64,000 nucleotides of DNA from an uncultured Crocinitomix sp. (GCA_905478225.1 CAJQHR010000018.1:62001-126000), one strand, 5' to 3'; positions 1-64,000 are shown, counted from the first letter of the stretch. Notes: generated from the letters alone by a model not told the origin. Made by a program: numbers and translations.

Positions 1-141
1 GTTTTTGAGTCTGAAAATTTACTAAGTTCTAAAAAATCAGGCGACAATCATTTTTATGTATCTGACATAACCGAAGGGTTTCAAGAATCCACTAGCCGAT
101 TTTATGGGGACAACATTCGTCTTGAATTATTGAAAATATAA
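1..141 (+). CDS. C-terminal end of glutamate racemase-like protein (5' partial)
   Basis: An open frame runs from the first base to a TAA at 139-141. It gives about 46 residues, including HFYVSDITEGFQES and SRFYGDNI. This resembles the C-terminus of Bacteroidota glutamate racemases (MurI), where an FYVSD-type strand precedes a helix ending in RFLG. MurI makes D-glutamate for peptidoglycan. Only the tail is visible and no catalytic cysteine can be checked, so the assignment rests on family resemblance recalled from memory. Confidence 0.5.
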   Translation, partial: VFESENLLSSKKSGDNHFYVSDITEGFQESTSRFYGDNIRLELLKI

Positions 142-167
142 AGGACTCATTTTTCAAATTATCACTT

Positions 168-806
168 GTGACTAAAACTCGTTTTCAAATTCATTATCAA
201 ATCAAATCTGATTTTAATTCTACACTTTTAGAAAGTATTAAGACATTGGTCAAAACAGGTATTAATGGTTTGGTATTAAATCCAGGCAACTATAAAATTA
301 CGATAGAGCAGGGGAAGCAAATTGCTCAAATTTGTGGCGAAAATGTAGATCTCATTATTACAGATGACCTTGACTTTGCGAAACAAATAAATGCGAAAAC
401 AGTCTTCCTTTCAACCCTTGATGAAACTATGAACAATCTGGCAGATAAATATCCAAACATGAGAATTGGTGGAGGAGCACAAAGGCTGGCAGATTGTAAA
501 AACTGGGAATTATTAGATGCAGCCTATATCGATTTTAATCCCCCACGAGCTAGTTTAGAAGAAGAAAAGAACCCATTTATACTTGGCGCTGAATTATATC
601 AGGCCGTAATTCCAAAAAAAGTAGAATACGGTTGGATGATCCTGAGTTTAAACACCCCCGTTTTTGCATCAAACCTAAAGTCGCTGTCCGATTTGGAAGA
701 ATTAATTAATAATACTCAAATTACTGGTGTTGTTATAAATGATGACTTTGAGCCGAAATTGGATTTAGGTAATTCCATTCATAACATTAGGGGAATTGTG
801 AAATAA
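168..806 (+). CDS. ThiE/TenI-like TIM-barrel protein
   Basis: A 212-residue protein starting at a GTG, 26 bases after the preceding stop. The layout follows thiamine-phosphate synthase (ThiE/TenI): VDLIITDDLDFAKQINA matches the strand that normally reads FIVNDxxxxA, GGGAQRLADCK matches the IGGTANTxEDxK region, and AAYIDFNPPRAS matches the DYIGLGPYRxTxTK region. The usual HLGQ motif is changed to FLST and the late glycine-rich phosphate loop is weak, so the protein may be a divergent TenI-type paralog rather than an active synthase. No other thiamine gene is nearby, but a decayed ThiE-like fragment follows it. Confidence 0.5.
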   Translation: MTKTRFQIHYQIKSDFNSTLLESIKTLVKTGINGLVLNPGNYKITIEQGKQIAQICGENVDLIITDDLDFAKQINAKTVFLSTLDETMNNLADKYPNMRIGGGAQRLADCKNWELLDAAYIDFNPPRASLEEEKNPFILGAELYQAVIPKKVEYGWMILSLNTPVFASNLKSLSDLEELINNTQITGVVINDDFEPKLDLGNSIHNIRGIVK

Positions 807-979
807 TTCCATTATTGATGATTGATCAAAAACGCCTATCTTAGAACCAAGTGGAATGCAATTTGATTTTTGAGATTTGAATTTTGGACTTATATTCAAA
901 AAAAACGGTGCTAAAAATACTATTCACATATCCAGAGGCCTTGCCTCACTAAACGCTCCTCTTGCAAAACCCAATGTAG

Positions 980-1129
980 GACGAATGGGATTTTCTGCAA
1001 GTGTATAAGCCCGATTACTCAAAGGAGGAAATGGTGAATATTTTAGAGCTGATTTCAGATTACCATTACAAAGTGGTTTTACACTCCCACTTTTAACTGA
1101 TTCATGAGTTTGATTTGGCGGGGATTAAC

Positions 1130-1150
<21 letters not shown>
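980..1150 (+). pseudogene. Degenerate thiamine-phosphate-synthase-like fragment
   Basis: In the frame starting at 980, after a TAG at 977-979, the translation includes VYKPDYSKEEMVN, then YKVVLHSHF, a TAA stop at 1094-1096, and LIHEFDLAGINMTAK. In Bacteroidota ThiE proteins the order is HxRKP-x-SxEE, then a VLHxHFEL strand, then LxGIHL. The order and spacing match, with one in-frame stop and no recognisable flanks. It is best read as a remnant of a second ThiE/TenI copy next to the intact ThiE-like gene. Confidence 0.4.
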
Positions 1151-1417
<267 letters not shown>

Positions 1418-1513
1418 TGACTAATCCCGCACGAAATTCACCATAAACTCGCTAGTGGTATAATGGTGAAGCGAATAGCATACATTGTATTCAATCGATT
1501 CCGTTCCCTTGCT

Positions 1514-1909
1514 CTATGCGCTACGAAGAATTTCTGCAGCCATTTCAGGCGTTAGTGGTTTTTGAAGTATCGCTTTAATACTCCCTATAATTTTTGATTT
1601 TTCCTGTAATCGAACCGAATTATCATTCGTCAAAAAGTAGATGATAACTTTACCTGGATCTAAATCAATTAGTTCTTCTAATTCCTCAATGATCTCCAGC
1701 CCAGACATACCGGGCATTTGTTGATCTATTACGACTAGGTGTTTTTGCTGGTTTTCTGGATCAAAAAGTGTCTGAGTCAAGGATGTAATGGCCTCGTTGC
1801 TGTTGTCAATAATCGATATATTAGCATTCGAATTAGCACCGCGAATTAAATACTCATTAATTATATTTTCTGTTGGGTTGTCATCAATTAAAATTATATT
1901 TTTTGACAT
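1514..1909 (-). CDS. Single-domain response regulator (CheY-like receiver)
   Basis: 131 residues forming one receiver domain and nothing else. The acidic pair is D9-D10 in ILIDD, the phosphoacceptor is D62 in VVIDQQMPGMSG, the switch threonine is T94 in YFLTN, and the conserved lysine is K117 in LQKPL. There is no output domain, so it should act by protein-protein contact or within a phosphorelay. No histidine kinase is adjacent. Bacteroidota carry many such lone receivers next to unrelated genes. Confidence 0.9.
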   Translation of the reverse strand: MSKNIILIDDNPTENIINEYLIRGANSNANISIIDNSNEAITSLTQTLFDPENQQKHLVVIDQQMPGMSGLEIIEELEELIDLDPGKVIIYFLTNDNSVRLQEKSKIIGSIKAILQKPLTPEMAAEILRSA

Positions 1910-2017
1910 ATGTGGTAGTTTGGAACGTATTTACGGTGATTTTAAATCACGAACATGAAATAGTCCACAAAACGACCATTTAAATCGTTTAACATAATAA
2001 TTGTTAAAGACAATTCC

Positions 2018-4360
2018 TTAGTGCAAAATGAGCTTTTCAGTTCTTTGAATGGTATTATTTCTCAGCAGCAAAATGTAAGAACCTTTGCTTAACTCACTAA
2101 GGTCAAGTATCATTTTATTATCAGAAGTTACCGCTGAAAGAACGCTCTGACCTACATGGTTTAATACAATTATTTCCAATTGACCAACTGCCTCATACGA
2201 ATTGCTAATTTCTATGGTTAATTCTCCCTTAGATGGATTCGGATAAATGCTGAATTCGGGAATTGCTGAGTTCTGAATACTTGCTCCTTCAATCAAATAA
2301 CAAGCGGATGTATCGATACAAAAATCTTTTTCAATAATTACAGCATATTCGCCATCTTCCGTTGGAGTATAAGTGATTTCAGTCTCGCCTGAAATTATTT
2401 CAAATGGGTCGCACTTGATCCATTGGTAGCTAGTTGAACCTCCTTCTGGTTCGTTTGAAGTCAAGGCTGGTAATCCAGCATCATTAAGTGTTATATCGAT
2501 TTCTGTAGTCACATCAACTGTAGTGATCACAGTGCTGTCGCAAACATCATCAAAGATAAAAACATCCGTATAGGTTCCAGATTCAGTATAGATTGATTCT
2601 CCAACAACAACGGATTCGCCGGAACAAATATTAAACGATTGTTCCATGACATTGTCTTCCGCTATGTTTAATTCTGTTGTTACAATGCTGTCACAGCCCA
2701 TTTCACTTGTGAGTGTGTTCATATATGTTCCAGATTCATCATAAGTCATTCCACCGATTTCATAGGTTTCACCAAAGCACAAATCCACCGACTCTGTCAT
2801 TTCAATCAGTGGGCTAACTGCTAGATTAGTTGTAACAATACTGTCACAGGCATCACTATTTAATAAGGTGTCAACATATATACCGGTTTCGGTATAAACA
2901 GAGATCCCAACTTCGAATGATTCACCCGCGCATATTTCAACGTCTTGAGCAAATGCTTCTTCTGTACAGGTTAAACTGCTAAAAAAGTAAGCCGCTCCGG
3001 CATCTTCAGTGTAGAGTAATGATGCCGAGTCTAAATCTTGTTGCCAGGCACCAACAAGAATCGTGTGATCTGAAATAGCAACGGCGTCTGCAAATAAATC
3101 TAAGCTATCTCTGTCGCTTGCATCTATTTTTTCAATCTCTTCCCAAGTTCCGTCATCATCTTTTTCAAAAATGTATGCGGCTCCTGCATTTCCTAATTCT
3201 GCCCCTCCATCTTCATCATAGTTGTGAGCTTCCGCACCAATCACCATATAATCTCCTTCAACGTCCACTTCAATTCCAAAGTGGTCACCCACATCTCTAT
3301 CGCTTGCGTCAATTTTTTGAACGCCCCACACACCCGCAAGGTCTCTGGTATAGATGTATGCTGATCCTGCATTATGCAGCCATGCACCTTCAAATTCACT
3401 TTCATCTTCTGCTTTTGCGCCCACTACCGCCACGTTAGAATCAATTGCCACTGAATAGCCGTAACGATCCCAGCCACCGCGAATTGTTGCAATTACTTTT
3501 TGATCGGCACCCCAAACACCTGCATCACGTTTAAATATATACGCAGCTCCGGCTTGACTTATGCCCCAAACACCTTCTACATTATAATCACCATTGTGAG
3601 CTCCAACGATCATATAATCGCCGGAAATAGCTATGGAGCAACCAAATAAGTCGCCGTAATCAATGTCTTGATAACCCCAAATATCCAACTCTTCATCACC
3701 TCCGCCCGCATCTGCTTGGCGGTCCCATGCCACTACTTTTTGTGTTTCTAACCACACGCCGTCATCTCCACGATCGTAAACATAAACTGAGCCTGATCGA
3801 AAAATGAAATCGCCACCAAGTTCATCATGACCTTCTTTATGGGCGCCTACAATTATTGTATTTCCTGAAACGTCAACGGTCCATCCATACTCATCGCTGG
3901 TGTCGCGATCTGAAGCAACAATTTTTTGAACCTCATTCCAAACACCCAACTCATCTCTTTCAAAAATATAGGCCGATCCTGCCTTTGATAAACTGGCGCC
4001 GTCATCTATATCATGATCTTCGCCATATGCACCCACAACAGCATAATCACCGTCAATCGCTACAGACCATCCAAAACGGTCATAATCGTCTTGGTCTGAA
4101 TTGTTGATTTTTTGAACAAAAGTCCAATTTTCAATTCCCATTTTCTCAAATACATAGGCTGATCCCATATTCGGATTCAATTCGCCAAAATCATCACCAT
4201 AAGCACCAACTATTGCATAATCTCCTGATATGTCCACGGCATAGCCCATCCGATCTTCCTCAGCGCGATCAAAAGCGGATGCTTTAATAACTTCAGTAAA
4301 TGTTTGTGATTGCGATAGAATAGGGAAGGCAATCAATATTGTAGCGATTAATAGTTTCAT
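2018..4360 (-). CDS. FG-GAP seven-bladed propeller, T9SS-secreted (paralog A)
   Basis: 780 residues. Signal peptide (about 1-19), then seven ~60-residue repeats of the type DRFGWSVAIDGDYAVVGAY...AGSAYIFER, which I count as the seven blades of an integrin-alpha-like FG-GAP propeller. Three ~60-residue modules follow, each with CxGExxxVGxxxYxExGTY and CDSxVTT. Next comes an Ig-like module containing QWIKCDPFEII and a second cysteine pair, then a T9SS type A tail (IYPNPSKGELTI to the end). The acidic loops after each VGA suggest Ca2+ binding. It should be exported by T9SS to the surface or medium, plausibly for adhesion. It is the last of four tandem paralogs; a terminator-like hairpin lies just upstream. 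Confidence 0.9.
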   Translation of the reverse strand: MKLLIATILIAFPILSQSQTFTEVIKASAFDRAEEDRMGYAVDISGDYAIVGAYGDDFGELNPNMGSAYVFEKMGIENWTFVQKINNSDQDDYDRFGWSVAIDGDYAVVGAYGEDHDIDDGASLSKAGSAYIFERDELGVWNEVQKIVASDRDTSDEYGWTVDVSGNTIIVGAHKEGHDELGGDFIFRSGSVYVYDRGDDGVWLETQKVVAWDRQADAGGGDEELDIWGYQDIDYGDLFGCSIAISGDYMIVGAHNGDYNVEGVWGISQAGAAYIFKRDAGVWGADQKVIATIRGGWDRYGYSVAIDSNVAVVGAKAEDESEFEGAWLHNAGSAYIYTRDLAGVWGVQKIDASDRDVGDHFGIEVDVEGDYMVIGAEAHNYDEDGGAELGNAGAAYIFEKDDDGTWEEIEKIDASDRDSLDLFADAVAISDHTILVGAWQQDLDSASLLYTEDAGAAYFFSSLTCTEEAFAQDVEICAGESFEVGISVYTETGIYVDTLLNSDACDSIVTTNLAVSPLIEMTESVDLCFGETYEIGGMTYDESGTYMNTLTSEMGCDSIVTTELNIAEDNVMEQSFNICSGESVVVGESIYTESGTYTDVFIFDDVCDSTVITTVDVTTEIDITLNDAGLPALTSNEPEGGSTSYQWIKCDPFEIISGETEITYTPTEDGEYAVIIEKDFCIDTSACYLIEGASIQNSAIPEFSIYPNPSKGELTIEISNSYEAVGQLEIIVLNHVGQSVLSAVTSDNKMILDLSELSKGSYILLLRNNTIQRTEKLILH

Positions 4361-4378
4361 AGCGGTTGGTTTTTAACT

Positions 4379-4413
4379 AAAAAAGGAGGTTTATAAACTG
4401 TACCATAAACCTC
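4379..4413 (-). terminator. Rho-independent terminator between propeller paralogs B and A
   Basis: Inverted repeat with arms 4386-4394 and 4405-4413 (GAGGTTTAT / ATAAACCTC, 9 bp perfect, 10-nt loop). On the minus strand it is followed by a run of six T at 4384-4379. It lies after the stop of paralog B and only 18 bases before the ATG of paralog A, so it could also act as an attenuator for A. Confidence 0.7.
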
Positions 4414-4441
4414 ATTTCAATTTCAATTTAGTAACTTAATA

Positions 4442-6784
4442 TTAATATTTACTCAATTTTTCAATAATTTCATTTTCACCATCTGTTAATTTAATTACGT
4501 AAACACCGTTCGCGAAATGGCTTAAATCAATGTTTGTTTTAGTTGATTTGATTGTTGTGAAGTATACTATGTCTCCTAATTGATTCGTTATGGTTGCAGT
4601 TAGTGCAGCGTTTGTCCAGTTGCCAGCATCAATTGTAAATTGACCATTACTTGGATTTGGGTATATGTTCACTTGTTCTTGAAAATAAGCATCAATTCCA
4701 ACACCTGTAATATCTAAACAGTCGGTTGTGTCTGAACAGTCACCATCTGTAATGATAAGTGCATAGGAACCATTTTCAGTTGCAGTGTATGTATCATCAG
4801 TTGCGCCGTCAATAATTTCAAAAGGATCACATTGAATCCATTGGAAAGTTGTTGTTTCAATATCAGGATCGCCACCTGTTAAGGTCAACACATCAACTAT
4901 TATGATGCTTACATCAATAACAGGTAAGACTGTTAATGTGGTTAAAACAGTACTATCACAAAATGTTTCAGATACAAAAATATCCGTGTATGACCCAGAT
5001 TCGTCGTAATTTGAATCTCCCACAGTAAATGTTTCTCCTGCGCAAATGGTAGCTTCTTGCTCCACAATATTTTCTTCTTCTACAAAAAGCTCTGTGGCCA
5101 CAATACTATCACAACCATCAATTGAGTTTAATGTATCAATGTAGCTTCCGGTTGTACCATATGTGTTGTCACCAATTGTATAGGTTGTTCCAAAACAAAT
5201 TGAAATTGATTGATCTTCTGAGATTAAAGCATTAACGGTAAGGTTCGTGGTTACAATACTGTCACAGGCATCAATGTTTGACAAAGTGTCAGCGTATGTT
5301 CCAGTGGCAGCATAAACGCTTTCTCCAACCTCGAAAGTCTCACCAAAGCAAACGACTATATCTTGTGAAGTTGCTACTTCTTCACATAAAACAGCACTGT
5401 AAAAATATCCTGCTCCAGCGTCTTCGCTGTAATCCATACCAACAGAATCTAAATCTTGTTGCCATGCACCTACAAAAATAGTTGTCTCTGAAAGGGAGAC
5501 AGCTTCACCAAAGTAGTCATCAGCGTTACGATCTGAATTGACAATTTTTTGAATTTCTGACCAAACTCCATCTCCGTCTTTTTCAAATATATAGGCTGCT
5601 CCTGCATTAGAAAGTGAATCCCCAGGACTTCCGTCTCCTAAAAATAAATCTTCCTGCTCGGCGCCAATCACAAGGTAGTCTCCATCAATTGCGATATCTC
5701 TTCCAAAGTGATCACCAGCTGTTCTGTCACTCGCATCTAATTTTTGAATTTGAGACCAATCACCTCCGCCATCACGTTCAAATATATACGCTCCACCGGC
5801 ATTCATCAATGACGCTCCTTCTAGTTCACTTTCATCTTCTGAGTATACGCCAATGGCTATTATGCTTGAATCGATATCCACGGCATATCCAAATCTATCA
5901 TATGGATGCCGGATTGACGGTAATAATTTTTCAACCTCAGTCCATGTTGTACCAGTTCTTTCAAAAATATAGGCCGTACCTGCATTCCATGAATATCCTG
6001 TTCCCACACCACCGGCACCATAATCATGCATGTGACAACCAGCAATTAGATAGTCGCCCCATATAGCAATGCTTCCTCCAAATAAATCGGAAAAATCCTC
6101 GTCAGATGGGTCAGGCCTTCCACTTGGATAAACGTGATCATCTGATCGGTCAGAGGGAACCAGTTTTTGTATTTCTGTCCAGACATCTCCTATCAGGTCG
6201 TAAGTGTAAACAGCACCAGAGTGGTATTCAAAGTCTAGTCCATCTTCATCATAACCCTCATTGTGTGCTCCAATAACAACGGTTGTTTCATAAATATCTA
6301 CAGACCATCCAAATTCAGCATCAGCAACTCGGTCAGATGCAACGATTTTTTGCATTTCCGTCCAAGTCCCATCAACTCCTCTTTCAAAGATATAAGCCGA
6401 GCCTGCTTTTGCCATTGAGTTATCGTCATCAGCATCATGGTCTTCACCATAAGCCCCAACAACAATATACTCGCCATTTATAGCAACTGAATAACCAAAT
6501 CTGTCATAATCGTCTTGATCTGAATTATTGATTTTTTGAACAAATCCCCAATCTTCAATTCCTGTTTTTTCGAATATATAGGCCGATCCCATATTTGGAT
6601 CGGTAGCACCAAAATCGTCGCCATAAGCTCCTATGATTGCATAATTTCCGGATATGTTGACTGAATAACCTGCTCGATCTTCTGAATCACGATCGAAAGC
6701 TGCAGCTTTAAAAATTTCAGTAAATGTTTGAGAATAAACAATAGCGCAGGTTATCATTAAGAATAATGAAAGTAGCAATTTCAT
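4442..6784 (-). CDS. FG-GAP seven-bladed propeller, T9SS-secreted (paralog B)
   Basis: About 780 residues from the ATG at 6784. That start is chosen over a longer in-frame extension to 6832 because it gives MKLLLSLFLMITCAIVYSQ, a normal signal peptide that aligns with paralog A. Architecture: seven FG-GAP blades, three cysteine-paired modules (C-x-GExxxVG...CDSIVTT), an Ig-like module with FQWIQCDPFEII, and a T9SS tail starting near VNIYPNPSNGQFTI. Blades 1 and 2 are nearly identical to those of A, C and D, indicating duplication in place. A -7 promoter box lies at 6863-6870, so it probably has its own transcript. Confidence 0.9.
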   Translation of the reverse strand: MKLLLSLFLMITCAIVYSQTFTEIFKAAAFDRDSEDRAGYSVNISGNYAIIGAYGDDFGATDPNMGSAYIFEKTGIEDWGFVQKINNSDQDDYDRFGYSVAINGEYIVVGAYGEDHDADDDNSMAKAGSAYIFERGVDGTWTEMQKIVASDRVADAEFGWSVDIYETTVVIGAHNEGYDEDGLDFEYHSGAVYTYDLIGDVWTEIQKLVPSDRSDDHVYPSGRPDPSDEDFSDLFGGSIAIWGDYLIAGCHMHDYGAGGVGTGYSWNAGTAYIFERTGTTWTEVEKLLPSIRHPYDRFGYAVDIDSSIIAIGVYSEDESELEGASLMNAGGAYIFERDGGGDWSQIQKLDASDRTAGDHFGRDIAIDGDYLVIGAEQEDLFLGDGSPGDSLSNAGAAYIFEKDGDGVWSEIQKIVNSDRNADDYFGEAVSLSETTIFVGAWQQDLDSVGMDYSEDAGAGYFYSAVLCEEVATSQDIVVCFGETFEVGESVYAATGTYADTLSNIDACDSIVTTNLTVNALISEDQSISICFGTTYTIGDNTYGTTGSYIDTLNSIDGCDSIVATELFVEEENIVEQEATICAGETFTVGDSNYDESGSYTDIFVSETFCDSTVLTTLTVLPVIDVSIIIVDVLTLTGGDPDIETTTFQWIQCDPFEIIDGATDDTYTATENGSYALIITDGDCSDTTDCLDITGVGIDAYFQEQVNIYPNPSNGQFTIDAGNWTNAALTATITNQLGDIVYFTTIKSTKTNIDLSHFANGVYVIKLTDGENEIIEKLSKY

Positions 6785-6862
6785 TTTTAATGTGTTAAAA
6801 AAAGACCACAAAAGAATCGAATAGGAATCCAATTCTACGGTGAGCCTTAGTTAGTTGTGCCG

Positions 6863-6870
6863 CAAATATA
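6863..6870 (-). promoter_or_regulatory. -7 promoter box for propeller paralog B
   Basis: On the minus strand this reads TATATTTG, a full match to the Bacteroidota -7 consensus TAnnTTTG. It lies about 80 bases before the ATG at 6784. A TTTG lies further upstream but too close for standard -33 spacing, so only the -7 element is claimed. Confidence 0.5.
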
Positions 6871-6937
6871 AGCAAGACCTATCAAAGAAAAAAGGTAATT
6901 AATCGATTTAAATGTGGCATTCACCCGATAAATAGGT

Positions 6938-9076
6938 TTATCTAATGTTTACCTTCTCAATTTTAGTTCCGAGTTCGCTCGTAAGTTTTAAGACGTAGAT
7001 TCCCGCAGATTGGTTTTCAATTGAAACATGATGGATATTGGAATTGATTGTTCCTTTATAAATAACCGCCCCTAATGCATTGTAAATTTCAACTTGTGTT
7101 CCAGCTAATAAACTTCCGTTAATTGTGAAAGAACCATTGCTCGGGTTCGGGAAAATTGAGATGGATTCACCAAATGAAGATTCCTGAAGACTACTCCCAG
7201 GATCATCTTCTATCATTACAGTGTAACAATCAGAAGTGTCTGTACATCCCCCATCAGTAACAACTACAGCATATTCTCCACTCTCTTCAGCAATAAATCC
7301 TTGAGTAGTTGCTCCGTCAATAATCTCAAATGGATCACAAGTATACCATTGATAGTCAGCGTCATCTAAAACCGCTTCTAACAAGGCTTCGTCTACATCT
7401 ACATCTGTATCAATTGGGGCTGCAATTTCTATGTATGTGAATACAAGGCTATCGCAACCAGCATCTGATTCGAACTCATCAATATAAGTCCCAGCCTCAT
7501 CATAATATGAATCACCAACCCAAACAAATTCTCCAGCACAAAGGAAAAATTCTTGTTCTGTTTCTATTTCATCAGCCACGCTTAAAATTGTAGTGACCGT
7601 ACTATCACAACCTAAATCGGTTATAATAACATCTGTATAAACTCCAGTTTCATCATAAACGCTTCCACCAACTTCAACTTCTTCTCCAGCACAAATGTCA
7701 ATTTCTTGCGTGTACAATACGTCTTCGCAACCTGGGTCTCCGCCTCCGCCTTCAAGGTTAGTATAAAAGTATGCTGCTCCAGCATCTTCTAGATACGTAT
7801 CACCGTCAGGATTCTGATCTTGCTGGAATGCACCCGCAATAATTGTGCTTTCTGAAATACCAATACTAATACCTAATTCATCATCTACTTCTCGATCAGA
7901 TGCATCTAGTTTAATTAATTGATCATAAGTTCCGTCATCCTGCAGTTCAAAAATATAAACCGATCCTGTGTTTTCAAGTTCTGCACCTCCACCTTCATCA
8001 TGGTTGTCAGAATGTGCGCCAATAGCAATATAATCGCCATCAATTCCTACACTAATTCCAAAATGGTCTCCAGCATCACGATCATCTGGAGATAATTTTT
8101 GAAGATAACCCCACGTTCCGCCTGTTCTTGTAAAAACTGCAGCACCTCCAGAATTTAAAATAGACTCTTCTCCGTCCGCATTTAAATCTTCAGTTTGTGC
8201 ACCAAGTATAATAGTTGTAGAATCAATATCAACTGGAGCCGCTCTGTCTAACCATGAAATGCCTGGGAAGGTTAAAAATGCTACTTCCGTCCAAGTGTCA
8301 CCAGATCTTTCAAAAGCATATGCTTTTGATGCAAAAGGTCCACCAACTACCAAATAGTCGTTCCAAATAGCAACCGACTCTCCGAAACGGTCATTCCAAT
8401 CTTCGTGGTCTGGCGCGTATTCTGTTCCGGGGCTTCTGTCAGATGCTACAATTTTTTGAGTTTGTGTCCATGTTCCGTCATCTTCCCGATCAAAAATGTA
8501 AGCTGAACCGGCATGATAGAAATAACCCAATCCAAGTGCGTTTTTATCATCATTATGTGCACCGACAATTGCTGTTGTGCCATGGATAGAAACCGACCAA
8601 CCGAATTCATCATCTGCAGCTCGGTCAAATGGAACTAGTTTTTGAACTTCTTCCCAAACGTCATCATCATTTTTTTCAAAGATGTAAGCAGAACCTGCTC
8701 TTGATAAAGAGGCGCCATCATCTGCATCATGGTCTTCGCCATAGGCTCCAACAATAATGAAATCGCCATTAATTTCTACGTCCCAACCAAATCGATCATA
8801 ATCGTCTTGGTCAGAATTGGATAATTTTTGAATCTGAGTCCATACGCCACCAATTCTTTCATAAACATAGGCAGATCCCATGTTTGGATTTGTTGCGCCG
8901 TAGTCATCAGCATATGCACCTACAACGGCAAAGTCCCCATCAATAGAACAGGACCAACCAAGTCGATCTTCTGTGTCACGGTCATCTGCGACAACCATCA
9001 TTAATTCTTCAAAGTCCTGTGCAAAGGCACCGAATGTAAGTAGGGCGGCGACTATGCAAATTATATTTTTAATCAT
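6938..9076 (-). CDS. FG-GAP seven-bladed propeller, T9SS-secreted (paralog C)
   Basis: 712 residues: signal peptide MIKNIICIVAALLTFGAFAQ, seven FG-GAP blades, a Gly/Asp linker (GGGGDPGCED), then only two cysteine-paired modules instead of the three in the sister genes. An Ig-like module with YQWYTCDPFEII and a T9SS tail (ISIFPNPSNGSFTI) complete it. Blade 4 is shortened (GGPFASKAYAFERS, lacking the usual acidic loop), so one putative Ca2+ site is missing. It lies 54 bases downstream of paralog D in the same direction. Confidence 0.9.
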   Translation of the reverse strand: MIKNIICIVAALLTFGAFAQDFEELMMVVADDRDTEDRLGWSCSIDGDFAVVGAYADDYGATNPNMGSAYVYERIGGVWTQIQKLSNSDQDDYDRFGWDVEINGDFIIVGAYGEDHDADDGASLSRAGSAYIFEKNDDDVWEEVQKLVPFDRAADDEFGWSVSIHGTTAIVGAHNDDKNALGLGYFYHAGSAYIFDREDDGTWTQTQKIVASDRSPGTEYAPDHEDWNDRFGESVAIWNDYLVVGGPFASKAYAFERSGDTWTEVAFLTFPGISWLDRAAPVDIDSTTIILGAQTEDLNADGEESILNSGGAAVFTRTGGTWGYLQKLSPDDRDAGDHFGISVGIDGDYIAIGAHSDNHDEGGGAELENTGSVYIFELQDDGTYDQLIKLDASDREVDDELGISIGISESTIIAGAFQQDQNPDGDTYLEDAGAAYFYTNLEGGGGDPGCEDVLYTQEIDICAGEEVEVGGSVYDETGVYTDVIITDLGCDSTVTTILSVADEIETEQEFFLCAGEFVWVGDSYYDEAGTYIDEFESDAGCDSLVFTYIEIAAPIDTDVDVDEALLEAVLDDADYQWYTCDPFEIIDGATTQGFIAEESGEYAVVVTDGGCTDTSDCYTVMIEDDPGSSLQESSFGESISIFPNPSNGSFTINGSLLAGTQVEIYNALGAVIYKGTINSNIHHVSIENQSAGIYVLKLTSELGTKIEKVNIR

Positions 9077-9130
9077 TGCACGAAAAGTTGTGGTTAAGTA
9101 ATTTTTTAAGTGTCAAGTGAATGACAATTT

Positions 9131-11440
9131 TTATTGGAGAATTAAACGATGGGTATAAATCGATTTATCTCCTACAATAGTTAAAACGTAAACTCCTTTT
9201 GGAAGGTTGTGTAAATCGAACGAACTATATGTGTTTTTAAGTTTAAATTCATGCACAATAGATCCAAGCGGATTTATAATGACACCTTCGTAAATGAGGT
9301 CATGAGGGTTGTCAAAAGTAATGTTAATTAATCCGTTTGTTGGATTTGGGAAAATCTTAAAATATTCCGCAAATTCCAATTCTGGATTCGATAAAATATC
9401 GACATAAAGGCATGAAGAAGTGTCAGAACAAGCGCCTTCTGTTACGATTACTGCATATTGTCCAATAGTAGGAGCGATATAGGTTTGATCGGTTGCGCCT
9501 GGTATTTCTTCGTACGGACTACATTTAATCCACTGATATGTTGCATCATCTGATCCGGCAGTTAAGATGTTTAAACTTTGACTGATTGAATTGTCTACTG
9601 GTAATTGCACGGTTAAATTTGTTGTAATTGTGCAATCACATAATACCCATGATGTTACAACGTCTGTGTAGATTCCCACGGCATCATAGGTGGAGGCGCC
9701 AATTGTATAAGTTTCTCCCCAACAGATTGTCACATCTTGTGTTACGGCATTTTCAGGACTCACAGTTAAGATTGTAGTAATCAAACTGTCGCATCCATCA
9801 TCAGAAGCAACTGCATCAATATAAGTTCCAGATTCTGTATAAGAAGATTCGCCAATATCATACGAATAGCCAAAACAAATAGCAACTTCGTAAGATGCAG
9901 ATGGTGCTAGTGTAATTGTTAAATTAGTTGTTACAGTGCTATCGCATCCACTTTCAGAAGAAATTAAATCTACATAGGTTCCTGATTCACCATGCGTGAA
10001 AGGACCAACCTCAACAACTTGACCTTCGCACAAAGTTAAAGTTTGCGTGCTAGAACTAGGTGTACATTCTTCTTGGCTGTAAAAATAGGCCGCACCAGCA
10101 TCATTAATATCTGTTTCCCCCGTTTCGTCAAAGTTCTGTTGGTACGCACCAAGAATAATATTCGATCCGGAAATTGCTACACTTGTTCCTAATTCATCAT
10201 CAATTTGGCGGTCAGACGCATCCATTTTATTTATTTCTATCCAAGTACCCCCGTCATATTCATAACCGTATGCCGCTCCAGCATTGGATAAGGGACTTTC
10301 ATCATCCTCATCTCCATTCGCTTCAAGCGCCCCGCAGACAAGTGCGTCTCCGTCCAAATAAACATCCCAACCGTATCGGTCTCCTGGGCTTCGATCGCTC
10401 GCTACAATTTTTTGCATTTCGCTCCAAGTTCCACCACCATCACGTTCAAATACATATATTGACCCTGCGTTTGCCATAGTTGCGCCACCACCAGCATTCT
10501 GATCTTCTGTGTAGGCACCCACGACTGCAAAGTTGCCGTCAATGCTTACTGAAAATCCAAATCGATCTTCTGTGGCACGATCCGAATTGTCTAGTTTTGC
10601 CACTTCCGACCAAACGAGACCAGTACGCTCAAAAATATAAGCCGCTCCTGCCTCATTAAGAGCTGCACCATCAAACTCATCAAAATCACTATGATGTGCT
10701 CCAACAATTATTCGATCACCTGAAATGGATACCGAACCGCCGAATAAGTCAGAAAGTTCATCACCACCTCCTCCATCTGGAAAATCAATATCTGGAGCAC
10801 GGCCTGAACCTACAATTTTTTGTGTTTCAGTCCATGTCCCATCACCTTCGCGGTCAAAAATATAGGCTGATCCTGCATTGTAAATATACCCACCACCACC
10901 TTCGTCGTGGTCTTCAAAATGTGAACCAACTACTAATGTTGTTCCGGAAATATCAACTGACCATCCAAACTCATCTCCCTCAGCACGATCACTCGCAACA
11001 ATTTTTTGAACTTCATCCCAAACACCGTCACCACCTCTCTCAAAAACATAAGCGGAACCCGATTTTGACTGATTGTCTGCATCAAATTCATTATGATCTT
11101 CGCCGTAGGCGCCCACGACAACATAGTCTCCATCAATCGCAACCGACCATCCAAAACGATCGTAATCGTCTTGATCAGAATTAAATATTTTTTGAACAAA
11201 TTCCCAGTCAGCAATTCCATCTTTCTCAAAAATATATGCCGACCCCATATTTGGATCCAAGCCTCCAAAATCATCTGCATAAGCACCAACAATGGCATAA
11301 TTTCCAGAAATGTCAACAGACCATCCAAATCGATCTTGCGATTCACGATCATCCGCAACAACTTTAATTATTTCTGAGAAAATTTGGCCAAAACTTCCAG
11401 TTGTTATTAAGAAGGAAATAAGAATTAGTAAATGTTTCAT
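9131..11440 (-). CDS. FG-GAP seven-bladed propeller, T9SS-secreted (paralog D)
   Basis: 769 residues: signal peptide MKHLLILISFLITTGSFGQ, seven FG-GAP blades with acidic loops (e.g. GAYGEDHNEFDADNQ), three cysteine-paired modules, an Ig-like module with YQWIKCSPYEEI, and a T9SS tail around FKIFPNPTNGLINI. The third module has CDCTITTN where the others have CDSxVTT. The ATG lies only 17 bases after the stop of the CotH gene, so the two are probably co-transcribed. It heads the row of four paralogs in reading direction. Confidence 0.9.
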   Translation of the reverse strand: MKHLLILISFLITTGSFGQIFSEIIKVVADDRESQDRFGWSVDISGNYAIVGAYADDFGGLDPNMGSAYIFEKDGIADWEFVQKIFNSDQDDYDRFGWSVAIDGDYVVVGAYGEDHNEFDADNQSKSGSAYVFERGGDGVWDEVQKIVASDRAEGDEFGWSVDISGTTLVVGSHFEDHDEGGGGYIYNAGSAYIFDREGDGTWTETQKIVGSGRAPDIDFPDGGGGDELSDLFGGSVSISGDRIIVGAHHSDFDEFDGAALNEAGAAYIFERTGLVWSEVAKLDNSDRATEDRFGFSVSIDGNFAVVGAYTEDQNAGGGATMANAGSIYVFERDGGGTWSEMQKIVASDRSPGDRYGWDVYLDGDALVCGALEANGDEDDESPLSNAGAAYGYEYDGGTWIEINKMDASDRQIDDELGTSVAISGSNIILGAYQQNFDETGETDINDAGAAYFYSQEECTPSSSTQTLTLCEGQVVEVGPFTHGESGTYVDLISSESGCDSTVTTNLTITLAPSASYEVAICFGYSYDIGESSYTESGTYIDAVASDDGCDSLITTILTVSPENAVTQDVTICWGETYTIGASTYDAVGIYTDVVTSWVLCDCTITTNLTVQLPVDNSISQSLNILTAGSDDATYQWIKCSPYEEIPGATDQTYIAPTIGQYAVIVTEGACSDTSSCLYVDILSNPELEFAEYFKIFPNPTNGLINITFDNPHDLIYEGVIINPLGSIVHEFKLKNTYSSFDLHNLPKGVYVLTIVGDKSIYTHRLILQ

Positions 11441-11457
11441 GGTTTAAAAATTCTAGT

Positions 11458-14076
11458 CTATTGGACAATTATCTTAATAGTTTCAAGCTCATCTGTTCTT
11501 AAAATGTAGGCGCCTTTCTTAAGATGCGAAACATTAAATTTTTGCTGGTTAATGCCTTCTAATACCAAGCTTCCTTTTAGATCATATAACACAAAGTCAA
11601 CTTTTTTATTCAGCATTACTATTTCGTTAGCCGGGTTAGGGTAGGCAGATAGTGGTGTAAGAATAGTGACATCTTCGTTTAATCCTGAAATATCATTATT
11701 TGCTAATGGCGTAGGGTAGGTGAAGCTTGAAAATGTTTCACTACCATTTGGATATCTTCCGTATGAATTATCAGTTGGTGTTTCAGGATAGCGCATATAA
11801 TCCATTTCCTCTCCTTGGGGAGAAATAAGGAATACGGTATCTACTATGTTCGATAGTTTGAATCCAACATGATTTGTACCTTGATAGGTTTCATTGTCAT
11901 GCCAAAACATAAGATAATGGTTTGCTGGTATGATGAATTCATTTGGTAAGGTCCAATTTATTCCATCTCTGCGCAATTTGCATCCAGATAGATTTACGGG
12001 ATAAGGGTTTGGATTATAGAGCTCAAGCCAATCATCATTCTGTCCAAAGTTATCTTCAGAATAATTTGCATTTGAAGGCATTAATTCATTTATAAGCACG
12101 GATTGGTAGTCTTCATCTACCCCAAATACGGCCGTATAAGTAACCTCAGTTGAAGGAATCCATTCAATTGTGTCGTTCGTCTCGCCAGTTTCTAGCCATT
12201 CAATAAAACGGTAACCTGGCAATGGAACGGCAATTAATGGTACTGAAACTGTGTTAATATAAACCCCATTCCAAGGATACATTTCGTCCGTAACACCAGG
12301 TAAGTTTCTGTTAATTAAGATGGAGTTGACTTTCACGCGACCCATATTAACATCATTTACATCAATGGTAACAGTAGTCGTGTCATTTGGATAATCCCAT
12401 TTTTCCATCATATGTTCGCGTACTTTTCTTCCACGGCGTTCTGCAAACAGGTGCAGCAAATCCCAAAGTTCATTCCAACGCTCAATCCCTGGAACTTCGT
12501 CGTATCGATCTTCCAAGTTTGAAGCAAAGGAAGGATAACGCCATCTATTTGCATTTTCTAATACCTCTGGTGTTAACATGGTGTACATTGAATCCATTTT
12601 ATGATCCATTTCTGATTGACTAAACCATGAATTGGCCAAATCATTCATACGGTTAATGTATTTGTGTTTGAATTCATCACTTCCTAACATGCCTCTAAAA
12701 AATCTAGAATAAGAAGAGAATTCACCTCCAATTATTGTTGCAGAAGCAAGCGTGTTTACTGTATAAAAGGCATTTGCACAAGAACCACCAAAAGCACCAT
12801 CTAAATCATAAATTGCCCATCTGAATTTTCCGTCATGCCCTGCAGGTTTCGAAGGATCAAATTCGCCATTTTTTCTCCAAAGATTTACGTTTGAATAAAC
12901 CCAATCCTCATTGCTTAAAAATATTTCAGAGGCCATGTAGTCAATATAGTTGTCTACATCCATTCGATCTAAAACGTATGCATAATTCGTAGGATCGTTC
13001 ATGTCATTTACGTCAACAAATCCTTCTAAATTTTTCATTTTGGCACTATCTTCTTCATGTCCATCACCTTGAATGTCATATTCTTGGTCTAACATGGTGA
13101 TGTCATTGTCATCAATCCCATATAGGTTTTGTATAAAATAATTATCCATTCTTTCCTTGATAGAATGAATGCCCCAATATTCACCGTTAATGAAAACAAT
13201 CACATGTCTATAATGTTGTTGTTCTACATTTACTCCTTTTGTAAGCATATTACCTAAGTCGTCGCGTGGGAAGCAATCTGGGCGGTGACCACCAGCCTTT
13301 AATAATATACGTTTGTATTTGTCAATTTCAGAATCCTCGAAAAAAGGATATCTAAAGTTCTTAACACTATCTGTTTCGCCATAAATTCTGAATGATTTTT
13401 TAGGCGCGTGCCGACTTCCTCCTCCATGAATTCGAGTTCTTGAGTCCTGCGAAACAGCAATGTCTCCATTTTCATCAATGTACTCGAAACTCATTATTTT
13501 TTCCCAAGCTGCACCTTTTTGCTCATAATTACCATCTTCATGGTCACCGTAAACATATATACCTTCCTCATCAGAAAAAATATTAGTATAATCCATAGCA
13601 ATTGATACTATTGGCATGGTGTAAAGCCCTGTTCCGCTTGGGTCAATAATAAATGTTTGCGTTACAGTTGGACTTGGCGCAAAACCAGGCTTGAAAGCCT
13701 TGTATCGGACTACGTTAGCTTTGTAACTATCAGTATATGGAGGCACCCAACCTCTGCTGCTTGCGCGGCCAGCACTGTATGTACCGAAGGGGTAAGTCAA
13801 ATTTGGATTTGTTGGGATGATTGAAAAAACATCATCTTCTCCGTCAATATTGTCCAATGTTATTGGTCCCGAATAAAGGATGTCAGAAACACTAGGTACT
13901 TCTCCATTTAAGGTATAAAATATGGATACACCAGCCTCAAGGTGCGTTAATTCTAATTCTACCGCACTTGTATATATTCCAGCTTCAATACTAGGAGTTG
14001 GTGGTGCAAGTGCCTGTGCCATAAGAGTTAGGTTGGCAGTTATTAAAACGATTGATAGTATATATTTTTTAATCAT
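11458..14076 (-). CDS. CotH-family protein with lamin-tail domain, T9SS-secreted
   Basis: 872 residues. Signal peptide (1-20); a chitobiase/beta-hexosaminidase C-terminal-like domain near 28-75 (SIFYTLNGEVPS...YSGPI); a CotH kinase-like domain from about 150 to 520 with RTRIHGGGSRHAPKKSFRIY, LKAGGHRPDC, GEYWGIHSIKERMD and the acidic RWAIYDLDGAFGG near residue 425; a lamin-tail domain near 650-770 (VLINELMPSN...DDWLELYNP); and a T9SS tail from about 795 (LSAYPNPANEIV). CotH proteins are atypical protein kinases first known from spore coats, so an extracellular kinase is plausible; its substrates are unknown. It follows GGGP synthase by 7 bases and precedes propeller D by 17. Confidence 0.9.
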   Translation of the reverse strand: MIKKYILSIVLITANLTLMAQALAPPTPSIEAGIYTSAVELELTHLEAGVSIFYTLNGEVPSVSDILYSGPITLDNIDGEDDVFSIIPTNPNLTYPFGTYSAGRASSRGWVPPYTDSYKANVVRYKAFKPGFAPSPTVTQTFIIDPSGTGLYTMPIVSIAMDYTNIFSDEEGIYVYGDHEDGNYEQKGAAWEKIMSFEYIDENGDIAVSQDSRTRIHGGGSRHAPKKSFRIYGETDSVKNFRYPFFEDSEIDKYKRILLKAGGHRPDCFPRDDLGNMLTKGVNVEQQHYRHVIVFINGEYWGIHSIKERMDNYFIQNLYGIDDNDITMLDQEYDIQGDGHEEDSAKMKNLEGFVDVNDMNDPTNYAYVLDRMDVDNYIDYMASEIFLSNEDWVYSNVNLWRKNGEFDPSKPAGHDGKFRWAIYDLDGAFGGSCANAFYTVNTLASATIIGGEFSSYSRFFRGMLGSDEFKHKYINRMNDLANSWFSQSEMDHKMDSMYTMLTPEVLENANRWRYPSFASNLEDRYDEVPGIERWNELWDLLHLFAERRGRKVREHMMEKWDYPNDTTTVTIDVNDVNMGRVKVNSILINRNLPGVTDEMYPWNGVYINTVSVPLIAVPLPGYRFIEWLETGETNDTIEWIPSTEVTYTAVFGVDEDYQSVLINELMPSNANYSEDNFGQNDDWLELYNPNPYPVNLSGCKLRRDGINWTLPNEFIIPANHYLMFWHDNETYQGTNHVGFKLSNIVDTVFLISPQGEEMDYMRYPETPTDNSYGRYPNGSETFSSFTYPTPLANNDISGLNEDVTILTPLSAYPNPANEIVMLNKKVDFVLYDLKGSLVLEGINQQKFNVSHLKKGAYILRTDELETIKIIVQ

Positions 14077-14083
14077 AATTAGA

Positions 14084-14845
14084 TTAATTCAGATTATTCA
14101 TAGAAGAAATGCGTTCTTTCCTCAGCAATGATTTAATGTCCAATAAGAAGTCCGTATCTTCTTCGATTCTATTGCCAATTACAACTAAATCGGCACCAGC
14201 CCCTATGGCGGCTTCAATGTTTTCAACGGTCTTTATTCCCCCACCAACAATAAGTGGAATGTGTATGTTTTTTCGCACGGCTGCGATCATATCAACGTTT
14301 ACAGGGTGTTTTGCCCCGCTTCCTGCATCCATGAATAAAACATCTAAACCAAGCATTTCACCCGCAATGGCAGTGTTCACTGCAATGGTTATTTGATCTG
14401 CCGGAATTGGTGAGGTTTGACTCACATATGAAACGGCAGATGTTTTACCTCCGTCAATTAGCAAATAGCCCGTTGGAATCACTTCTAAGTCCATTTTTTT
14501 AATCAAGTGGGCTGATTCGACTTGGTGTCCAATTAAAAAGTCAGGATTTCTTCCTGATATGAGTGACAAAAATAAAATTCCGTCTGCTTTGTCACTAATC
14601 TGCATAGATGAACCTGGAAATAAAATAATAGGAACGTTACTATTTTCCTTGATGACAGAAATACAATTGTCAAAATCAATAGGATCAACAGTGCTTCCAC
14701 CCACAAAAATCACCGCAGATTCGAGTGCCTCGATTTTTTTAAGAAGCGGATTTAGTTCAGATTGAGTATTTACTTTGTCTGGATCAACAAGAATTGCAAT
14801 TTTTTTCTCGCTATTTTTCAATATGTCATTCAAAAACGACTGCAT
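14084..14845 (-). CDS. Geranylgeranylglyceryl phosphate synthase family protein (PcrB-like)
   Basis: 253 residues with TIM-barrel motifs of the GGGP/heptaprenylglyceryl-phosphate synthase family: ILVDPDK (phosphate/Mg end), FVGGSTVDP, ILFPGSSMQISDKADG, FLSLISGRNPDFLIGH, EVIPTGYLL, FMDAGSGAKHPV and PLIVGGGIKTVENI. The enzyme joins sn-glycerol-1-phosphate to a polyprenyl diphosphate, the first ether bond of archaeal-type lipids; Bacteroidota carry group II enzymes. The ATG overlaps the stop of the upstream kelch gene by one base (TAATG), implying translational coupling. Confidence 0.93.
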   Translation of the reverse strand: MQSFLNDILKNSEKKIAILVDPDKVNTQSELNPLLKKIEALESAVIFVGGSTVDPIDFDNCISVIKENSNVPIILFPGSSMQISDKADGILFLSLISGRNPDFLIGHQVESAHLIKKMDLEVIPTGYLLIDGGKTSAVSYVSQTSPIPADQITIAVNTAIAGEMLGLDVLFMDAGSGAKHPVNVDMIAAVRKNIHIPLIVGGGIKTVENIEAAIGAGADLVVIGNRIEEDTDFLLDIKSLLRKERISSMNNLN

Positions 14846-16065
14846 TAATTGAAAACGAATTTTTGTGTATTAAATATTTCTCCGTTGCACAATACATTTA
14901 AAAAATATATACCTTTTCCAAAATCAGACTTATACAATTGAAGTTTTGAGCCTGTTACGGTAGTTTCCAAAATTGTTTTACCTGCAATGTCAGTAATAAC
15001 AACTGACAGTTGATTTTGCAATAACGGAGGAGCTTGGGCCGAGATGGTTATAATGTCTGTTGAAGGGTTAGGGTAAAGAGGCATTTGCATTTCTTGCAAG
15101 TAAGTTTCTTCGACCGAAACTGTTGGCGCGTAGGCCCAAAAGTCTTTAAAGTTTGTGCCATCTGTGCCTCCTGCCAAATAAGCAATATCATCAATAACAA
15201 AGGTTGTAGCATAACGCCTTTTTGCTCCACCGAAATCACCAATTTGCGTCCAAGTATCTGCTGCAAAGTCGTATTCCCAAATATCACGAAAATCATTACC
15301 TAAATTATCGTTACCTGTTCCAATATACCCATGTCCATCTATTGCAAAGGCCATAGCGTCTTGTCTAATTGAGCCACCGACACTTGCTTTTGCTGTCCAA
15401 GTATTTGTAGCAGGGTCATATTCATAAAAATCACTTAATGCTAGACCAATCATATGCCCTGTTCCAACATAACCTTTTGAACCGTCAGTAAAACTTACTG
15501 AGGCGCTACGTGCTGTTCCCGGAAATTCTGCTAGTTCCGTCCAAGAATCTGTTTCGGGGTCGTATGAGAAAAAATCAACACGGTATCCGGCATCAGATTG
15601 ACCAGTGCCATAATAACCTATTCCGTCAATCGCAAATGCAGTTCCACCGCGTCTTTCAATTGCAGGTAAATCTTCAATAGGGAACCAAGTATTTACCTCA
15701 GGAACATATTTCCACCAATCATTGGTGTAGGAATGACTTCCATTTTCACCACATCCTACGTATGCTGTATTTCCAATAGTAAATGCACTGGAATGGTAAC
15801 GTAAGCCACCACCAAAATCGGCTATTTGTGTCCATGAATTGGTCGCTGGATCATATTCCCAATAGTCTTGATAGGTAACAGCAGTGCCAGAATTAATGTG
15901 ACCGCCACCATAATAACCTTTGTTTCCAATTGAAAAAGCCGTAGCTCTATGTCTCGCGTCACCGCCAATGTGTGCTTTCTGATACCAGGACCGACTGACT
16001 GCATTAGCAACCTCCGGAAGAGAAAAAAAAGCTAAAAATATTATTAAATGTTTAAGTGAAATCAT
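14845..16065 (-). CDS. Kelch-repeat beta-propeller protein, T9SS-secreted
   Basis: 406 residues: signal peptide ending near ANA, then six ~50-residue kelch repeats with GYYGGG, YQDYWEYDPATNSWTQIADF and similar blocks, forming a beta-propeller. A T9SS type A tail follows from MPLYPNPSTDIITI to the end. It should be exported to the surface or medium. It is the first gene of the minus-strand group leading into GGGP synthase, with which its stop overlaps by one base. A -7 promoter box lies at 16130-16137. Confidence 0.92.
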   Translation of the reverse strand: MISLKHLIIFLAFFSLPEVANAVSRSWYQKAHIGGDARHRATAFSIGNKGYYGGGHINSGTAVTYQDYWEYDPATNSWTQIADFGGGLRYHSSAFTIGNTAYVGCGENGSHSYTNDWWKYVPEVNTWFPIEDLPAIERRGGTAFAIDGIGYYGTGQSDAGYRVDFFSYDPETDSWTELAEFPGTARSASVSFTDGSKGYVGTGHMIGLALSDFYEYDPATNTWTAKASVGGSIRQDAMAFAIDGHGYIGTGNDNLGNDFRDIWEYDFAADTWTQIGDFGGAKRRYATTFVIDDIAYLAGGTDGTNFKDFWAYAPTVSVEETYLQEMQMPLYPNPSTDIITISAQAPPLLQNQLSVVITDIAGKTILETTVTGSKLQLYKSDFGKGIYFLNVLCNGEIFNTQKFVFN

Positions 16066-16129
16066 AATCTAAGCGCATTAATAAAAACGTTTGTATTAAC
16101 AAATGGTTGGCTACGAATTGACTAATTAC

Positions 16130-16137
16130 CAAAGATA
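16130..16137 (-). promoter_or_regulatory. -7 promoter box for the kelch / GGGP synthase / CotH group
   Basis: On the minus strand it reads TATCTTTG, matching TAnnTTTG, 65 bases before the kelch ATG. No clear -33 TTG is visible at the expected distance. Confidence 0.45.
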
Positions 16138-16190
16138 TGAATTATTTTTAATTTCGGAAGGTCTAACTCTCATAAGCAAAACAGCGCATT

Positions 16191-16808
16191 TTATACAGTG
16201 TCGGTGCAGTATATAAGTATGAAAGTTTCGAAAATGATTCGCGAAAAGGTAAACTCTTTCTTAAATAATCCGAATTGAACCCTTACGCGATTTAATTTTC
16301 CAATTTCAAGCACTTCAATGTCTTCTTTAAAGCTTAAGCCTTCTATGTCTAATAGCTTATATACAGCCTCCTTTATGCTCCATAATGTGGTCATATTCTC
16401 TTTCCCATTTAAATCAAACCGTTCTTTTTCTATTGGTGACAAAAATTTGTTTTGAACACGACTGATTTTCGGGTTGAAATGCTCAATATCTAAACCAATT
16501 GGATGTTGGTTCGAGTAAGAAATGGCAATAGTTCGACCTGAGTGTGAGATACTAATAAATCCATTTTTTATGCATGGCCTTCCTGTTAGAGTATAATTTA
16601 TTTGTTGATGTACTGTAAAACTTCGCCACAACACTCGCGTGAAATAATACTCGAGCTTCCGCTTTTTAGCACCAAAACTCTCAAACCGCATTCGTTCACT
16701 ATCACTAAGTCTCTCGAGGTCAAGTGCGTTTATATTGCAGTCTTTGTAATTGAGCACTTTAACGTGTAATTCCTCATTTTTAATTATGTCGTTAATTTCA
16801 AAATTCAA
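16191..16808 (-). CDS. 4'-phosphopantetheinyl transferase (Sfp-type)
   Basis: 205 residues starting at a TTG (16806-16808); there is no suitable ATG nearby. Sfp-family motifs are in order: SISHSG (88-91 core), GLDIEHF (D107, E109, the Mg2+ ligands) and WSIKEAVYK (143-151, with K146/E147). The enzyme moves the phosphopantetheine arm from CoA to a serine of acyl or peptidyl carrier proteins, so it probably activates the acyl carrier protein. It is divergent from ahcY, with a short shared promoter region. Confidence 0.93.
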   Translation of the reverse strand: MNFEINDIIKNEELHVKVLNYKDCNINALDLERLSDSERMRFESFGAKKRKLEYYFTRVLWRSFTVHQQINYTLTGRPCIKNGFISISHSGRTIAISYSNQHPIGLDIEHFNPKISRVQNKFLSPIEKERFDLNGKENMTTLWSIKEAVYKLLDIEGLSFKEDIEVLEIGKLNRVRVQFGLFKKEFTFSRIIFETFILIYCTDTV

Positions 16809-16848
16809 TGCTTTCTGTTTAGATGGTGCAAATTAGAAACTTGTTTTG

Positions 16849-16856
16849 TACTTTTG
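16849..16856 (+). promoter_or_regulatory. -7 promoter box for ahcY
   Basis: TACTTTTG matches TAnnTTTG and lies 30 bases before the ATG at 16886. Because it falls inside the in-frame extension that starts at 16823, it argues for the downstream start. Confidence 0.5.
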
Positions 16857-16885
16857 CCCCATCTTTTAAAGAAAAATTTAAAAAA

Positions 16886-18199
16886 ATGAGTAATACACAA
16901 GAACAAGTGAAGTTTAAAGTTGCAGACATTAGTCTTGCAGATTGGGGAAGAAAAGAGATTAGATTGGCTGAAAGTGAGATGCCAGGATTGATGTCGTTAA
17001 GAGAAGAATTTGGAGAGTCTAAACCACTTGCTGGTGCTAGAATTGCTGGATGTCTTCACATGACAATTCAAACGGCTGTTTTAATAGAAACATTAACGGC
17101 TTTAGGTGCTGAGGTAACTTGGTCGTCTTGTAATATCTTTTCAACTCAAGATCAAGCGGCGGCAGCAATTGCTGCTTCAGGAGTACCAGTTTATGCTTGG
17201 AAAGGTATGAACGAGGAAGAGTTTGATTGGTGTATAGAGCAAACATTGCATGCATTTGAAGGTGGAAAACCTTTGAATATGATTTTAGATGACGGTGGTG
17301 ATTTAACCAATATGGTTTTTGACCGTTACCCTGAATTAACAAAAGACATCAAAGGATTGTCTGAAGAAACAACTACTGGTGTTCACCGTTTATACGAAAG
17401 AGTTAAAAATGGGACATTAGTAATGCCAGCAATTAACGTAAATGATTCTGTTACTAAATCTAAATTTGATAACAAATACGGATGTAAAGAATCTTTGGTT
17501 GATGCAATCAGAAGAGCTACAGACACAATGATGGCTGGAAAAGTTGCACTTGTTGCAGGTTATGGAGATGTTGGAAAAGGTTCTGCTGCTTCACTAAGAG
17601 GTGCAGGTGCGCGTGTAATTGTCACTGAGATTGATCCAATTTGCGCGCTTCAAGCGGCAATGGACGGATTTGCTGTAAAGACAATGGAAAATGCGGTAAG
17701 CGAAGCTGATATTGTTGTTACAACAACAGGAAATAAAGATATCATTGTTGGACGTCACTTCGAAGCAATGAAGGATAAAGCAATCGTTTGTAATATCGGT
17801 CACTTTGATAATGAGATTGATGTAGCTTGGTTAAATGATAACCATGGCTCAACTAAGATTGAGGTGAAGCCACAAGTTGACCTATATAATGTAAATGGAA
17901 ACGATATCATTTTATTAGCAGAAGGTAGATTAGTGAATTTAGGTTGTGCAACTGGACACCCGTCATTTGTAATGTCAAATTCATTTACAAATCAAACATT
18001 GGCTCAATTAGAATTGTGGAATAACACAGATGCTTATGGGAATGATGTTTATATGCTGCCAAAACACTTAGATGAAAAAGTGGCAAAACTACATTTAGCT
18101 AAAATTGGTGTTGAGTTAACTGAATTATCTAAAGACCAAGCTGATTATATCGGTGTTAAAGTTGAAGGCCCATACAAACCTGAGCACTACCGTTACTAG
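16886..18199 (+). CDS. ahcY: Adenosylhomocysteinase (S-adenosyl-L-homocysteine hydrolase)
   Basis: 437 residues from the ATG at 16886. The frame extends to 16823, but that part covers the promoter and the shorter form has the normal family length. It hydrolyses S-adenosylhomocysteine to adenosine and homocysteine, clearing the product of methyltransferases. Visible motifs: [20 protein letters not shown] at the N-terminus, [26 protein letters not shown], the NAD-binding GYGDVGKG (225-232) followed by [20 protein letters not shown], and the C-terminal YKPEHYRY that reaches the neighbouring subunit. A strong terminator follows. Confidence 0.98.
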
Positions 18200-18224
18200 T
18201 CAATAACGAATATTTATAGATATT

Positions 18225-18260
18225 AAAAAGCGAGGGTGTGCAAACATTCTCGCTTTTTTT
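18225..18260 (+). terminator. Rho-independent terminator after ahcY
   Basis: Arms 18225-18234 (AAAAAGCGAG) and 18249-18260 (CTCGCTTTTTTT) form a stem with a 14-nt loop and a T-run. The A-run on the left arm makes it usable in both directions, which suits the convergent lipoprotein gene that ends at 18273. Confidence 0.88.
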
Positions 18261-18272
18261 AAACGACTATAA

Positions 18273-18707
18273 CTAGTTATAAATAGTTACTGTATATGCG
18301 CCGTCCCAATACGCGTTATAACGCCTCAACCCATATTGCGCTGGACCAACTAATACCACACCGCTTATAATACTGTAGGCCGATCCTGAACAGGTGTCAA
18401 TTAATTCGAATGGATTGTCGGCGTTAACCTGAACTATGGCGCATTCTTTTTCTGAGTCATAGGTGGAATGCCGATCTAATGCAATAAACTCATCAAAGTT
18501 CCTATACACTACAATTCCTCTCGATCCTCCCTCAACGTAAACAGATCCACCTGGGGAATTCAAAGGAGTATAAGAGGGGAGGTCTAAATTTAAACTCACG
18601 TTTACGGGGACATTCGGAATAGGATATTCCTCGTCTTTACATGATGTGAGAAATAAACTTGGAAAAAGTAGCCCAAATAAAAAATGTCTTAAATATATTT
18701 GTTCCAT
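18273..18707 (-). CDS. Rieske-fold-like lipoprotein, putative
   Basis: 144 residues from the ATG at 18707 (the frame runs on to 18842, but only this start gives a clean lipoprotein signal: LFGLLFPSLFLTSC, lipid cysteine C23). The mature part has YTPLNSPGGSVYVEGGSRGIVVYR, then ALDRHSTY, CAIVQV and SAYSIISG, resembling small Bacteroidota lipoproteins with a Rieske-like fold. The Cys/His pairs that bind a 2Fe-2S cluster are not complete, so it is probably not a redox protein. Its ATG overlaps the ATG of the divergent gene by two bases. Confidence 0.7.
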   Translation of the reverse strand: MEQIYLRHFLFGLLFPSLFLTSCKDEEYPIPNVPVNVSLNLDLPSYTPLNSPGGSVYVEGGSRGIVVYRNFDEFIALDRHSTYDSEKECAIVQVNADNPFELIDTCSGSAYSIISGVVLVGPAQYGLRRYNAYWDGAYTVTIYN

Positions 18708-18996
18708 GGATAAACGATTGTATAAAACTATAACGAAAATACTGATAATTATTGCATCAGTCATTGTAGCTCCCCAAAATGGGTTTTTGCAGGACAGAGG
18801 AGCGAAAAGCGTTAAGTCGGGAAATAAGGGGAGTAAGGGCAAACGTGTTAAGAGTGCTTATAAAAAGCAAAAAAGAACACATAAGAAACATTGGAAAAAC
18901 CAGGATAAAGCAACACGTAAAAGAATAAAGCGTGCTGCGAAAAACGCTAAAAGACGTCAAAAAGGGAAACCAATGAAGAATAATAGACTGGTATAA
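18706..18996 (+). CDS. Small, very basic exported protein
   Basis: 96 residues from the ATG at 18706: hydrophobic N-terminus ILIIIASVIVAPQNGF (signal peptide or anchor), then a Lys/Arg-rich tail (KRVKSAYKKQKRTHKKHW, KATRKRIKRAAKNAKRR). Similar short basic exported proteins of unknown function occur in many Flavobacteriia. The charge could favour binding to nucleic acid, LPS or envelope polyanions; this is inference. The start codon overlaps that of the divergent lipoprotein within CCATGG. Confidence 0.65.
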   Translation: MDKRLYKTITKILIIIASVIVAPQNGFLQDRGAKSVKSGNKGSKGKRVKSAYKKQKRTHKKHWKNQDKATRKRIKRAAKNAKRRQKGKPMKNNRLV

Positions 18997-19169
18997 TTTG
19001 ATTTAAATTGTAATCCATACAACTGTCATTTTCATTATTGTTAGCATAAATTTGTCAATGGGTTTTAGCCTGTTAAATTTTTGTTATTTAATTTTGGCTG
19101 TTGAATTATTATATTGCCTATATTTACGGGCTATTGTATTTTAAGATTTTTTAACAAACACGCTTACTT

Positions 19170-22100
19170 ATGCTTAAAAAACTAAAATTATTACTTGCAA
19201 TATTCTTGCTCTCAGTAAGTTCGGGATTTGCTCAAACAGGTACAGGTTCCATCAAGGGTACTGTCCTTGACAAATCTACGGGAGAACCACTTCCATTTGT
19301 GAAGGTGGTTGCATTTCAAGGAGGGCAGCAAAAAGGGTTTGCTGCAACCGATTTTGACGGTAAATTTTTAATTTCATCCTTATCTCCCGGAGAATATGCT
19401 GTGGAGGTTCGTTTTGTAGGATATACCTCAATTCGTAAAGAAGGAGTTTTAGTAAACTCTGATAAATTGACAAGTTTACCACTTGAATTAGGTACATCTG
19501 ATGAAATGTTGGATGTTGTAGAAGTAACTTATTATGAAGTTCCCTTAATCGATAAGGATGGTGGTGCCTCAGGTGCTGTTGTTACACGAGACGATATTTC
19601 AAAGATGCCGACACGTTCTGCTGCTGGTATTGCTGCAACTGTTGGAGGTGTTTATAGCGCTGAAGGAAGTGGCGGTTTAAGTATTCGTGGTACCAGATCA
19701 GATGCGACTTATTATTATATTGATGGTATTAAGGTTCGTGGTTCATCTTCGTTACCAAAATCCGCAATACAAGAGGTTGCCGTAATTACTGGAGGGGTTC
19801 CTGCCAATTATGGTGATTTAACTGGAGGTATCATCTCTATTACAACGCGTGGGCCATCTGCAAAGTATTTTGGTTCATTTGAAGGGGTGACTTCTGGATT
19901 CTATTTTAATGGAGCAGATCCAATTGGATATGACGGAAGAGTAATTGGTTTAGATAAATATGCTTACAACTTAGTTGAGGGTATGATCTCTGGTCCAATT
20001 TTGATGAAAAAAGATTCAACAGGTAAACCAACTAAACCGCTTTTAGGATTTTTCCTTTCTGCAAACTACACAGATGTTGTTGATGGAAGACCGTTAGCCA
20101 ACGGTGGTGGTTACCGTGTTAAAAGAGAAGTAAGAGATTCATTGCTTGCAAACCCATTACGTCCAACTGGACAAGAAGGTGGAGGAGCTTATTATAATAC
20201 AGATTTCTTAAGACATTCGACAGATCCAGCATTGTCTGATTTCGAACAAGTACCTTATAGAATGAATGCTAGAGGGACTTCTTTCTCAGCTGCTGGTAAG
20301 ATTGATGTAAATGCGGGTCCAAACATTAACTTAACGTTTGGTGGTAATATGGCTTATTCAAAATCTGCTAATTATAACTATGCTGGCTCATTGTTTAATT
20401 TTGAAAACTTTGGACAATCAAGATCTATTGATTGGAGAGTTTACGGACGTTTTACTCAACGATTTAATAATAATACGGAAGGTTCATCATCAAAAATTAA
20501 GAGTGCATTTTACTCATTGATGGTTGATTATTCTCAAAATCATGGTAGAACATGGGATGCTACTCACGAAGATCGTATCTTTAACTACGGTCACGTTGGT
20601 AAATTTGAAACTTTCAGAGAAATAACGTATGAATTCAATCAAAACAATGATAGTTTAATCCATAATGGATTTAAAGATACATTGGTAAGGTTTACACCTT
20701 CAACTAATAATGCCGCTTTTGCTTCTATTACTGAGCAATACTTTGATATTTTTGCAGGAAACCCTAGAGGGAATTATGAAAACTTATTCCAAATTGAACA
20801 AGGAAATGCACTGAGAAATGGTGATGTTCCGCAAAATGTTTACGGAATATGGAATAATATTGGAACACCATTTAATTCATATGGTTATAATCAAGCTGAT
20901 CAATTCCGTATTACAGGTTCAGGTACAATTAACCTAAATGATCACGCGATTTCACTTGGTTTCGAATACGAACAAAGATGGGACAGAGCTTATGGAGGTT
21001 CTCCACTAGGAATCTGGACAATTGCTCGTCAATATATGAATAGTCATATCAACGAATTAGATAAAAGTAAATCTACTTTTGATTATTTTGGGACATACCC
21101 AAGAATCACTTATGAGCGTTTAAACGCTGCTGAAGGTGAGTTTTCTGGTCAAGAAGGTGATGACGCTCAATATTTCTTCGATTATAATGTGAGACAAAAA
21201 CTAATCGAAAATGGCTGGGATATTTCAACAGACGGAACTGATTTCATTGATATTGACGCTTTGGATCCTGATTTCTTCACGGTTGATATGTTTAGTGCGG
21301 ATGAATTATTGAATTCTGGTAATTCTTACTTTACTTGGTATGGTTATGATCATACAGGAGAAAAAGTTCGCGGAAATACGGATATCAATAAATACTTCAA
21401 CGATTTTAATGAAGACAAGAATTACGCGAGAACAATTGGTGCTTTTCAACCAATTTATATGTCTGGATACTTAATGGATAAATTTGCTTTTGATGATATC
21501 ATCTTCAACGTTGGGTTGAGAGTTGATGTATTTGATGCGAATCAACCAGTTTTAAAAGACAAATACTTATTGTATGAAGCAAAAACTACGCAAGAAGTAT
21601 CAGCATTTGAGAACGGTACACTAATCGAGCACCCAGAAAATATGGGAGACGATTATATAGTATATGTTAATGACATAGATAATCCAACTGTAATCAACGG
21701 TTATAGAAATGGTGATACTTGGTATGATGCCTCAGGTGTTGAGGTTTCTGATCCAACAGTAATTGAAGGAGCTAAAGGTATTGCACCTTGGTTACAAGAT
21801 AACACATTAACTTCTCCAACTGCAGATGCTTTTGAAGATTACAAACCGCAAATTAATGTTATGCCTAGGGTAGCGTTTTCATTCCCTATCTCTGATGAGG
21901 CTTCATTCTTTGCACATTATGATATCTTAACAAAACGACCTACTACTGGAAATAGATTTAATCCAATTCAGTATCAATTTGTTGAAGCTGTTAATAATGT
22001 ATTCTTAAACAATCCAGACCTAAAACCGGAAAAAACAATTGATTACGAATTAGGTTTCCAACAAGTACTAACGAAAACTTCATCTTTGAAAATTTCAGCT

Positions 22101-22916
22101 TTCTATAAAGAGCAAAGAGATCAAGTACAGTTAATCAATGTTTTCTCTGCTTATCCAAACACATACCGCTCTTATGGTAATAGAGATTTTGGAACGGTGA
22201 AAGGTTTAACTGTTTCTTATGACTTAAGAAGAACAGGTAATATTAGAATGACGGCTGCTTATACACTTCAATTCGCAAACGGTACTGGTTCGGATGCGAA
22301 TTCAGCAGCAACTTTAGTGAATTCTGGAGAGCCTAATCTAAGAACAATCTTTCCTTACAACTATGATCAAAGACATGGATTCAATATTGTGTTTGATTAT
22401 AGATATGGTGATGGAAAAGATTATAACGGACCAATGATTGGTGAATTCGGAGTATTAGAAAACACTGGGTTAAACATTGTAACTCAAATTGGTTCAGGAA
22501 CTCCTTATTCAGGATTTAAGCAAGCTGCTGGTGAAGCATTGTTAGCAGGAGGGTCTTCTCAATTAGATGGTTCATTAAACGGATCGAGAAAGCCTTGGCA
22601 ATATAGAGTTGATTTACAGTTAGACAGAAACATAAGCTTAGAGTTTGGTGATGATGAAAACAAAAAGAAATCAGCTTACTTGAATGTTTATGTGCGTGTT
22701 ACAAACATATTCAACATTATAAACGTTCTTAACGTTTATAGAGCAACTGGTAACCCGAGTGATGATGGTTACTTAGCTGCATCTCAATTCCAGGCCTCTA
22801 TCCAAAACCAATTGGACGAGCAGTCATTTAGAGATTATTATGCGTTGAAAGTGGCAAACCCTTTCAACCTGGGAATTCCGAGAACAATTAGATTGGGAGT
22901 TAAATTTGACTTTTAA
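19170..22916 (+). CDS. TonB-dependent receptor with carboxypeptidase-regulatory-like domain
   Basis: 1248 residues. Signal peptide (1-21, ending GFAQ), a CarboxypepD_reg-like domain (about 26-110: GSIKGTVLDKSTGEPLPFV, FLISSLSPGEYAVEVRFVGY), a plug (about 125-235: LSIRGTRSDATYYYIDGIKV, ITGGVPANYGDLTGGIISI), and a large outer-membrane barrel ending LGVKFDF with the terminal aromatic residue. No partner SusD gene is present. Instead it is followed, 33 bases later, by a 1412-residue secreted protein and a PorV/PorQ-family protein, a grouping that suggests protein export or assembly rather than glycan import. Confidence 0.93.
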   Translation: MLKKLKLLLAIFLLSVSSGFAQTGTGSIKGTVLDKSTGEPLPFVKVVAFQGGQQKGFAATDFDGKFLISSLSPGEYAVEVRFVGYTSIRKEGVLVNSDKLTSLPLELGTSDEMLDVVEVTYYEVPLIDKDGGASGAVVTRDDISKMPTRSAAGIAATVGGVYSAEGSGGLSIRGTRSDATYYYIDGIKVRGSSSLPKSAIQEVAVITGGVPANYGDLTGGIISITTRGPSAKYFGSFEGVTSGFYFNGADPIGYDGRVIGLDKYAYNLVEGMISGPILMKKDSTGKPTKPLLGFFLSANYTDVVDGRPLANGGGYRVKREVRDSLLANPLRPTGQEGGGAYYNTDFLRHSTDPALSDFEQVPYRMNARGTSFSAAGKIDVNAGPNINLTFGGNMAYSKSANYNYAGSLFNFENFGQSRSIDWRVYGRFTQRFNNNTEGSSSKIKSAFYSLMVDYSQNHGRTWDATHEDRIFNYGHVGKFETFREITYEFNQNNDSLIHNGFKDTLVRFTPSTNNAAFASITEQYFDIFAGNPRGNYENLFQIEQGNALRNGDVPQNVYGIWNNIGTPFNSYGYNQADQFRITGSGTINLNDHAISLGFEYEQRWDRAYGGSPLGIWTIARQYMNSHINELDKSKSTFDYFGTYPRITYERLNAAEGEFSGQEGDDAQYFFDYNVRQKLIENGWDISTDGTDFIDIDALDPDFFTVDMFSADELLNSGNSYFTWYGYDHTGEKVRGNTDINKYFNDFNEDKNYARTIGAFQPIYMSGYLMDKFAFDDIIFNVGLRVDVFDANQPVLKDKYLLYEAKTTQEVSAFENGTLIEHPENMGDDYIVYVNDIDNPTVINGYRNGDTWYDASGVEVSDPTVIEGAKGIAPWLQDNTLTSPTADAFEDYKPQINVMPRVAFSFPISDEASFFAHYDILTKRPTTGNRFNPIQYQFVEAVNNVFLNNPDLKPEKTIDYELGFQQVLTKTSSLKISAFYKEQRDQVQLINVFSAYPNTYRSYGNRDFGTVKGLTVSYDLRRTGNIRMTAAYTLQFANGTGSDANSAATLVNSGEPNLRTIFPYNYDQRHGFNIVFDYRYGDGKDYNGPMIGEFGVLENTGLNIVTQIGSGTPYSGFKQAAGEALLAGGSSQLDGSLNGSRKPWQYRVDLQLDRNISLEFGDDENKKKSAYLNVYVRVTNIFNIINVLNVYRATGNPSDDGYLAASQFQASIQNQLDEQSFRDYYALKVANPFNLGIPRTIRLGVKFDF

Positions 22917-22949
22917 TAGATTTAAAGGGAGAAGATTAATAAAGAAATT

Positions 22950-25900
22950 ATGAAGAAGCTATTATTAAGTATTTTAGTGCTAGGACTTACAAACGTTATG
23001 TATGCCTACAAATTGGAAGGACATCTTGGGCCAAGAGTTGATTCTGATACTGAGACACGTGCTGCCGGATGCGCTCCAGCAAACGAGAAGATATTCATGG
23101 AGTTCAACAACATTAGAGCGTTGGTTGAAACTGGAGGTTCTCTTTGGCAAGACCGATCTAATGGTCGTTCGTCTTATGAGTATCCAAAAGACAGTAGGAA
23201 TCACGTCATCTATTCAGGAGCACTTTGGATGGGTGGAGAAGATATTAATGGTCAGTTAAAATTAGCGGCTCACATGTTCCGTCAAGGAAATGATTTCTGG
23301 CCTGGACCTTTAGGAGATTTAATTCAAGGAACAGGGAACTACAATCCTTTTGTACCGCAAAATGCAGATGCAACTTTAGTGAGAGATTATGGTGCTGCGG
23401 AGATCTTTACAGGTCAATGCACGGAATATGATCAGTTCTATACAATCACAAAAAGTGAAGTGGTACAATTTATTGCTTGGTGGAAATGTCAAGCTGGTGT
23501 AAGTGATCCAGAAGATTGTGAAGAAGTGGCTCGCCCAAATGAAGTGATTTTGGATAAAATCAGAAACTGGCCAGCACATGGTGATGAGTCATTAGGACAA
23601 GATTTTTATTTAGCGCCATTTTATGATAACGCTAAAGAAGGAGAATCTCCAAATGGAATTTATGATCCAATTAATGACGGTGATTACCCTTGGTATGATA
23701 TCGAAGAAGAGATTGATTGTAGAAATGATAGACGTGTAACGCTATTTGGTGATGAAACACATTGGTGGGTATTCAATGATAAAGGAAATATTCACACAGA
23801 GTCTGGTGGAGATCCAATTGGAATGGAAATTCGTGCACAAGCGTTTTCTTTCGCAACGGATGATGAAATCAATGACATGACATTTTATAACTATGAGTTA
23901 ATCAATCGAGGAACTCAAACGTTATACGAAACATATTTCGGTCAGTGGTGTGATGCGGATATAGGATACGGATTAAATGATGATGATTATATTGGTTGTG
24001 ATGTAGCTAGAGGTTTAGGATATTGCTATAACGGTGATTTGAATGACGAAGGTGGAGGAAACCAACCTGGATATGGCGCGAATCCTCCAGCTGTAGGTAT
24101 TGATTTCTTCGAAGGGCCTTATTTAGATAACGATAACGTTGATAACCCATTGTATAGAGCAGAACCAGAAGGAGATCTTCCTGCTGTACTTCTTCCAGAT
24201 GTTTTTGCAAATAATGGCATTCCTTACCCAGGCTTAGGAATTGGTTATGGTGATGGTGTTGTGGATAACGAACGTTTTGGTATGCAAAGATTTGTTTATC
24301 ATGAGCGTGATCCAGGACCATACGGAGATCCAAGTTCAGCTGCAGATTTTTATAACTACTTAAGAGGTATTTGGAAAAATGGATCAAACATGAATTTTGG
24401 TGGTAACGGAAATACGACTGGTTCAGGTATACCAACTAAATTTATGTATCCAGATGATTCCGATCCATTAGGATGGGGAACTTATCCAAGTCCACTTCCT
24501 TCTACAGATCCATGGTCTGAAGTTAGCGTTGGAAATCCAAAAGGAGATAGACGTTTCTTACAATCAGCTGGTCCTTTTATTCTGCGTCCAGGTGCAGTAA
24601 ATAATATTACTGTTGGTGTAGTAATTGGTCAAAGTAGTGAGTCTGATCTTGAAGCTCCAATTAGAGCATTAAAGACTGCCGATACAAAAGCACAAGCATT
24701 GTTCGATAACTGTTTCGAATTGGTTGAGCCGCCATATGCACCGGTATTGACTATCCAAGAAATGGAAAACGAATTAATCCTTTTCTTATCTGATCCAGCA
24801 ATTGTTAAGCCTTTAGAAGAGTATACTGAGGAAGATAATATCAATATTATTACTCCAGATGAATTACAAGCATTGGGAATATTCTACGATAACCTTTACC
24901 GTTTCGAAGGATTCCAGGTTTATCAGATGGTTGATGATTTAGCTTCAATTACTGATCTTGCAGATCTTTCACAAGCGCGTTTAGTTGCACAATCTGATTT
25001 AGAGAATGGAATTGGAAAACTAGTAAACTACTCATACGACGAAGAACTTGATATTTCAATTCCGGCTGTTATGGTAGAGCCCGTTGGTGAATTTGATTTG
25101 GATGGTGGTTTACGTCGTTCATTCAGAATAACTGAAGATTTATTTGCAACAGGTGACAGAACATTAGTTAATCATAAGAAATACTATTATTTAGCGGTTT
25201 CTTATGCTTACAACCAGTATAAAGAATATGATCCAAATGATCCTACTTTATTAGATGGTCAAAAAGTTCCTTATTTGCGTTCAAGAATTTCAGCAACAGG
25301 AGGCGGAATTGAATCAGTAATAGGTATTCCTCACGATCCTTCGCCAGAAGCTGACGGTAGAATATTTACAACCGCTTATGGTTTCCAACCAGAGATTACT
25401 CAAATTGAAGGTGAAGGAAACGGAGGAACATTCTTAGAATTAACTACTCAAACTGTAACAGACATTATCGCAAATAACAGTGTTGACCACCCGACTTATC
25501 AAAGTGGATCAGGACCAATTGACATTAAAGTTGTTGATCCTTTAAACTTAAAAGGTGGTGAGTATACGTTGGGATTTGTAACGGATTCTAGTGATATTAA
25601 CGAAACTACATGGTGGCTTGAGAAATTTGCTGACGGTGAAAGAGATACAACTTGGTCTTACGGATCAATTAGTATTGTAAGAGAGCAACTAATCTTAGAT
25701 TGGGGAATCTCAGTTCAATTGAACCAACAGTATTATCAAAATGCTGGTGTGAATGCTTATACAGAACCGGTCGGTGCTACGATTACATTCGCAGATTCTT
25801 CTAAAAGGTGGATGTCGTTTATTGAAGATAATGATGCTTTCTATCCATCAAACTGGATTAGAGTAGGGAATAGCGAAGAAGCGAATAACCATGCTACAGA

Positions 25901-27188
25901 TCCAAATCCGGATTGTGTTGCTGAAAACTGGATTCGCCAGCCATGCCATTATGATGATGGTGGATTAGATGCGGAAGATCAGTATTATGAGCAATTATTA
26001 AACGGAGGTATTGCACCATTTAAATTTGTTGCAAAGGCACCTTATGGCAGTCCATTCGGCTTCCCAGGTGAAAATACAAGTACACCTTGGTACGAAACAA
26101 ATAGTAGCTGGTTTACATCTGCATCTGCGGTTCAGAATCAAATTTCAATGACTGACTTGCATGGTGTTGACATCATTATTACTTCTGATAAAACAAAATG
26201 GACAAGATGTCCAGTGTTGGAGATTAATAATATTGAAGCGCAAACTGAACATGGTGATGATGTAATTACTCCGAGAAGCGACCTTTCTGTTGATAAAAAC
26301 GGATTGTCTGCTGGACAATCTGGATACAACGCAGCTGAAGGTGGAAGTGTTAATGAAACTGGTATGGGTTGGTTCCCTGGTTATGCAATTGATGTAATCA
26401 CTGGAACTAGATTGAACATGGCATTTTCAGAAAACTCTTGGTTAAAAGGAGATAATGGAGATGATATGGTTTGGAATCCTACATCTAGCTACATAGATAA
26501 TTCTTTTGCACCGTTATTCGGTGGAATGCACTATATTTATGTGTATGGAGAAGAAGGAGGAACTGCGTACGATCAAGGAGCATGGCTAAGAGACTACTTT
26601 AAAGTCAATGGTGCTGGAGTTGGTGACAATAACGATTACCGAAATGCTTGGAAAACTTGTATGTGGGTAATGGAGCCATTATTAACTCCTGGTCAAGAAT
26701 TATTATCAAGTGATGTGAAAATCAGTGCTCGAGTTAAAAAACCTTACGAAGAACGCGAAGTGAATGGTGAAAATGAGGCATACCCTCTTTACCAATTCAG
26801 TTTCGATAACCCTTCTATTGTTGGAGACGGTGATCGTTTAACGTCAGTTCTTGATAATATTAACATTGTTCCTAACCCATACTACGCATACAGCGAATAT
26901 GAGACTGGTAAACGTGATAATAGAGTTAAAATCACTAACCTTCCTGAAAGATGTGAAGTTACAATCTTCAACATGCAAGGTGCTTTGGTTAGAAATTATA
27001 TAAAAGATGATCCATTAACGTCGGTTGATTGGGATCTTAAGAATCACCAAGGAATTCCGATTGCAGGTGGATTATATCTCGTACACATTCTGATAGAAAT
27101 TCCAGATGAAAACGGAAATATCGTCGAAAACGAAAAAATCCTAAAGTGGTATGGCGTTTTAAGACAACCAGACCTGGATAACTTGTAA
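22950..27188 (+). CDS. Very large secreted protein with FlgD-like C-terminal domain
   Basis: 1412 residues with signal peptide MKKLLLSILVLGLTNVMYA. The body is rich in Asp, Gly and aromatics (e.g. YSGALWMGGED, LFGDETHWWVFND, YNYELINRG) and I recognise no catalytic family. The last ~95 residues (NINIVPNPYYAYSEYE, VTIFNMQGALVRNY, GIPIAGGLYLVHI) form a FlgD-Ig-like/T9SS-tail-like beta domain. This fits export through T9SS, although YGVLRQPDLDNL is added after the usual end. It lies between the receptor (33 bases) and the PorV-like gene (33 bases), so it is probably an extracellular partner of both. A decayed copy of its C-terminal quarter lies at 28685-29505. Confidence 0.85.
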   Translation: MKKLLLSILVLGLTNVMYAYKLEGHLGPRVDSDTETRAAGCAPANEKIFMEFNNIRALVETGGSLWQDRSNGRSSYEYPKDSRNHVIYSGALWMGGEDINGQLKLAAHMFRQGNDFWPGPLGDLIQGTGNYNPFVPQNADATLVRDYGAAEIFTGQCTEYDQFYTITKSEVVQFIAWWKCQAGVSDPEDCEEVARPNEVILDKIRNWPAHGDESLGQDFYLAPFYDNAKEGESPNGIYDPINDGDYPWYDIEEEIDCRNDRRVTLFGDETHWWVFNDKGNIHTESGGDPIGMEIRAQAFSFATDDEINDMTFYNYELINRGTQTLYETYFGQWCDADIGYGLNDDDYIGCDVARGLGYCYNGDLNDEGGGNQPGYGANPPAVGIDFFEGPYLDNDNVDNPLYRAEPEGDLPAVLLPDVFANNGIPYPGLGIGYGDGVVDNERFGMQRFVYHERDPGPYGDPSSAADFYNYLRGIWKNGSNMNFGGNGNTTGSGIPTKFMYPDDSDPLGWGTYPSPLPSTDPWSEVSVGNPKGDRRFLQSAGPFILRPGAVNNITVGVVIGQSSESDLEAPIRALKTADTKAQALFDNCFELVEPPYAPVLTIQEMENELILFLSDPAIVKPLEEYTEEDNINIITPDELQALGIFYDNLYRFEGFQVYQMVDDLASITDLADLSQARLVAQSDLENGIGKLVNYSYDEELDISIPAVMVEPVGEFDLDGGLRRSFRITEDLFATGDRTLVNHKKYYYLAVSYAYNQYKEYDPNDPTLLDGQKVPYLRSRISATGGGIESVIGIPHDPSPEADGRIFTTAYGFQPEITQIEGEGNGGTFLELTTQTVTDIIANNSVDHPTYQSGSGPIDIKVVDPLNLKGGEYTLGFVTDSSDINETTWWLEKFADGERDTTWSYGSISIVREQLILDWGISVQLNQQYYQNAGVNAYTEPVGATITFADSSKRWMSFIEDNDAFYPSNWIRVGNSEEANNHATDPNPDCVAENWIRQPCHYDDGGLDAEDQYYEQLLNGGIAPFKFVAKAPYGSPFGFPGENTSTPWYETNSSWFTSASAVQNQISMTDLHGVDIIITSDKTKWTRCPVLEINNIEAQTEHGDDVITPRSDLSVDKNGLSAGQSGYNAAEGGSVNETGMGWFPGYAIDVITGTRLNMAFSENSWLKGDNGDDMVWNPTSSYIDNSFAPLFGGMHYIYVYGEEGGTAYDQGAWLRDYFKVNGAGVGDNNDYRNAWKTCMWVMEPLLTPGQELLSSDVKISARVKKPYEEREVNGENEAYPLYQFSFDNPSIVGDGDRLTSVLDNINIVPNPYYAYSEYETGKRDNRVKITNLPERCEVTIFNMQGALVRNYIKDDPLTSVDWDLKNHQGIPIAGGLYLVHILIEIPDENGNIVENEKILKWYGVLRQPDLDNL

Positions 27189-27221
27189 GATTCTAAAGTT
27201 TTAATTTGAAATTCACAGAGG

Positions 27222-28298
27222 ATGAAAATAAATAAATTAATTAAAAACACATTTTTAGTAGGAATGGCATTCGGATTAAGCGGTGCTGCTTTCGCTGGAA
27301 ATGGTGACAGAGTTGGTTCGGCAGGAGCAACAGAATTGCTAATCAACCCTTGGGCAAGAAGTGCCGCTTGGGGAGACGCAGGAGTTTCTTGTGCAAATGG
27401 ACTTGACGCCGTATTTACGAATATCGCTGGATTAGCCTTTACGGAGAAGACACAAATTCGCTTCGACAGAACAAATTGGCTTGGCGGTGCTGGAATTAAT
27501 CTTAATTCAGCAGGATTTGCACAACGTGTTTCTGAAAGCAGTGTAATCTCTGTAACCGTCATGGCAATGACCTTCGGGGACATTGATATTACGACGGTAG
27601 ATTTACCTGAAGGCGGAATTGGAACGTTTTCACCAACATATTCGAACTTTAATGTCGGATATGCACGTGAATTCTCGAATTCAATCTATGGTGGAATTAA
27701 CTTCAAAGTAATCACTGAATCAATTGCTGATTTAAGAGGTACTGGTGTAGCTGTTGATGCTGGAATTAGATACGTAACTGGTGAAGAAGATCAAATGAAG
27801 TTTGGTATTGCATTAAAAAATATCGGACCAACAATGAGCTTCAATGGTGATGGACTTGGACAACAAGTTGAGTATCCAGGAACTGGAGACCTTGCTACAT
27901 TGGAGCAAAGATCGGCAACTTTTGAAATGCCTTCTTTACTTTCAATTGGTGGATCTTATGATTTTAACTTTACTGAAACAAACAAGTTAACTGCAGCATT
28001 AGCGTTTTCTGCAAACTCTTTTTCAAATGATCAGTTCCGCCTAGGAGCTAATTACGAAATGGAATTAGAAAAAGCAAGATTCAACTTAATGGCTGGATAC
28101 GTATATGAGTCAGGTGTATTTCAATCTACATTTGGTTACGAGCAACGTGGAACAGCAATGAGCGGTTTAACTGCGGGAGTTTCTGTAGATGCAATTGTTG
28201 GAAAAAACAAAAGCATGCTAGGAATTCAGTATACTTTTAGAAATACTAGAAATTTCGACAATGTTCATTCAATTGGATTGTCAATAGAAATTTTGTAA
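27222..28298 (+). CDS. PorV/PorQ-family outer-membrane beta-barrel protein
   Basis: 358 residues: signal peptide ending AAFA, then GSAGATELLINPWARSAAWG and GLDAVFTNIAGLAF, the N-terminal signature of the PorV/PorQ (UPF0164) family. The rest alternates as barrel strands to the terminal GLSIEIL. PorV shuttles T9SS cargo from the SprA/Sov translocon to the attachment complex, and PorQ anchors the PorZ/PorU side. As this copy sits beside one giant secreted protein and a receptor, it may be a dedicated paralog for that cargo; PorV itself is usually encoded elsewhere. Confidence 0.85.
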   Translation: MKINKLIKNTFLVGMAFGLSGAAFAGNGDRVGSAGATELLINPWARSAAWGDAGVSCANGLDAVFTNIAGLAFTEKTQIRFDRTNWLGGAGINLNSAGFAQRVSESSVISVTVMAMTFGDIDITTVDLPEGGIGTFSPTYSNFNVGYAREFSNSIYGGINFKVITESIADLRGTGVAVDAGIRYVTGEEDQMKFGIALKNIGPTMSFNGDGLGQQVEYPGTGDLATLEQRSATFEMPSLLSIGGSYDFNFTETNKLTAALAFSANSFSNDQFRLGANYEMELEKARFNLMAGYVYESGVFQSTFGYEQRGTAMSGLTAGVSVDAIVGKNKSMLGIQYTFRNTRNFDNVHSIGLSIEIL

Positions 28299-28313
28299 TA
28301 CAATTACTTGTTC

Positions 28314-28347
28314 TGCCATCCTTACTGATGCGAAAGTAAGGATGGCA
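28314..28347 (+). terminator. Strong hairpin after the receptor/PorV-like operon
   Basis: Perfect 12-bp inverted repeat, arms 28314-28325 (TGCCATCCTTAC) and 28336-28347, with a 10-nt loop. No T-run follows, so it may be a terminator that does not need one or an mRNA 3'-end stabiliser. A smaller hairpin (ACCACC/GGTGGT) follows near 28368. Confidence 0.55.
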
Positions 28348-28684
28348 AGATAAGATTTAAAATAATAACCACCCCCAATGGTGGTCATTGACCCAAAATG
28401 TGCGTTGAGCGCGACCTATGTTAGCAATACGTTAATATATGGTCACAGTTTTACCAGGTGTGTATTCGGCTTTTAATTGAAAGATTAAGAGTAATTCTAT
28501 TGTTATAAAACATGGAATTCAGTTCAAAAATTGCGAAACTTTCTTCCTATAATCTTCATTTTTAAATACGCTGTAGTGCCCATTTGTGAAATAATTGTGG
28601 GCCATGTTGGTATAGTTTATACCCTCTTTATAGATTAGGTGTACGATTCGATTTTTTTATCTATTAACTCAAAATTGAAAGGTT
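28348..28684. other. Long intergenic stretch before decayed paralog
   Basis: No intact gene. It contains a minor hairpin near 28368-28386 and, on the minus strand (28519-28608), a 29-codon open stretch ending HYSVFKNEDYRKKVSQFLN that looks like the C-terminus of a lost gene. The rest shows no coding signal I can recognise. Confidence 0.5.
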
Positions 28685-29505
28685 ATGAAAAAGTCGATTT
28701 TTATTCTTATTGCCGTTTTTTGAGCAAACAGTGTTCTTGTGGATGGTTATGAGGCGATAATGGTGACGATATGATTTGGAATCCATCTTCAAATTTCAGC
28801 GACAATGTGGGAGATCCAATTTTCGGTGGAATGCATTATGTTTAAGTGTTCGGAGAAAAAGCCCAGGGAGAAAATTCCCCTGCGTATGATAATGGCAAAT
28901 GGTTGCGCGAACGATTTGAACCAGATACGACTCAAACTATTCGTAGACAACAATATCGCAAAGCTTGGAAAACTTGCTTTTGGGTAATGGAACCTATGTT
29001 GGCTGATAGACAAGAACTGTTAGCAACTGACGTAAAGATTAGCGCTCGAATTAATAAACCTTATGCTGAGGACAATTTAAAAGGAGCTAATGAAGGTTTT
29101 CCGCTTTATCAATTTGGGTTTGAAAACCCATCTAATATTGAAGATGCAGACCGCCTAGTTTCTGTTATTGATAATATTAACATAGTGCCAAAACCTTACT
29201 ATGCATATAGTCAACACGAAACGAATAAAAGAGATAATCGGGTCAAAATCACCAATTTGCCAGAACGTTGTGAAGTCACGATATTCAACATACAGGGGGC
29301 ATTGGTACGTTCTTATGTGAAAGACGATCCTTTAACGTCAATTGATTGCGATTTACGTAATTATCAAAGTATTCCAATCGCTGGCGGAATGTATATTGTT
29401 CATGTGAAAATTGAAGTGCCTAACATGAACGGAAACCGTGTTGAACAAGAAAAAATCTTGAAATGGTTCGGTGCATTGCGAGAACCAGATTTAGATAATT
29501 TATAG
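28685..29505 (+). pseudogene. Decayed, internally deleted paralog of the 1412-aa secreted protein
   Basis: An ATG at 28685 opens a signal-peptide-like MKKSIFILIAVF ended by TGA at 28721. From 28756, in another frame, the sequence reads DNGDDMIWNPSSNF and FGGMHYV, hits TAA at 28843-28845 where the parent has a tyrosine, then continues through KAWKTCFWVMEPM and RDNRVKITNLPERCEV to EPDLDNL. It aligns with residues ~1168-1412 of the protein at 22950-27188, so roughly 1100 residues are missing. The downstream 219-codon open frame without a signal is a relic, not a gene with its own start. Confidence 0.85.
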
Positions 29506-29563
29506 TAATGTTCGCTTATAATTGCGACTAGTTTTCATGCTAGGATAGATTAAAATAATTTCA

Positions 29564-29571
29564 TATATTTG
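29564..29571 (+). promoter_or_regulatory. -7 promoter box for greA
   Basis: TATATTTG matches TAnnTTTG. The predicted transcription start falls at about 29577, the first base of the hairpin at 29577-29604. Confidence 0.55.
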
Positions 29572-29576
29572 TTATT

Positions 29577-29604
29577 CAAGAGAGTCTCAAAATGGACTCT
29601 CTTG
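29577..29604 (+). promoter_or_regulatory. Hairpin in the greA leader
   Basis: Perfect 10-bp inverted repeat (arms CAAGAGAGTC and GACTCTCTTG, 8-nt loop) at the predicted 5' end of the greA transcript, 22 bases before the ATG. It could stabilise the mRNA or act as a pause or attenuation structure, or be a weak terminator for upstream transcription (few T follow). Confidence 0.55.
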
Positions 29605-29626
29605 TTATGTTTAAAAAAGATCGAAG

Positions 29627-30100
29627 ATGTCAGATATAAGCTATTATACGAAAGAGGGATTAGATAAATTGAAAGCTGAATTAAAGCACATGAAAACTGT
29701 TCTTCGCCCGAGTATCTCAGAGCAAATAGGGGAGGCAATAGATAAAGGAGATTTATCAGAGAATGCAGAATACGACGCGGCTAAAGAAGCGCAAGGCTTA
29801 TTGGAAGCTAAAATTAATAAATTAGAAAACGTTGTTTCAAATGCACGGGTTTTAGATGATTCGGATTTGGATACATCCAAGGCGCTCATATTGAGTAATG
29901 TAAAGATTAAAAATGTCACAAACGGGATGGAATTAACCTATACGTTAGTGGCTGAAAATGAAGCCGATCTAAAGGCGAAGAAAATTTCTGTAGATTCGCC
30001 TATTGGTAAAGGTCTTCTGGGCAAAACTGTTGGCGAAATTGCAGACATAGAAGTTCCAAACGGAATTATGCAGTTTGAAATTTTAGAAATAACCCGATAA
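29627..30100 (+). CDS. greA: Transcription elongation factor GreA
   Basis: 157 residues, full family length. N-terminal coiled coil carrying the tip motif GDLSENAEYDAAKE (41-54) with acidic D42 and E45, which position Mg2+ in the RNA polymerase active site. The C-terminal globular domain includes SPIGKGLLGKTVGEI. GreA enters the secondary channel of a backtracked polymerase and stimulates cleavage of the transcript 3' end. The stop overlaps the ATG of the HIT gene by one base. Confidence 0.97.
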   Translation: MSDISYYTKEGLDKLKAELKHMKTVLRPSISEQIGEAIDKGDLSENAEYDAAKEAQGLLEAKINKLENVVSNARVLDDSDLDTSKALILSNVKIKNVTNGMELTYTLVAENEADLKAKKISVDSPIGKGLLGKTVGEIADIEVPNGIMQFEILEITR

Positions 30101-30492
30101 TGGCATCTATATTTACAAAAATTATTAATCGTGAAATTCCTGCGCATATCGTTGCTGAAAACGATCAATTTTTTGCTTTTCTTGATATTTCACCATTACA
30201 GAAAGGACATACCCTCGTCATTCCAAAAAAAGAAGTGGACTATATTTTTGATGTCGAGGATGAATTATTGGGAGAAATGATGGTCTTTTCCAAACAAGTG
30301 GCACAGAAAATTAAAAAGGTGTTTCCTTGTGATAGAATTGGCATTACCGTAATTGGGTTGGAAGTTCCTCATGCCCATATTCATTTAGTGCCAATCAGTC
30401 AAATGGCAGACATGAATTTCGCAAAAGAAAAAATGACGTTGTCCCAAGAGGAATTAGCAGATATTGCAAAAGCAATAAGAGAAGCAGATTAG
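30100..30492 (+). CDS. HIT-family protein (histidine-triad nucleotide-binding hydrolase)
   Basis: 130 residues. N-terminal SIFTKIINREIPAHIV and the histidine triad VPHAHIHLVPI (H91, H93, H95; H93 is the expected nucleophile) place it in the HINT branch, which hydrolyses nucleoside phosphoramidates such as AMP-lysine. It is translationally coupled to greA, an arrangement I recall from other Bacteroidota. A bidirectional terminator follows. Confidence 0.95.
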   Translation: MASIFTKIINREIPAHIVAENDQFFAFLDISPLQKGHTLVIPKKEVDYIFDVEDELLGEMMVFSKQVAQKIKKVFPCDRIGITVIGLEVPHAHIHLVPISQMADMNFAKEKMTLSQEELADIAKAIREAD

Positions 30493-30509
30493 AGAGATCT
30501 TTCAAAACT

Positions 30510-30550
30510 AAAAAAGCCCTATTGTAAATTGCACAACAGGGCTTTTTTAG
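30510..30550. terminator. Bidirectional terminator between the HIT gene and a convergent gene
   Basis: Arms 30511-30525 (AAAAAGCCCTATTGT) and from about 30533 (ACAACAGGGCTTTTTT) form a long stem with an A-run on one side and a T-run on the other. It lies between the HIT stop and the end of the minus-strand gene at 30564. Confidence 0.88.
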
Positions 30551-30563
30551 TTAAAGTGTTTTA

Positions 30564-31676
30564 TTACTTCTTCTTTTTCTTCTTTTTATCGTCTTCAGGA
30601 GTCGTTTTCGTATCAGATTCTAATTCTCCTTTTTCGATTTTCTTAACCATCAATTTGCTCGTAGCCTTGTCAACATAACCCACATAGATAATGTTGCGGT
30701 ATTCACAAGAAGCCATTGATTTAACTCTTTTGCTTGAAATGTTTGTTACCGCCCCCCAAACGCCTCTTTTATTGTTCTTAACATATTGTGGCATTTCAGA
30801 ATCACTTAATGCAGTAAAAAAGTAATACTCAGAAATGTTTAGGTTGTAATTCGCTTTACCTAATACAAATGGAGCTTCTGCATCTGCCGCATCTTCAATC
30901 GTTTCCCATTTCTTCTCTTGATCTTCTAACGAAGTAATTACCGGGCCTGTCGCGGTTGAATAAGTTAAATAGGCTTTATTTTCAACAAACTCAAAATCAT
31001 CAATACGTTCAACATCTTCTATTTTGATTTTTTTAGTCAATGGTTTCCACATATTAACATCTTCAATCAGCTGATCTACTTCTCGAATCATGATGCCCTC
31101 AGCATCCATAATTGCCGCGTATAAATCACCACGAAAGTTTGATGCTAATTTATATGATTTAATACCTTCTGAAGGCACTACATCTACATCATACCAAGAA
31201 TTATCCAATAACGAAAACATTCTGATCATTTCATAATCCTCATCTTCGTACAGGACATACCCCTCTTCTCCAATAACTGAAAAAACTGGATTTTTAATAC
31301 TTGTGGTCCCAAATTCTTCTTCTCCAACAAATTCCCATTTGTCATCTATCGCTCTTATAACTGACATTTTATCGTCATAATGACAAAAAACATAAGGTAC
31401 CGCTTTGTAGGCAAAAATATCAAGTGTTTTAAGTTTGAAAATCCCGTCAATTGGGGTTTCATCAAATTCTTGCCATTTCTCTCTATAGTAACGTCTCACT
31501 CTTAATTTCCCATCCTCAACAGAGGCCACGTGAATGGATCTACCCACTTCTTCAATGTCAATTTTGTCAAGAACAGCATTGTCCGAAACGTAACCGCCAC
31601 CATATTCCTCAACGATTTGAGCATTTGCATTTAAAAAGCTAAAGCTTAATGTTAATGCGAATAAAATCTTTTTCAT
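30564..31676 (-). CDS. Secreted protein of unknown function with poly-lysine tail
   Basis: 370 residues from the ATG at 31676, chosen over an in-frame extension to 31724 because it gives the signal peptide MKKILFALTLSFSFLNANAQ. The body consists of ~45-residue beta-rich segments with regular aromatic/acidic patterning (e.g. DDKMSVIRAIDDKWEFVGEEEF), compatible with a propeller-like fold. The C-terminus is acidic and then ends in seven lysines. There is no T9SS tail, so it is probably periplasmic. I do not recognise a named family. Confidence 0.75.
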   Translation of the reverse strand: MKKILFALTLSFSFLNANAQIVEEYGGGYVSDNAVLDKIDIEEVGRSIHVASVEDGKLRVRRYYREKWQEFDETPIDGIFKLKTLDIFAYKAVPYVFCHYDDKMSVIRAIDDKWEFVGEEEFGTTSIKNPVFSVIGEEGYVLYEDEDYEMIRMFSLLDNSWYDVDVVPSEGIKSYKLASNFRGDLYAAIMDAEGIMIREVDQLIEDVNMWKPLTKKIKIEDVERIDDFEFVENKAYLTYSTATGPVITSLEDQEKKWETIEDAADAEAPFVLGKANYNLNISEYYFFTALSDSEMPQYVKNNKRGVWGAVTNISSKRVKSMASCEYRNIIYVGYVDKATSKLMVKKIEKGELESDTKTTPEDDKKKKKKK

Positions 31677-31873
31677 TTCTATTTTTTTTTCGAAGATAAT
31701 TAAAATACTTAAAATTGAGTTCATCCCAATTTCGTTTTTGTAAGTGTTTGGCTAGAAATTGACTAATTTTTTCCCCCGATAGCTTTCGAGAAGTATTTTA
31801 GTTCTTTGAAATTATTTACTCACTCAAACACAACATTCTATTTGCCCTAATTGCAATCGTCATACCAAAATAG

Positions 31874-32632
31874 TTAAACGTCTGATCTTTTAGTAAATAT
31901 ATTCTCAAAATCAGGCTTTTTATATTTGGATAATTTGCAGCTTAATTCGGTTTCTAACGTAATGGTAAATTTTGACTTAGAGTAGGTTCTTACTCGGTTA
32001 ATATTCACCAACCAAGATTTATGTGATCGGAAAAAATTATTGTTTTCAACGAGTAACTTTTCAAAATGGTTTAAATTTTTACTCACCATATAACGTTCAC
32101 CATTTGCAAGATGAATGGTGGAGTGCGCCTCTTTCGCCTCGTACGCTAAAATCGTTGAAATTGGAATTATTTTTTGAGAACCCGCATGGGGGATAATAAT
32201 TTTTGTCAGCGTTGGACTATTCATATTGTCTTTTAATGCCGTGTATGATTTATGCGAATTGGCTAGCTTCTGTTTTTCCGTAAATTTTTCAACAGCTAGT
32301 TTGAGCCGTTCAATCGTTACTGGTTTTAATAAGTAATCAACTGCTGAAACTTCAAATGCCTTAATTGCATATTGATCATAGGCCGTAACAAAAATGATTT
32401 CAAAATCAATTTCATCAAAAAATGAGACGATTTCGTGTCCTGCATAATTGGGCATCTCTATGTCAAGAAACACCAAGGCAGGTTTGTTTATTTTTATCGA
32501 TTCTACAGCTTCAACAAGTCCTTTGCATTTTTCTATAATTCTTATTTGTGGACAATATCTCAAAACTAAGCCGGATAAAATTTCTCGGGCACTTTTTTCG
32601 TCGTCAACAATAATAGCGTCGTATGTAGTCAT
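31874..32632 (-). CDS. LytTR-family response regulator
   Basis: 252 residues. Receiver domain with D10/D11, phosphoacceptor D57 in VFLDIEMP, T83 in FVTAYD and K103 in LLKPV; then a linker and a LytTR DNA-binding domain (about 150-248; ILAYEAKEAHSTIHL, RSHKSWLVNINRV). LytTR proteins bind direct repeats and often control envelope or secreted functions. It lies 25 bases downstream of the broken histidine kinase, its likely former partner, so it may now be orphaned or served by another kinase. Confidence 0.95.
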   Translation of the reverse strand: MTTYDAIIVDDEKSAREILSGLVLRYCPQIRIIEKCKGLVEAVESIKINKPALVFLDIEMPNYAGHEIVSFFDEIDFEIIFVTAYDQYAIKAFEVSAVDYLLKPVTIERLKLAVEKFTEKQKLANSHKSYTALKDNMNSPTLTKIIIPHAGSQKIIPISTILAYEAKEAHSTIHLANGERYMVSKNLNHFEKLLVENNNFFRSHKSWLVNINRVRTYSKSKFTITLETELSCKLSKYKKPDFENIFTKRSDV

Positions 32633-32657
32633 TTGTAATCAATTTATGTCGTGTGTT

Positions 32658-34484
32658 CTATTCAGTCGAGTGTTTGTATGGCAGACAAATCACAACCGTT
32701 GTGCCAGATGCCTCTTGGTTAGTCACTAAGTCGATATAGGTTATCCCTAAATTATCACCATATATTTGGCGGAGTAATTTAAAGCGCCCTTGAATCGAAT
32801 TTACAGCGAATGACTTGTGATTTTTAATGCGTCTTTCTTGTATCTCTTGGGATGCTTTTCGCCCTATTCCATTGTCGCTAATGGTGCAAATCAGATCGTT
32901 TTTCAGCTTAAAACTTACCCGAAGGCGTTTTCCCCCATCTTTATGAAATAAGCCATGTTTAATTGAGTTTTCAATAAATGGTTGAATTAATAAAGGTGGA
33001 ATCATGATGTCACTTATGTCATTCGTGTCAAATTCAATGCTAAGGCCGCTGTCAAATCTTAATTTTTCTAATTCTAAATACAATTGTAATGATGCAAACT
33101 CATCTTCTATTTCAATAAACTCTTGACTGGAATGATTCAGTGTTTTCCGAATAAGATCTGCAAATTTCGCAATATAGCTGTAGGACTTCTCCGTGTTTTC
33201 TTTTAAAATTAAATCTTGCATAGAGTTCAGCGCATTAAACGTAAAATGAAGATTCATTTGCGATTTTAAAGAAGTCAATTGGTGCATTGACATTGCTTTT
33301 TGTTGACGTTCGTTTTGAATTTTACGGTTTAAGCGATAGCGATTGAAGATTAGAGTAATTATAAAAATAAGGAGTACAAAGGCCGCAACAGTGATGATAA
33401 TCGCAATGGTTAACAGTTTATTTTGTTCTGCCTCATAGTCCTTTTCAAGGGCCAACGAGTTGATTTGAGAAATTTTCTCATCCACTTTAAATTTAATTTG
33501 CATCATCTCCAAACGCGAATCCCTGTCCTTTGCTTGAACTTCAGCGGATAAATCAATATAGCGGGCTTGATAATCCGCCGCTTTTTTGAATTCATTTTTG
33601 GCGAAATAAATATTAGTACAAGCCTAATAAATGCCTAACAATCTTAAATTGATATTTTGTTTTAGACCCAGTTCTTCTGCCGATTGATAATAGAATAAGG
33701 AAGGATCAAGTTCCCCCATATCATAATAAATTTGACCTTTTCGATAATAGTCAATGCACAATAAATTGGGAGAATTTGTAGTCTTTGCAAGTTCAATTGA
33801 TTTTTCCGCCGTCACTATGGCTTCACTATATCTTTTTTGGGCCCTATAAACATCAGCAAAATTTAAATAGCAAGAGTTTACAGTCAATTTATAATCGACT
33901 TTAGTGCCCAACTCCATACATTGATCTAGATAAATAATGGCATTTTCATAGTCCTTTGCTAGCATGTGTATGTATGCAGTAACTAATATATTGTCTCAGC
34001 GCATATAGGCGTATCTGGGGGCATCTTTAAAACGTTCACATATCAAATCGGCTTTTTTTAAATATTCAAGAGCAGTTTTATAATCGCCTAAACCAGCAGT
34101 CATACTACCCATGGTCTTATAGCTACGCGCAGCTTCTAATGTGTGATATTTGGAGAAGATGGTTAAGGCCTCCTGAGCCATTTTCATTCCGGCACCTATA
34201 TTCCCATGATAGACATGAATTGTTGATTCTTGAAACTTAAATTCCCCATGTAAAAACTCATAATTTAGTACTTTGGTTCGGCTTGAACAATAAACGATAA
34301 GTTCTATCGCCGCGGGTAAGCTATATTCATTTTCTTCCGACCTGATTGTTTCCTCTATCGATCTGAAAACGTCTCTGTCGTCCGTACTTTGAGCTACTAT
34401 CAATAAACTATCGTAATTAATAGACTCAGCCAATAAATGTTGACTAAATCCGAACAGAAATATGAAGAATAGATAGCTGCGCAT
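32658..34484 (-). pseudogene. TPR-containing LytS-type histidine kinase, interrupted by two in-frame stops
   Basis: One continuous frame of about 609 codons, broken by TGA at 33996-33998 and TAG at 33624-33626 with no frameshift. Before the first stop: signal peptide (SYLFFIFLFGFSQHLLA) and TPR-like helices. Middle segment: more TPRs (YLNFADVYRAQKRYSEAI). After the second stop: a TPR end, one membrane helix (LLTIAIIITVAAFVLLIFI), a His_kinase box NLHFTFNALNSMQD, the N-box FIENSIKHGL and the G-box ISDNGIGRKAS. The architecture is that of periplasmic-TPR sensor kinases paired with LytTR regulators. The H-box has NLHFTF where NPHFLF is usual. The C-terminal part alone (ATG 33512) could still make a sensorless kinase. 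Confidence 0.85.
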
Positions 34485-34487
34485 GTA

Positions 34488-35057
34488 TTAACTCTTCTTT
34501 AATCTTTTCGGATTATCAGACACGAAGGACTTCCAAGATCCAGATTTAGACTTATTATGTTCGCCAACTCCACCTTGATAGTGGTGACAAACGGCAGCCG
34601 CTAACCCATCAGTGGCATCTAAATGTTTAGGGAGTTCTTTGAGGTTAAAAAGGCGCATTAACATAGCTGCTACTTGTTCTTTTGACGCGTTTCCACTGCC
34701 TGTAATGGATTGTTTTATTTTTTTAGGGGTATATTCTTCAAAAGGTAAATTTCTGTGTAAAGCTGCCGCTATTGAAACACCTTGCGCTCTGCCAAGTTTC
34801 AACATGGATTGAACGTTTTTACCAAAAAATGGTGCCTCAATCGCCATTTCATCTGGTTTGTATTCTAAAATGAGCTGATCCATGCGATCAAAAATCCGCT
34901 TGAGCTTATCTGGATGTGTGGCTAGTTTACTCAAATGAATGACTCCAAAAGTGATTAACCGCATTTCCTTATTTCTAACATGAATAATCCCGTAACCCAT
35001 AATTGAGGTTCCCGGATCTATTCCTAGAATTATTTTATCAACAATAGTTTTTTTCAA
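34488..35057 (-). CDS. ruvC: Crossover junction endodeoxyribonuclease RuvC
   Basis: 189 residues starting at TTG (35055-35057), 4-base overlap with the upstream phosphatase gene. Catalytic acids are all present: D14 in GIDPGTSIMGYG, E74 in MAIEAPFFGKN, D147 and D150 in HLDATDGLAAAVCHH. RuvC resolves Holliday junctions together with RuvAB. The C-terminal extension (SKSGSWKSFVSDNPKRLKKS) is basic. The kinase pseudogene starts 3 bases after the stop. Confidence 0.96.
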   Translation of the reverse strand: MKKTIVDKIILGIDPGTSIMGYGIIHVRNKEMRLITFGVIHLSKLATHPDKLKRIFDRMDQLILEYKPDEMAIEAPFFGKNVQSMLKLGRAQGVSIAAALHRNLPFEEYTPKKIKQSITGSGNASKEQVAAMLMRLFNLKELPKHLDATDGLAAAVCHHYQGGVGEHNKSKSGSWKSFVSDNPKRLKKS

Positions 35058-35539
35058 AAAGAGTGTACTTTTGGTTCAAGTATTCGCTCAATCGTGCCGG
35101 TGTTAGGCCCAATTAAATTCCAATCGTCAAAGTTAAAATTAATTTGCACTAACATTCCGGTAGACATCACGAGTTGATCATTGGCTAAATAGTTGACAAA
35201 ATCTGATAGACCAAAATTGTGTCCCGTCAATACTACGTTTTTTGAATTTGCTTTTTCAACTAATATTTCCTGAATTTTTTCTCGAGTGGCCAAATAGAGC
35301 GAATCATCAAATTCAATGGGTTTTTTCCACAAATAATAATTAAGAATTTCAGCCGTTTCTTGGGTTCTTTGGGCCCCCGAAGCTATTATTTGTTCAACAT
35401 CAATCCCTTCCTGTTGGAAAATGTAACCGACTTGGTTGGCTTGAGCAGTACCTTTTTTATTTAATTTTCGTTTGAAATCATTTGTCAAACCCCCAGGTTT
35501 TACGGCCTTTCCGTGTCTTAATAGATACAAAGTTAACAT
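35054..35539 (-). CDS. SixA-like phosphohistidine phosphatase (histidine phosphatase family)
   Basis: 161 residues with the phosphoglycerate-mutase-like fold: LYLLRHGKA near the N-terminus (catalytic His9), SGAQRTQETAEIL (second arginine), and VVLTGHNFGLSDFVNYLA (second catalytic His). This short version matches SixA, which dephosphorylates histidine on phosphotransfer proteins. The stop overlaps the ruvC start by 4 bases. Confidence 0.9.
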   Translation of the reverse strand: MLTLYLLRHGKAVKPGGLTNDFKRKLNKKGTAQANQVGYIFQQEGIDVEQIIASGAQRTQETAEILNYYLWKKPIEFDDSLYLATREKIQEILVEKANSKNVVLTGHNFGLSDFVNYLANDQLVMSTGMLVQINFNFDDWNLIGPNTGTIERILEPKVHSF

Positions 35540-35636
35540 AAGCTAAAAAAAAAAAAGATTTTCACCAACCCTAAAGTAACAATTCCCGTTATATTAATTG
35601 AGAAGTTTATCATAGTTATGGGTTTATTATGATAAA

Positions 35637-36278
35637 GTGAATCAAACTACTTATTCAGACCAGCTGGAACTTGTTCCGGCTGGTCCTTTTGTCAACAACA
35701 GTGAACGGATGATTGACCACAAGATTATTGAAGCCTGCAAGAAGAACGACCGAAGAGCTCAAGAGAAGCTCTACGAGTGGTGTTATGTCAAATTAATGCC
35801 TACGTGTATACGGTATCATAGAAATGAGGGAGACGCACGTTCAATCCTGAATCTGGGCTTTGTGAAAATCTGCAAGAACTTGGATAAGTTGAAAGAAGCT
35901 ACGCCATTTGAGGCGTGGGTCAGAAGAATCGTAATGAATACGATTATTGATGAATTCAGAAAAAACAAAAATTACCTTCAATTAGTAGATTCAAAAGAAA
36001 CCGATCGTGAATTAGAAATTCATGTCACATCCGTTGAAAACGGCGTGTGGTCAAAACTTGAAATGGATGTATTGATGAGCTTGTTAAAAAGGCTTCCAGA
36101 TATTTCACGAAAAGTATTTAACCTCTATGTAATTGATGGATATACGCACAAAGAAATAGGGAACCTATTGGATATTTCAGACGGAACATCTAAATGGCAC
36201 CTTTCCAATGCCCGTAAATTATTACGTGACATGGTCAATAAAATTAGAAAATCAGAAAACCGAGAAATGTGGGCTTAG
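35637..36278 (+). CDS. RNA polymerase sigma factor, ECF (sigma-70 family)
   Basis: 213 residues from a GTG at 35637, or 189 from the ATG at 35709; the second is attractive because the stretch between them is a large palindrome (35658-35685). Region 2 is around LYEWCYVKLMPTCIRY and FVKICKNLDKLKEATPFEAWVRRIVMNTIIDEFRK; region 4 is LLKRLPDISRKVFNLYVIDGYTHKEIGNLLDIS with a helix-turn-helix. It should direct RNA polymerase to a specific regulon. The following gene starts 3 bases after its stop and looks like its membrane regulator. Confidence 0.93.
   Translation: MNQTTYSDQLELVPAGPFVNNSERMIDHKIIEACKKNDRRAQEKLYEWCYVKLMPTCIRYHRNEGDARSILNLGFVKICKNLDKLKEATPFEAWVRRIVMNTIIDEFRKNKNYLQLVDSKETDRELEIHVTSVENGVWSKLEMDVLMSLLKRLPDISRKVFNLYVIDGYTHKEIGNLLDISDGTSKWHLSNARKLLRDMVNKIRKSENREMWA
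35658..35685 (+). promoter_or_regulatory. Large palindrome at the start of the ECF sigma gene
   Basis: A 28-base near-perfect dyad: GACCAGC-T-GGAAC, then TT, then GTTCC-G-GCTGGTC, followed directly by CTTTT. As RNA it folds into a ~12-bp hairpin with one G-U pair. It lies between the GTG (35637) and ATG (35709) start candidates. It could be an attenuator/terminator in the leader or a symmetric operator for autoregulation. Confidence 0.6.
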
Positions 36279-36281
36279 GGA

Positions 36282-38135
36282 ATGAGTGAGGAGAATAAAC
36301 ATATGGATGATAGCTTCAAAAAGATGAGTGAGGAATTAAATGCGTCCTACGATAAATCTTTTTGGAATGATGCCAAAGCAAGTTTAGAAAATGAAGCGTT
36401 GGATAATGCTTTCCGTGATGCTGCTGCTGGAGTAACATCAACCGCTGGTATGGCCTTGACTGCTGAGTCTTTGGGTGATGCTTTAATGGATGATGCGTTT
36501 CAGGATGCGGCTGCCCAGGTTAGTGTAACCTATAGCAGTGCTTATTGGGCGGCCTTGCAAGCTGCAGAGCCTGACTTGGTTATGGATGATGCGTTTTTAG
36601 ATGCTTCCAAAGCAATAAAACCAAGTTATAGCCCTGCTTATTGGGGTGCGGCCAATACAGCGCTTGAAAGTGAAGGATTGCACTATGAGTATAACGCATC
36701 TTATTGGGATGAGGCAAAATCTTTGCTTGATAATGCGGATAGAAGATCATTTTATACAAAATGGACGGGTGCTGCAGCACTTTTATTATTGGTTTCTCTG
36801 CTGGGTATGTATGTAATTAGTGCAGACGAAGCAATTTCGGGGCAACGTTTATCAAATGAGATTTCGCAAGCTGATAATGATAGAATTGCAATGCTCTTAG
36901 CTGTTCAAAAGGATCACAGTGATGCGCTTGTTCAATTACAGGTAGACCAAACGGATGAAAATGACTTAATGAATGATGCGCATTCACACGAGAATGTTTC
37001 AAATAACGGTGATCGAAATAATGCTATTGCAGAGAACAACGGATTTGAGCCTAATAATACGGAAAGTCAAATTCCGGTTGAAGCGAATGATGTAAATAAT
37101 GAAGTCGTACTTCGAGAAGAACAGCATAATGGTAACAATGATAATTTGGAAGAAGAAGTCGCGAATCCTAATGAGATTGAACCGAATCCATTAACGCCGA
37201 ATAATAATGACACCGAGTTGCCTGATCAAGATCCTGCTAACGGATTCGATAATGCAAATAATCCACTTGATCCTGATAACGAAAGTAACACGCGTGTTTT
37301 AGATGCTGAAGTGAACAATTCAAATCAAGAAATTCGTTCATTGGAGCCTGCGTCTAAAAACAATGATATTGATAAGTTAGGTTTACCAAGTGGAATTATA
37401 GCATTCAAAGGGTTAGAGTTTTCAGGAACGCAATTAGCACAGATTGAGGCGCCTAAATTGAAAAACACACATACGTTCTCATTGCTTGGTGGAGTGGGTA
37501 AAGGAATTGGATATGGTGCAGAAGATTATGTTTGGACAAACAGAATTTACGGAGGAATTGCTTACGATAACCGTGGACATGGCAAGTTTAGAAAATTTGG
37601 AATTGGCGGTAGCGTATTATTAAATACTTGCGATCAAGAAGATTTAAGGTTTAGATCCACAATTATTAGATTCCTAGACAACGGAACAACTGAGTCAAAT
37701 CATTTACATTATAATGTCAGTCGATTGTATTATCTGAATGCAAACGTAAATGCCAGTTATTCGTTTTTGCCAAAACATAAGTTGAATTTTGGAGTAGGAA
37801 TTTCTAGAGTCATAAGTGCAAACTCAATTGTGTCTTCAAACTTTGCAGGAAAAGAAGAAGACGGTGACTTTATTCGTATAAGTAATATCAGCAATAATAA
37901 CAATGCTATTCCAGATGAAATAACCAAATATGATTTAACGTTGACATTAGGATATGAATTTGAGATAAATAGAAGGTTGAGTATTCAGATAACAGGTAAA
38001 TATGGTCTTTTTGATCGTACAAATGAGCGAATTAACGGTTCAGATAAGATTGTGTTGAGTTATGATCCAGTATTTGATAATGAGAGAAGCGTAATGATTG
38101 GATTAAAATATAATTTATTCAGAGGGACGAAATGA
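36282..38135 (+). CDS. Predicted envelope-spanning protein: cytoplasmic repeats, one TM helix, Asn-rich linker, outer-membrane barrel
   Basis: 617 residues with no signal peptide. Residues 1-155 hold four imperfect repeats combining DDAFxDAA (near 9, 41, 70, 101) with Y-x3-[YF]W-x2-A (near 23, 84, 116, 137). One membrane helix spans ~161-180 (GAAALLLLVSLLGMYV). Residues ~190-390 form an acidic, Asn/Pro-rich low-complexity linker. Residues ~410-617 look like an 8- to 10-strand OMP beta-barrel (FSLLGGVGKGIGYG, FGIGGSVLL, LTLTLGYEFEINRRLS, MIGLKYNLF). It follows the ECF sigma gene by 3 bases and overlaps the lipoprotein gene by 4. Inference: an anti-sigma-like protein linking outer membrane to cytoplasm. 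The domains are read by eye. Confidence 0.75.
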   Translation: MSEENKHMDDSFKKMSEELNASYDKSFWNDAKASLENEALDNAFRDAAAGVTSTAGMALTAESLGDALMDDAFQDAAAQVSVTYSSAYWAALQAAEPDLVMDDAFLDASKAIKPSYSPAYWGAANTALESEGLHYEYNASYWDEAKSLLDNADRRSFYTKWTGAAALLLLVSLLGMYVISADEAISGQRLSNEISQADNDRIAMLLAVQKDHSDALVQLQVDQTDENDLMNDAHSHENVSNNGDRNNAIAENNGFEPNNTESQIPVEANDVNNEVVLREEQHNGNNDNLEEEVANPNEIEPNPLTPNNNDTELPDQDPANGFDNANNPLDPDNESNTRVLDAEVNNSNQEIRSLEPASKNNDIDKLGLPSGIIAFKGLEFSGTQLAQIEAPKLKNTHTFSLLGGVGKGIGYGAEDYVWTNRIYGGIAYDNRGHGKFRKFGIGGSVLLNTCDQEDLRFRSTIIRFLDNGTTESNHLHYNVSRLYYLNANVNASYSFLPKHKLNFGVGISRVISANSIVSSNFAGKEEDGDFIRISNISNNNNAIPDEITKYDLTLTLGYEFEINRRLSIQITGKYGLFDRTNERINGSDKIVLSYDPVFDNERSVMIGLKYNLFRGTK

Positions 38136-39202
38136 TGAAGATGAAAGTGTGGCATATGATGACTTTAATAGTGGGGCTTGCTTTAACAGCATGTAATAAA
38201 ACCCCTATTCCAGTATTGCCAGAAGGAAATGACCCCATTTATATGCTTAAAGGGCAAGTAAACGGGGAGGATCTTGACTATAAAGTAGGGCTTGAGAGTG
38301 TTGTGATTAATCGTGGAGTTAAAATAGAAAACGGGCTTACTACCTATTATGGTGAAATGGAGTCTGTTACCAATAGTGAGAAAATTAGAGTAGAATTTAT
38401 TCAACAAGAAACACCGCAAAGTGGAAGTGATGTTCAAGTTTTCGCAAACTTAAATGTTCCGTTTTTGGTTCATGATAGCGCTAAAGTACGTTTTGATTTT
38501 GGTGGATTTGGAGGAGGACAAGGTGGATTCTTCTACTTATTAGATGACGGCGGAAACATGATTAAAGGAACCGAGCATACGGTGCATGAATTTGGGTTCC
38601 TGCATAAAAAAGCTATTTTCTTAGATGTAAATACAGAACCTTATATTTTTACAATTAAACATGGTTTTGAGAATAATGATTTAATCTCTGAATATGTAGC
38701 CGAAGGTGTGGGCGATACGATTCATTTAGCATCAAAAGCGGAATACCCATTAAATGAGTGGTATATAAATGGAATACTTGTTGGAACTGAAGTCGATTAT
38801 ACTGGACCAATCGGAGTTGGAATTCACCGCATAGTCCACCGTATTATGGATGCCAATGGCAATCAAAGTGAAACAGATGGATTCGTCCGGTTTAAAGATG
38901 GTAAACAGCTTTGGGATATGAGTATAATCTACGAAGATGAAACAGAATATGAGGCCAATAATTATGGAAGAGTAATTGTTTCAATGTTTAAAAATGGACA
39001 ATGGTATAGTTCAGATTTTGCACCGCAAAACAGAGGTAAAGAAGCGCTTATTGAAAATGTTCAATCTGTTCCTTTTGAAGCTGGAGAAGAGCCACTTGTT
39101 GCTTTTGATATAGATTTTGATGCCGTTTTATACAACGAAAGCAAGACAGAATCTCTGACATTATCTAATATGGATGGAAAATTTATTGTAGGTTTAAGGT
39201 AA
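38132..39202 (+). CDS. Lipoprotein with PKD-like region, in the ECF sigma operon
   Basis: 356 residues; lipoprotein signal MMTLIVGLALTAC with the lipid cysteine at about C21. The body is beta-rich (LKGQVNGEDLDYKVG, VRFDFGGFGGGQGGFFY) and contains a PKD-like stretch near 190-260 (LASKAEYPLNEWYINGILVG, GIHRIVHRIMDANGNQSE). The ATG overlaps the stop of the envelope-spanning gene (ATGA). It may sit on the outer membrane as sensor or ligand for that system. No named family recognised. Confidence 0.78.
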   Translation: MMKMKVWHMMTLIVGLALTACNKTPIPVLPEGNDPIYMLKGQVNGEDLDYKVGLESVVINRGVKIENGLTTYYGEMESVTNSEKIRVEFIQQETPQSGSDVQVFANLNVPFLVHDSAKVRFDFGGFGGGQGGFFYLLDDGGNMIKGTEHTVHEFGFLHKKAIFLDVNTEPYIFTIKHGFENNDLISEYVAEGVGDTIHLASKAEYPLNEWYINGILVGTEVDYTGPIGVGIHRIVHRIMDANGNQSETDGFVRFKDGKQLWDMSIIYEDETEYEANNYGRVIVSMFKNGQWYSSDFAPQNRGKEALIENVQSVPFEAGEEPLVAFDIDFDAVLYNESKTESLTLSNMDGKFIVGLR

Positions 39203-39212
39203 ATTTTATAAC

Positions 39213-40301
39213 ATGAAAATCGGGTTATTTTTCGGGGTCTTATTATTGAGTATTCCCCTATTTAGTCAAACTACTATCAATTCTTCAGATTTCCCAACAG
39301 GTGGAGACACTGTTTTGGTAAGTATCACAAATGATTTTGAATACGATTTTGAATCAACAGGCGCAGATTACGTTTGGGATTACTCGGCATTGAATATGAA
39401 CGAGCAAAGAATTGATACCTTTTTTGATATTGATGATGCGAGTTTATTGTATCAAGTAGTGTTTAATAATGGTTGGTTTGATCCCGATTATCAGGCAGAT
39501 TATTACACCCCACTTCTAAACTTCGCTTTTCCAGAAACAGATGTTGTGCCTATTGGAAATCCAGTTGGATTTACAAAAATAGAATCTGACAAAGTTGAAA
39601 TTATTGGTGTTGGATTGGAAATTTCTGGAATTAAAATTCCTGTTAAAAATGAGATTATTGATATAGAGTATGAATTGCCAATGAATTTTGAGGACGCCTG
39701 GGAATCAAATTCATTTTTCGAAGTGGACCTTAATCCTGCTTTTGATGGAATTTTAAGAAGACATCAAGAACGTGTTTCAGAGGTTGATGGATGGGGTGAA
39801 GTCACCACGCCTTTTGGCATCTTTGATGTTTTACGAACAACAGCTAAAATCGATTTTACAGATTCATTGCGAATTACATTTGGAGAATTTACAACTTGGA
39901 TAGAATTACCAACTCCAAGTCAAGTGGTTTATTCCTGGTGGGCAAAAGATCAGAAAATTCCAGTTTTACAAGTCATTGCGCAAGATGTTGGTGGCTCTGA
40001 AACAATTACAAGTGTTGAATATAAAGATCGCGACTTACATGATGTCAGCATAACTGAAAACGGTGCAAATCAAACGAGAATTGAATTGTTTCCTGTGCCT
40101 TCGTCTGATTTTATCAATATAATTAGTGAATCAGAAATTCAAAACGTTCAAATTTATTCAGTAAGCGGTGCCCTTAACACCAGTAATATTTGGTCAGCAG
40201 AAACGGGGATTTTAAACGTTTCACAATTGGTACCAGGTAGCTATATCGTCTACATTATTAATGCAGACGGTGCTTATGCCGAGCAAATTGTCATAGAATA
40301 A
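39213..40301 (+). CDS. T9SS-secreted protein, last gene of the ECF sigma operon
   Basis: 362 residues: signal peptide MKIGLFFGVLLLSIPLFSQ, a beta-rich body (YVWDYSALNMNEQRID, GWGEVTTPFGIFDVLR) and a T9SS type A tail from IELFPVPSSDFINI to EQIVIE. It starts 10 bases after the lipoprotein. Its secretion to the cell surface by T9SS in an operon with a sigma factor suggests a surface partner or output of the sigma system. Confidence 0.85.
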   Translation: MKIGLFFGVLLLSIPLFSQTTINSSDFPTGGDTVLVSITNDFEYDFESTGADYVWDYSALNMNEQRIDTFFDIDDASLLYQVVFNNGWFDPDYQADYYTPLLNFAFPETDVVPIGNPVGFTKIESDKVEIIGVGLEISGIKIPVKNEIIDIEYELPMNFEDAWESNSFFEVDLNPAFDGILRRHQERVSEVDGWGEVTTPFGIFDVLRTTAKIDFTDSLRITFGEFTTWIELPTPSQVVYSWWAKDQKIPVLQVIAQDVGGSETITSVEYKDRDLHDVSITENGANQTRIELFPVPSSDFINIISESEIQNVQIYSVSGALNTSNIWSAETGILNVSQLVPGSYIVYIINADGAYAEQIVIE

Positions 40302-40334
40302 TTCACGATCTTACCGTACATTTCTAAATCCGCT

Positions 40335-40342
40335 TATCTTTG
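40335..40342 (+). promoter_or_regulatory. -7 promoter box for RNase P RNA
   Basis: TATCTTTG matches TAnnTTTG exactly. It ends 5 bases before the 5' strand of the P1 helix at 40348, the expected spacing for a transcription start there. Confidence 0.65.
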
Positions 40343-40347
40343 TTCTC

Positions 40348-40712
40348 AATAAACTGTCTTGTCGCCACAACCGCAAGGTTATGGAGGAAAGTCCGGGCAA
40401 CATAGAGCATCATACTTCCTAACTGGAAGGATTTCACTTGTGAAATACAGCTAGTGCCGCAGAAAATATACCGCCTTGGCCTTGTGCCTAGGTAAGGGTG
40501 AAAAGGTGGGGTAAGAGCCCACCGCGCTTAAGGTGACTTAAGTGGCAGGGTAAACCTTATGAGTTGCAACATCATGTAAACCAAGGCTTGAAGCTTGCTC
40601 GGCTAAACTTGGAGGGTAGATGGATTGATCCAGTTGGCGACGACTGGGCGAGATAAATGGCAAGAATTTCAGATGCAAATTTGGATTACAGAACCCGGCT
40701 TATAGGTTTATT
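40348..40712 (+). ncRNA. rnpB: RNase P RNA (catalytic RNA of ribonuclease P, bacterial class A)
   Basis: The 5' conserved block GGAGGAAAGTCCGGGC at ~40383-40398 and the 3' block ACAGAACCCGGCTTATAG at ~40688-40705 are the universal P4-containing ends. The ends pair as P1: AATAAAC at 40348-40354 with GTTTATT at 40706-40712. The internal CCGCTTAAGGTGACTTAAG and AGGGTAAACC blocks also fit. RNase P removes 5' leaders from tRNA precursors. Confidence 0.97.
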
Positions 40713-40719
40713 ATTTTTT

Positions 40720-40760
40720 AAGCTCTCTATTGGATGAAGTCCTGCAGAGAGCTTATTTTT
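40720..40760 (+). terminator. Terminator of RNase P RNA
   Basis: Arms AAGCTCTCT (40720-40728) and AGAGAGCTT (40746-40754) pair perfectly and are followed by ATTTTTTC. Confidence 0.85.
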
Positions 40761-41054
40761 TCTTTATAAGCAGCGAACTTATTCTAGAATAGGAAACCAA
40801 AAAACACAGCTTTCCGATCCATTAGAAAGTCAAAGTATGTTAAGGCCGTGTATGGCATTCATTCACAAATTGATTTGAGAATAGACCGGGAAGGCTTTAG
40901 CTCCGCTAGAAGAACTTTTGGCTTCGTTTTGGTTGGTTGCTGCGCCTATCGAAGTACGAGCAAAAGAACAAGCCCTCTGCTTCAATTGTTAGCTCAGTTA
41001 TTCCAATAAAGATGATTTAAAAAAACACAGCATTCAAGTTTATGCTAGAATTGG
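40761..41054. other. Intergenic stretch without recognisable gene
   Basis: No ORF of note on either strand. The part at ~40880-40990 (GGCTTTAGCTCCGCTAG, TTTTGGCTTCGTTTTGG) has the look of degenerate intergenic repeats common in Bacteroidota; I cannot assign it. The promoter of the next gene follows. Confidence 0.4.
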
Positions 41055-41062
41055 TATCTTTG
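41055..41062 (+). promoter_or_regulatory. -7 promoter box for the HEAT-repeat/trmB pair
   Basis: TATCTTTG matches TAnnTTTG, 18 bases before the ATG at 41080, implying a very short leader. Confidence 0.55.
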
Positions 41063-41079
41063 CAAAATAATTTTAAAGC

Positions 41080-41625
41080 ATGAATAACAAGGAATTGGTA
41101 AAAAAGAAAAAAGTGCAGGACTTATTATCTGAGTTAGCAAGCGGCGACACCAAACGACAGGTCAAAGCCGTGCAAGGATTAAAAGTACATGGAAACGAAA
41201 CCGTAATAGAGCCATTACTGGCAGCATTGGTTAAGAAACCAGCTGATGAACTCTACAGCGTAATCGTTGATCTTTTGAATACGCCAAAGTCAAGTAAAGT
41301 TCCGGCAGAAATTGCAAAGGCATTGGTTGATAAACGATTTGTCGATATTCGACATACGTTACTCACGACTATTTGGAATTCGGGCTTGGATTATCGTCCA
41401 TATTTAAAAGAAATTGTGACCGCCGGAACAGAAGGCGAAATGATGGATGCGTTGGAGTGCATTACAATTATAGAAAATATTGAAGGTGAAATGACAGAGG
41501 ATCAACTTTTTGAACCATTAATCGTTTTAACCGAATATTTAGGTAGCACCAAAGATGATGGACCAAAATTAGAGTTGTTGAGAGAAGTGACAGCTACCCT
41601 TCAGAACATCAATAACATGCTTTAG
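41080..41625 (+). CDS. HEAT-like repeat protein
   Basis: 181 residues, cytoplasmic and all-helical. Residues 15-100 hold two or three HEAT-like repeats (VKAVQGLKVHGNETVIEPLL, VPAEIAKALVDKRFVDIRHT). Such repeats make protein-interaction surfaces; the partner is unknown. It starts a two-gene unit with trmB, which begins one base after its stop. Confidence 0.8.
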   Translation: MNNKELVKKKKVQDLLSELASGDTKRQVKAVQGLKVHGNETVIEPLLAALVKKPADELYSVIVDLLNTPKSSKVPAEIAKALVDKRFVDIRHTLLTTIWNSGLDYRPYLKEIVTAGTEGEMMDALECITIIENIEGEMTEDQLFEPLIVLTEYLGSTKDDGPKLELLREVTATLQNINNML

Positions 41626-41626
41626 A

Positions 41627-42307
41627 ATGGCAAAGAATAAACTTAGACGGTTTGCCGATAATGCCACAATGGATTGCGTTTTTCAACCCAATTTAGAAAC
41701 AGCCTTGGCGAATTCATTTCCGTTAAAAGGTAAATGGCATGCGGATTATTTTAAGAATGATAATCCAATTATTGTTGAATTAGGTTGTGGCAAAGGAGAA
41801 TATGCGGTCGGATTAGGTAAAATGTATCCGAATCGAAATTACATTGGAGTAGATATAAAAGGCGCAAGAATCTGGGAAGGGGCTAACGAAGTGCGTGAAT
41901 TAGGGCTTAAGAATATTGGTTTTGTGCGTGCAAGAATTGATTTTGTACACACTTTTTTTGGCGAGAACGAGATTGATGAGATTTGGCTGACCTTTTCAGA
42001 TCCACAGCCAAATAAGGCAAATAAGCGGTTGAGTTCAAAAATATTTATTGATCGTTACCGCCAATTTTTGAAACAAGGCGGACTCATCCACCTCAAAACG
42101 GATAGTGATGTTCTTTTTGAGTCCACGCTTGAACAAATAGAAGAACATGGCTATAGTATGCTCGAACATACCTGGGATCTTTACGGAGAAATGCCAGAAG
42201 ATTTAGATCAATCAACCCGTGAAATTCTTTCAATTCGCACTCATTACGAAACAATTTTCTCCGCCAAGGGCTTCAAAATAAAGTATTGTAAATTCCGAAT
42301 CACATAA
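41627..42307 (+). CDS. trmB: tRNA (guanine-N7-)-methyltransferase TrmB
   Basis: 226 residues. SAM-binding motif I is VELGCGKGEYAVGL, followed by the acidic GVDIKG; the catalytic/tRNA-binding block is WLTFSDPQPNKANKRLSS (the FxDPxPKxxHxKRR motif of the family); and LIHLKTDSDVLFE follows. It makes m7G46 in the tRNA variable loop using S-adenosylmethionine. Length is normal. Confidence 0.96.
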   Translation: MAKNKLRRFADNATMDCVFQPNLETALANSFPLKGKWHADYFKNDNPIIVELGCGKGEYAVGLGKMYPNRNYIGVDIKGARIWEGANEVRELGLKNIGFVRARIDFVHTFFGENEIDEIWLTFSDPQPNKANKRLSSKIFIDRYRQFLKQGGLIHLKTDSDVLFESTLEQIEEHGYSMLEHTWDLYGEMPEDLDQSTREILSIRTHYETIFSAKGFKIKYCKFRIT

Positions 42308-42325
42308 TTTTCTCTCTTTTTTTTC

Positions 42326-42333
42326 TATTTTTG
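42326..42333 (+). promoter_or_regulatory. -7 promoter box before the unknown/ATL pair
   Basis: TATTTTTG matches TAnnTTTG, 53 bases before the GTG at 42386. Confidence 0.45.
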
Positions 42334-42385
42334 GCAACTGTAGTAGTGGGTCAAGCGTTATTATACAAAGGAATCAAGAGTAATA

Positions 42386-42925
42386 GTGGAGCTAAAACGA
42401 TTTAATATAGAAGAAGAATTGTCTTCCATCCGATTTTCATGTGCGGATGAAGCCATAGGGGAGATCAAAAACTTGTTTTTTCAAGATCAATTGACTGAAG
42501 AGCAAATTTTGGTTGAAATCTATAGTCCAAACAATAGCGAAACCACAAAAATCGATATGAATCGATTGAATATCGATCGGGTTTTTTCAAAAAAACATAT
42601 TACGAATAAGTATTTCTTCAGCAGGTGCAAATTGGTTGATTCAGTCAAGTTCCAAGGCGATTATTCAATCCGCACAATCCTAGAAATTAAAAGTGAACAA
42701 CGTCGATTAGAAGCTGAGTTTAGAGGCTTCTTTGTAATACTTCCGGGTAATAAACTTTATGCGATTGATTCAGAACCATTATTGTTCGCGCAAGTCGGGC
42801 CGCATGCTTATTATTTACTAAACTATTATTTGTTAGAAGAAGATCGCGCCCCACGTTTCAAGTTTAAAAACATATTCAATTGGATCAAAAAAAGGATTTC
42901 TTCAAAGACGTCTTCCAAGTCGTAG
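42386..42925 (+). CDS. Unrecognised cytoplasmic protein
   Basis: 179 residues from a GTG; no signal peptide or membrane helix. The body mixes alpha and beta (EEELSSIRFSCADEAIGEIK, EIKSEQRRLEAEFRGFFVIL, AQVGPHAYYLLNYYLLEED) and the C-terminus is basic (FNWIKKRISSKTSSKS). The last 46 bases overlap the start of the ATL gene in another frame. I do not recognise a family. The tight overlap suggests co-translation with ATL. Confidence 0.65.
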   Translation: MELKRFNIEEELSSIRFSCADEAIGEIKNLFFQDQLTEEQILVEIYSPNNSETTKIDMNRLNIDRVFSKKHITNKYFFSRCKLVDSVKFQGDYSIRTILEIKSEQRRLEAEFRGFFVILPGNKLYAIDSEPLLFAQVGPHAYYLLNYYLLEEDRAPRFKFKNIFNWIKKRISSKTSSKS

Positions 42926-43218
42926 AGTTAATTCCAGAAGGTCGCGTAACATCTTATGGGGCCATTGCAAAATGTTTGGGTGCTGCCCGCTCAAGCCGAT
43001 TAGTTGGTTGGGCCTTGAATGCTTCCTTCAAAAGTCCCGTTAATATTCCCGCCCACCGAGTTGTCAATCGCCTAGGTATGTTGTCCGGTGCAACGCACTT
43101 TCTTACACCCACAGCAATGGAGGAGCGATTAACCGCCGAAGGACACCAAATCGTTGACAATCAAATTGTCGATTTTAAAGCGGTGTACTGGGATCCGCTG
43201 GTAGAGTTGGCGTTGTAG
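42880..43218 (+). CDS. Alkyltransferase-like protein (ATL; MGMT DNA-binding domain without the reactive cysteine)
   Basis: 112 residues starting at TTG 42880. It has the helix-turn-helix DNA-binding domain of O6-alkylguanine transferases: IPEGRVTSYGAIAKCLG, the arginine-finger region ARSSRLVGWAL, and PAHRVVN (58-60) where the active enzyme has PCHR. With alanine at the acceptor site it cannot take the alkyl group. ATL proteins instead bind and flip O6-alkylguanine and recruit nucleotide excision repair. Length is typical of ATLs. Confidence 0.88.
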   Translation: MDQKKDFFKDVFQVVELIPEGRVTSYGAIAKCLGAARSSRLVGWALNASFKSPVNIPAHRVVNRLGMLSGATHFLTPTAMEERLTAEGHQIVDNQIVDFKAVYWDPLVELAL

Positions 43219-43445
43219 GAAAAAAAGGTAGGCCAAATTGAACGGTTTTCATATTATTGGTCTGGTGATGAGGATCAAGGTGTCTTGTCCTTTTCAGTTT
43301 CATCTGTAAAACAGATTTAAAAATGTAGCCGGCTTGTTTAGGTTTGCACTCAGAAGAAATTATCTAGCTTCCAACCCTAAAACAAACACAAAAAAAAGTC
43401 CAACACCCAACATCTAATATCCAAAAAAAACCTACCTTTACCTTA

Positions 43446-43692
43446 GAGTTTTGGTTTCAGCCTATTTATTTAGGATAGAATTAAAATGGGAATCAAGTGC
43501 CTTTTTGAAAAAGAAAAGAATTCTTGAACTGTTCCCGCAGCTGTAAGCTCCAAAACGTTGAATAATACCACTGCCGATTAATTGCAGCATTGAGAGATCA
43601 TTGAGGTTCTCGAAATGTCGAAAAGCAAAGATTAACAGGCGGGAAGGATTTAACGCCAAGGAGTAAGTCAGAAGACCTGCCATTCTCAGATT
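43446..43692 (+). promoter_or_regulatory. Cobalamin (B12) riboswitch
   Basis: Conserved blocks are in order: TGGGAATCAAGTG (~43486-43499), ACTGTTCCCGCAGCTGTAA (the B12 box, ~43528-43546), CCACTGCCG, GGGAAGGATTTAACGCC, and AGTAAGTCAGAAGACCTGCC (to ~43682). This is the class I AdoCbl-type layout. Downstream, 43701-43758 can form competing stems (GCACCA with TGGTGC, GTGCGG with CTGCAC), a plausible expression platform before the ATG at 43829. It should repress the downstream operon when cobalamin is plentiful. Confidence 0.95.
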
Positions 43693-43828
43693 AAACTAAT
43701 GCACCATTGTGTGCGGCTTTCGGGATAAAAGCAAAGTTTAGGTGGTGCCTTTCTGCACGCTTATTCTTCGTTTCTATTCTTTTTATTAATTAGGCTAAAA
43801 CCAAAAACGAGCCAAAAAAATTAAAAGA

Positions 43829-45373
43829 ATGAGAAGATTACTATTGATTGGGGCCATTTTGCTCACATCTTTGACTGTGAAATCTCAGTTTTCACAAAAT
43901 GATTTAATTTATTATGTAGGGGAAGGTCCGGACACGGCTGTAATTGTGGTTGATTTTTTGGATGCAACTGAGGATACTTGTTATGCTTGGGGATTTCTAT
44001 TTGACGCTACGGAATCAATTACAGGAGGGGATGCCCTGGACGCTATTGCTCTTAATGAGAATAAACTGGACTACGCGATTGACGGCGGATTTTTATCTGA
44101 AATTCATTATAACGCACATAGTGGTATTGGCGGTGATCCAGCTTGGTGGGGAATTTATAGCAAAACGACTGATACGGATTGGGAATCAAATGACGGTTTG
44201 TCCGAATTGCTTGCCAACGGTGATTGGTGGGGATGTGCCTATACTGACTTTGATCCAGAAATTCTTCCTGGTGAGCCAATTGCGGCCTATGAATCGGAGA
44301 AGTATGATGCGTCAATGATTGAGTATTGGGTGGGAACTGGAGCTGATTCTGCCGTTTTAGTTGTTGATTTTGTGGTCGGCCCATCTGGTGAAGCAATGAG
44401 CTACGTCTGGGGATATAGATTCGACGGAACAACAGATGGCGAAACTATGTTGAACGCAATTGCTGCCGCGGATGTGAATTTATCCGTTACTGCTGGACCA
44501 TTTTTAGATGATATTATTTTCAACGGATTAGAAGGTTTGGCCGCTGATCCTCATTATTGGGGAACTTGGAGTGGCACGAATTTGACAGACTGGACTGAGA
44601 ATGTTGGAATTGGTACAACAGTAAGTTCTGGGGATTGGTTTGGATGTTCTTATGATGCTTGGCCTGCTCGACGTCCTTTTAATCCAATTTCTGCATTGGA
44701 TTCAGCTGATGTGGCGTTCACTGATATTGAATTTATGAGTGGTTCTGGAGAGAATAGGGCAGTATTGGTAATTGATTTTAATGAATGGCTACCAGGTCAC
44801 TCTTATTCTTTTGGTTACGCGTTTGAAACAGAAACAATAACCGCTCAAGAAATTATGGAGGGTTTGCAAGATGAAGGATGGTTTTGGTTAGATTTTAACT
44901 TGGACGGTGGTTTTTTAAACGACATTGTTTATGGCGCAGCTGCTGAAGAAGAATTGGCTGGAGCTCCAAATTATTGGAGTACTTGGAGTGCTAAAAATGT
45001 GGGCGGTTGGACTGTTAATGCAGGAATAACAACGGAAATGTCTGACGGTGATTGGTTTGCATGTTCCTATACAACTTGGGCTCCGGCAACACCACCTAGT
45101 TTGCCAGAATTTGGATACCCAGTTTGGGGAATTGATGAGAATCAAGAAGCAGAGCTAACGCTTTACCCCAACCCCGCTACCACTGAATTTACAATTGATT
45201 TAGTTGAGAATTCTTTGGTTGAAATTATAGATGTGCAAGGGAAATTGGTTTACCAACAGTTCGATCAAATGGGTTTGAATACGATTGACGTTTCAGGTTT
45301 ACATCAAGGAATTTATTTTGTAACGGCATCTGTAAATGGTAAGTCGGCTAGACAAAAATTAATCATTCAATAA
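43829..45373 (+). CDS. Three-repeat T9SS-secreted protein, first gene of the B12 operon
   Basis: 514 residues: signal peptide (1-20, ending KSQ), three tandem ~130-residue repeats (about 27-157, 164-293, 300-430) and a T9SS type A tail from about 443 (LTLYPNPATTEFTI). Each repeat has VGxGxDxAVxVVDF, a YxWGYxFD-like block, FLxDIxYN, YWGTWS-like and GDWFGCSY. Under control of the cobalamin riboswitch and upstream of a BtuB-like receptor, it is probably a surface B12- or corrinoid-binding protein. The repeat is not one I can name; the Trp-rich GDWFGCSY end loosely recalls DUF4430/transcobalamin-C-like folds. Confidence 0.85.
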   Translation: MRRLLLIGAILLTSLTVKSQFSQNDLIYYVGEGPDTAVIVVDFLDATEDTCYAWGFLFDATESITGGDALDAIALNENKLDYAIDGGFLSEIHYNAHSGIGGDPAWWGIYSKTTDTDWESNDGLSELLANGDWWGCAYTDFDPEILPGEPIAAYESEKYDASMIEYWVGTGADSAVLVVDFVVGPSGEAMSYVWGYRFDGTTDGETMLNAIAAADVNLSVTAGPFLDDIIFNGLEGLAADPHYWGTWSGTNLTDWTENVGIGTTVSSGDWFGCSYDAWPARRPFNPISALDSADVAFTDIEFMSGSGENRAVLVIDFNEWLPGHSYSFGYAFETETITAQEIMEGLQDEGWFWLDFNLDGGFLNDIVYGAAAEEELAGAPNYWSTWSAKNVGGWTVNAGITTEMSDGDWFACSYTTWAPATPPSLPEFGYPVWGIDENQEAELTLYPNPATTEFTIDLVENSLVEIIDVQGKLVYQQFDQMGLNTIDVSGLHQGIYFVTASVNGKSARQKLIIQ

Positions 45374-45405
45374 TCTTAAAAGCAATTTGATATAGCCATT
45401 GAAGG

Positions 45406-47397
45406 ATGCATTTAAAAAGGAACATATTTCTTAGTTTTTGCATTCTTTTGGCGTGTCAAACTTTTGGGCAAGACACTTCGCTTTATTTGAAGCCAATTCC
45501 CGTTTTCGCAAAACAAGACACCATTCTGAAATTGGCTATGATTACGGCAACCATTCCCCATTATGAATTACAACAAGCAAAGTTGGACGAGTTGGGTGCC
45601 GCTGATGTTGGAGATGCATTGAAATACGTGCCAGGTGTTCAATTACGAGATTATGGCGGAATTGGTGGAATTAAAACAGTTTCTTTTCGAAGTTTAGGAG
45701 CAGGGCATACAACGGTGCAAATGGATGGGAATCAGATTCCGAACGTGCAAAGCGGTGTCATAAATTTATCTTCTTTTGAGCTTTTTGGTTTGGAAAAAGT
45801 GGCGTTTAGTTCGGGTCGAGCTGTTGATCAAAGATCTTCAGCTACGGCTTATTTGCAAGCTAATACGATTGCATTGAATTCTAAATTGGCTAGTCAACCG
45901 ACCAAGTTTAGATTGGGGTTTTATTCTAATTCTATGTCAATTAACGCTTATGAAAATGGCGGATTGGCACAGGCGAGATTGGGTAAACGATTCTTTATCG
46001 GTGGGCAATTTTTGTTACGTCTTGGAAGTGGGACCTATCCTTTTTATCATCCAGAAGAGGACGGAGCAGTGTTACGAACAAGAGCAAATACAGCACTTTT
46101 TAATTATAGATGGAGAACATTACTGGGTTATGATCATGGAAAGACAAAAGTAACGACGAGCCTTTCATTTAATGATAATGAGCAAGAATTACCTGGCGCG
46201 GCGGTGCTTTTTAATCCGTCGAATGATCAAAAGCTATGGAATAAAGATTGGCGTGCTAATCTAAATCATAGTTTCAAAAAAGGTAAGTGGGTTTGGCAAA
46301 ATCACATAGACTTTAATCAGAACTATACGCGTTATTTTGATCCTTACAATTTGAGTCTTTTAGGATTTATTGATGTAGATTATCAGCAACGTAACTTAGC
46401 AGGTGGATCAATTTTATCAAAATCATTCCGCTTTCCAGCCGAGCGTATTTTTATTGGTTCGGACGTTATTGCGAGTCATTTACTCAGTCAGACAATTAAT
46501 GGTGCTCCCCAACGCATGCAAAGTAATAGCGTAATTGGTGGAGCAACGCTTTTTGGTAAATTTAAGTTGGATGCGAACTTAACCGCCCAGTTTATTATTG
46601 ACCGCCTAGGTGAAAGTGTGACTGGTCAAGAAAGGAATTACGGGAAATTGTCGCCTTTTATTTCTTTGGGCTACTCTCCTCTTAAAAAGGCGACGTTGAG
46701 ACTAAGGACTTTCTTTAAGAATACCTTTCGGATGCCAACATTTAACGATTTGTACTATAATTTTATTGGGAATACGAATCTATTGCCGGAGGATGCGAAT
46801 TTATTCAATTTGGGAGTGACCTACGGTGTTTATAAAAAAAGATGGACTGCGGAATTTTCTGCGGATGCCTATTATAATCGAGTCACAAATAAGATTATTG
46901 CAATTCCAACCAAGGATTTGTTTAATTGGAGTATGCAAAACATTGGAAGTACTGATATTCGTGGTGTTGAGGTTGGTGGACTACTTTCTTTCGCTGTTCG
47001 CGAATTTCGAATTACAACAAACACAAATCATTCGTTTAATGAATCAATAGATGTGACAGATCCGTCAAGTGAGAACTATGGAGATCAAATTCCTTATACG
47101 CCTTATTATTCTTCAAGTAATGGATTCAATGTTACTTGGAAAGGATACGGATTTAGTTCTAATGTACTAATATCTGGTTTTCGATTTTCACTAAACGAAA
47201 ACAATTATGCCAATTTATTGCCTGGTTTTGTTGACCTTAACTCAGGATTGTCCAAGAAGTTCAATCTCAAATCCAATGAACTTTTTGTCGATTTAAAAGT
47301 GCAAAACCTATTAAATAAAAATTATCAAGTGATCCGGAGTTTTCCAATGCCTGGAAGATATTATCAACTTAGAATTAAATACACTATTAAGAAATGA
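45406..47397 (+). CDS. TonB-dependent receptor, BtuB-like (cobalamin uptake)
   Basis: 663 residues: signal peptide ending TFGQ, plug domain (about 50-170: DELGAADVGDALKYVPGVQL, GIKTVSFRSLGAGHTTVQMDG, SSFELFGLEKVAFSSG) and a 22-strand-type barrel ending YYQLRIKYTIKK. It lacks the carboxypeptidase-like N-domain of SusC-type receptors and matches the vitamin/siderophore class in size. Position after the cobalamin riboswitch and just before a BtuG-like lipoprotein identifies the substrate as cobalamin by context. The stop overlaps the next ATG. Confidence 0.9.
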   Translation: MHLKRNIFLSFCILLACQTFGQDTSLYLKPIPVFAKQDTILKLAMITATIPHYELQQAKLDELGAADVGDALKYVPGVQLRDYGGIGGIKTVSFRSLGAGHTTVQMDGNQIPNVQSGVINLSSFELFGLEKVAFSSGRAVDQRSSATAYLQANTIALNSKLASQPTKFRLGFYSNSMSINAYENGGLAQARLGKRFFIGGQFLLRLGSGTYPFYHPEEDGAVLRTRANTALFNYRWRTLLGYDHGKTKVTTSLSFNDNEQELPGAAVLFNPSNDQKLWNKDWRANLNHSFKKGKWVWQNHIDFNQNYTRYFDPYNLSLLGFIDVDYQQRNLAGGSILSKSFRFPAERIFIGSDVIASHLLSQTINGAPQRMQSNSVIGGATLFGKFKLDANLTAQFIIDRLGESVTGQERNYGKLSPFISLGYSPLKKATLRLRTFFKNTFRMPTFNDLYYNFIGNTNLLPEDANLFNLGVTYGVYKKRWTAEFSADAYYNRVTNKIIAIPTKDLFNWSMQNIGSTDIRGVEVGGLLSFAVREFRITTNTNHSFNESIDVTDPSSENYGDQIPYTPYYSSSNGFNVTWKGYGFSSNVLISGFRFSLNENNYANLLPGFVDLNSGLSKKFNLKSNELFVDLKVQNLLNKNYQVIRSFPMPGRYYQLRIKYTIKK

Positions 47398-48437
47398 GAG
47401 GAATACAATTCATAGCCGTACTCCTGCTAATTGCTTCGTGCAAGAAACCGGAAGCGCCGAGTATACCCGAAAGGTACGAAAACGGAATTTTGGTCTTGAA
47501 TGAAGGGCTTTATGAGCAAAACAACGCATCCATGACCTTTTATGATGGTGCGGAATCCTTTCAATTGGTTTTTAAATCAGAAAATGGACGTGGAATAGGG
47601 GATACGGCAAATGATTTTGACGCCTATTCTTTGCTTGGAAAGGAATATATCATAGTCGCGGTAAACCTTTCTAGCCAAATTGAAATAATAGAACGAAAAA
47701 CGTTGAAGGTAGTCGCACAAATCCCACTTTATGATGGAATAAATGCGCGGCAGCCAAGAGATATTGATATTTATGGCACTCGTGCTTACGTTTGCAATTT
47801 TGATGGAACAGTGGCAGTGATTGATCTAATATCATATACAATTATTGATTTAATTGAAGTGGGCGCAAATCCAGATGGATTGGTCATAGTGGGAGATTAT
47901 CTTTATGTTTCGAATTCTGGGGGATTGGATTATCCAGTTTACGATTCTACCATGTCAGTGATCAATTTGTCATCTTTATCCTTGGTAGAAACGTTTGAAA
48001 CGCGCATAAATTCTACCCAAATGATTGTGGATGAACAAGGTGAAATCTATTTACTTTCAAATGGCAATTACGCGGATGTTTCAGCGGCTTTATTGCGTAT
48101 TGATCCTACAACGAACACGGTTGTTCAAACCATTGAAATGCCTATTTCATCAATGGCTTACACTTATAATGGGTTTTATTATTATGATGAAGATGAGCAG
48201 GCAATTTATTTTTATAATACGGTAACAGAGGACATAAACACAAGCCCATTTTTAAGTGTTGCTGATTATGAAACTTTCCATGGAATAAAATATGACGCCC
48301 AGAACGATCGATTGTTATGTGTGGATGCGAATGGATATGTGAATTCATCAACCGTTAATGCTTATAGTTTATCGGGAGAGTTTTTATTTCAATTTCAAGC
48401 TGGGTTATTAGCAACGGATATGATTTTTAACAATTGA
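47394..48437 (+). CDS. BtuG-like beta-propeller lipoprotein (YncE/DUF5074-like)
   Basis: 347 residues; lipoprotein signal IAVLLLIASC (lipid cysteine C16). The mature part is a YncE-type propeller: ENGILVLNEGLYEQNNASMTF, GINARQPRDIDIYGTRAYVC, IEVGANPDGLVIVGDYLYVS and similar repeats. In Bacteroides, BtuG is a surface propeller lipoprotein that binds B12 very tightly and caps BtuB. Fold, lipidation, 4-base overlap with the BtuB-like gene and riboswitch control all fit a BtuG counterpart. Sequence identity to BtuG itself was not tested. Confidence 0.85.
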   Translation: MRGIQFIAVLLLIASCKKPEAPSIPERYENGILVLNEGLYEQNNASMTFYDGAESFQLVFKSENGRGIGDTANDFDAYSLLGKEYIIVAVNLSSQIEIIERKTLKVVAQIPLYDGINARQPRDIDIYGTRAYVCNFDGTVAVIDLISYTIIDLIEVGANPDGLVIVGDYLYVSNSGGLDYPVYDSTMSVINLSSLSLVETFETRINSTQMIVDEQGEIYLLSNGNYADVSAALLRIDPTTNTVVQTIEMPISSMAYTYNGFYYYDEDEQAIYFYNTVTEDINTSPFLSVADYETFHGIKYDAQNDRLLCVDANGYVNSSTVNAYSLSGEFLFQFQAGLLATDMIFNN

Positions 48438-48539
48438 CTTTCTATAAGAGACACCTGCCTCGGCCGGTCAAATTCCATTTAATCAAGACTTCATGCAAAA
48501 TACTAGAGACTAAATACTAACAACTAAGGACTAAAAAAA

Positions 48540-49520
48540 ATGAAATTACTATTAATCATAAGTCTACTTGCCACTTCAATGGCATTTACCCAATTCGCTC
48601 CTTCAGCTGGAGAAGTTGGAACAACGGCAGTTCATAAAGACTCAAGTGCTTTTGTGGACTGGGCTTTTGAAGTTGTTGAGTTTACGCGTGGACCAGAGGA
48701 TATTGAAAATCCTGACGGACTGCTGGCAAGTTTTGGTGATTCTACTGCAGCATTGGGTCCGGCTGAAGGCACGAGTACGGATGTTGTAAGTTTGGGAGAT
48801 AAAGGGTCAATCACATTGATATTTAATTTTTCCATTCGCAATGATGATGGCCCTGATTTCGCTGTTTTTGAGAATAGTTTTTCAAGTGATTATTTAGAAT
48901 TAGCGCATGTTGAGGTGAGTTCAGATGGCGATCGTTTTGTTAGAATTCCTTCCATTTCAAACATACCTACGGATGAACAAATTGAGACTTTTGGTTCAAC
49001 AGACGCCACGTTGATTCATAACTTGGCAGGGAAATACAGTCAAGGGTACGGTACACCATTTGATTTGGAAGATATTGCGGATTCAACAGGGCTTGATTTA
49101 ACGGACGTAAACTTTGTGCGAATTATAGATTGTGTCGGAAGCATTAACCCCGCATTTGGAACAAGGGACAGTGAAGGGACGCTAATTAATGATCCGTATA
49201 AAACCGATTTTGAGAGTGGTGGATTTGATTTGGACGCGGTTGGTGTGATCCATAGTAACAATCCGAGCCTTTCAATTAATATGGAGGCAGAAAATGTGTT
49301 TTCCACCTATCCAAATCCAACAAACGGACAATTAAATATTCAATTTTACGGAGACCTAAAAGAGCTGATGTTATTGGATGGAATGGGGCGGATTATCTAC
49401 AGAGGAAATCACATTTCATTGGATTTACGTCAAATGGGATTGAACGCCGGAACTTACTTTTTACATGTTGTTGATAAGTTGGACATGGTCCATCAGGAAA
49501 GAATAATCTTTTTAGATTAG
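48540..49520 (+). CDS. T9SS-secreted cell-surface protein of the B12 locus
   Basis: 326 residues: signal peptide (about 1-18), a domain with SLGDKGSITLIFNF, DDGPDFAVFENSF and LAHVEVSSDGDRFVRIPS, and a T9SS tail from VFSTYPNPTNGQLNI. The pattern G-DFxVFENxF...VxVSxDG is that of secreted proteins I recall as frequent beside BtuB/BtuG genes in Bacteroidota. A 102-base gap separates it from the BtuG-like gene, so it may be the last cistron of the operon. Role in corrinoid capture is inferred. Confidence 0.8.
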   Translation: MKLLLIISLLATSMAFTQFAPSAGEVGTTAVHKDSSAFVDWAFEVVEFTRGPEDIENPDGLLASFGDSTAALGPAEGTSTDVVSLGDKGSITLIFNFSIRNDDGPDFAVFENSFSSDYLELAHVEVSSDGDRFVRIPSISNIPTDEQIETFGSTDATLIHNLAGKYSQGYGTPFDLEDIADSTGLDLTDVNFVRIIDCVGSINPAFGTRDSEGTLINDPYKTDFESGGFDLDAVGVIHSNNPSLSINMEAENVFSTYPNPTNGQLNIQFYGDLKELMLLDGMGRIIYRGNHISLDLRQMGLNAGTYFLHVVDKLDMVHQERIIFLD

Positions 49521-49537
49521 AAAGTGTTTTGGGTCAT

Positions 49538-49639
49538 TTAGCCTTGTTCTTCTTTATTTCGAGCTACAAAAAATGTATAGGCTAAAAATAATACAACGAC
49601 CACTCCTAAAATCTTCCATGCAAGGTAGTAAGTGTCCAT
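49538..49639 (-). CDS. Possible 33-residue single-helix membrane protein
   Basis: A short ORF from ATG (49637-49639) to TAA: MDTYYLAWKILG, then a hydrophobic VVVVLFLAYTFFV and a charged ARNKEEQG end. It has the usual form of a small membrane protein: a helix of about 18 residues with a positive cytoplasmic end. No ribosome-binding site or homolog can be shown. Confidence 0.35.
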   Translation of the reverse strand: MDTYYLAWKILGVVVVLFLAYTFFVARNKEEQG

Positions 49640-49791
49640 AAATTGGTTGTTGGTTAATCCTAATGTATTGTTTTTCAGGGATAAAAGCAAGTTTTTAACA
49701 GTGATATGTTAATTCTGCTGATAAACTTCCTGTTGTGCATTTTACGTGTTCTTATTTCTTACCTTTAGATTTGCCTCAAAATTTGATAAAA

Positions 49792-50372
49792 ATGACACGA
49801 TACATCCTAGTTTTCGCATTGTCCCTATTTAACCTTTCATGCTTCAGTCAAGAACAGCGATTTATGGGAGTTATAAAGAATGTTGAATTTAATATTCTAT
49901 ACAGAGGATATGAAAATCAAATGGAAATGATGACCTGTGAAGCCTACGATTTTGTTTATGTTTTTTCGAAAGATGCCGTAATAATTATGAGAGAAAAAGG
50001 ACAGTTTGTTGTAAAACCAATGCCCGGTTCTCGCAATTTAACTTTACGTGTCAAATGCATTACAGGGAGCGATACGACCGATTTGTAGGGAGAGAGATAT
50101 CACAAAAATCGCTACCCCAACCCAATATTTAATTGGGCGGAATTGAAGTGGGCAAAACAACATTTATATCTGAGGGCGCAAAACTGACGGATGATTTTAG
50201 AAATGCTTTTGTTGAAGCCCGAAAAGGTACAAAAGTGTATTTTGATTATGTCACTATAATTACCCCAGATGGGCTAGCACGAAAAATAAAATTGGATCAA
50301 ACTTATATTAAAAAAGAAAAGCGCAATGCAGAATATGACTTTGATACAGACCAACAAAAGTGGCTAACCTGA
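49792..50372 (+). pseudogene. GldM C-terminal-domain-like exported protein, broken by stop and frameshift
   Basis: The ATG at 49792 opens the signal peptide MTRYILVFALSLFNLSCFSQ. It continues to TAG at 50086-50088, then in the same frame RYPNPIFN, after which the reading shifts to the frame holding GGIEVGKTTFISEGAKLTDDF, KGTKVYFDYVTIITPDGLARKI. The pieces line up with the C-terminal periplasmic domains of GldM (T9SS motor): NxxYxGxxN, an RVKxIPNP-like strand, GG, and KGSKVYFENIxxxxPDGxxR. Two lesions separate them. It is probably a dead member of a family of small exported GldM-C-like proteins. Confidence 0.65.
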
Positions 50373-50385
50373 ACGGTGTGGCTAA

Positions 50386-50922
50386 TTAAACAACCTCTTG
50401 TTGTAGCGCTGCTATTTTCGCTTTCACAGCCTTGCACAAAATGCCGAACTGTTCATACCCAATTTCCTCTACGCCAATTACTATAGCTGAGGTTCCTCTG
50501 CCAGCATGGTAAACGAACAAATGATGGTCCAATTTTTCGCAGGTAGTAAAACTATTCCAAGTAAATTCACAGTCCCCAAATCCATGGCTTGATCCAAATT
50601 TTTGATCGTTGAAAAATATTTTTTGAACGCCTTTTTCTTTTAATTGAACCATTACAATTTCTAACCGCTTTTGAGCCATTTTTGTAGCCCTATAATAAAG
50701 GAAGAGAATATATAAGCCATACATGAAAGCAAAAATCATGAACACCGTGCGACCTTTGTCCTCAATTGTAGCTATGAGATTCAATACTAGCAAAATAATC
50801 CCTGAGCATAATGAAATCACTCCCCAGGTTAAATTTCGCTTCCAGTAATGTTTGAGTTGGACTTTAAGTGCTCTCTTTTCACGGGCTGCATTAAATTCAA
50901 TGTCAAATTCAAAATCTTCCAT
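50386..50922 (-). CDS. YcxB-like membrane protein
   Basis: 178 residues. Two membrane helices near 33-52 (GVISLCSGIILLVLNLIA) and 60-77 (FMIFAFMYGLYILFLYY), then a soluble YcxB-like domain (IVMVQLKEKGVQKIFFN, CEFTWNSFTTCEKLDHHLFVY). Function unknown for the family. It is convergent with the preceding pseudogene and 46 bases upstream of the stop of the outer-membrane protein gene. Confidence 0.75.
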   Translation of the reverse strand: MEDFEFDIEFNAAREKRALKVQLKHYWKRNLTWGVISLCSGIILLVLNLIATIEDKGRTVFMIFAFMYGLYILFLYYRATKMAQKRLEIVMVQLKEKGVQKIFFNDQKFGSSHGFGDCEFTWNSFTTCEKLDHHLFVYHAGRGTSAIVIGVEEIGYEQFGILCKAVKAKIAALQQEVV

Positions 50923-50967
50923 GGATCGAAATTAGCGAAATGATAAGAATCTAACCGAAGGATTTCC

Positions 50968-53490
50968 TTAAAAATTGAATTTTAAATCTCGATCATCCAT
51001 AATGTCAAAGGATACTTTGAATTGGAAATTTTTAGGTTGGTCTTCTTTGGGTAAAGCAAATTGATTGCTCGCGACACTAAATATGCCATAAAGACCAAGC
51101 CGCAGGCGCTTCCTCGCAATTTTAAAGATCCGCTCAGCACCGAAAAATGCTTCGGTATAGAAGTAGTTGCTGTGTTCAGGCAAATAGATAAAGCCTCCTC
51201 CAAACGTTGTTTTAATTCCTGTTTTTTTCATAAACGGAATCTTATTTATAATGGCACCATTGAAATGATGAATATAATGGCCCTCTAAATAAAGTTCTTT
51301 CGTTTGGTAAGAAGAGTCCAAATTTTGATAATTGGTTAAAGGATTCACGAAGAGAAAACGCAGTAAAGTTTTGGTGTCGTTCTTGCGAAAGAATTTACGA
51401 TCAATTAAGAAGACACTGTCTTGATTGACAAACGATCCTGCTTTTAGTTTGTATTTTGAAAGTCCCATAGTTCCAATTTGGAAACTTTGGTCGACAGTGA
51501 AACTGATATAGTCAAAATCTACTACTGATTCGAACGGGCCGTCATACCCTTTTTCCCAAAACACTGTAAATGTTGGCCATTTACTCCCTAAAACAACTTT
51601 CCTGTTGGGTTCGCTCATATATTTTTGTCCTGGTGTATAGGACAAGTCAAACGTGGTTCGAAATGCATTGTATGCTTCAAATTGGATAGGTGGTCCATTT
51701 TCTAATTGATCATCAAACCATGTCACAAATTTATAATCTAACCTGAAGGGAGATCGCTGATCGAAGCGAGCCATTGTTCCTAAATACAATCCATTTAAAA
51801 TTTCAATGGAATGCCAGGCAGTGTAGGAGGAATTCATATAGATATTTTGACGATTAGCCATATCCAAAATATTATTATTCCAATTTATCAAACGAGCATC
51901 ACGGTTATAGGAAAGTAAATACCTGCCAGATCGCTTGGGGTTGTATAAATGAAAGAGCCGCGCCCTACCTCGTAAATCTGCATTGTTAAACCCTACAGTG
52001 AAATCACTGTACCAATCTATCCATTGTTCGTTTTTCCATTTTTTGAAGTATTCAAACCCTGGCCCAAATCGAATTCCACCTACATTTAATGGCTCCACCA
52101 CATCTGCAACTGAGGATAAGTACCATTGCGTTTTCTTTTCTCTATTTCTATGCTGAAAACCAAACCAGAGTGCTTTTAAAGCGGTTATTTTATTGAAATC
52201 CGCATCTATTGAATCAAGATATGCTTCTGACGTATAAATGGCTTTTAAACTGTCTTGCACAAACTTGGTGCGCTGTTCTTTCACTGTCAACGTAATAGGT
52301 CTTATTTCATCCCAATAGGTAGTGTCTCGCTCGTATGCTTTTTTTGTTGTGATGCCGACCTCATTGGAAAAGTACTTTTTATCGAAAACAGGATTAATGA
52401 TATAGTTTGAATAAACAACTTGCGTCATTCCTTTTACGGTCTCTTTGCTATATTTAGTTTTGTATTCAAACAGCTGTTTTTCCAATAGCCACAAGGAATC
52501 CTTTTTTTTGAAATTTTGAACGATTCTAAAATCATCATATTTTTTCAAGTTTCCTTTATGCATGGACAAGTCAATACCAGTTAAAACCCATTCGCTTTTT
52601 AGAATATAGACTTCCCCTTTTAACGTGCTTGTGCCAACAGATCTTGGTGATATTTGAACCGTATAAATGGTGTCATTGTCCAATGTGGTTGTAATCGCCG
52701 TTAATTTGTATTTGTAGGATAAAATTCCTGAGGGATGCAAAGGAGAAACAATTGGCGTTAAATGCAGGTCGTCTTTTCGAATTAAACTCTCGTAAAAATT
52801 AAAATCTCCGCTGGTAGTGGATTGAAAATAAATTTGATCAGGACGCCCAATTTTTTCATATCCGTTGCGAATTTCTTTAATTTTATTGGGATATTGAAAA
52901 TGTTTTGTGAGGTTGATTTCAACCATGTTCAAGCGGTTTTCACCCTCTAGTTTTTTAGCAATTTCATCTTTTTGCTCTTGAAAAACATCCTTTTCTCCTT
53001 TCGCCTCATCTTCATCCTTCACTTTCTTTTGCTTTTTCTCAAAAGTTTCTACTCCTTTAATGTAAATATCGCAAGAGTATGCGTCCATTTGCCGAATCAT
53101 GTCTTTTTTATGATCGATTACGTTTTGCACGATCATCCACCCCACGTTTTTACGTTTTGTCTTTACCTCAACTTTGTTTAATTCAGTTTCTTGTTGTTTT
53201 AGATAAACGTTCTGTACGGTTGGTTCCAATTTATCTACGGTTACTTTAACGGCTTTATCATCAAACCCAACACATTTATAAATGACTTCATATGTTCCCA
53301 TATCACAACCAAAAAAGTATTTCCCTTCAATATCAGAAATAGCTCCAGTGGTTGAAAAATTCTTTAAATAAACTTTAGTGAAGGGAAGTGGATTGTTGTC
53401 TTCATCAAGAACAAACCCAGTAATACTCTGGTCAAAAGCATGACTAGCAATAAATAAGACAATAAGCGCGACTAAAAAGTTTTTAAACAC
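50968..53490 (-). CDS. DUF5686-type outer-membrane protein with carboxypeptidase-regulatory-like domain
   Basis: About 840 residues. The frame opens at a TTG at 53541, but a GTG at 53490 (or TTG at 53505) gives a better signal peptide (FKNFLVALIVLFIASHA) and avoids promoter-like sequence, so 53490 is used; this is uncertain. After the signal comes a CarboxypepD_reg-like domain (SITGFVLDEDNNPLPFTKVY, TYEVIYKCVGFDD), a middle domain (MIVQNVIDHKKDMIRQMDAYSCDIYIKG...) and a C-terminal barrel ending DIMDDRDLKFNF. This matches the DUF5686 family of Bacteroidota outer-membrane proteins, whose transported substrate is unknown. Confidence 0.88.
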   Translation of the reverse strand: MFKNFLVALIVLFIASHAFDQSITGFVLDEDNNPLPFTKVYLKNFSTTGAISDIEGKYFFGCDMGTYEVIYKCVGFDDKAVKVTVDKLEPTVQNVYLKQQETELNKVEVKTKRKNVGWMIVQNVIDHKKDMIRQMDAYSCDIYIKGVETFEKKQKKVKDEDEAKGEKDVFQEQKDEIAKKLEGENRLNMVEINLTKHFQYPNKIKEIRNGYEKIGRPDQIYFQSTTSGDFNFYESLIRKDDLHLTPIVSPLHPSGILSYKYKLTAITTTLDNDTIYTVQISPRSVGTSTLKGEVYILKSEWVLTGIDLSMHKGNLKKYDDFRIVQNFKKKDSLWLLEKQLFEYKTKYSKETVKGMTQVVYSNYIINPVFDKKYFSNEVGITTKKAYERDTTYWDEIRPITLTVKEQRTKFVQDSLKAIYTSEAYLDSIDADFNKITALKALWFGFQHRNREKKTQWYLSSVADVVEPLNVGGIRFGPGFEYFKKWKNEQWIDWYSDFTVGFNNADLRGRARLFHLYNPKRSGRYLLSYNRDARLINWNNNILDMANRQNIYMNSSYTAWHSIEILNGLYLGTMARFDQRSPFRLDYKFVTWFDDQLENGPPIQFEAYNAFRTTFDLSYTPGQKYMSEPNRKVVLGSKWPTFTVFWEKGYDGPFESVVDFDYISFTVDQSFQIGTMGLSKYKLKAGSFVNQDSVFLIDRKFFRKNDTKTLLRFLFVNPLTNYQNLDSSYQTKELYLEGHYIHHFNGAIINKIPFMKKTGIKTTFGGGFIYLPEHSNYFYTEAFFGAERIFKIARKRLRLGLYGIFSVASNQFALPKEDQPKNFQFKVSFDIMDDRDLKFNF

Positions 53491-53875
53491 AAAAATTATT
53501 TTCAACGGGTTGGTACTATATGTTAGACAAATTTCGTGCAAAAAAGTTACACATCTTCTTACTTTTTGTTAAAATTTACTACTGTAAGTCAATATTCTCT
53601 ATTAGTAACACTAGTTTTAAAAAAAAGTTGTGTCATCTGCATCTGATGTTTCGCTCTTCGAATCTCGTTTAATAATGCTATGATCATCTGAAAAGCCAAT
53701 TAATTCAGATTTAAATTCTGCATGTGTGTCTATTACTGTCCCAATCGTAGCATCTCTAAACACCTGTAAATAATAGTGTGATAGGTGCTTTAAATTTTGG
53801 ATAAAAGGGCGAAAATGAAGTGGCAGCAAAAAAGAGGGGATTTATACAGATGGAAACTTATGGTTTGAAGCACAC
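53491..53875. other. Intergenic stretch, possible short ORF not supported
   Basis: Holds the promoter area of the minus-strand outer-membrane gene (AT-rich, 53540-53600) and a 70-codon minus-strand frame (53617-53829) with no signal, motif or neighbour supporting it. Its tail DSKSETSDADDTTFF is low complexity. Nothing else recognised. Confidence 0.4.
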
Positions 53876-54310
53876 TTAATGAACTTCAAAAATGAAAGGT
53901 CGATAGAGTTTTATAAGGCGTTTGGTTGATGTATTTCTTTTAGAATAATTGGTTGATAAGGCAATTTCAAGCGAATCGGATAAACGATCTAATCTATCTT
54001 GGATATAATCATGTTTTAAGATATATGTCACGGCTTGTTTGTCGGAAAGGTGGGCGGTAATAATACCAATTAAATTGCCTTTTTCATTAAAAAGTGGTGC
54101 GCCACTATGTCCTGCATTAGAGGGTAGGGAAACTTCATAATAAACCGAGTCTGATTCAAAGCCCGTCTCCGAACTAACTGCTCCCCGTGTATATACAATG
54201 TCTCGTTTTGTATACCCCAAAGTGAAAACAACCTCACCAAGTTCGGGCGCCTCGTCCACTAATTCAAACGGAACAGCTTCAAAGTTTAACGCTGTTTTAA
54301 TCGAACTATA
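53876..54310 (-). pseudogene. Trypsin-like serine protease, N-terminally truncated remnant
   Basis: The open frame begins after a TAA at 54311-54313 and reads SSIKTALNFEAVPF, ELGEVVFTLGYTKRDIVYTRGAVSS, then SLPSNAGHSGAPLFNEKGNLIGIITA and a helical tail. This is the second half of an S1/HtrA-type barrel with the catalytic serine in GHSGAP. The catalytic His and Asp and the first barrel are absent. A GTG at 54259 could start a 127-residue product but it would lack the triad. No PDZ domain follows. Confidence 0.7.
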
Positions 54311-54517
54311 TTAACGATTATTCGCTTGAAGAGGTATTATCGCTTGCAAAATCAACCTTAAACTTGGAGGATACATGCAAAATCGGATTTTTAAATTTGG
54401 TTGAGAAAGCTATGGTAACAGCGAGTTAGCATGGTTTAATGGTTCAAATTGCGCAACTCTTTCCTGTAGTTGCGTAATTTGAATACATGAACAGTTTTAT
54501 TTCACATTTTAAAATGT

Positions 54518-54525
54518 TAACTTTG
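54518..54525 (+). promoter_or_regulatory. -7 promoter box for queA
   Basis: TAACTTTG matches TAnnTTTG, 26 bases before the queA ATG. Confidence 0.5.
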
Positions 54526-54550
54526 TCCTCTTAAAAACTAGACATACTGT

Positions 54551-55606
54551 ATGAAGTTATCAGCGTTCAATTTTGAATTACCAGAGGAATTAATTGCACA
54601 GCATCCGAATCGAAATCGTGATGAAGCGCGAATGATGGTTCTCAACCGTGAAAAACAAACGATCGAACATAAACTATTTAAGGATGTGTTGGGATATTTT
54701 GAAGAAGGTGATGTAATGATAATGAATAACACGAAAGTGTTTCCTGCACGTCTTTATGGAAACAAAGAGAAAACAGGTGCGAGAATTGAAGTGTTCTTAC
54801 TAAGAGAATTAAATCGCGAAAGCCTTTTATGGGATGTACTTGTAGATCCTGCAAGAAAAATCAGAATCGGAAATAAGCTTTATTTCACTGATGATGACTC
54901 ATTAGTTGCTGAGGTAATCGATAATACAACTTCAAGAGGACGTACAATCAGATTCTTATTTGATGGTTCTTACGAAGAATTTAAAGAAAAAATTACTGAT
55001 TTGGGTGAAACTCCAATTCCTCCATACATTAAAGGAATGCGTGATGTTGTTCCCGAAGATGAAGAAAGATATCAAACGATTTATGCGAAGAAAGAAGGAG
55101 CTGTTGCTGCACCAACTGCAGGATTGCACTTTAGCCGTTCATTGTTAAAACGTTTGGAAATTAAAGGGGTTGAATTTGCTGAGGTAACACTTCACGTAGG
55201 TTTAGGAACTTTCCGAACAGTTGACGTTGAGGATTTAACAAAACATAAAATGGATTCCGAACAAGCCGAAATTACGCAAGAAGTTGCGGATATGGTGAAT
55301 AAAGGAAAGAGAAATAAAAAACGTGTTTGCGCCGTTGGAACAACAAGTATGCGCGCAATCGAATCTAGTGTTTCTACGGATGGTTACTTAAAACCATTCG
55401 ACGGTTGGACAAATAAGTTTATTTTCCCTCCATTCGAATTTTCAATTGCAAACTGTATGATCACGAACTTTCATACACCACAATCAACATTAATGATGAT
55501 GGTTGCTGCGTTTTCTGATTTAGATTTTGTAAAGAGAGCTTATGAAGAAGCAATCAAAGATAAATATCAATTCTATTCTTACGGTGATGCTATGCTTATC
55601 ATCTAA
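54551..55606 (+). CDS. queA: S-adenosylmethionine:tRNA ribosyltransferase-isomerase QueA
   Basis: 351 residues, full length. Motifs: [22 protein letters not shown] at the N-terminus, [20 protein letters not shown], the conserved [34 protein letters not shown] and the C-terminal [13 protein letters not shown]. It moves and isomerises the ribosyl part of SAM onto preQ1 in tRNA, giving epoxyqueuosine. A strong terminator follows. Confidence 0.97.
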
Positions 55607-55629
55607 TAAAGAAGGATTTTAGTTAATTT

Positions 55630-55683
55630 TAAGCCGCCTAGTTAAGATGATTCATTTGAATTTCTAACTCGGCGGTTTTTTTT
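55630..55683 (+). terminator. Terminator after queA
   Basis: Arms AAGCCGCCTAGTTA (55631-55644) and TAACTCGGCGG (55665-55675) pair with one small mismatch and are followed by eight T. Confidence 0.85.
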
Positions 55684-55692
55684 ATATCCCAA

Positions 55693-56361
55693 ATGATAGA
55701 AAGGTCAGTAATTATAAGTGCAGGTGGAATCGGTAAACGAATGGGTGCCGCAATTCCTAAACAGTTTCTGAACTTAGTAAACCGCCCTGTCCTATTTCAC
55801 ACCATTGAAAAATTCTATCAATTCGATCCGGAAATTCAAATCATAGTCGTGCTGCCCGCAAACCAATTAGACTATTGGAAGGCCTTATGCGCAAAGCATG
55901 AATTTGGAATTGAATACGCAATTGCTAAAGGTGGTAAAGAGCGTTTCTTTTCGGTAAAAAATGGCTTAGCATTGGCTAAAGGAAATGTAATTGGTGTGCA
56001 TGATGCAGTAAGACCTTTAGTGTCAACAGAGGTAATTGCGAATTGTTTTTCAAGGGCTAAGGAACATGGCGCTGCTATTCCAGTATTTGATATTAGTGAG
56101 TCTATCCGTAAGTTGGACGCAAATGGCTCCAAAGCGGTTGACCGCAATTCCTATAAAATGGTACAAACGCCTCAATGTTTTCAGCGGGACATTATAAAAA
56201 AGGCTTATTCCGTTGATTTTTCTAAGGAATTTACGGATGATGCCAGTGTAGTTGAAAAAAACGGAACCTTTATTCATTTGATTGAAGGAAACGAGGCCAA
56301 TATAAAAATCACCAGACCAATTGATCTTCGCATGGCAGAAACACTCTTGCAAGGTGAATAA
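55693..56361 (+). CDS. ispD: 2-C-methyl-D-erythritol 4-phosphate cytidylyltransferase IspD
   Basis: 222 residues. The CTP-binding loop is SAGGIGKRMGAAIPKQFL; AKGGKERFFSVKNGL, GVHDAVRPLV, and late KMVQTPQCFQRDIIKKAY and FTDDASVVE complete the IspD signature. It joins CTP with MEP in the non-mevalonate isoprenoid pathway. The thioredoxin-like gene overlaps its last 8 bases. Confidence 0.96.
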   Translation: MIERSVIISAGGIGKRMGAAIPKQFLNLVNRPVLFHTIEKFYQFDPEIQIIVVLPANQLDYWKALCAKHEFGIEYAIAKGGKERFFSVKNGLALAKGNVIGVHDAVRPLVSTEVIANCFSRAKEHGAAIPVFDISESIRKLDANGSKAVDRNSYKMVQTPQCFQRDIIKKAYSVDFSKEFTDDASVVEKNGTFIHLIEGNEANIKITRPIDLRMAETLLQGE

Positions 56362-56632
56362 GGCGATTTATTTTAAAGGGGAGAACTGCAGTGTTTGCAA
56401 AGCTTTATTGCCTAAAATGGAAGCCCACTTTATCGCAAACTTTCCATTGTTAGATTTTGAAATAGTAGAAGTAGAAAAACAGCCTGAAATAACAGCACAG
56501 TTCAACGTTTTTACTATTCCTGTAATGGTCATTCTATTTGATGATAAAGAACATTACCGTTTTGTCCGAAATTTTTCAGGCAGCGAAATTGATCAAAAAT
56601 TGGAGCGGACTTATCAATTGAGATTTCAATAA
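56354..56632 (+). CDS. Thioredoxin-like protein with CxxC motif
   Basis: 92 residues from a GTG at 56354 that overlaps the ispD stop (the frame runs on to a TTG at 56321, but the thioredoxin fold starts right at KAIYFKGENCSVCKALLP). It has the CSVC redox motif, FEIVEVEKQPEITAQFNVFTIPVMVIL with the conserved cis-proline (IPV), and a short final helix. Cytoplasmic, no signal peptide. Substrate unknown. Confidence 0.82.
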   Translation: MNKAIYFKGENCSVCKALLPKMEAHFIANFPLLDFEIVEVEKQPEITAQFNVFTIPVMVILFDDKEHYRFVRNFSGSEIDQKLERTYQLRFQ

Positions 56633-56653
56633 TTTATTGTAATATTAACCAAG

Positions 56654-57430
56654 ATGGCATTAAAAATTAAGTTTGCTTTTTTGGTTTTAGCTTTGCATTT
56701 AGGTTCAAATTCCCACAGTCAATTGGTCGCGGGTGGAGGTTATGAATTGGGTTTCATTCAAACTGAAGAGGTTTATAATTTTAACGTTTTAGTGTATAAT
56801 GACAATGAAACCTTTGATTTTTATTCCGTGCAAAGCGAATTGGGGGCAGTATCACATGGAATCATGGGGCGCAGTTTTGGAGGGCAGTTTTTAAATCCTA
56901 AAAAGTTTACTTTAGGTTATTCGCTTGAATTGGGTTATCAATATTTTACAAGTAAAGGCAAGTTTCTTTATCTCGAAAGTTCTACCCATGACGCAGATTC
57001 TATTGTCAATTTTTTTGATGGATTTACATTCGAATCAAATCATCACATGGTGCGGTTTGATCATTATTTGGATATGCATTGGAACGCCTCACCAACCGTT
57101 AAAATTACAAATTCAATAGGAGTTGGTTTAACAGCTCTAGTGCGGGGCGCTAGTCCTAATTTAGAAATTGACGGAACCATGATTAATACCAATCATCCAA
57201 TTCTTAAGTTTAAGTATCAACCCCAAATCACCGAAAAATACAACAAGTTTTCCATGACTTTTTTCGCATCTATTGATCTATTTGCAATTGAACTATTTAA
57301 TAAACCGGGACCAAACGAATCACCCGATTATCGAATTCCATTGACCAAACTGCGCTTCAACACAATTGGCATCCGTTTCATCCCTGATCCTAAAAAGCCA
57401 AAAGAAAGACCAACGGAAGAACTTTATTAG
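56654..57430 (+). CDS. Exported beta-rich protein, probable outer-membrane barrel
   Basis: 258 residues: signal peptide (about 1-22, ending SHSQ), then alternating strands (LVAGGGYELGFIQ, FTLGYSLELGYQYF, VKITNSIGVGLTALV, FSMTFFASIDLFAI, LRFNTIGIRFIP) consistent with an outer-membrane barrel. The C-terminus is a Pro/Lys-rich tail that does not end in an aromatic residue, unusual for a barrel. No named family recognised. Confidence 0.7.
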   Translation: MALKIKFAFLVLALHLGSNSHSQLVAGGGYELGFIQTEEVYNFNVLVYNDNETFDFYSVQSELGAVSHGIMGRSFGGQFLNPKKFTLGYSLELGYQYFTSKGKFLYLESSTHDADSIVNFFDGFTFESNHHMVRFDHYLDMHWNASPTVKITNSIGVGLTALVRGASPNLEIDGTMINTNHPILKFKYQPQITEKYNKFSMTFFASIDLFAIELFNKPGPNESPDYRIPLTKLRFNTIGIRFIPDPKKPKERPTEELY

Positions 57431-57642
57431 GCAATAGACAGAGAGAAAAAAGACTAGAGTAGAATGCCATAGCAACTGTTCAATATTTACCTGCCCATTA
57501 CAGCAAAACAATGGAACATCTAAGCGGGAAACGATCTAATTTCTATCGTCTAAAGCGCAATAAACCAAACAAACTCACGTTCACCCTACAAACCAAAAAA
57601 TAGCAGTTATTTCATACGCCTACTTAACCAAAAACAACTAAA

Positions 57643-58305
57643 ATGAAATTCAAAATCCTATGTACTGCTATCTTGTTTGCTGGTATTAGTCAATTTGCAA
57701 ATGCCCAACTATCTGCTGTTGGAATTCAGCCAAAAATGAATTTTTCAAGACACATGAATATTGAGCAAACCGTTCCATTGAGATTAGCTCGATCTGTTGA
57801 AGGTTTTTTGTCCGCCCCGGGTATAGACGCGTTTGTAGATTTTAATTTAGGGGATAAATGGAAATTTCGTGCAAAGGCAGGTTTTGAAACCAAAGGTTTT
57901 GTGAGCAGCTATTTCGCTTATGAATTAAATGAGCGCGCACAGAAATATCATTATGTTTCTAATGATTTAAACATAATTCGCAATTGGGGAAAAAACAAAA
58001 AAATACAACCGTACAATTATTTAGGAGTAACATCCGGCTACCTTTTTAAGGACAACGCAAAAGTCTTGGCGGAATATCAAGCCAAAATTTTTCCCAACAG
58101 CGTGTCTTTAACCTATGACAATTATTCAAAATTTAACCTCGGCTTTAATTTGGGAATTGGGCTGAGTTTTAATAACGTTTTATGGCTAGAACTTGAATAT
58201 AATCGAGACATTCTGGCGCCAATAAATCAAACTGATATTAAAGTTTTTAATACCGTTTATTCTGTAAATGTTGGCATAAACTTATTGAAGCTTTTTCAAA
58301 AGTAA
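57643..58305 (+). CDS. Outer-membrane beta-barrel protein
   Basis: 220 residues: signal peptide MKFKILCTAILFAGISQFANA, then paired amphipathic strands (GIQPKMNFSRHM, WKFRAKAGFETKGFV, FNLGFNLGIGLSFNN, LWLELEYNRDI, VYSVNVGINLLKLF). This is the pattern of small OMP_b-brl proteins. Ligand unknown. Probably its own transcription unit. Confidence 0.78.
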   Translation: MKFKILCTAILFAGISQFANAQLSAVGIQPKMNFSRHMNIEQTVPLRLARSVEGFLSAPGIDAFVDFNLGDKWKFRAKAGFETKGFVSSYFAYELNERAQKYHYVSNDLNIIRNWGKNKKIQPYNYLGVTSGYLFKDNAKVLAEYQAKIFPNSVSLTYDNYSKFNLGFNLGIGLSFNNVLWLELEYNRDILAPINQTDIKVFNTVYSVNVGINLLKLFQK

Positions 58306-58357
58306 ATTACACCACATAAAAATTACATTTCGAGCCCGTTTTATCCGTTCAAATGTA

Positions 58358-58365
58358 TAAATTTG
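58358..58365 (+). promoter_or_regulatory. -7 promoter box for isocitrate dehydrogenase
   Basis: TAAATTTG matches TAnnTTTG, 56 bases before the ATG at 58421. Confidence 0.45.
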
Positions 58366-58399
58366 TCATCCTTATAAATCCGATCAAAAATAGCAATAG

Positions 58400-60640
<2,241 letters not shown>

Positions 60641-60662
60641 AATATTTCGAAAATGTATTTTT

Positions 60663-60694
60663 AAAAACCTTGGCGCTTGTAGTCAAGGTTTTTT
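60663..60694 (+). terminator. Terminator after isocitrate dehydrogenase
   Basis: Arms AAAAACCTTG (60663-60672) and CAAGGTTTTTT (60684-60694) with an 11-nt loop. Confidence 0.8.
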
Positions 60695-60713
60695 GTATTT
60701 TGGAGTCTACCTA

Positions 60714-62188
60714 ATGGACTCTAAAAAACTAAAATTCCTATTCATAACTCCCCTGCTATTGATTTTAAGCACTAGTTATGCGAATTGGGATAACAGTCCT
60801 GAAGATTCTTTATTGAATGCGCTTCAAAACGTGAAAACTGATCATGAACGGGCAAGCACGCAGCTAGAACTAGCAATATTTCATTTAGAAAAAAGAAAGG
60901 CGAATAAGGCGTTGCAGTATGCGGATGATGCCGAAAAAATAGCAAAAAACTTAGATGACCCTGAACTTTTGGCCAATGTTTTGTATCGTAAAGGGGAGGC
61001 TTATTGTGGCGTTGATAAGGGATTGGAAGCGATCGATTATTTTAATGAAGCACTTCAAGTTAAAAACGGTTTAGATGCAGTTGGACAGCTGAGTGTTTAT
61101 AATATGATGGGGATAACTTACCTCGTTTTTGATGAAGGAGCAAAGGGGATTGAATACTTTGATCATGCGCTAACCTTGCAAGATGCAGCCAATGAAATAT
61201 CTGGAACTACCTACGAATTCATTTATAATAATAAAGGGATTACTTATTCTGCCATGGGCATGCTGGACTCCGCAATGGCGAATCACAATTATTGCCTTAA
61301 TATTCGGCTTAAGGCAAAAGATTTATACGGCATTGGTCAATCCTATAATAATCTTGGAACAGCGTTTTTTGAAGCTGAAGTTTATGATTCTGCCTTGGTT
61401 TACTTTGAATGGGGTTTATTTTATCGCAATCGCATGGAAAGCCCGCCCCTCTAAAGTATTCAAGAAAGTGATATTAACATCTCAAAGGCTTTAATTGAGT
61501 TGGGGCGACCAATGGAAGCAAAACCAAAATTGAAACGCATAGAAAATGAACTTTTGACTGTGCCAAATCCGACAATTGAACTGCGGCTTAATGAATTAAT
61601 GTTACGCTTATATGAAGACCTGAATGATTATAAGAACGCCTTTAAATACAGTACAAAATATTATGAATTAAAGGACAGTATTTTTGGTATAGAGAAACGC
61701 GAAGAACTGATCCGAATTAACCTCAGAGGTAAATATGCCGAGCAAAAATTACAGGATAGTTTAATTAATGCGGAGCAAATTAAATTGGAAAAAATTCACG
61801 CCGCAAAAGAAAAAGAAATTAACGATCAAAAAGCGCATACATCACGTTTATTAATGATAGGGTTGATTATAGCTTTAGGTTTAATATTAGGTATTATCAT
61901 TTTAGTTTATCGAAACTACCGCAAGAAAACCGAAAACCATTTAGCACCAAAAATGTTGATGTAGAAAAAGGCGATATGATTTATTCGTTTACAGATGGTT
62001 TTCCAGATCAGTTCGGAGGCGAGCGTGGTAAAAAGTATAAATACAAACAGTTAAAGCAGTTCTTACTGAACATTGCCAATGAAAAGGAACAAGATCAAGT
62101 CAAGGCATTAGAAAAAGAATTTGAGCAATGGAAAGATGCTTTAGAACAAGTGGATGATGTTTGCATATTGGGCGTGAGAGTGCTTTGA
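60714..62188 (+). pseudogene. TPR/SpoIIE-type PP2C phosphatase, stop plus internal deletion
   Basis: The ATG at 60714 opens a signal peptide (LKFLFITPLLLILSTSYA) and TPR repeats (VLYRKGEAYCGVDKGLEAIDYF, NNKGITYSAMGMLDSAMANH). A TAA at 61452-61454 interrupts; the same frame resumes with more TPR, a coiled coil and a membrane helix (LLMIGLIIALGLILGIIILV) up to 61964. After a deletion/frameshift the last ~75 residues of a SpoIIE phosphatase remain (KGDMIYSFTDGFPDQFGGERG, EQVDDVCILGVRVL). Nearly all of the PP2C domain, with its metal-binding aspartates, is gone, so it cannot be an active phosphatase. Confidence 0.85.
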
Positions 62189-62228
62189 TTCATTTTGATA
62201 AAATTCCAATACATCAAACAATCAACCG

Positions 62229-62275
62229 AGTCACTTCGAGTGATTGCGAAGCATGAGCAATTGTATCGAGAAGCA
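62229..62275. repeat. Short imperfect dyad, possible interspersed repeat
   Basis: Contains CACTTCGAGTGA and later TTGTATCGAGAAG. The style resembles short palindromic intergenic repeats I recall from other Bacteroidota. Only one copy is seen in this window, so the repeat nature is unproven. Confidence 0.3.
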
Positions 62276-62279
62276 TCAA

Positions 62280-62654
62280 CTACGAATTAACCATGTGCTG
62301 TGCCACTTGCGGAAAACAATTGTACAAGGCCACTTTTAAATTTTCGGCTAAATCTAATTCTTGGATTGAAGCTTCCATCAAACGCAACCATTCATCTTTC
62401 GCCTCATTCGTAATGGCGTGTGGCATATGTCTAAGGCGCATTTTTGGAGGCCCATATTTTTCCATATAGCGTTGCGGTCCACCTAAAAACTGTGTCAAAA
62501 AACGGTATTGCTTATCTTTAATGATTTCGGTGTCTGTTTGGTTAAATAAGGGGGACAAAATGGGGTTCACAAAAACCTTGGCATAAAAACTGTTTATAAG
62601 TTCTTGTAAACGATTGTCACCAATTAATTCGTAAAGGGTTTTTACTTTTTCCAT
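62280..62654 (-). CDS. Group II truncated haemoglobin
   Basis: 124 residues of two-over-two globin. TLYELIGDNRLQELINSFY (A/B helices), FLTQFLGGPQRYMEKYGPP (E helix, group II pattern), MRLRHMPHAI with the proximal histidine at RH, then EWLRLMEASI with the group-II tryptophan (W at G8). It binds haem and probably O2 or NO. Single gene between the phosphatase pseudogene and the OmpA-family gene. Confidence 0.92.
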   Translation of the reverse strand: MEKVKTLYELIGDNRLQELINSFYAKVFVNPILSPLFNQTDTEIIKDKQYRFLTQFLGGPQRYMEKYGPPKMRLRHMPHAITNEAKDEWLRLMEASIQELDLAENLKVALYNCFPQVAQHMVNS

Positions 62655-62730
62655 TTTTTTGTTCAGTGTGAAATTTTGGTTTAAAATATTTTAACAAAAA
62701 TAGCCTATCTTTACGGCATTATTAAGGGTT

Positions 62731-63909
62731 TTGAAGAAATTTGTCACCATATCATTTATACTAATTTTTGTTCAAGGGTTTGGGCAAGGATTTAAAATGC
62801 ATTATTCAAATTCATTTGCAGATTGTTTTGGTTCGGTTGAGGTAACGGATTACAACAACCCTTCAAGGGTGCAATTTCCAGGGAATTTTGGCCTACGGGA
62901 TGATTTTATTGGGTTTGATCCTGATTTTTATGAGGTGAATTCAGTTTGGCTGCGTTTAGAACCAAATGTAGAAGGTGAATTTGAATTTGAGATTTCTACT
63001 GAGAACAATGTTGATTTTAGTTATCATTTATTCCGCGCAACAGATAACTCCTTTTGTGAGCATTTAGAGGCTGACAAAGCCGCGCCAGAAATATCGCAAA
63101 GCATTTCATATCACGATAAAGGGGCTATGGATTCGGGTGGCGATAATTTTAAAAGCGCTATTAAAACCAAGGATACGGATGTTTTTTATCTCATGATTCA
63201 CACCAATTCAACCTATAAAGGGCGCGTAACGGTGAAATATAGGAGAGTGGGTAAGGTGTCTATCACAAAATCTGAAATTCAAGATTATAGAACAGGGACT
63301 GCGGATCATTTCATACGTGTTCGAATTCGAGATAAAGAAACAGGAGATCCCGTAGAGGCAAATATGATTATTTCGGGCGTGAAAAAGGATAATTATTTAT
63401 TCTTAGGAACTGATTTTTATTTTGATGCAACAACAGTGCGCGAAATGCACATTGAATCCAATACTCAGGGTTACTTTCTATTTGTGAAAGATTTTGAATC
63501 CATTGGGTCAGCCAATAGTAATATGGAGATTCTGCTAGAATTGGAGCGATTGGCGCCCGGGAAAAAATTAGCCCTTCAGAACATTAAATTCCAGCAAGAC
63601 GAAGCCGAGTTTTTACCCATTGCTTATCCTGCACTTAAACGATTGTTAGATTTCATGGCGGTAAATGATGAGTTGAAAATTGAAATTCAGGGACATGTAA
63701 ACGCACCGGGTTATAAAAATAATGGACGAATTAAGACCTTATCTGAAAATAGAGCAAAGGCCGTAAAGAAGTTCTTAAAAGATAATGGTATTGAAGGAAA
63801 TAGGATGGTAGTGAAAGGGTATGGGAATACCGAAATGCTTTTTGAAGAGCCTATAAATATCCATCAGGAAGAGGCAAACCGAAGAGTTGAAATAAAGATT
63901 ATTGACTAA
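62731..63909 (+). CDS. OmpA-family protein
   Basis: 392 residues from a TTG (62731). Signal peptide ending QGFGQ. The N-terminal half is a beta-rich region of uncertain family (VWLRLEPNVEGEFEFEIST, DTDVFYLMIHTNSTYKGRV), then a carboxypeptidase-like/DUF segment and, from ~290, an OmpA C-terminal domain: ALQNIKFQQDEAEFLPIAY, LKIEIQGHVNAPG, LSENRAKAVKKFLKDNGI, MVVKGYGNTEML and NRRVEIKI. That domain binds peptidoglycan, so the protein links envelope layers. Upstream, TATCTTTA at 62706-62713 is a likely -7 box. Confidence 0.88.
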   Translation: MKKFVTISFILIFVQGFGQGFKMHYSNSFADCFGSVEVTDYNNPSRVQFPGNFGLRDDFIGFDPDFYEVNSVWLRLEPNVEGEFEFEISTENNVDFSYHLFRATDNSFCEHLEADKAAPEISQSISYHDKGAMDSGGDNFKSAIKTKDTDVFYLMIHTNSTYKGRVTVKYRRVGKVSITKSEIQDYRTGTADHFIRVRIRDKETGDPVEANMIISGVKKDNYLFLGTDFYFDATTVREMHIESNTQGYFLFVKDFESIGSANSNMEILLELERLAPGKKLALQNIKFQQDEAEFLPIAYPALKRLLDFMAVNDELKIEIQGHVNAPGYKNNGRIKTLSENRAKAVKKFLKDNGIEGNRMVVKGYGNTEMLFEEPINIHQEEANRRVEIKIID

Positions 63910-63914
63910 TAATT

Positions 63915-64000
63915 ATGGGTTTAATTCTTTGTTTAGAAACTGCTACTAAAGTTTGTTCCGTTAGTCTTGCAAAAGACGGCGAAGTCATTGATACAATCGA
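63915..64000 (+). CDS. tsaB: tRNA threonylcarbamoyladenosine biosynthesis protein TsaB (3' partial)
   Basis: ATG at 63915, 5 bases after the OmpA-family stop. The visible residues are MGLILCLETATKVCSVSLA and KDGEVIDTI, the N-terminal ASKHA-fold strand of TsaB, which partners TsaD in making t6A37 of ANN-decoding tRNAs. The gene runs off the window. Confidence 0.85.
   Translation, partial: MGLILCLETATKVCSVSLAKDGEVIDTI

Follow-up and report, generated by a model that had tools for sequence, protein, structure and literature searches.

The four genes at positions 43,446 to 49,520 of a 64,000-nt stretch of DNA from an uncultured Crocinitomix sp. (the window; all coordinates are 1-based on the whole stretch) most likely form a variant of the BtuBG system, repressed by B12, in which secreted proteins predicted to bind B12 act as helpers in surface capture and uptake. 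TP514, btuB, btuG and TP326 follow one another on the + strand, 3′ of a single cobalamin riboswitch, and as judged by family membership the locus is one for corrinoid uptake, with riboswitch, BtuB and BtuG all matching. A preliminary description had listed a riboswitch, a three-repeat T9SS protein, a TonB receptor, an overlapping propeller lipoprotein and another T9SS protein, all in one direction, and this layout was confirmed. The btuB and btuG reading frames overlap by 4 nt. A terminator scan of 42800-50400 on both strands returned 3 sites versus 6.0 in shuffled sequence; both + strand sites lie inside btuB and none lies between genes. The operon lacks btuF, btuC and btuD, and the candidate parts examined at other sites of the genome scored under the curated Btu cut-offs. 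The organism's own genome encodes the B12-using enzymes MetH and methylmalonyl-CoA mutase, an IcmF-like piece, and T9SS proteins of the PorV family.

Cobalamin riboswitch and leader

RF00174 matches the + strand at 43435..43698 over the full model (1-189) with 74.7 bits (cmscan, gathering score 31.5, E 1.4e-16), which bears out the full cobalamin riboswitch previously described at 43446-43692 and is the sole match to this family in the organism's own genome. On the same strand, TCCCG at 43533..43537 (read from the sequence) is a candidate L5 loop able to pair with L13, and the hairpin GCTTT-CGGGATA-AAAGC at 43716..43732, 3′ of the aptamer and recognized by motif conservation, is a candidate P13/L13. 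The motif TCCCGCA occurs in 9/9 TP514 loci versus 1/18 other loci tested, and TCGGGAT in 9/9 versus 4/18. A pyrimidine-rich tract at 43760..43789 (+) could pair with the start-codon region and is suggestive of an expression platform, with a pairing score equalled by shuffled upstream sequence in 3% to 38% of cases across the nine TP514 loci. The operon would be repressed by B12 through the riboswitch.

The receptor and the propeller lipoprotein

The btuB gene (45406..47397, +) encodes a predicted TonB-dependent B12 receptor of 663 aa, which matches Bacteroides thetaiotaomicron BtuB1 (8blw_A) with E 5e-79 over residues 10-656 and has a plug domain match (8.6e-10). The product falls short of the TIGR01779 cut-off in NCBIfam (74.7 vs 599.7), and its match to the haemoglobin/transferrin-type receptor model TIGR01786 is weak (1.5e-10, 40.1 vs a cut-off of 323.75). 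The adjoining btuG (47394..48437, +) encodes a DUF5074 beta-propeller lipoprotein of 347 aa that matches PF16819 (1e-11, 45 vs 27.2 bits), BtuG1 (8blw_B, E 4.2e-34), and 8ptf and 8ptd (3e-34), which are named only as YncE family protein. A lipobox-like LIASC lies close to its N terminus, as judged by eye and not by SignalP. Comparison with BtuG, which the preliminary description had proposed, identifies the propeller as DUF5074/BtuG-like. The same description had held that a structural match of receptor and propeller to a non-corrinoid system would count against it; the comparison, with its matches to BtuB1 and BtuG1, did not refute it.

TP514 repeats resemble transcobalamin beta domains in a predicted structure

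TP514 (43829..45373, +; gene call, Pfam/NCBIfam and model) is a 514-aa protein made up of a signal peptide, three transcobalamin-beta-like repeats (repeat 1, 43889..44296; repeat 2, 44297..44704; repeat 3, 44705..45109) and a type A T9SS C-terminal sorting domain (45161..45370), all on the + strand. Repeats 1 and 3 were delimited by repeat alignment and share 39% and 38% identity, respectively, with repeat 2, the one repeat of the three that was modelled (pLDDT 89.0). The tail is above cut-off for both TIGR04183 (6.9e-16; 58 vs 23) and PF18962 (1.2e-14; 54.8 vs 27). Outside the tail TP514 has no passing Pfam match, and no alpha/alpha toroid domain was seen.

The beta-grasp fold of the repeat 2 model is nearest to the beta domains of transcobalamin and intrinsic factor in Foldseek and in VIA-align, which re-scored the 432 chains that Foldseek itself had placed highest. 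In Foldseek the first 12 ranks are filled entirely by transcobalamin or intrinsic factor (best E 0.056, prob 0.96); none reaches E <= 0.001, and each E-value is weak alone. VIA ranks 1-14 are intrinsic factor, haptocorrin and transcobalamin (Z 9.5-10.9, rmsd 2.0-2.7 Å), followed by Z 9.3 at rank 15 and Z <= 7.2 from rank 16. Strands 62-66 and 70-75 of the model come after helix 48-58 and are candidates for the extra strands that the transcobalamin clade has inserted at this point; the VIA alignment spans 12-122. With sequence searches, repeat 2 of the window matched zero Pfam families, and PDB sequences all had E >= 0.1. PF14478 (DUF4430) was matched by 0/27 close repeats even at E <= 10 and by 13/60 wider family members at E <= 1 (best 3.5e-7), and it is the commonest Pfam hit among these 60. 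The structure 3u7z is presumably a DUF4430 structure. On the strength of the model and of the PF14478 matches in the wider family, the TP514 repeats look like transcobalamin/intrinsic-factor beta domains of a DUF4430-like kind. Fold alone is no proof of a B12 ligand because some domains among the SLBB relatives are believed to bind polysaccharide. We infer that TP514 may bind corrinoid; the isolated beta domain of human transcobalamin binds cyanocobalamin in crystals (PMC5599065).

TP326 has a predicted BtuH-like domain

TP326 (48540..49520, +, 326 aa; gene call, PF18962 and model) combines a domain at 48591..49274, modelled at pLDDT 96.1, with a T9SS C-terminal sorting domain at 49308..49505 (both +) that is marginal in this copy, passing PF18962 narrowly (28.1 vs 27) and failing TIGR04183 (20.4 vs 23). 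PF18962 is found at E <= 1 in 37/37 members of the TP326 family alignment A1. Outside the tail there is no Pfam match, and no PKD domain was found. VIA ranks BtuH2 (7biz) first against the model (Z 12.9, 3.0 Å, 160 residues), then residues 392-660 of 8blw_B, the H domain of BtuG1 (Z 11.8), with rank 3 at Z 9.8; Foldseek ranks 8blw_B first (E 4.6e-5, TMq 0.48). The TP326 profile matches 8blw_B 428-473 (sequence E 0.0082, stretch E 0.048).

The TP326 HMM also matches a 405-aa protein (E 1.9e-6 in a small search that covered just the ORFs from eight stretches), itself clearly a BtuH (1.4e-67 against 8blw_B, 2.2e-45 against 7biz), and profile-profile alignment of the two gave E 2.5e-5 and probability 75.3 over 37 columns. 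This alignment sets TP326 Asn112, invariant in 37/37 and 82/82 sequences of two family alignments, opposite the Asn of a GNAF motif, by position Asn399 of BtuH2, which contacts the B12 phosphate (PMC8941943). Among the B12-contact residues of BtuH2 (Asn399, Gln333, Tyr510, Trp511, Trp577 and His476), Asn399 alone could be placed on TP326. Because inspection of the N-terminal stretch by eye showed no lipobox cysteine, and a T9SS tail is present instead, we class TP326 as BtuH-like and not as BtuH. Going by the model and the sequence links, TP326 is a protein with a BtuH-like domain, and it may bind corrinoid.

Linkage, exclusion and fusion in related loci

Two sets of relatives were used, one of 40 fetched stretches from close relatives and one of 80 loci; because the latter are the best 80 of at least 562 TP326 relatives, the linkage counts describe a chosen, related sample. 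The arrangement recurs beyond chance: of the 39 stretches holding a TP326-type protein, 37 have btuB and 37 have btuG. RF00174 was found in 35/40 stretches, the misses being four cut by contig ends (L065, L066, L068, L069) and one lone gene (L097). A repeat-bearing gene run lies 3′ of RF00174 in 8/8 close-relative stretches. All 24 repeat loci of the 80-locus set lie behind a cobalamin riboswitch (L103, which is L072 of the 40-stretch set; 14 by coordinates with B12-box letters; and 9 more), and riboswitch-linked repeat genes occur without btuB or btuG in the fetched locus at L150, L164, L167 and L191, the last being a stand-alone two-repeat T9SS gene with its own riboswitch ~60 nt upstream.

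A DUF4465 protein heads the operon in many relatives, with a T9SS tail on 19/21 scanned. IPR026444, a C-terminal extracellular targeting motif, is the T9SS tail entry. It is carried by 229/824 DUF4465 proteins in the count of PMC12751083, and extracellular targeting tails on such BtuJ-type proteins are in part already known. Repeat and DUF4465 occur together in 0/40 stretches (repeat in 8, DUF4465 in 23) and 0/80 loci (24 and 22; hypergeometric 7.9e-5, relatedness ignored), and PF14717 (DUF4465) has no match at E <= 1 in TP514 or TP326 and none across the organism's own genome. The repeat is fused to a BtuH-like domain in 8/80 loci and to a BtuG-like propeller with a T9SS tail in L190, L192 and L194; DUF4465 is fused to a BtuH-like domain in L118 and L147, each behind a riboswitch. 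A T9SS-tagged BtuG-like propeller is the candidate helper in 7/80 loci.

Proposed mechanism and alternatives

We consider it quite probable that this is a B12-repressed operon for capture and uptake at the outer surface, in which TP514 and TP326 bind corrinoid and pass it to BtuG-BtuB. The proposal draws on the riboswitch, the identity of BtuB and BtuG, the two predicted folds with their nearest structures, the linkage and the fusions, all as returned by the tools. When B12 is scarce the riboswitch would permit expression, and the T9SS would export TP514, putting on display three transcobalamin-beta-like domains that perhaps each bind loosely, at high local concentration. TP326, also exported by the T9SS, would supply an additional, BtuH-like corrinoid site. 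Both proteins would then sit at the cell surface, and corrinoid would be handed to BtuG, the lipoprotein lid of BtuB, for TonB-dependent import by BtuB and use by, for example, MetH and methylmalonyl-CoA mutase. TP514 would fill the slot that in most relatives examined belongs to a DUF4465 (BtuJ-type) protein, usually one with a T9SS tag. It is possible, if doubtful, that Bacteroidota have a secreted counterpart of the animal carriers, in which T9SS-exported arrays of one to five transcobalamin-beta domains, by themselves or fused to a BtuH-like or BtuG-like cap, grip corrinoid between two lobes like intrinsic factor and pass it to BtuBG, with DUF4465 and transcobalamin-like proteins interchangeable for one task.

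The earlier suggestion that T9SS proteins stand in for the lipoprotein helpers or add to them fits, because each of the two proteins has a B12 binder as its closest fold (transcobalamin beta and BtuH); its further suggestion that capture begins at a distance from the membrane or on filaments found no support, a type A T9SS signal alone being compatible with anchored or released cargo. That ambiguity also weakens an alternative otherwise compatible with the proposed operon, in which TP514 and TP326, by virtue of their type A tails, are released, bind corrinoid remotely in siderophore-like fashion and return it to BtuG. A siderophore-like role has been proposed for BtuJ vesicles of B. thetaiotaomicron in PMC12751083, but uptake by BtuG of a free holo-protein is not described in the literature consulted, and we judge release to be unlikely. 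The repeats could instead be SLBB/beta-grasp polysaccharide binders or a spacer, leaving corrinoid to BtuB, BtuG and TP326, given that Nqo1-like-clade SLBB relatives are tied to polysaccharide export in PMC1796856, that the Foldseek E-values for repeat 2 are weak, and that TP514 lacks the toroid domain that helps transcobalamin bind tightly. However, the nearest structures belong specifically to the transcobalamin clade and DUF4430 is the commonest Pfam match; moreover, the riboswitch accompanies every one of the 24 repeat loci in the 80-locus set, and even genes found without btuB or btuG, and the repeat and DUF4465 exclude one another, which makes a polysaccharide or spacer role improbable.

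The repeat might also belong to the family of the B. thetaiotaomicron lipoproteins BtuK1/BtuK2 and so be an already known B12 binder in a different format. BtuK1 binds B12 and sits in such an operon according to passages of PMC12751083, which name no fold for BtuK, and B12-binding loops of BtuK are mentioned in the later PMC13398666. Nothing direct speaks against this, and the absence of a Foldseek or VIA row named BtuK is compatible with it; we nevertheless hold it to be distinctly improbable. Import of a different ligand, for example haem or a siderophore, with the riboswitch incidental, has the weak TIGR01786 match of the receptor in its favor, but BtuB1 is far ahead as a structure match and is joined by BtuG1, the BtuH-like and transcobalamin-like folds and the riboswitch, so that we regard it as hardly credible.

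Comparison with known systems

The locus shares its riboswitch, BtuB1-like receptor, BtuG lipoprotein and neighbouring BtuH-type domain with the BtuB1-BtuG1 (BtuGH) locus 1 of B. thetaiotaomicron (PMC10404256, PMC12751083). Here, however, the BtuH-like domain forms a T9SS-tagged protein of its own, whereas there it is fused to BtuG or a lipoprotein, and the three-repeat TP514 heads an operon in a genome in which no DUF4465 protein was found. BtuH itself (7biz; PMC8941943) shares fold and sequence links with TP326, which differs in having a T9SS tail rather than a lipoprotein anchor, a shorter domain and no PKD domain found. The DUF4465/BtuJ proteins (PMC12751083, PMC13398666) lead the operon in many relatives (23/40 stretches), in the same slot as TP514; a member from Fluviicola taffensis binds B12, and their augmented jelly roll is a different fold from the TP514 repeat.

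The beta domains of animal transcobalamin, intrinsic factor and haptocorrin (2bb5, 2pmv, 4kki) share the predicted fold of the repeat (Z 9.5-10.9 over 92-100 residues), whereas TP514 carries a tandem of three beta-type domains and a T9SS tail, lacks an alpha/alpha toroid and shows 10-18% identity. Bacterial transcobalamin-like SLBB/DUF4430 proteins (PF14478; 3u7z; PMC1796856) fall in the same superfamily by fold and, via relatives, by sequence. In PMC1796856, which dates from 2007, B12 scavenging was predicted for these SLBB members, a Clostridium fusion of SLBB and beta-propeller was recorded, and the clade was reported mainly from low-GC Gram-positives and from planctomycetes, in many cases beside CbiO/CbiQ-like genes; by contrast, the present loci belong to Bacteroidota and combine BtuBG with T9SS tails and cobalamin riboswitches.

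If the proposed mechanism holds, the BtuBG helpers gain a domain that resembles in fold the half of human intrinsic factor and transcobalamin which grips B12, and the helper beside BtuB is modular, being DUF4465, transcobalamin-like repeats or a T9SS-tagged BtuG-like propeller. TP514 and TP326 offer two directly testable proteins for studying how B12 gets from surface helpers to BtuG, and tandem B12-binding domains might find use as capture reagents. The repeat is uncommon, being detected in 6/296 Bacteroidota genomes at E <= 1e-6 with the organism's own genome included, and related loci reach Flavobacteriales and Bacteroidales of ruminants and a horse (L141, L144, L157, L161), extending the BtuBG system past Bacteroides.

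The cobalamin-uptake operon

A full-model match to RF00174 (74.7 bits) lies at 43435-43698 on the forward strand, close to the 43446-43692 that the preliminary description had proposed, and is the only cobalamin riboswitch that we found in the 3.5 Mb Crocinitomix genome. Four genes follow on the same strand: the gene for TP514, a 514-residue protein with three repeats and a T9SS tail (43829-45373), btuB (45406-47397), btuG (47394-48437) and the gene for TP326, a T9SS-tagged protein of 326 residues (48540-49520). The TP514 gene is separated from btuB by 32 nt, btuG overlaps the end of btuB by 4 nt, and 102 nt lie between btuG and the TP326 gene. The receptor matches Bacteroides thetaiotaomicron BtuB1 (8blw_A) over residues 10-656 with E = 5e-79, and the propeller matches BtuG1 (8blw_B) at 4.2e-34 and also PF16819, in agreement with the BtuB-sized receptor and propeller lipoprotein recognized earlier. 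On these strong family matches we assign the riboswitch, BtuB and BtuG. BtuG acting as a lid on BtuB belongs to a described system (PMC10404256), and BtuG was detected in 43 of 296 Bacteroidota genomes at E ≤ 1e-20, this genome counted.

The genome encodes MetH, methylmalonyl-CoA mutase, an IcmF-like piece and a CarH-like regulator, together with PorV-family T9SS proteins. The single PF07685 match, weak and partial in a 237-aa frame, says nothing on B12 synthesis because the same family also responds in 14 of 14 controls.

TP326 has a predicted BtuH-like fold

Beyond its T9SS tail TP326 gave no significant Pfam or PDB match by sequence. An AlphaFold2 model of its domain built from 82 sequences reached a pLDDT of 96.1, and the Foldseek rank 1 for this model was the BtuG1 chain bearing the H domain (E = 4.6e-5). 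Structural re-alignment with VIA-align, a second pass over 1000 Foldseek matches, placed BtuH2 (7biz) at Z 12.9 and residues 392-660 of 8blw_B at Z 11.8, with the next row, a CBM32, at 9.8. Sequence comparisons point the same way. The TP326 domain profile matched the 8blw_B H domain with E = 0.0082 for the whole sequence and 0.048 for the stretch, and in a search limited to eight stretches the TP326-domain HMM matched ~400-aa proteins adjoining btuBG at 1.9e-6. One of these neighbours is plainly a BtuH (1.4e-67 to 8blw_B, 2.2e-45 to 7biz), and its profile-profile comparison with the TP326 family gave E = 2.5e-5 and a probability of 75.3 over 37 columns. That alignment pairs Asn112 of the TP326 motif FENSF, invariant in two alignments (37/37 and 82/82), with the GNAF asparagine; from its position (index 299 with an offset of 100, which holds for Trp577 too) the latter residue is Asn399 of BtuH2. 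Asn399 contacts the phosphate of bound B12 according to PMC8941943, and of the BtuH2 B12-contact residues it is the only one placed on TP326. We thus regard TP326 as BtuH-like by predicted fold, with support from sequence.

TP514 is predicted to carry three transcobalamin-beta-like repeats

Within TP514, identity to repeat 2 is 39% for repeat 1 and 38% for repeat 3, and close TP514-type repeats yielded no convincing database match by sequence; weak PDB sequence matches to Kirola, a latex-like protein and an RTX protein were taken as chance. Relatives of the repeat amounted to 62 domains in 25 proteins, from 24 of 80 named loci, and 57 of these domains plus the three TP514 repeats made up a 60-sequence alignment. 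From it repeat 2 was modelled with a pLDDT of 89.0, and the model has the beta-grasp order of strand, strand, helix and strand. Searched against 350,542 PDB chains with Foldseek, the model retrieved only transcobalamin and intrinsic factor at ranks 1-12, with a best E of just 0.056. In VIA-align, rows 1-14 were intrinsic factor, haptocorrin and transcobalamin (Z 9.5-10.9, rmsd 2.0-2.7 Å, 92-100 residues), followed by the bacterial protein 3u7z at 9.3 and later rows at ≤ 7.2; according to the tool, a model lacking a clear match usually scores Z 7 to 8. DUF4430 was the Pfam family matched most often: at E ≤ 1 it was found in 13 of the 60 repeat-family sequences, with a best value of 3.5e-7. The model of repeat 2, with DUF4430 among the relatives, suggests that TP514 carries three repeats of transcobalamin-beta type. 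Human transcobalamin beta domain alone binds cyanocobalamin in crystals, with an affinity below that of the full protein (PMC5599065), so a beta domain without its toroid can bind. When the phylum was sampled evenly, the repeat proved uncommon: at E ≤ 1e-6 it occurred in 6 of 296 genomes of Bacteroidota, this one included.

The alternative for both proteins was DUF4465 (PF14717), the domain of BtuJ-type B12 binders. It was ruled out for TP514 as for TP326, since neither matches the domain and none was found in the genome. Other B12-binding folds (BtuF, BtuJ) were absent from the rows listed for the TP326 and repeat 2 models, which excludes nothing.

Linkage and domain fusions across relatives

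Full TP326-type proteins occurred in 39 of 58 other relatives searched, and btuB and btuG were each present in 37 of those 39 loci. RF00174 was matched in 35 of 40 stretches fetched from relatives. Full-length TP514 was found in eight of the 58 relatives (six of the same genus, two of the same family); its place is interrupted by contig ends in two further genus members. DUF4465 occurred in 23 of the 40 stretches. Among the leading proteins, 21 of 25 entered the DUF4465 scan (L080, L089, L094 and L099 were left out); all 21 carried PF14717 and 19 a T9SS tail, and the DUF4465 HMM later matched L080 and a fragment in L069. Repeat and DUF4465 never shared a locus, either in the 40 stretches (8 with the repeat, 23 with DUF4465) or in the 80 named loci (24 and 22; hypergeometric 7.9e-5, relatedness ignored). 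Lishizhenia (L107) has the DUF4465 form. The named loci are a chosen sample, the top 80 among at least 562 relatives retrieved with TP326 as query.

A cobalamin riboswitch lies upstream of the gene run in all 24 named repeat loci, as judged for L103 by an RF00174 match, for 14 by coordinates and B12-box letters and for nine by cmscan. It was also present in five of seven further repeat stretches, including that of a stand-alone two-repeat T9SS gene (L191); L195 ends at a contig end, and L196, with a repeat-like lipoprotein, has no riboswitch within the 7 kb fetched. Fourteen named loci lack the repeat as well as btuB or btuG, and in six of them RF00174 precedes the TP326-type gene (L111, L117, L133 at ~1.2 kb, L156, L163, L168); of the other eight, five were negative for RF00174 and L134, L138 and L173 were judged from coordinates alone.

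Eight of the 80 named loci encode the repeat fused to a TP326-type domain, and L118 and L147 encode DUF4465 fused to one. In L190, L192 and L194 the repeat, a BtuG-like propeller and a T9SS tail form one protein, and the L190 propeller, from the one fusion of the three that was scanned, matches PF16819 at 4.4e-113. In the relative G332, locus L193 combines a riboswitch and BtuB with DUF4465 and a BtuG fusion of 656 aa, but its two preceding genes encode a kinase and a thioredoxin-like protein.

Several other arrangements were observed. The secreted products of L150, L164 and L167, from MAGs named Bacteroidales (two) and Bacteroidetes (one), are 2235-2383 aa long and combine four to five transcobalamin-like repeats with a BtuH-like domain and a T9SS tail; in every case the gene directly follows a cobalamin riboswitch. 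The relative G021 seems to have a split system, with a TP326 gene lacking an adjacent riboswitch or btuB (L097) and a second piece with riboswitch, one-repeat T9SS protein, btuB and btuG (L197). Some relatives within the same order (L089:3472-4848, L094:7058-8347, L099:3508-4788) have a leading gene with neither DUF4465 nor the repeat; its T9SS-tagged product of 426-458 aa is propeller-like by eye, with a Pfam propeller in neither of two scanned. TP326-type genes outside Bacteroidota, in Planctomycetota strain ZRK32 (L168:7484-8735) and a Spartobacteria MAG (L133:6619-8795), have a riboswitch upstream and no T9SS tail by HMM. Among the matches listed, the closest named TP326 relative is a Crocinitomix MAG with 63% identity.

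Proposed function and relation to known systems

We consider the following capture and uptake scheme most likely. Low B12 would release the riboswitch, and the T9SS would carry TP514 and TP326 to the outer surface, where three putative transcobalamin-like sites and one BtuH-like site may raise the local corrinoid concentration. BtuG would then take the corrinoid and close on BtuB, with import powered by TonB. The helper role of TP514 and TP326 is the most likely one on their predicted folds and linkage, with binding, hand-over and location presumed. Nothing was found in favour of the earlier idea that capture may occur on filaments.

We class the operon as a variant of the BtuBG kind, in which BtuB and BtuG are accompanied by predicted transcobalamin-like T9SS repeats and a BtuH-like T9SS protein. 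BtuBG, BtuH and DUF4465/BtuJ binders are already published (PMC12751083, PMC10404256, PMC8941943); the DUF4465 set includes proteins whose C terminus bears an extracellular targeting motif and a Fluviicola taffensis member that binds B12 (PMC12751083, PMC13398666). B12 scavenging by bacterial transcobalamin-like SLBB proteins, chiefly in Gram-positives, was predicted in 2007 (PMC1796856). Among the papers listed by a literature search that did not reach most subscription journals, none dealt with transcobalamin-like domains in B12 operons of Bacteroidota, and the word transcobalamin is absent from PMC8941943 and PMC10404256 and appears twice in PMC6143338. In the literature searched we found no report of a putative transcobalamin-like domain from Bacteroidota that occurs in tandem, bears a T9SS tag, lies behind cobalamin riboswitches and adjoins, or is fused with, BtuG and BtuH-like domains; a risk to this novelty is that BtuK (BT_1486/BT_1487) may belong to the repeat family.

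Riboswitch read-out and neighbouring features

Each of the nine TP514 loci has the L5-type letters TCCCGCA and, farther downstream, a hairpin whose loop contains TCGGGAT, a pattern consistent with an L5-L13 kissing loop; among 18 other loci the exact L5 letters recur in only one and the L13 letters in only four. A pyrimidine tract 3' of the aptamer can base-pair with the region of the start codon, and by eye the two covary across relatives. Shuffles equalled the pairing score in 3-38% per locus for the nine TP514 loci, not significant in most, and in a fraction of 0 to 0.82 across all 27 loci tested. A helix sequestering the start codon looks plausible; translational control is a lead rather than a result. 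A scan of 42800-50400 detected no intrinsic terminator that could serve as expression platform, and the minimum free energy fold of the whole leader (z -1.67) did not reproduce the aptamer structure. The aptamer has an insertion at 43578-43636, 59 nt where RF00174 has 5, and scores below 29 of 35 matched relatives.

Elsewhere in the window a PorV-family protein is encoded at 27324-28289 (152 bits; contig C18, 89324-90289), and four matches to the PorV family cluster at 32-36 kb on contig C5 of this genome, two of them with an in-frame TAG. A class A RNase P RNA (40346-40718, 266.2 bits) lies just beyond the gene for another T9SS-tagged protein at 39213-40301.
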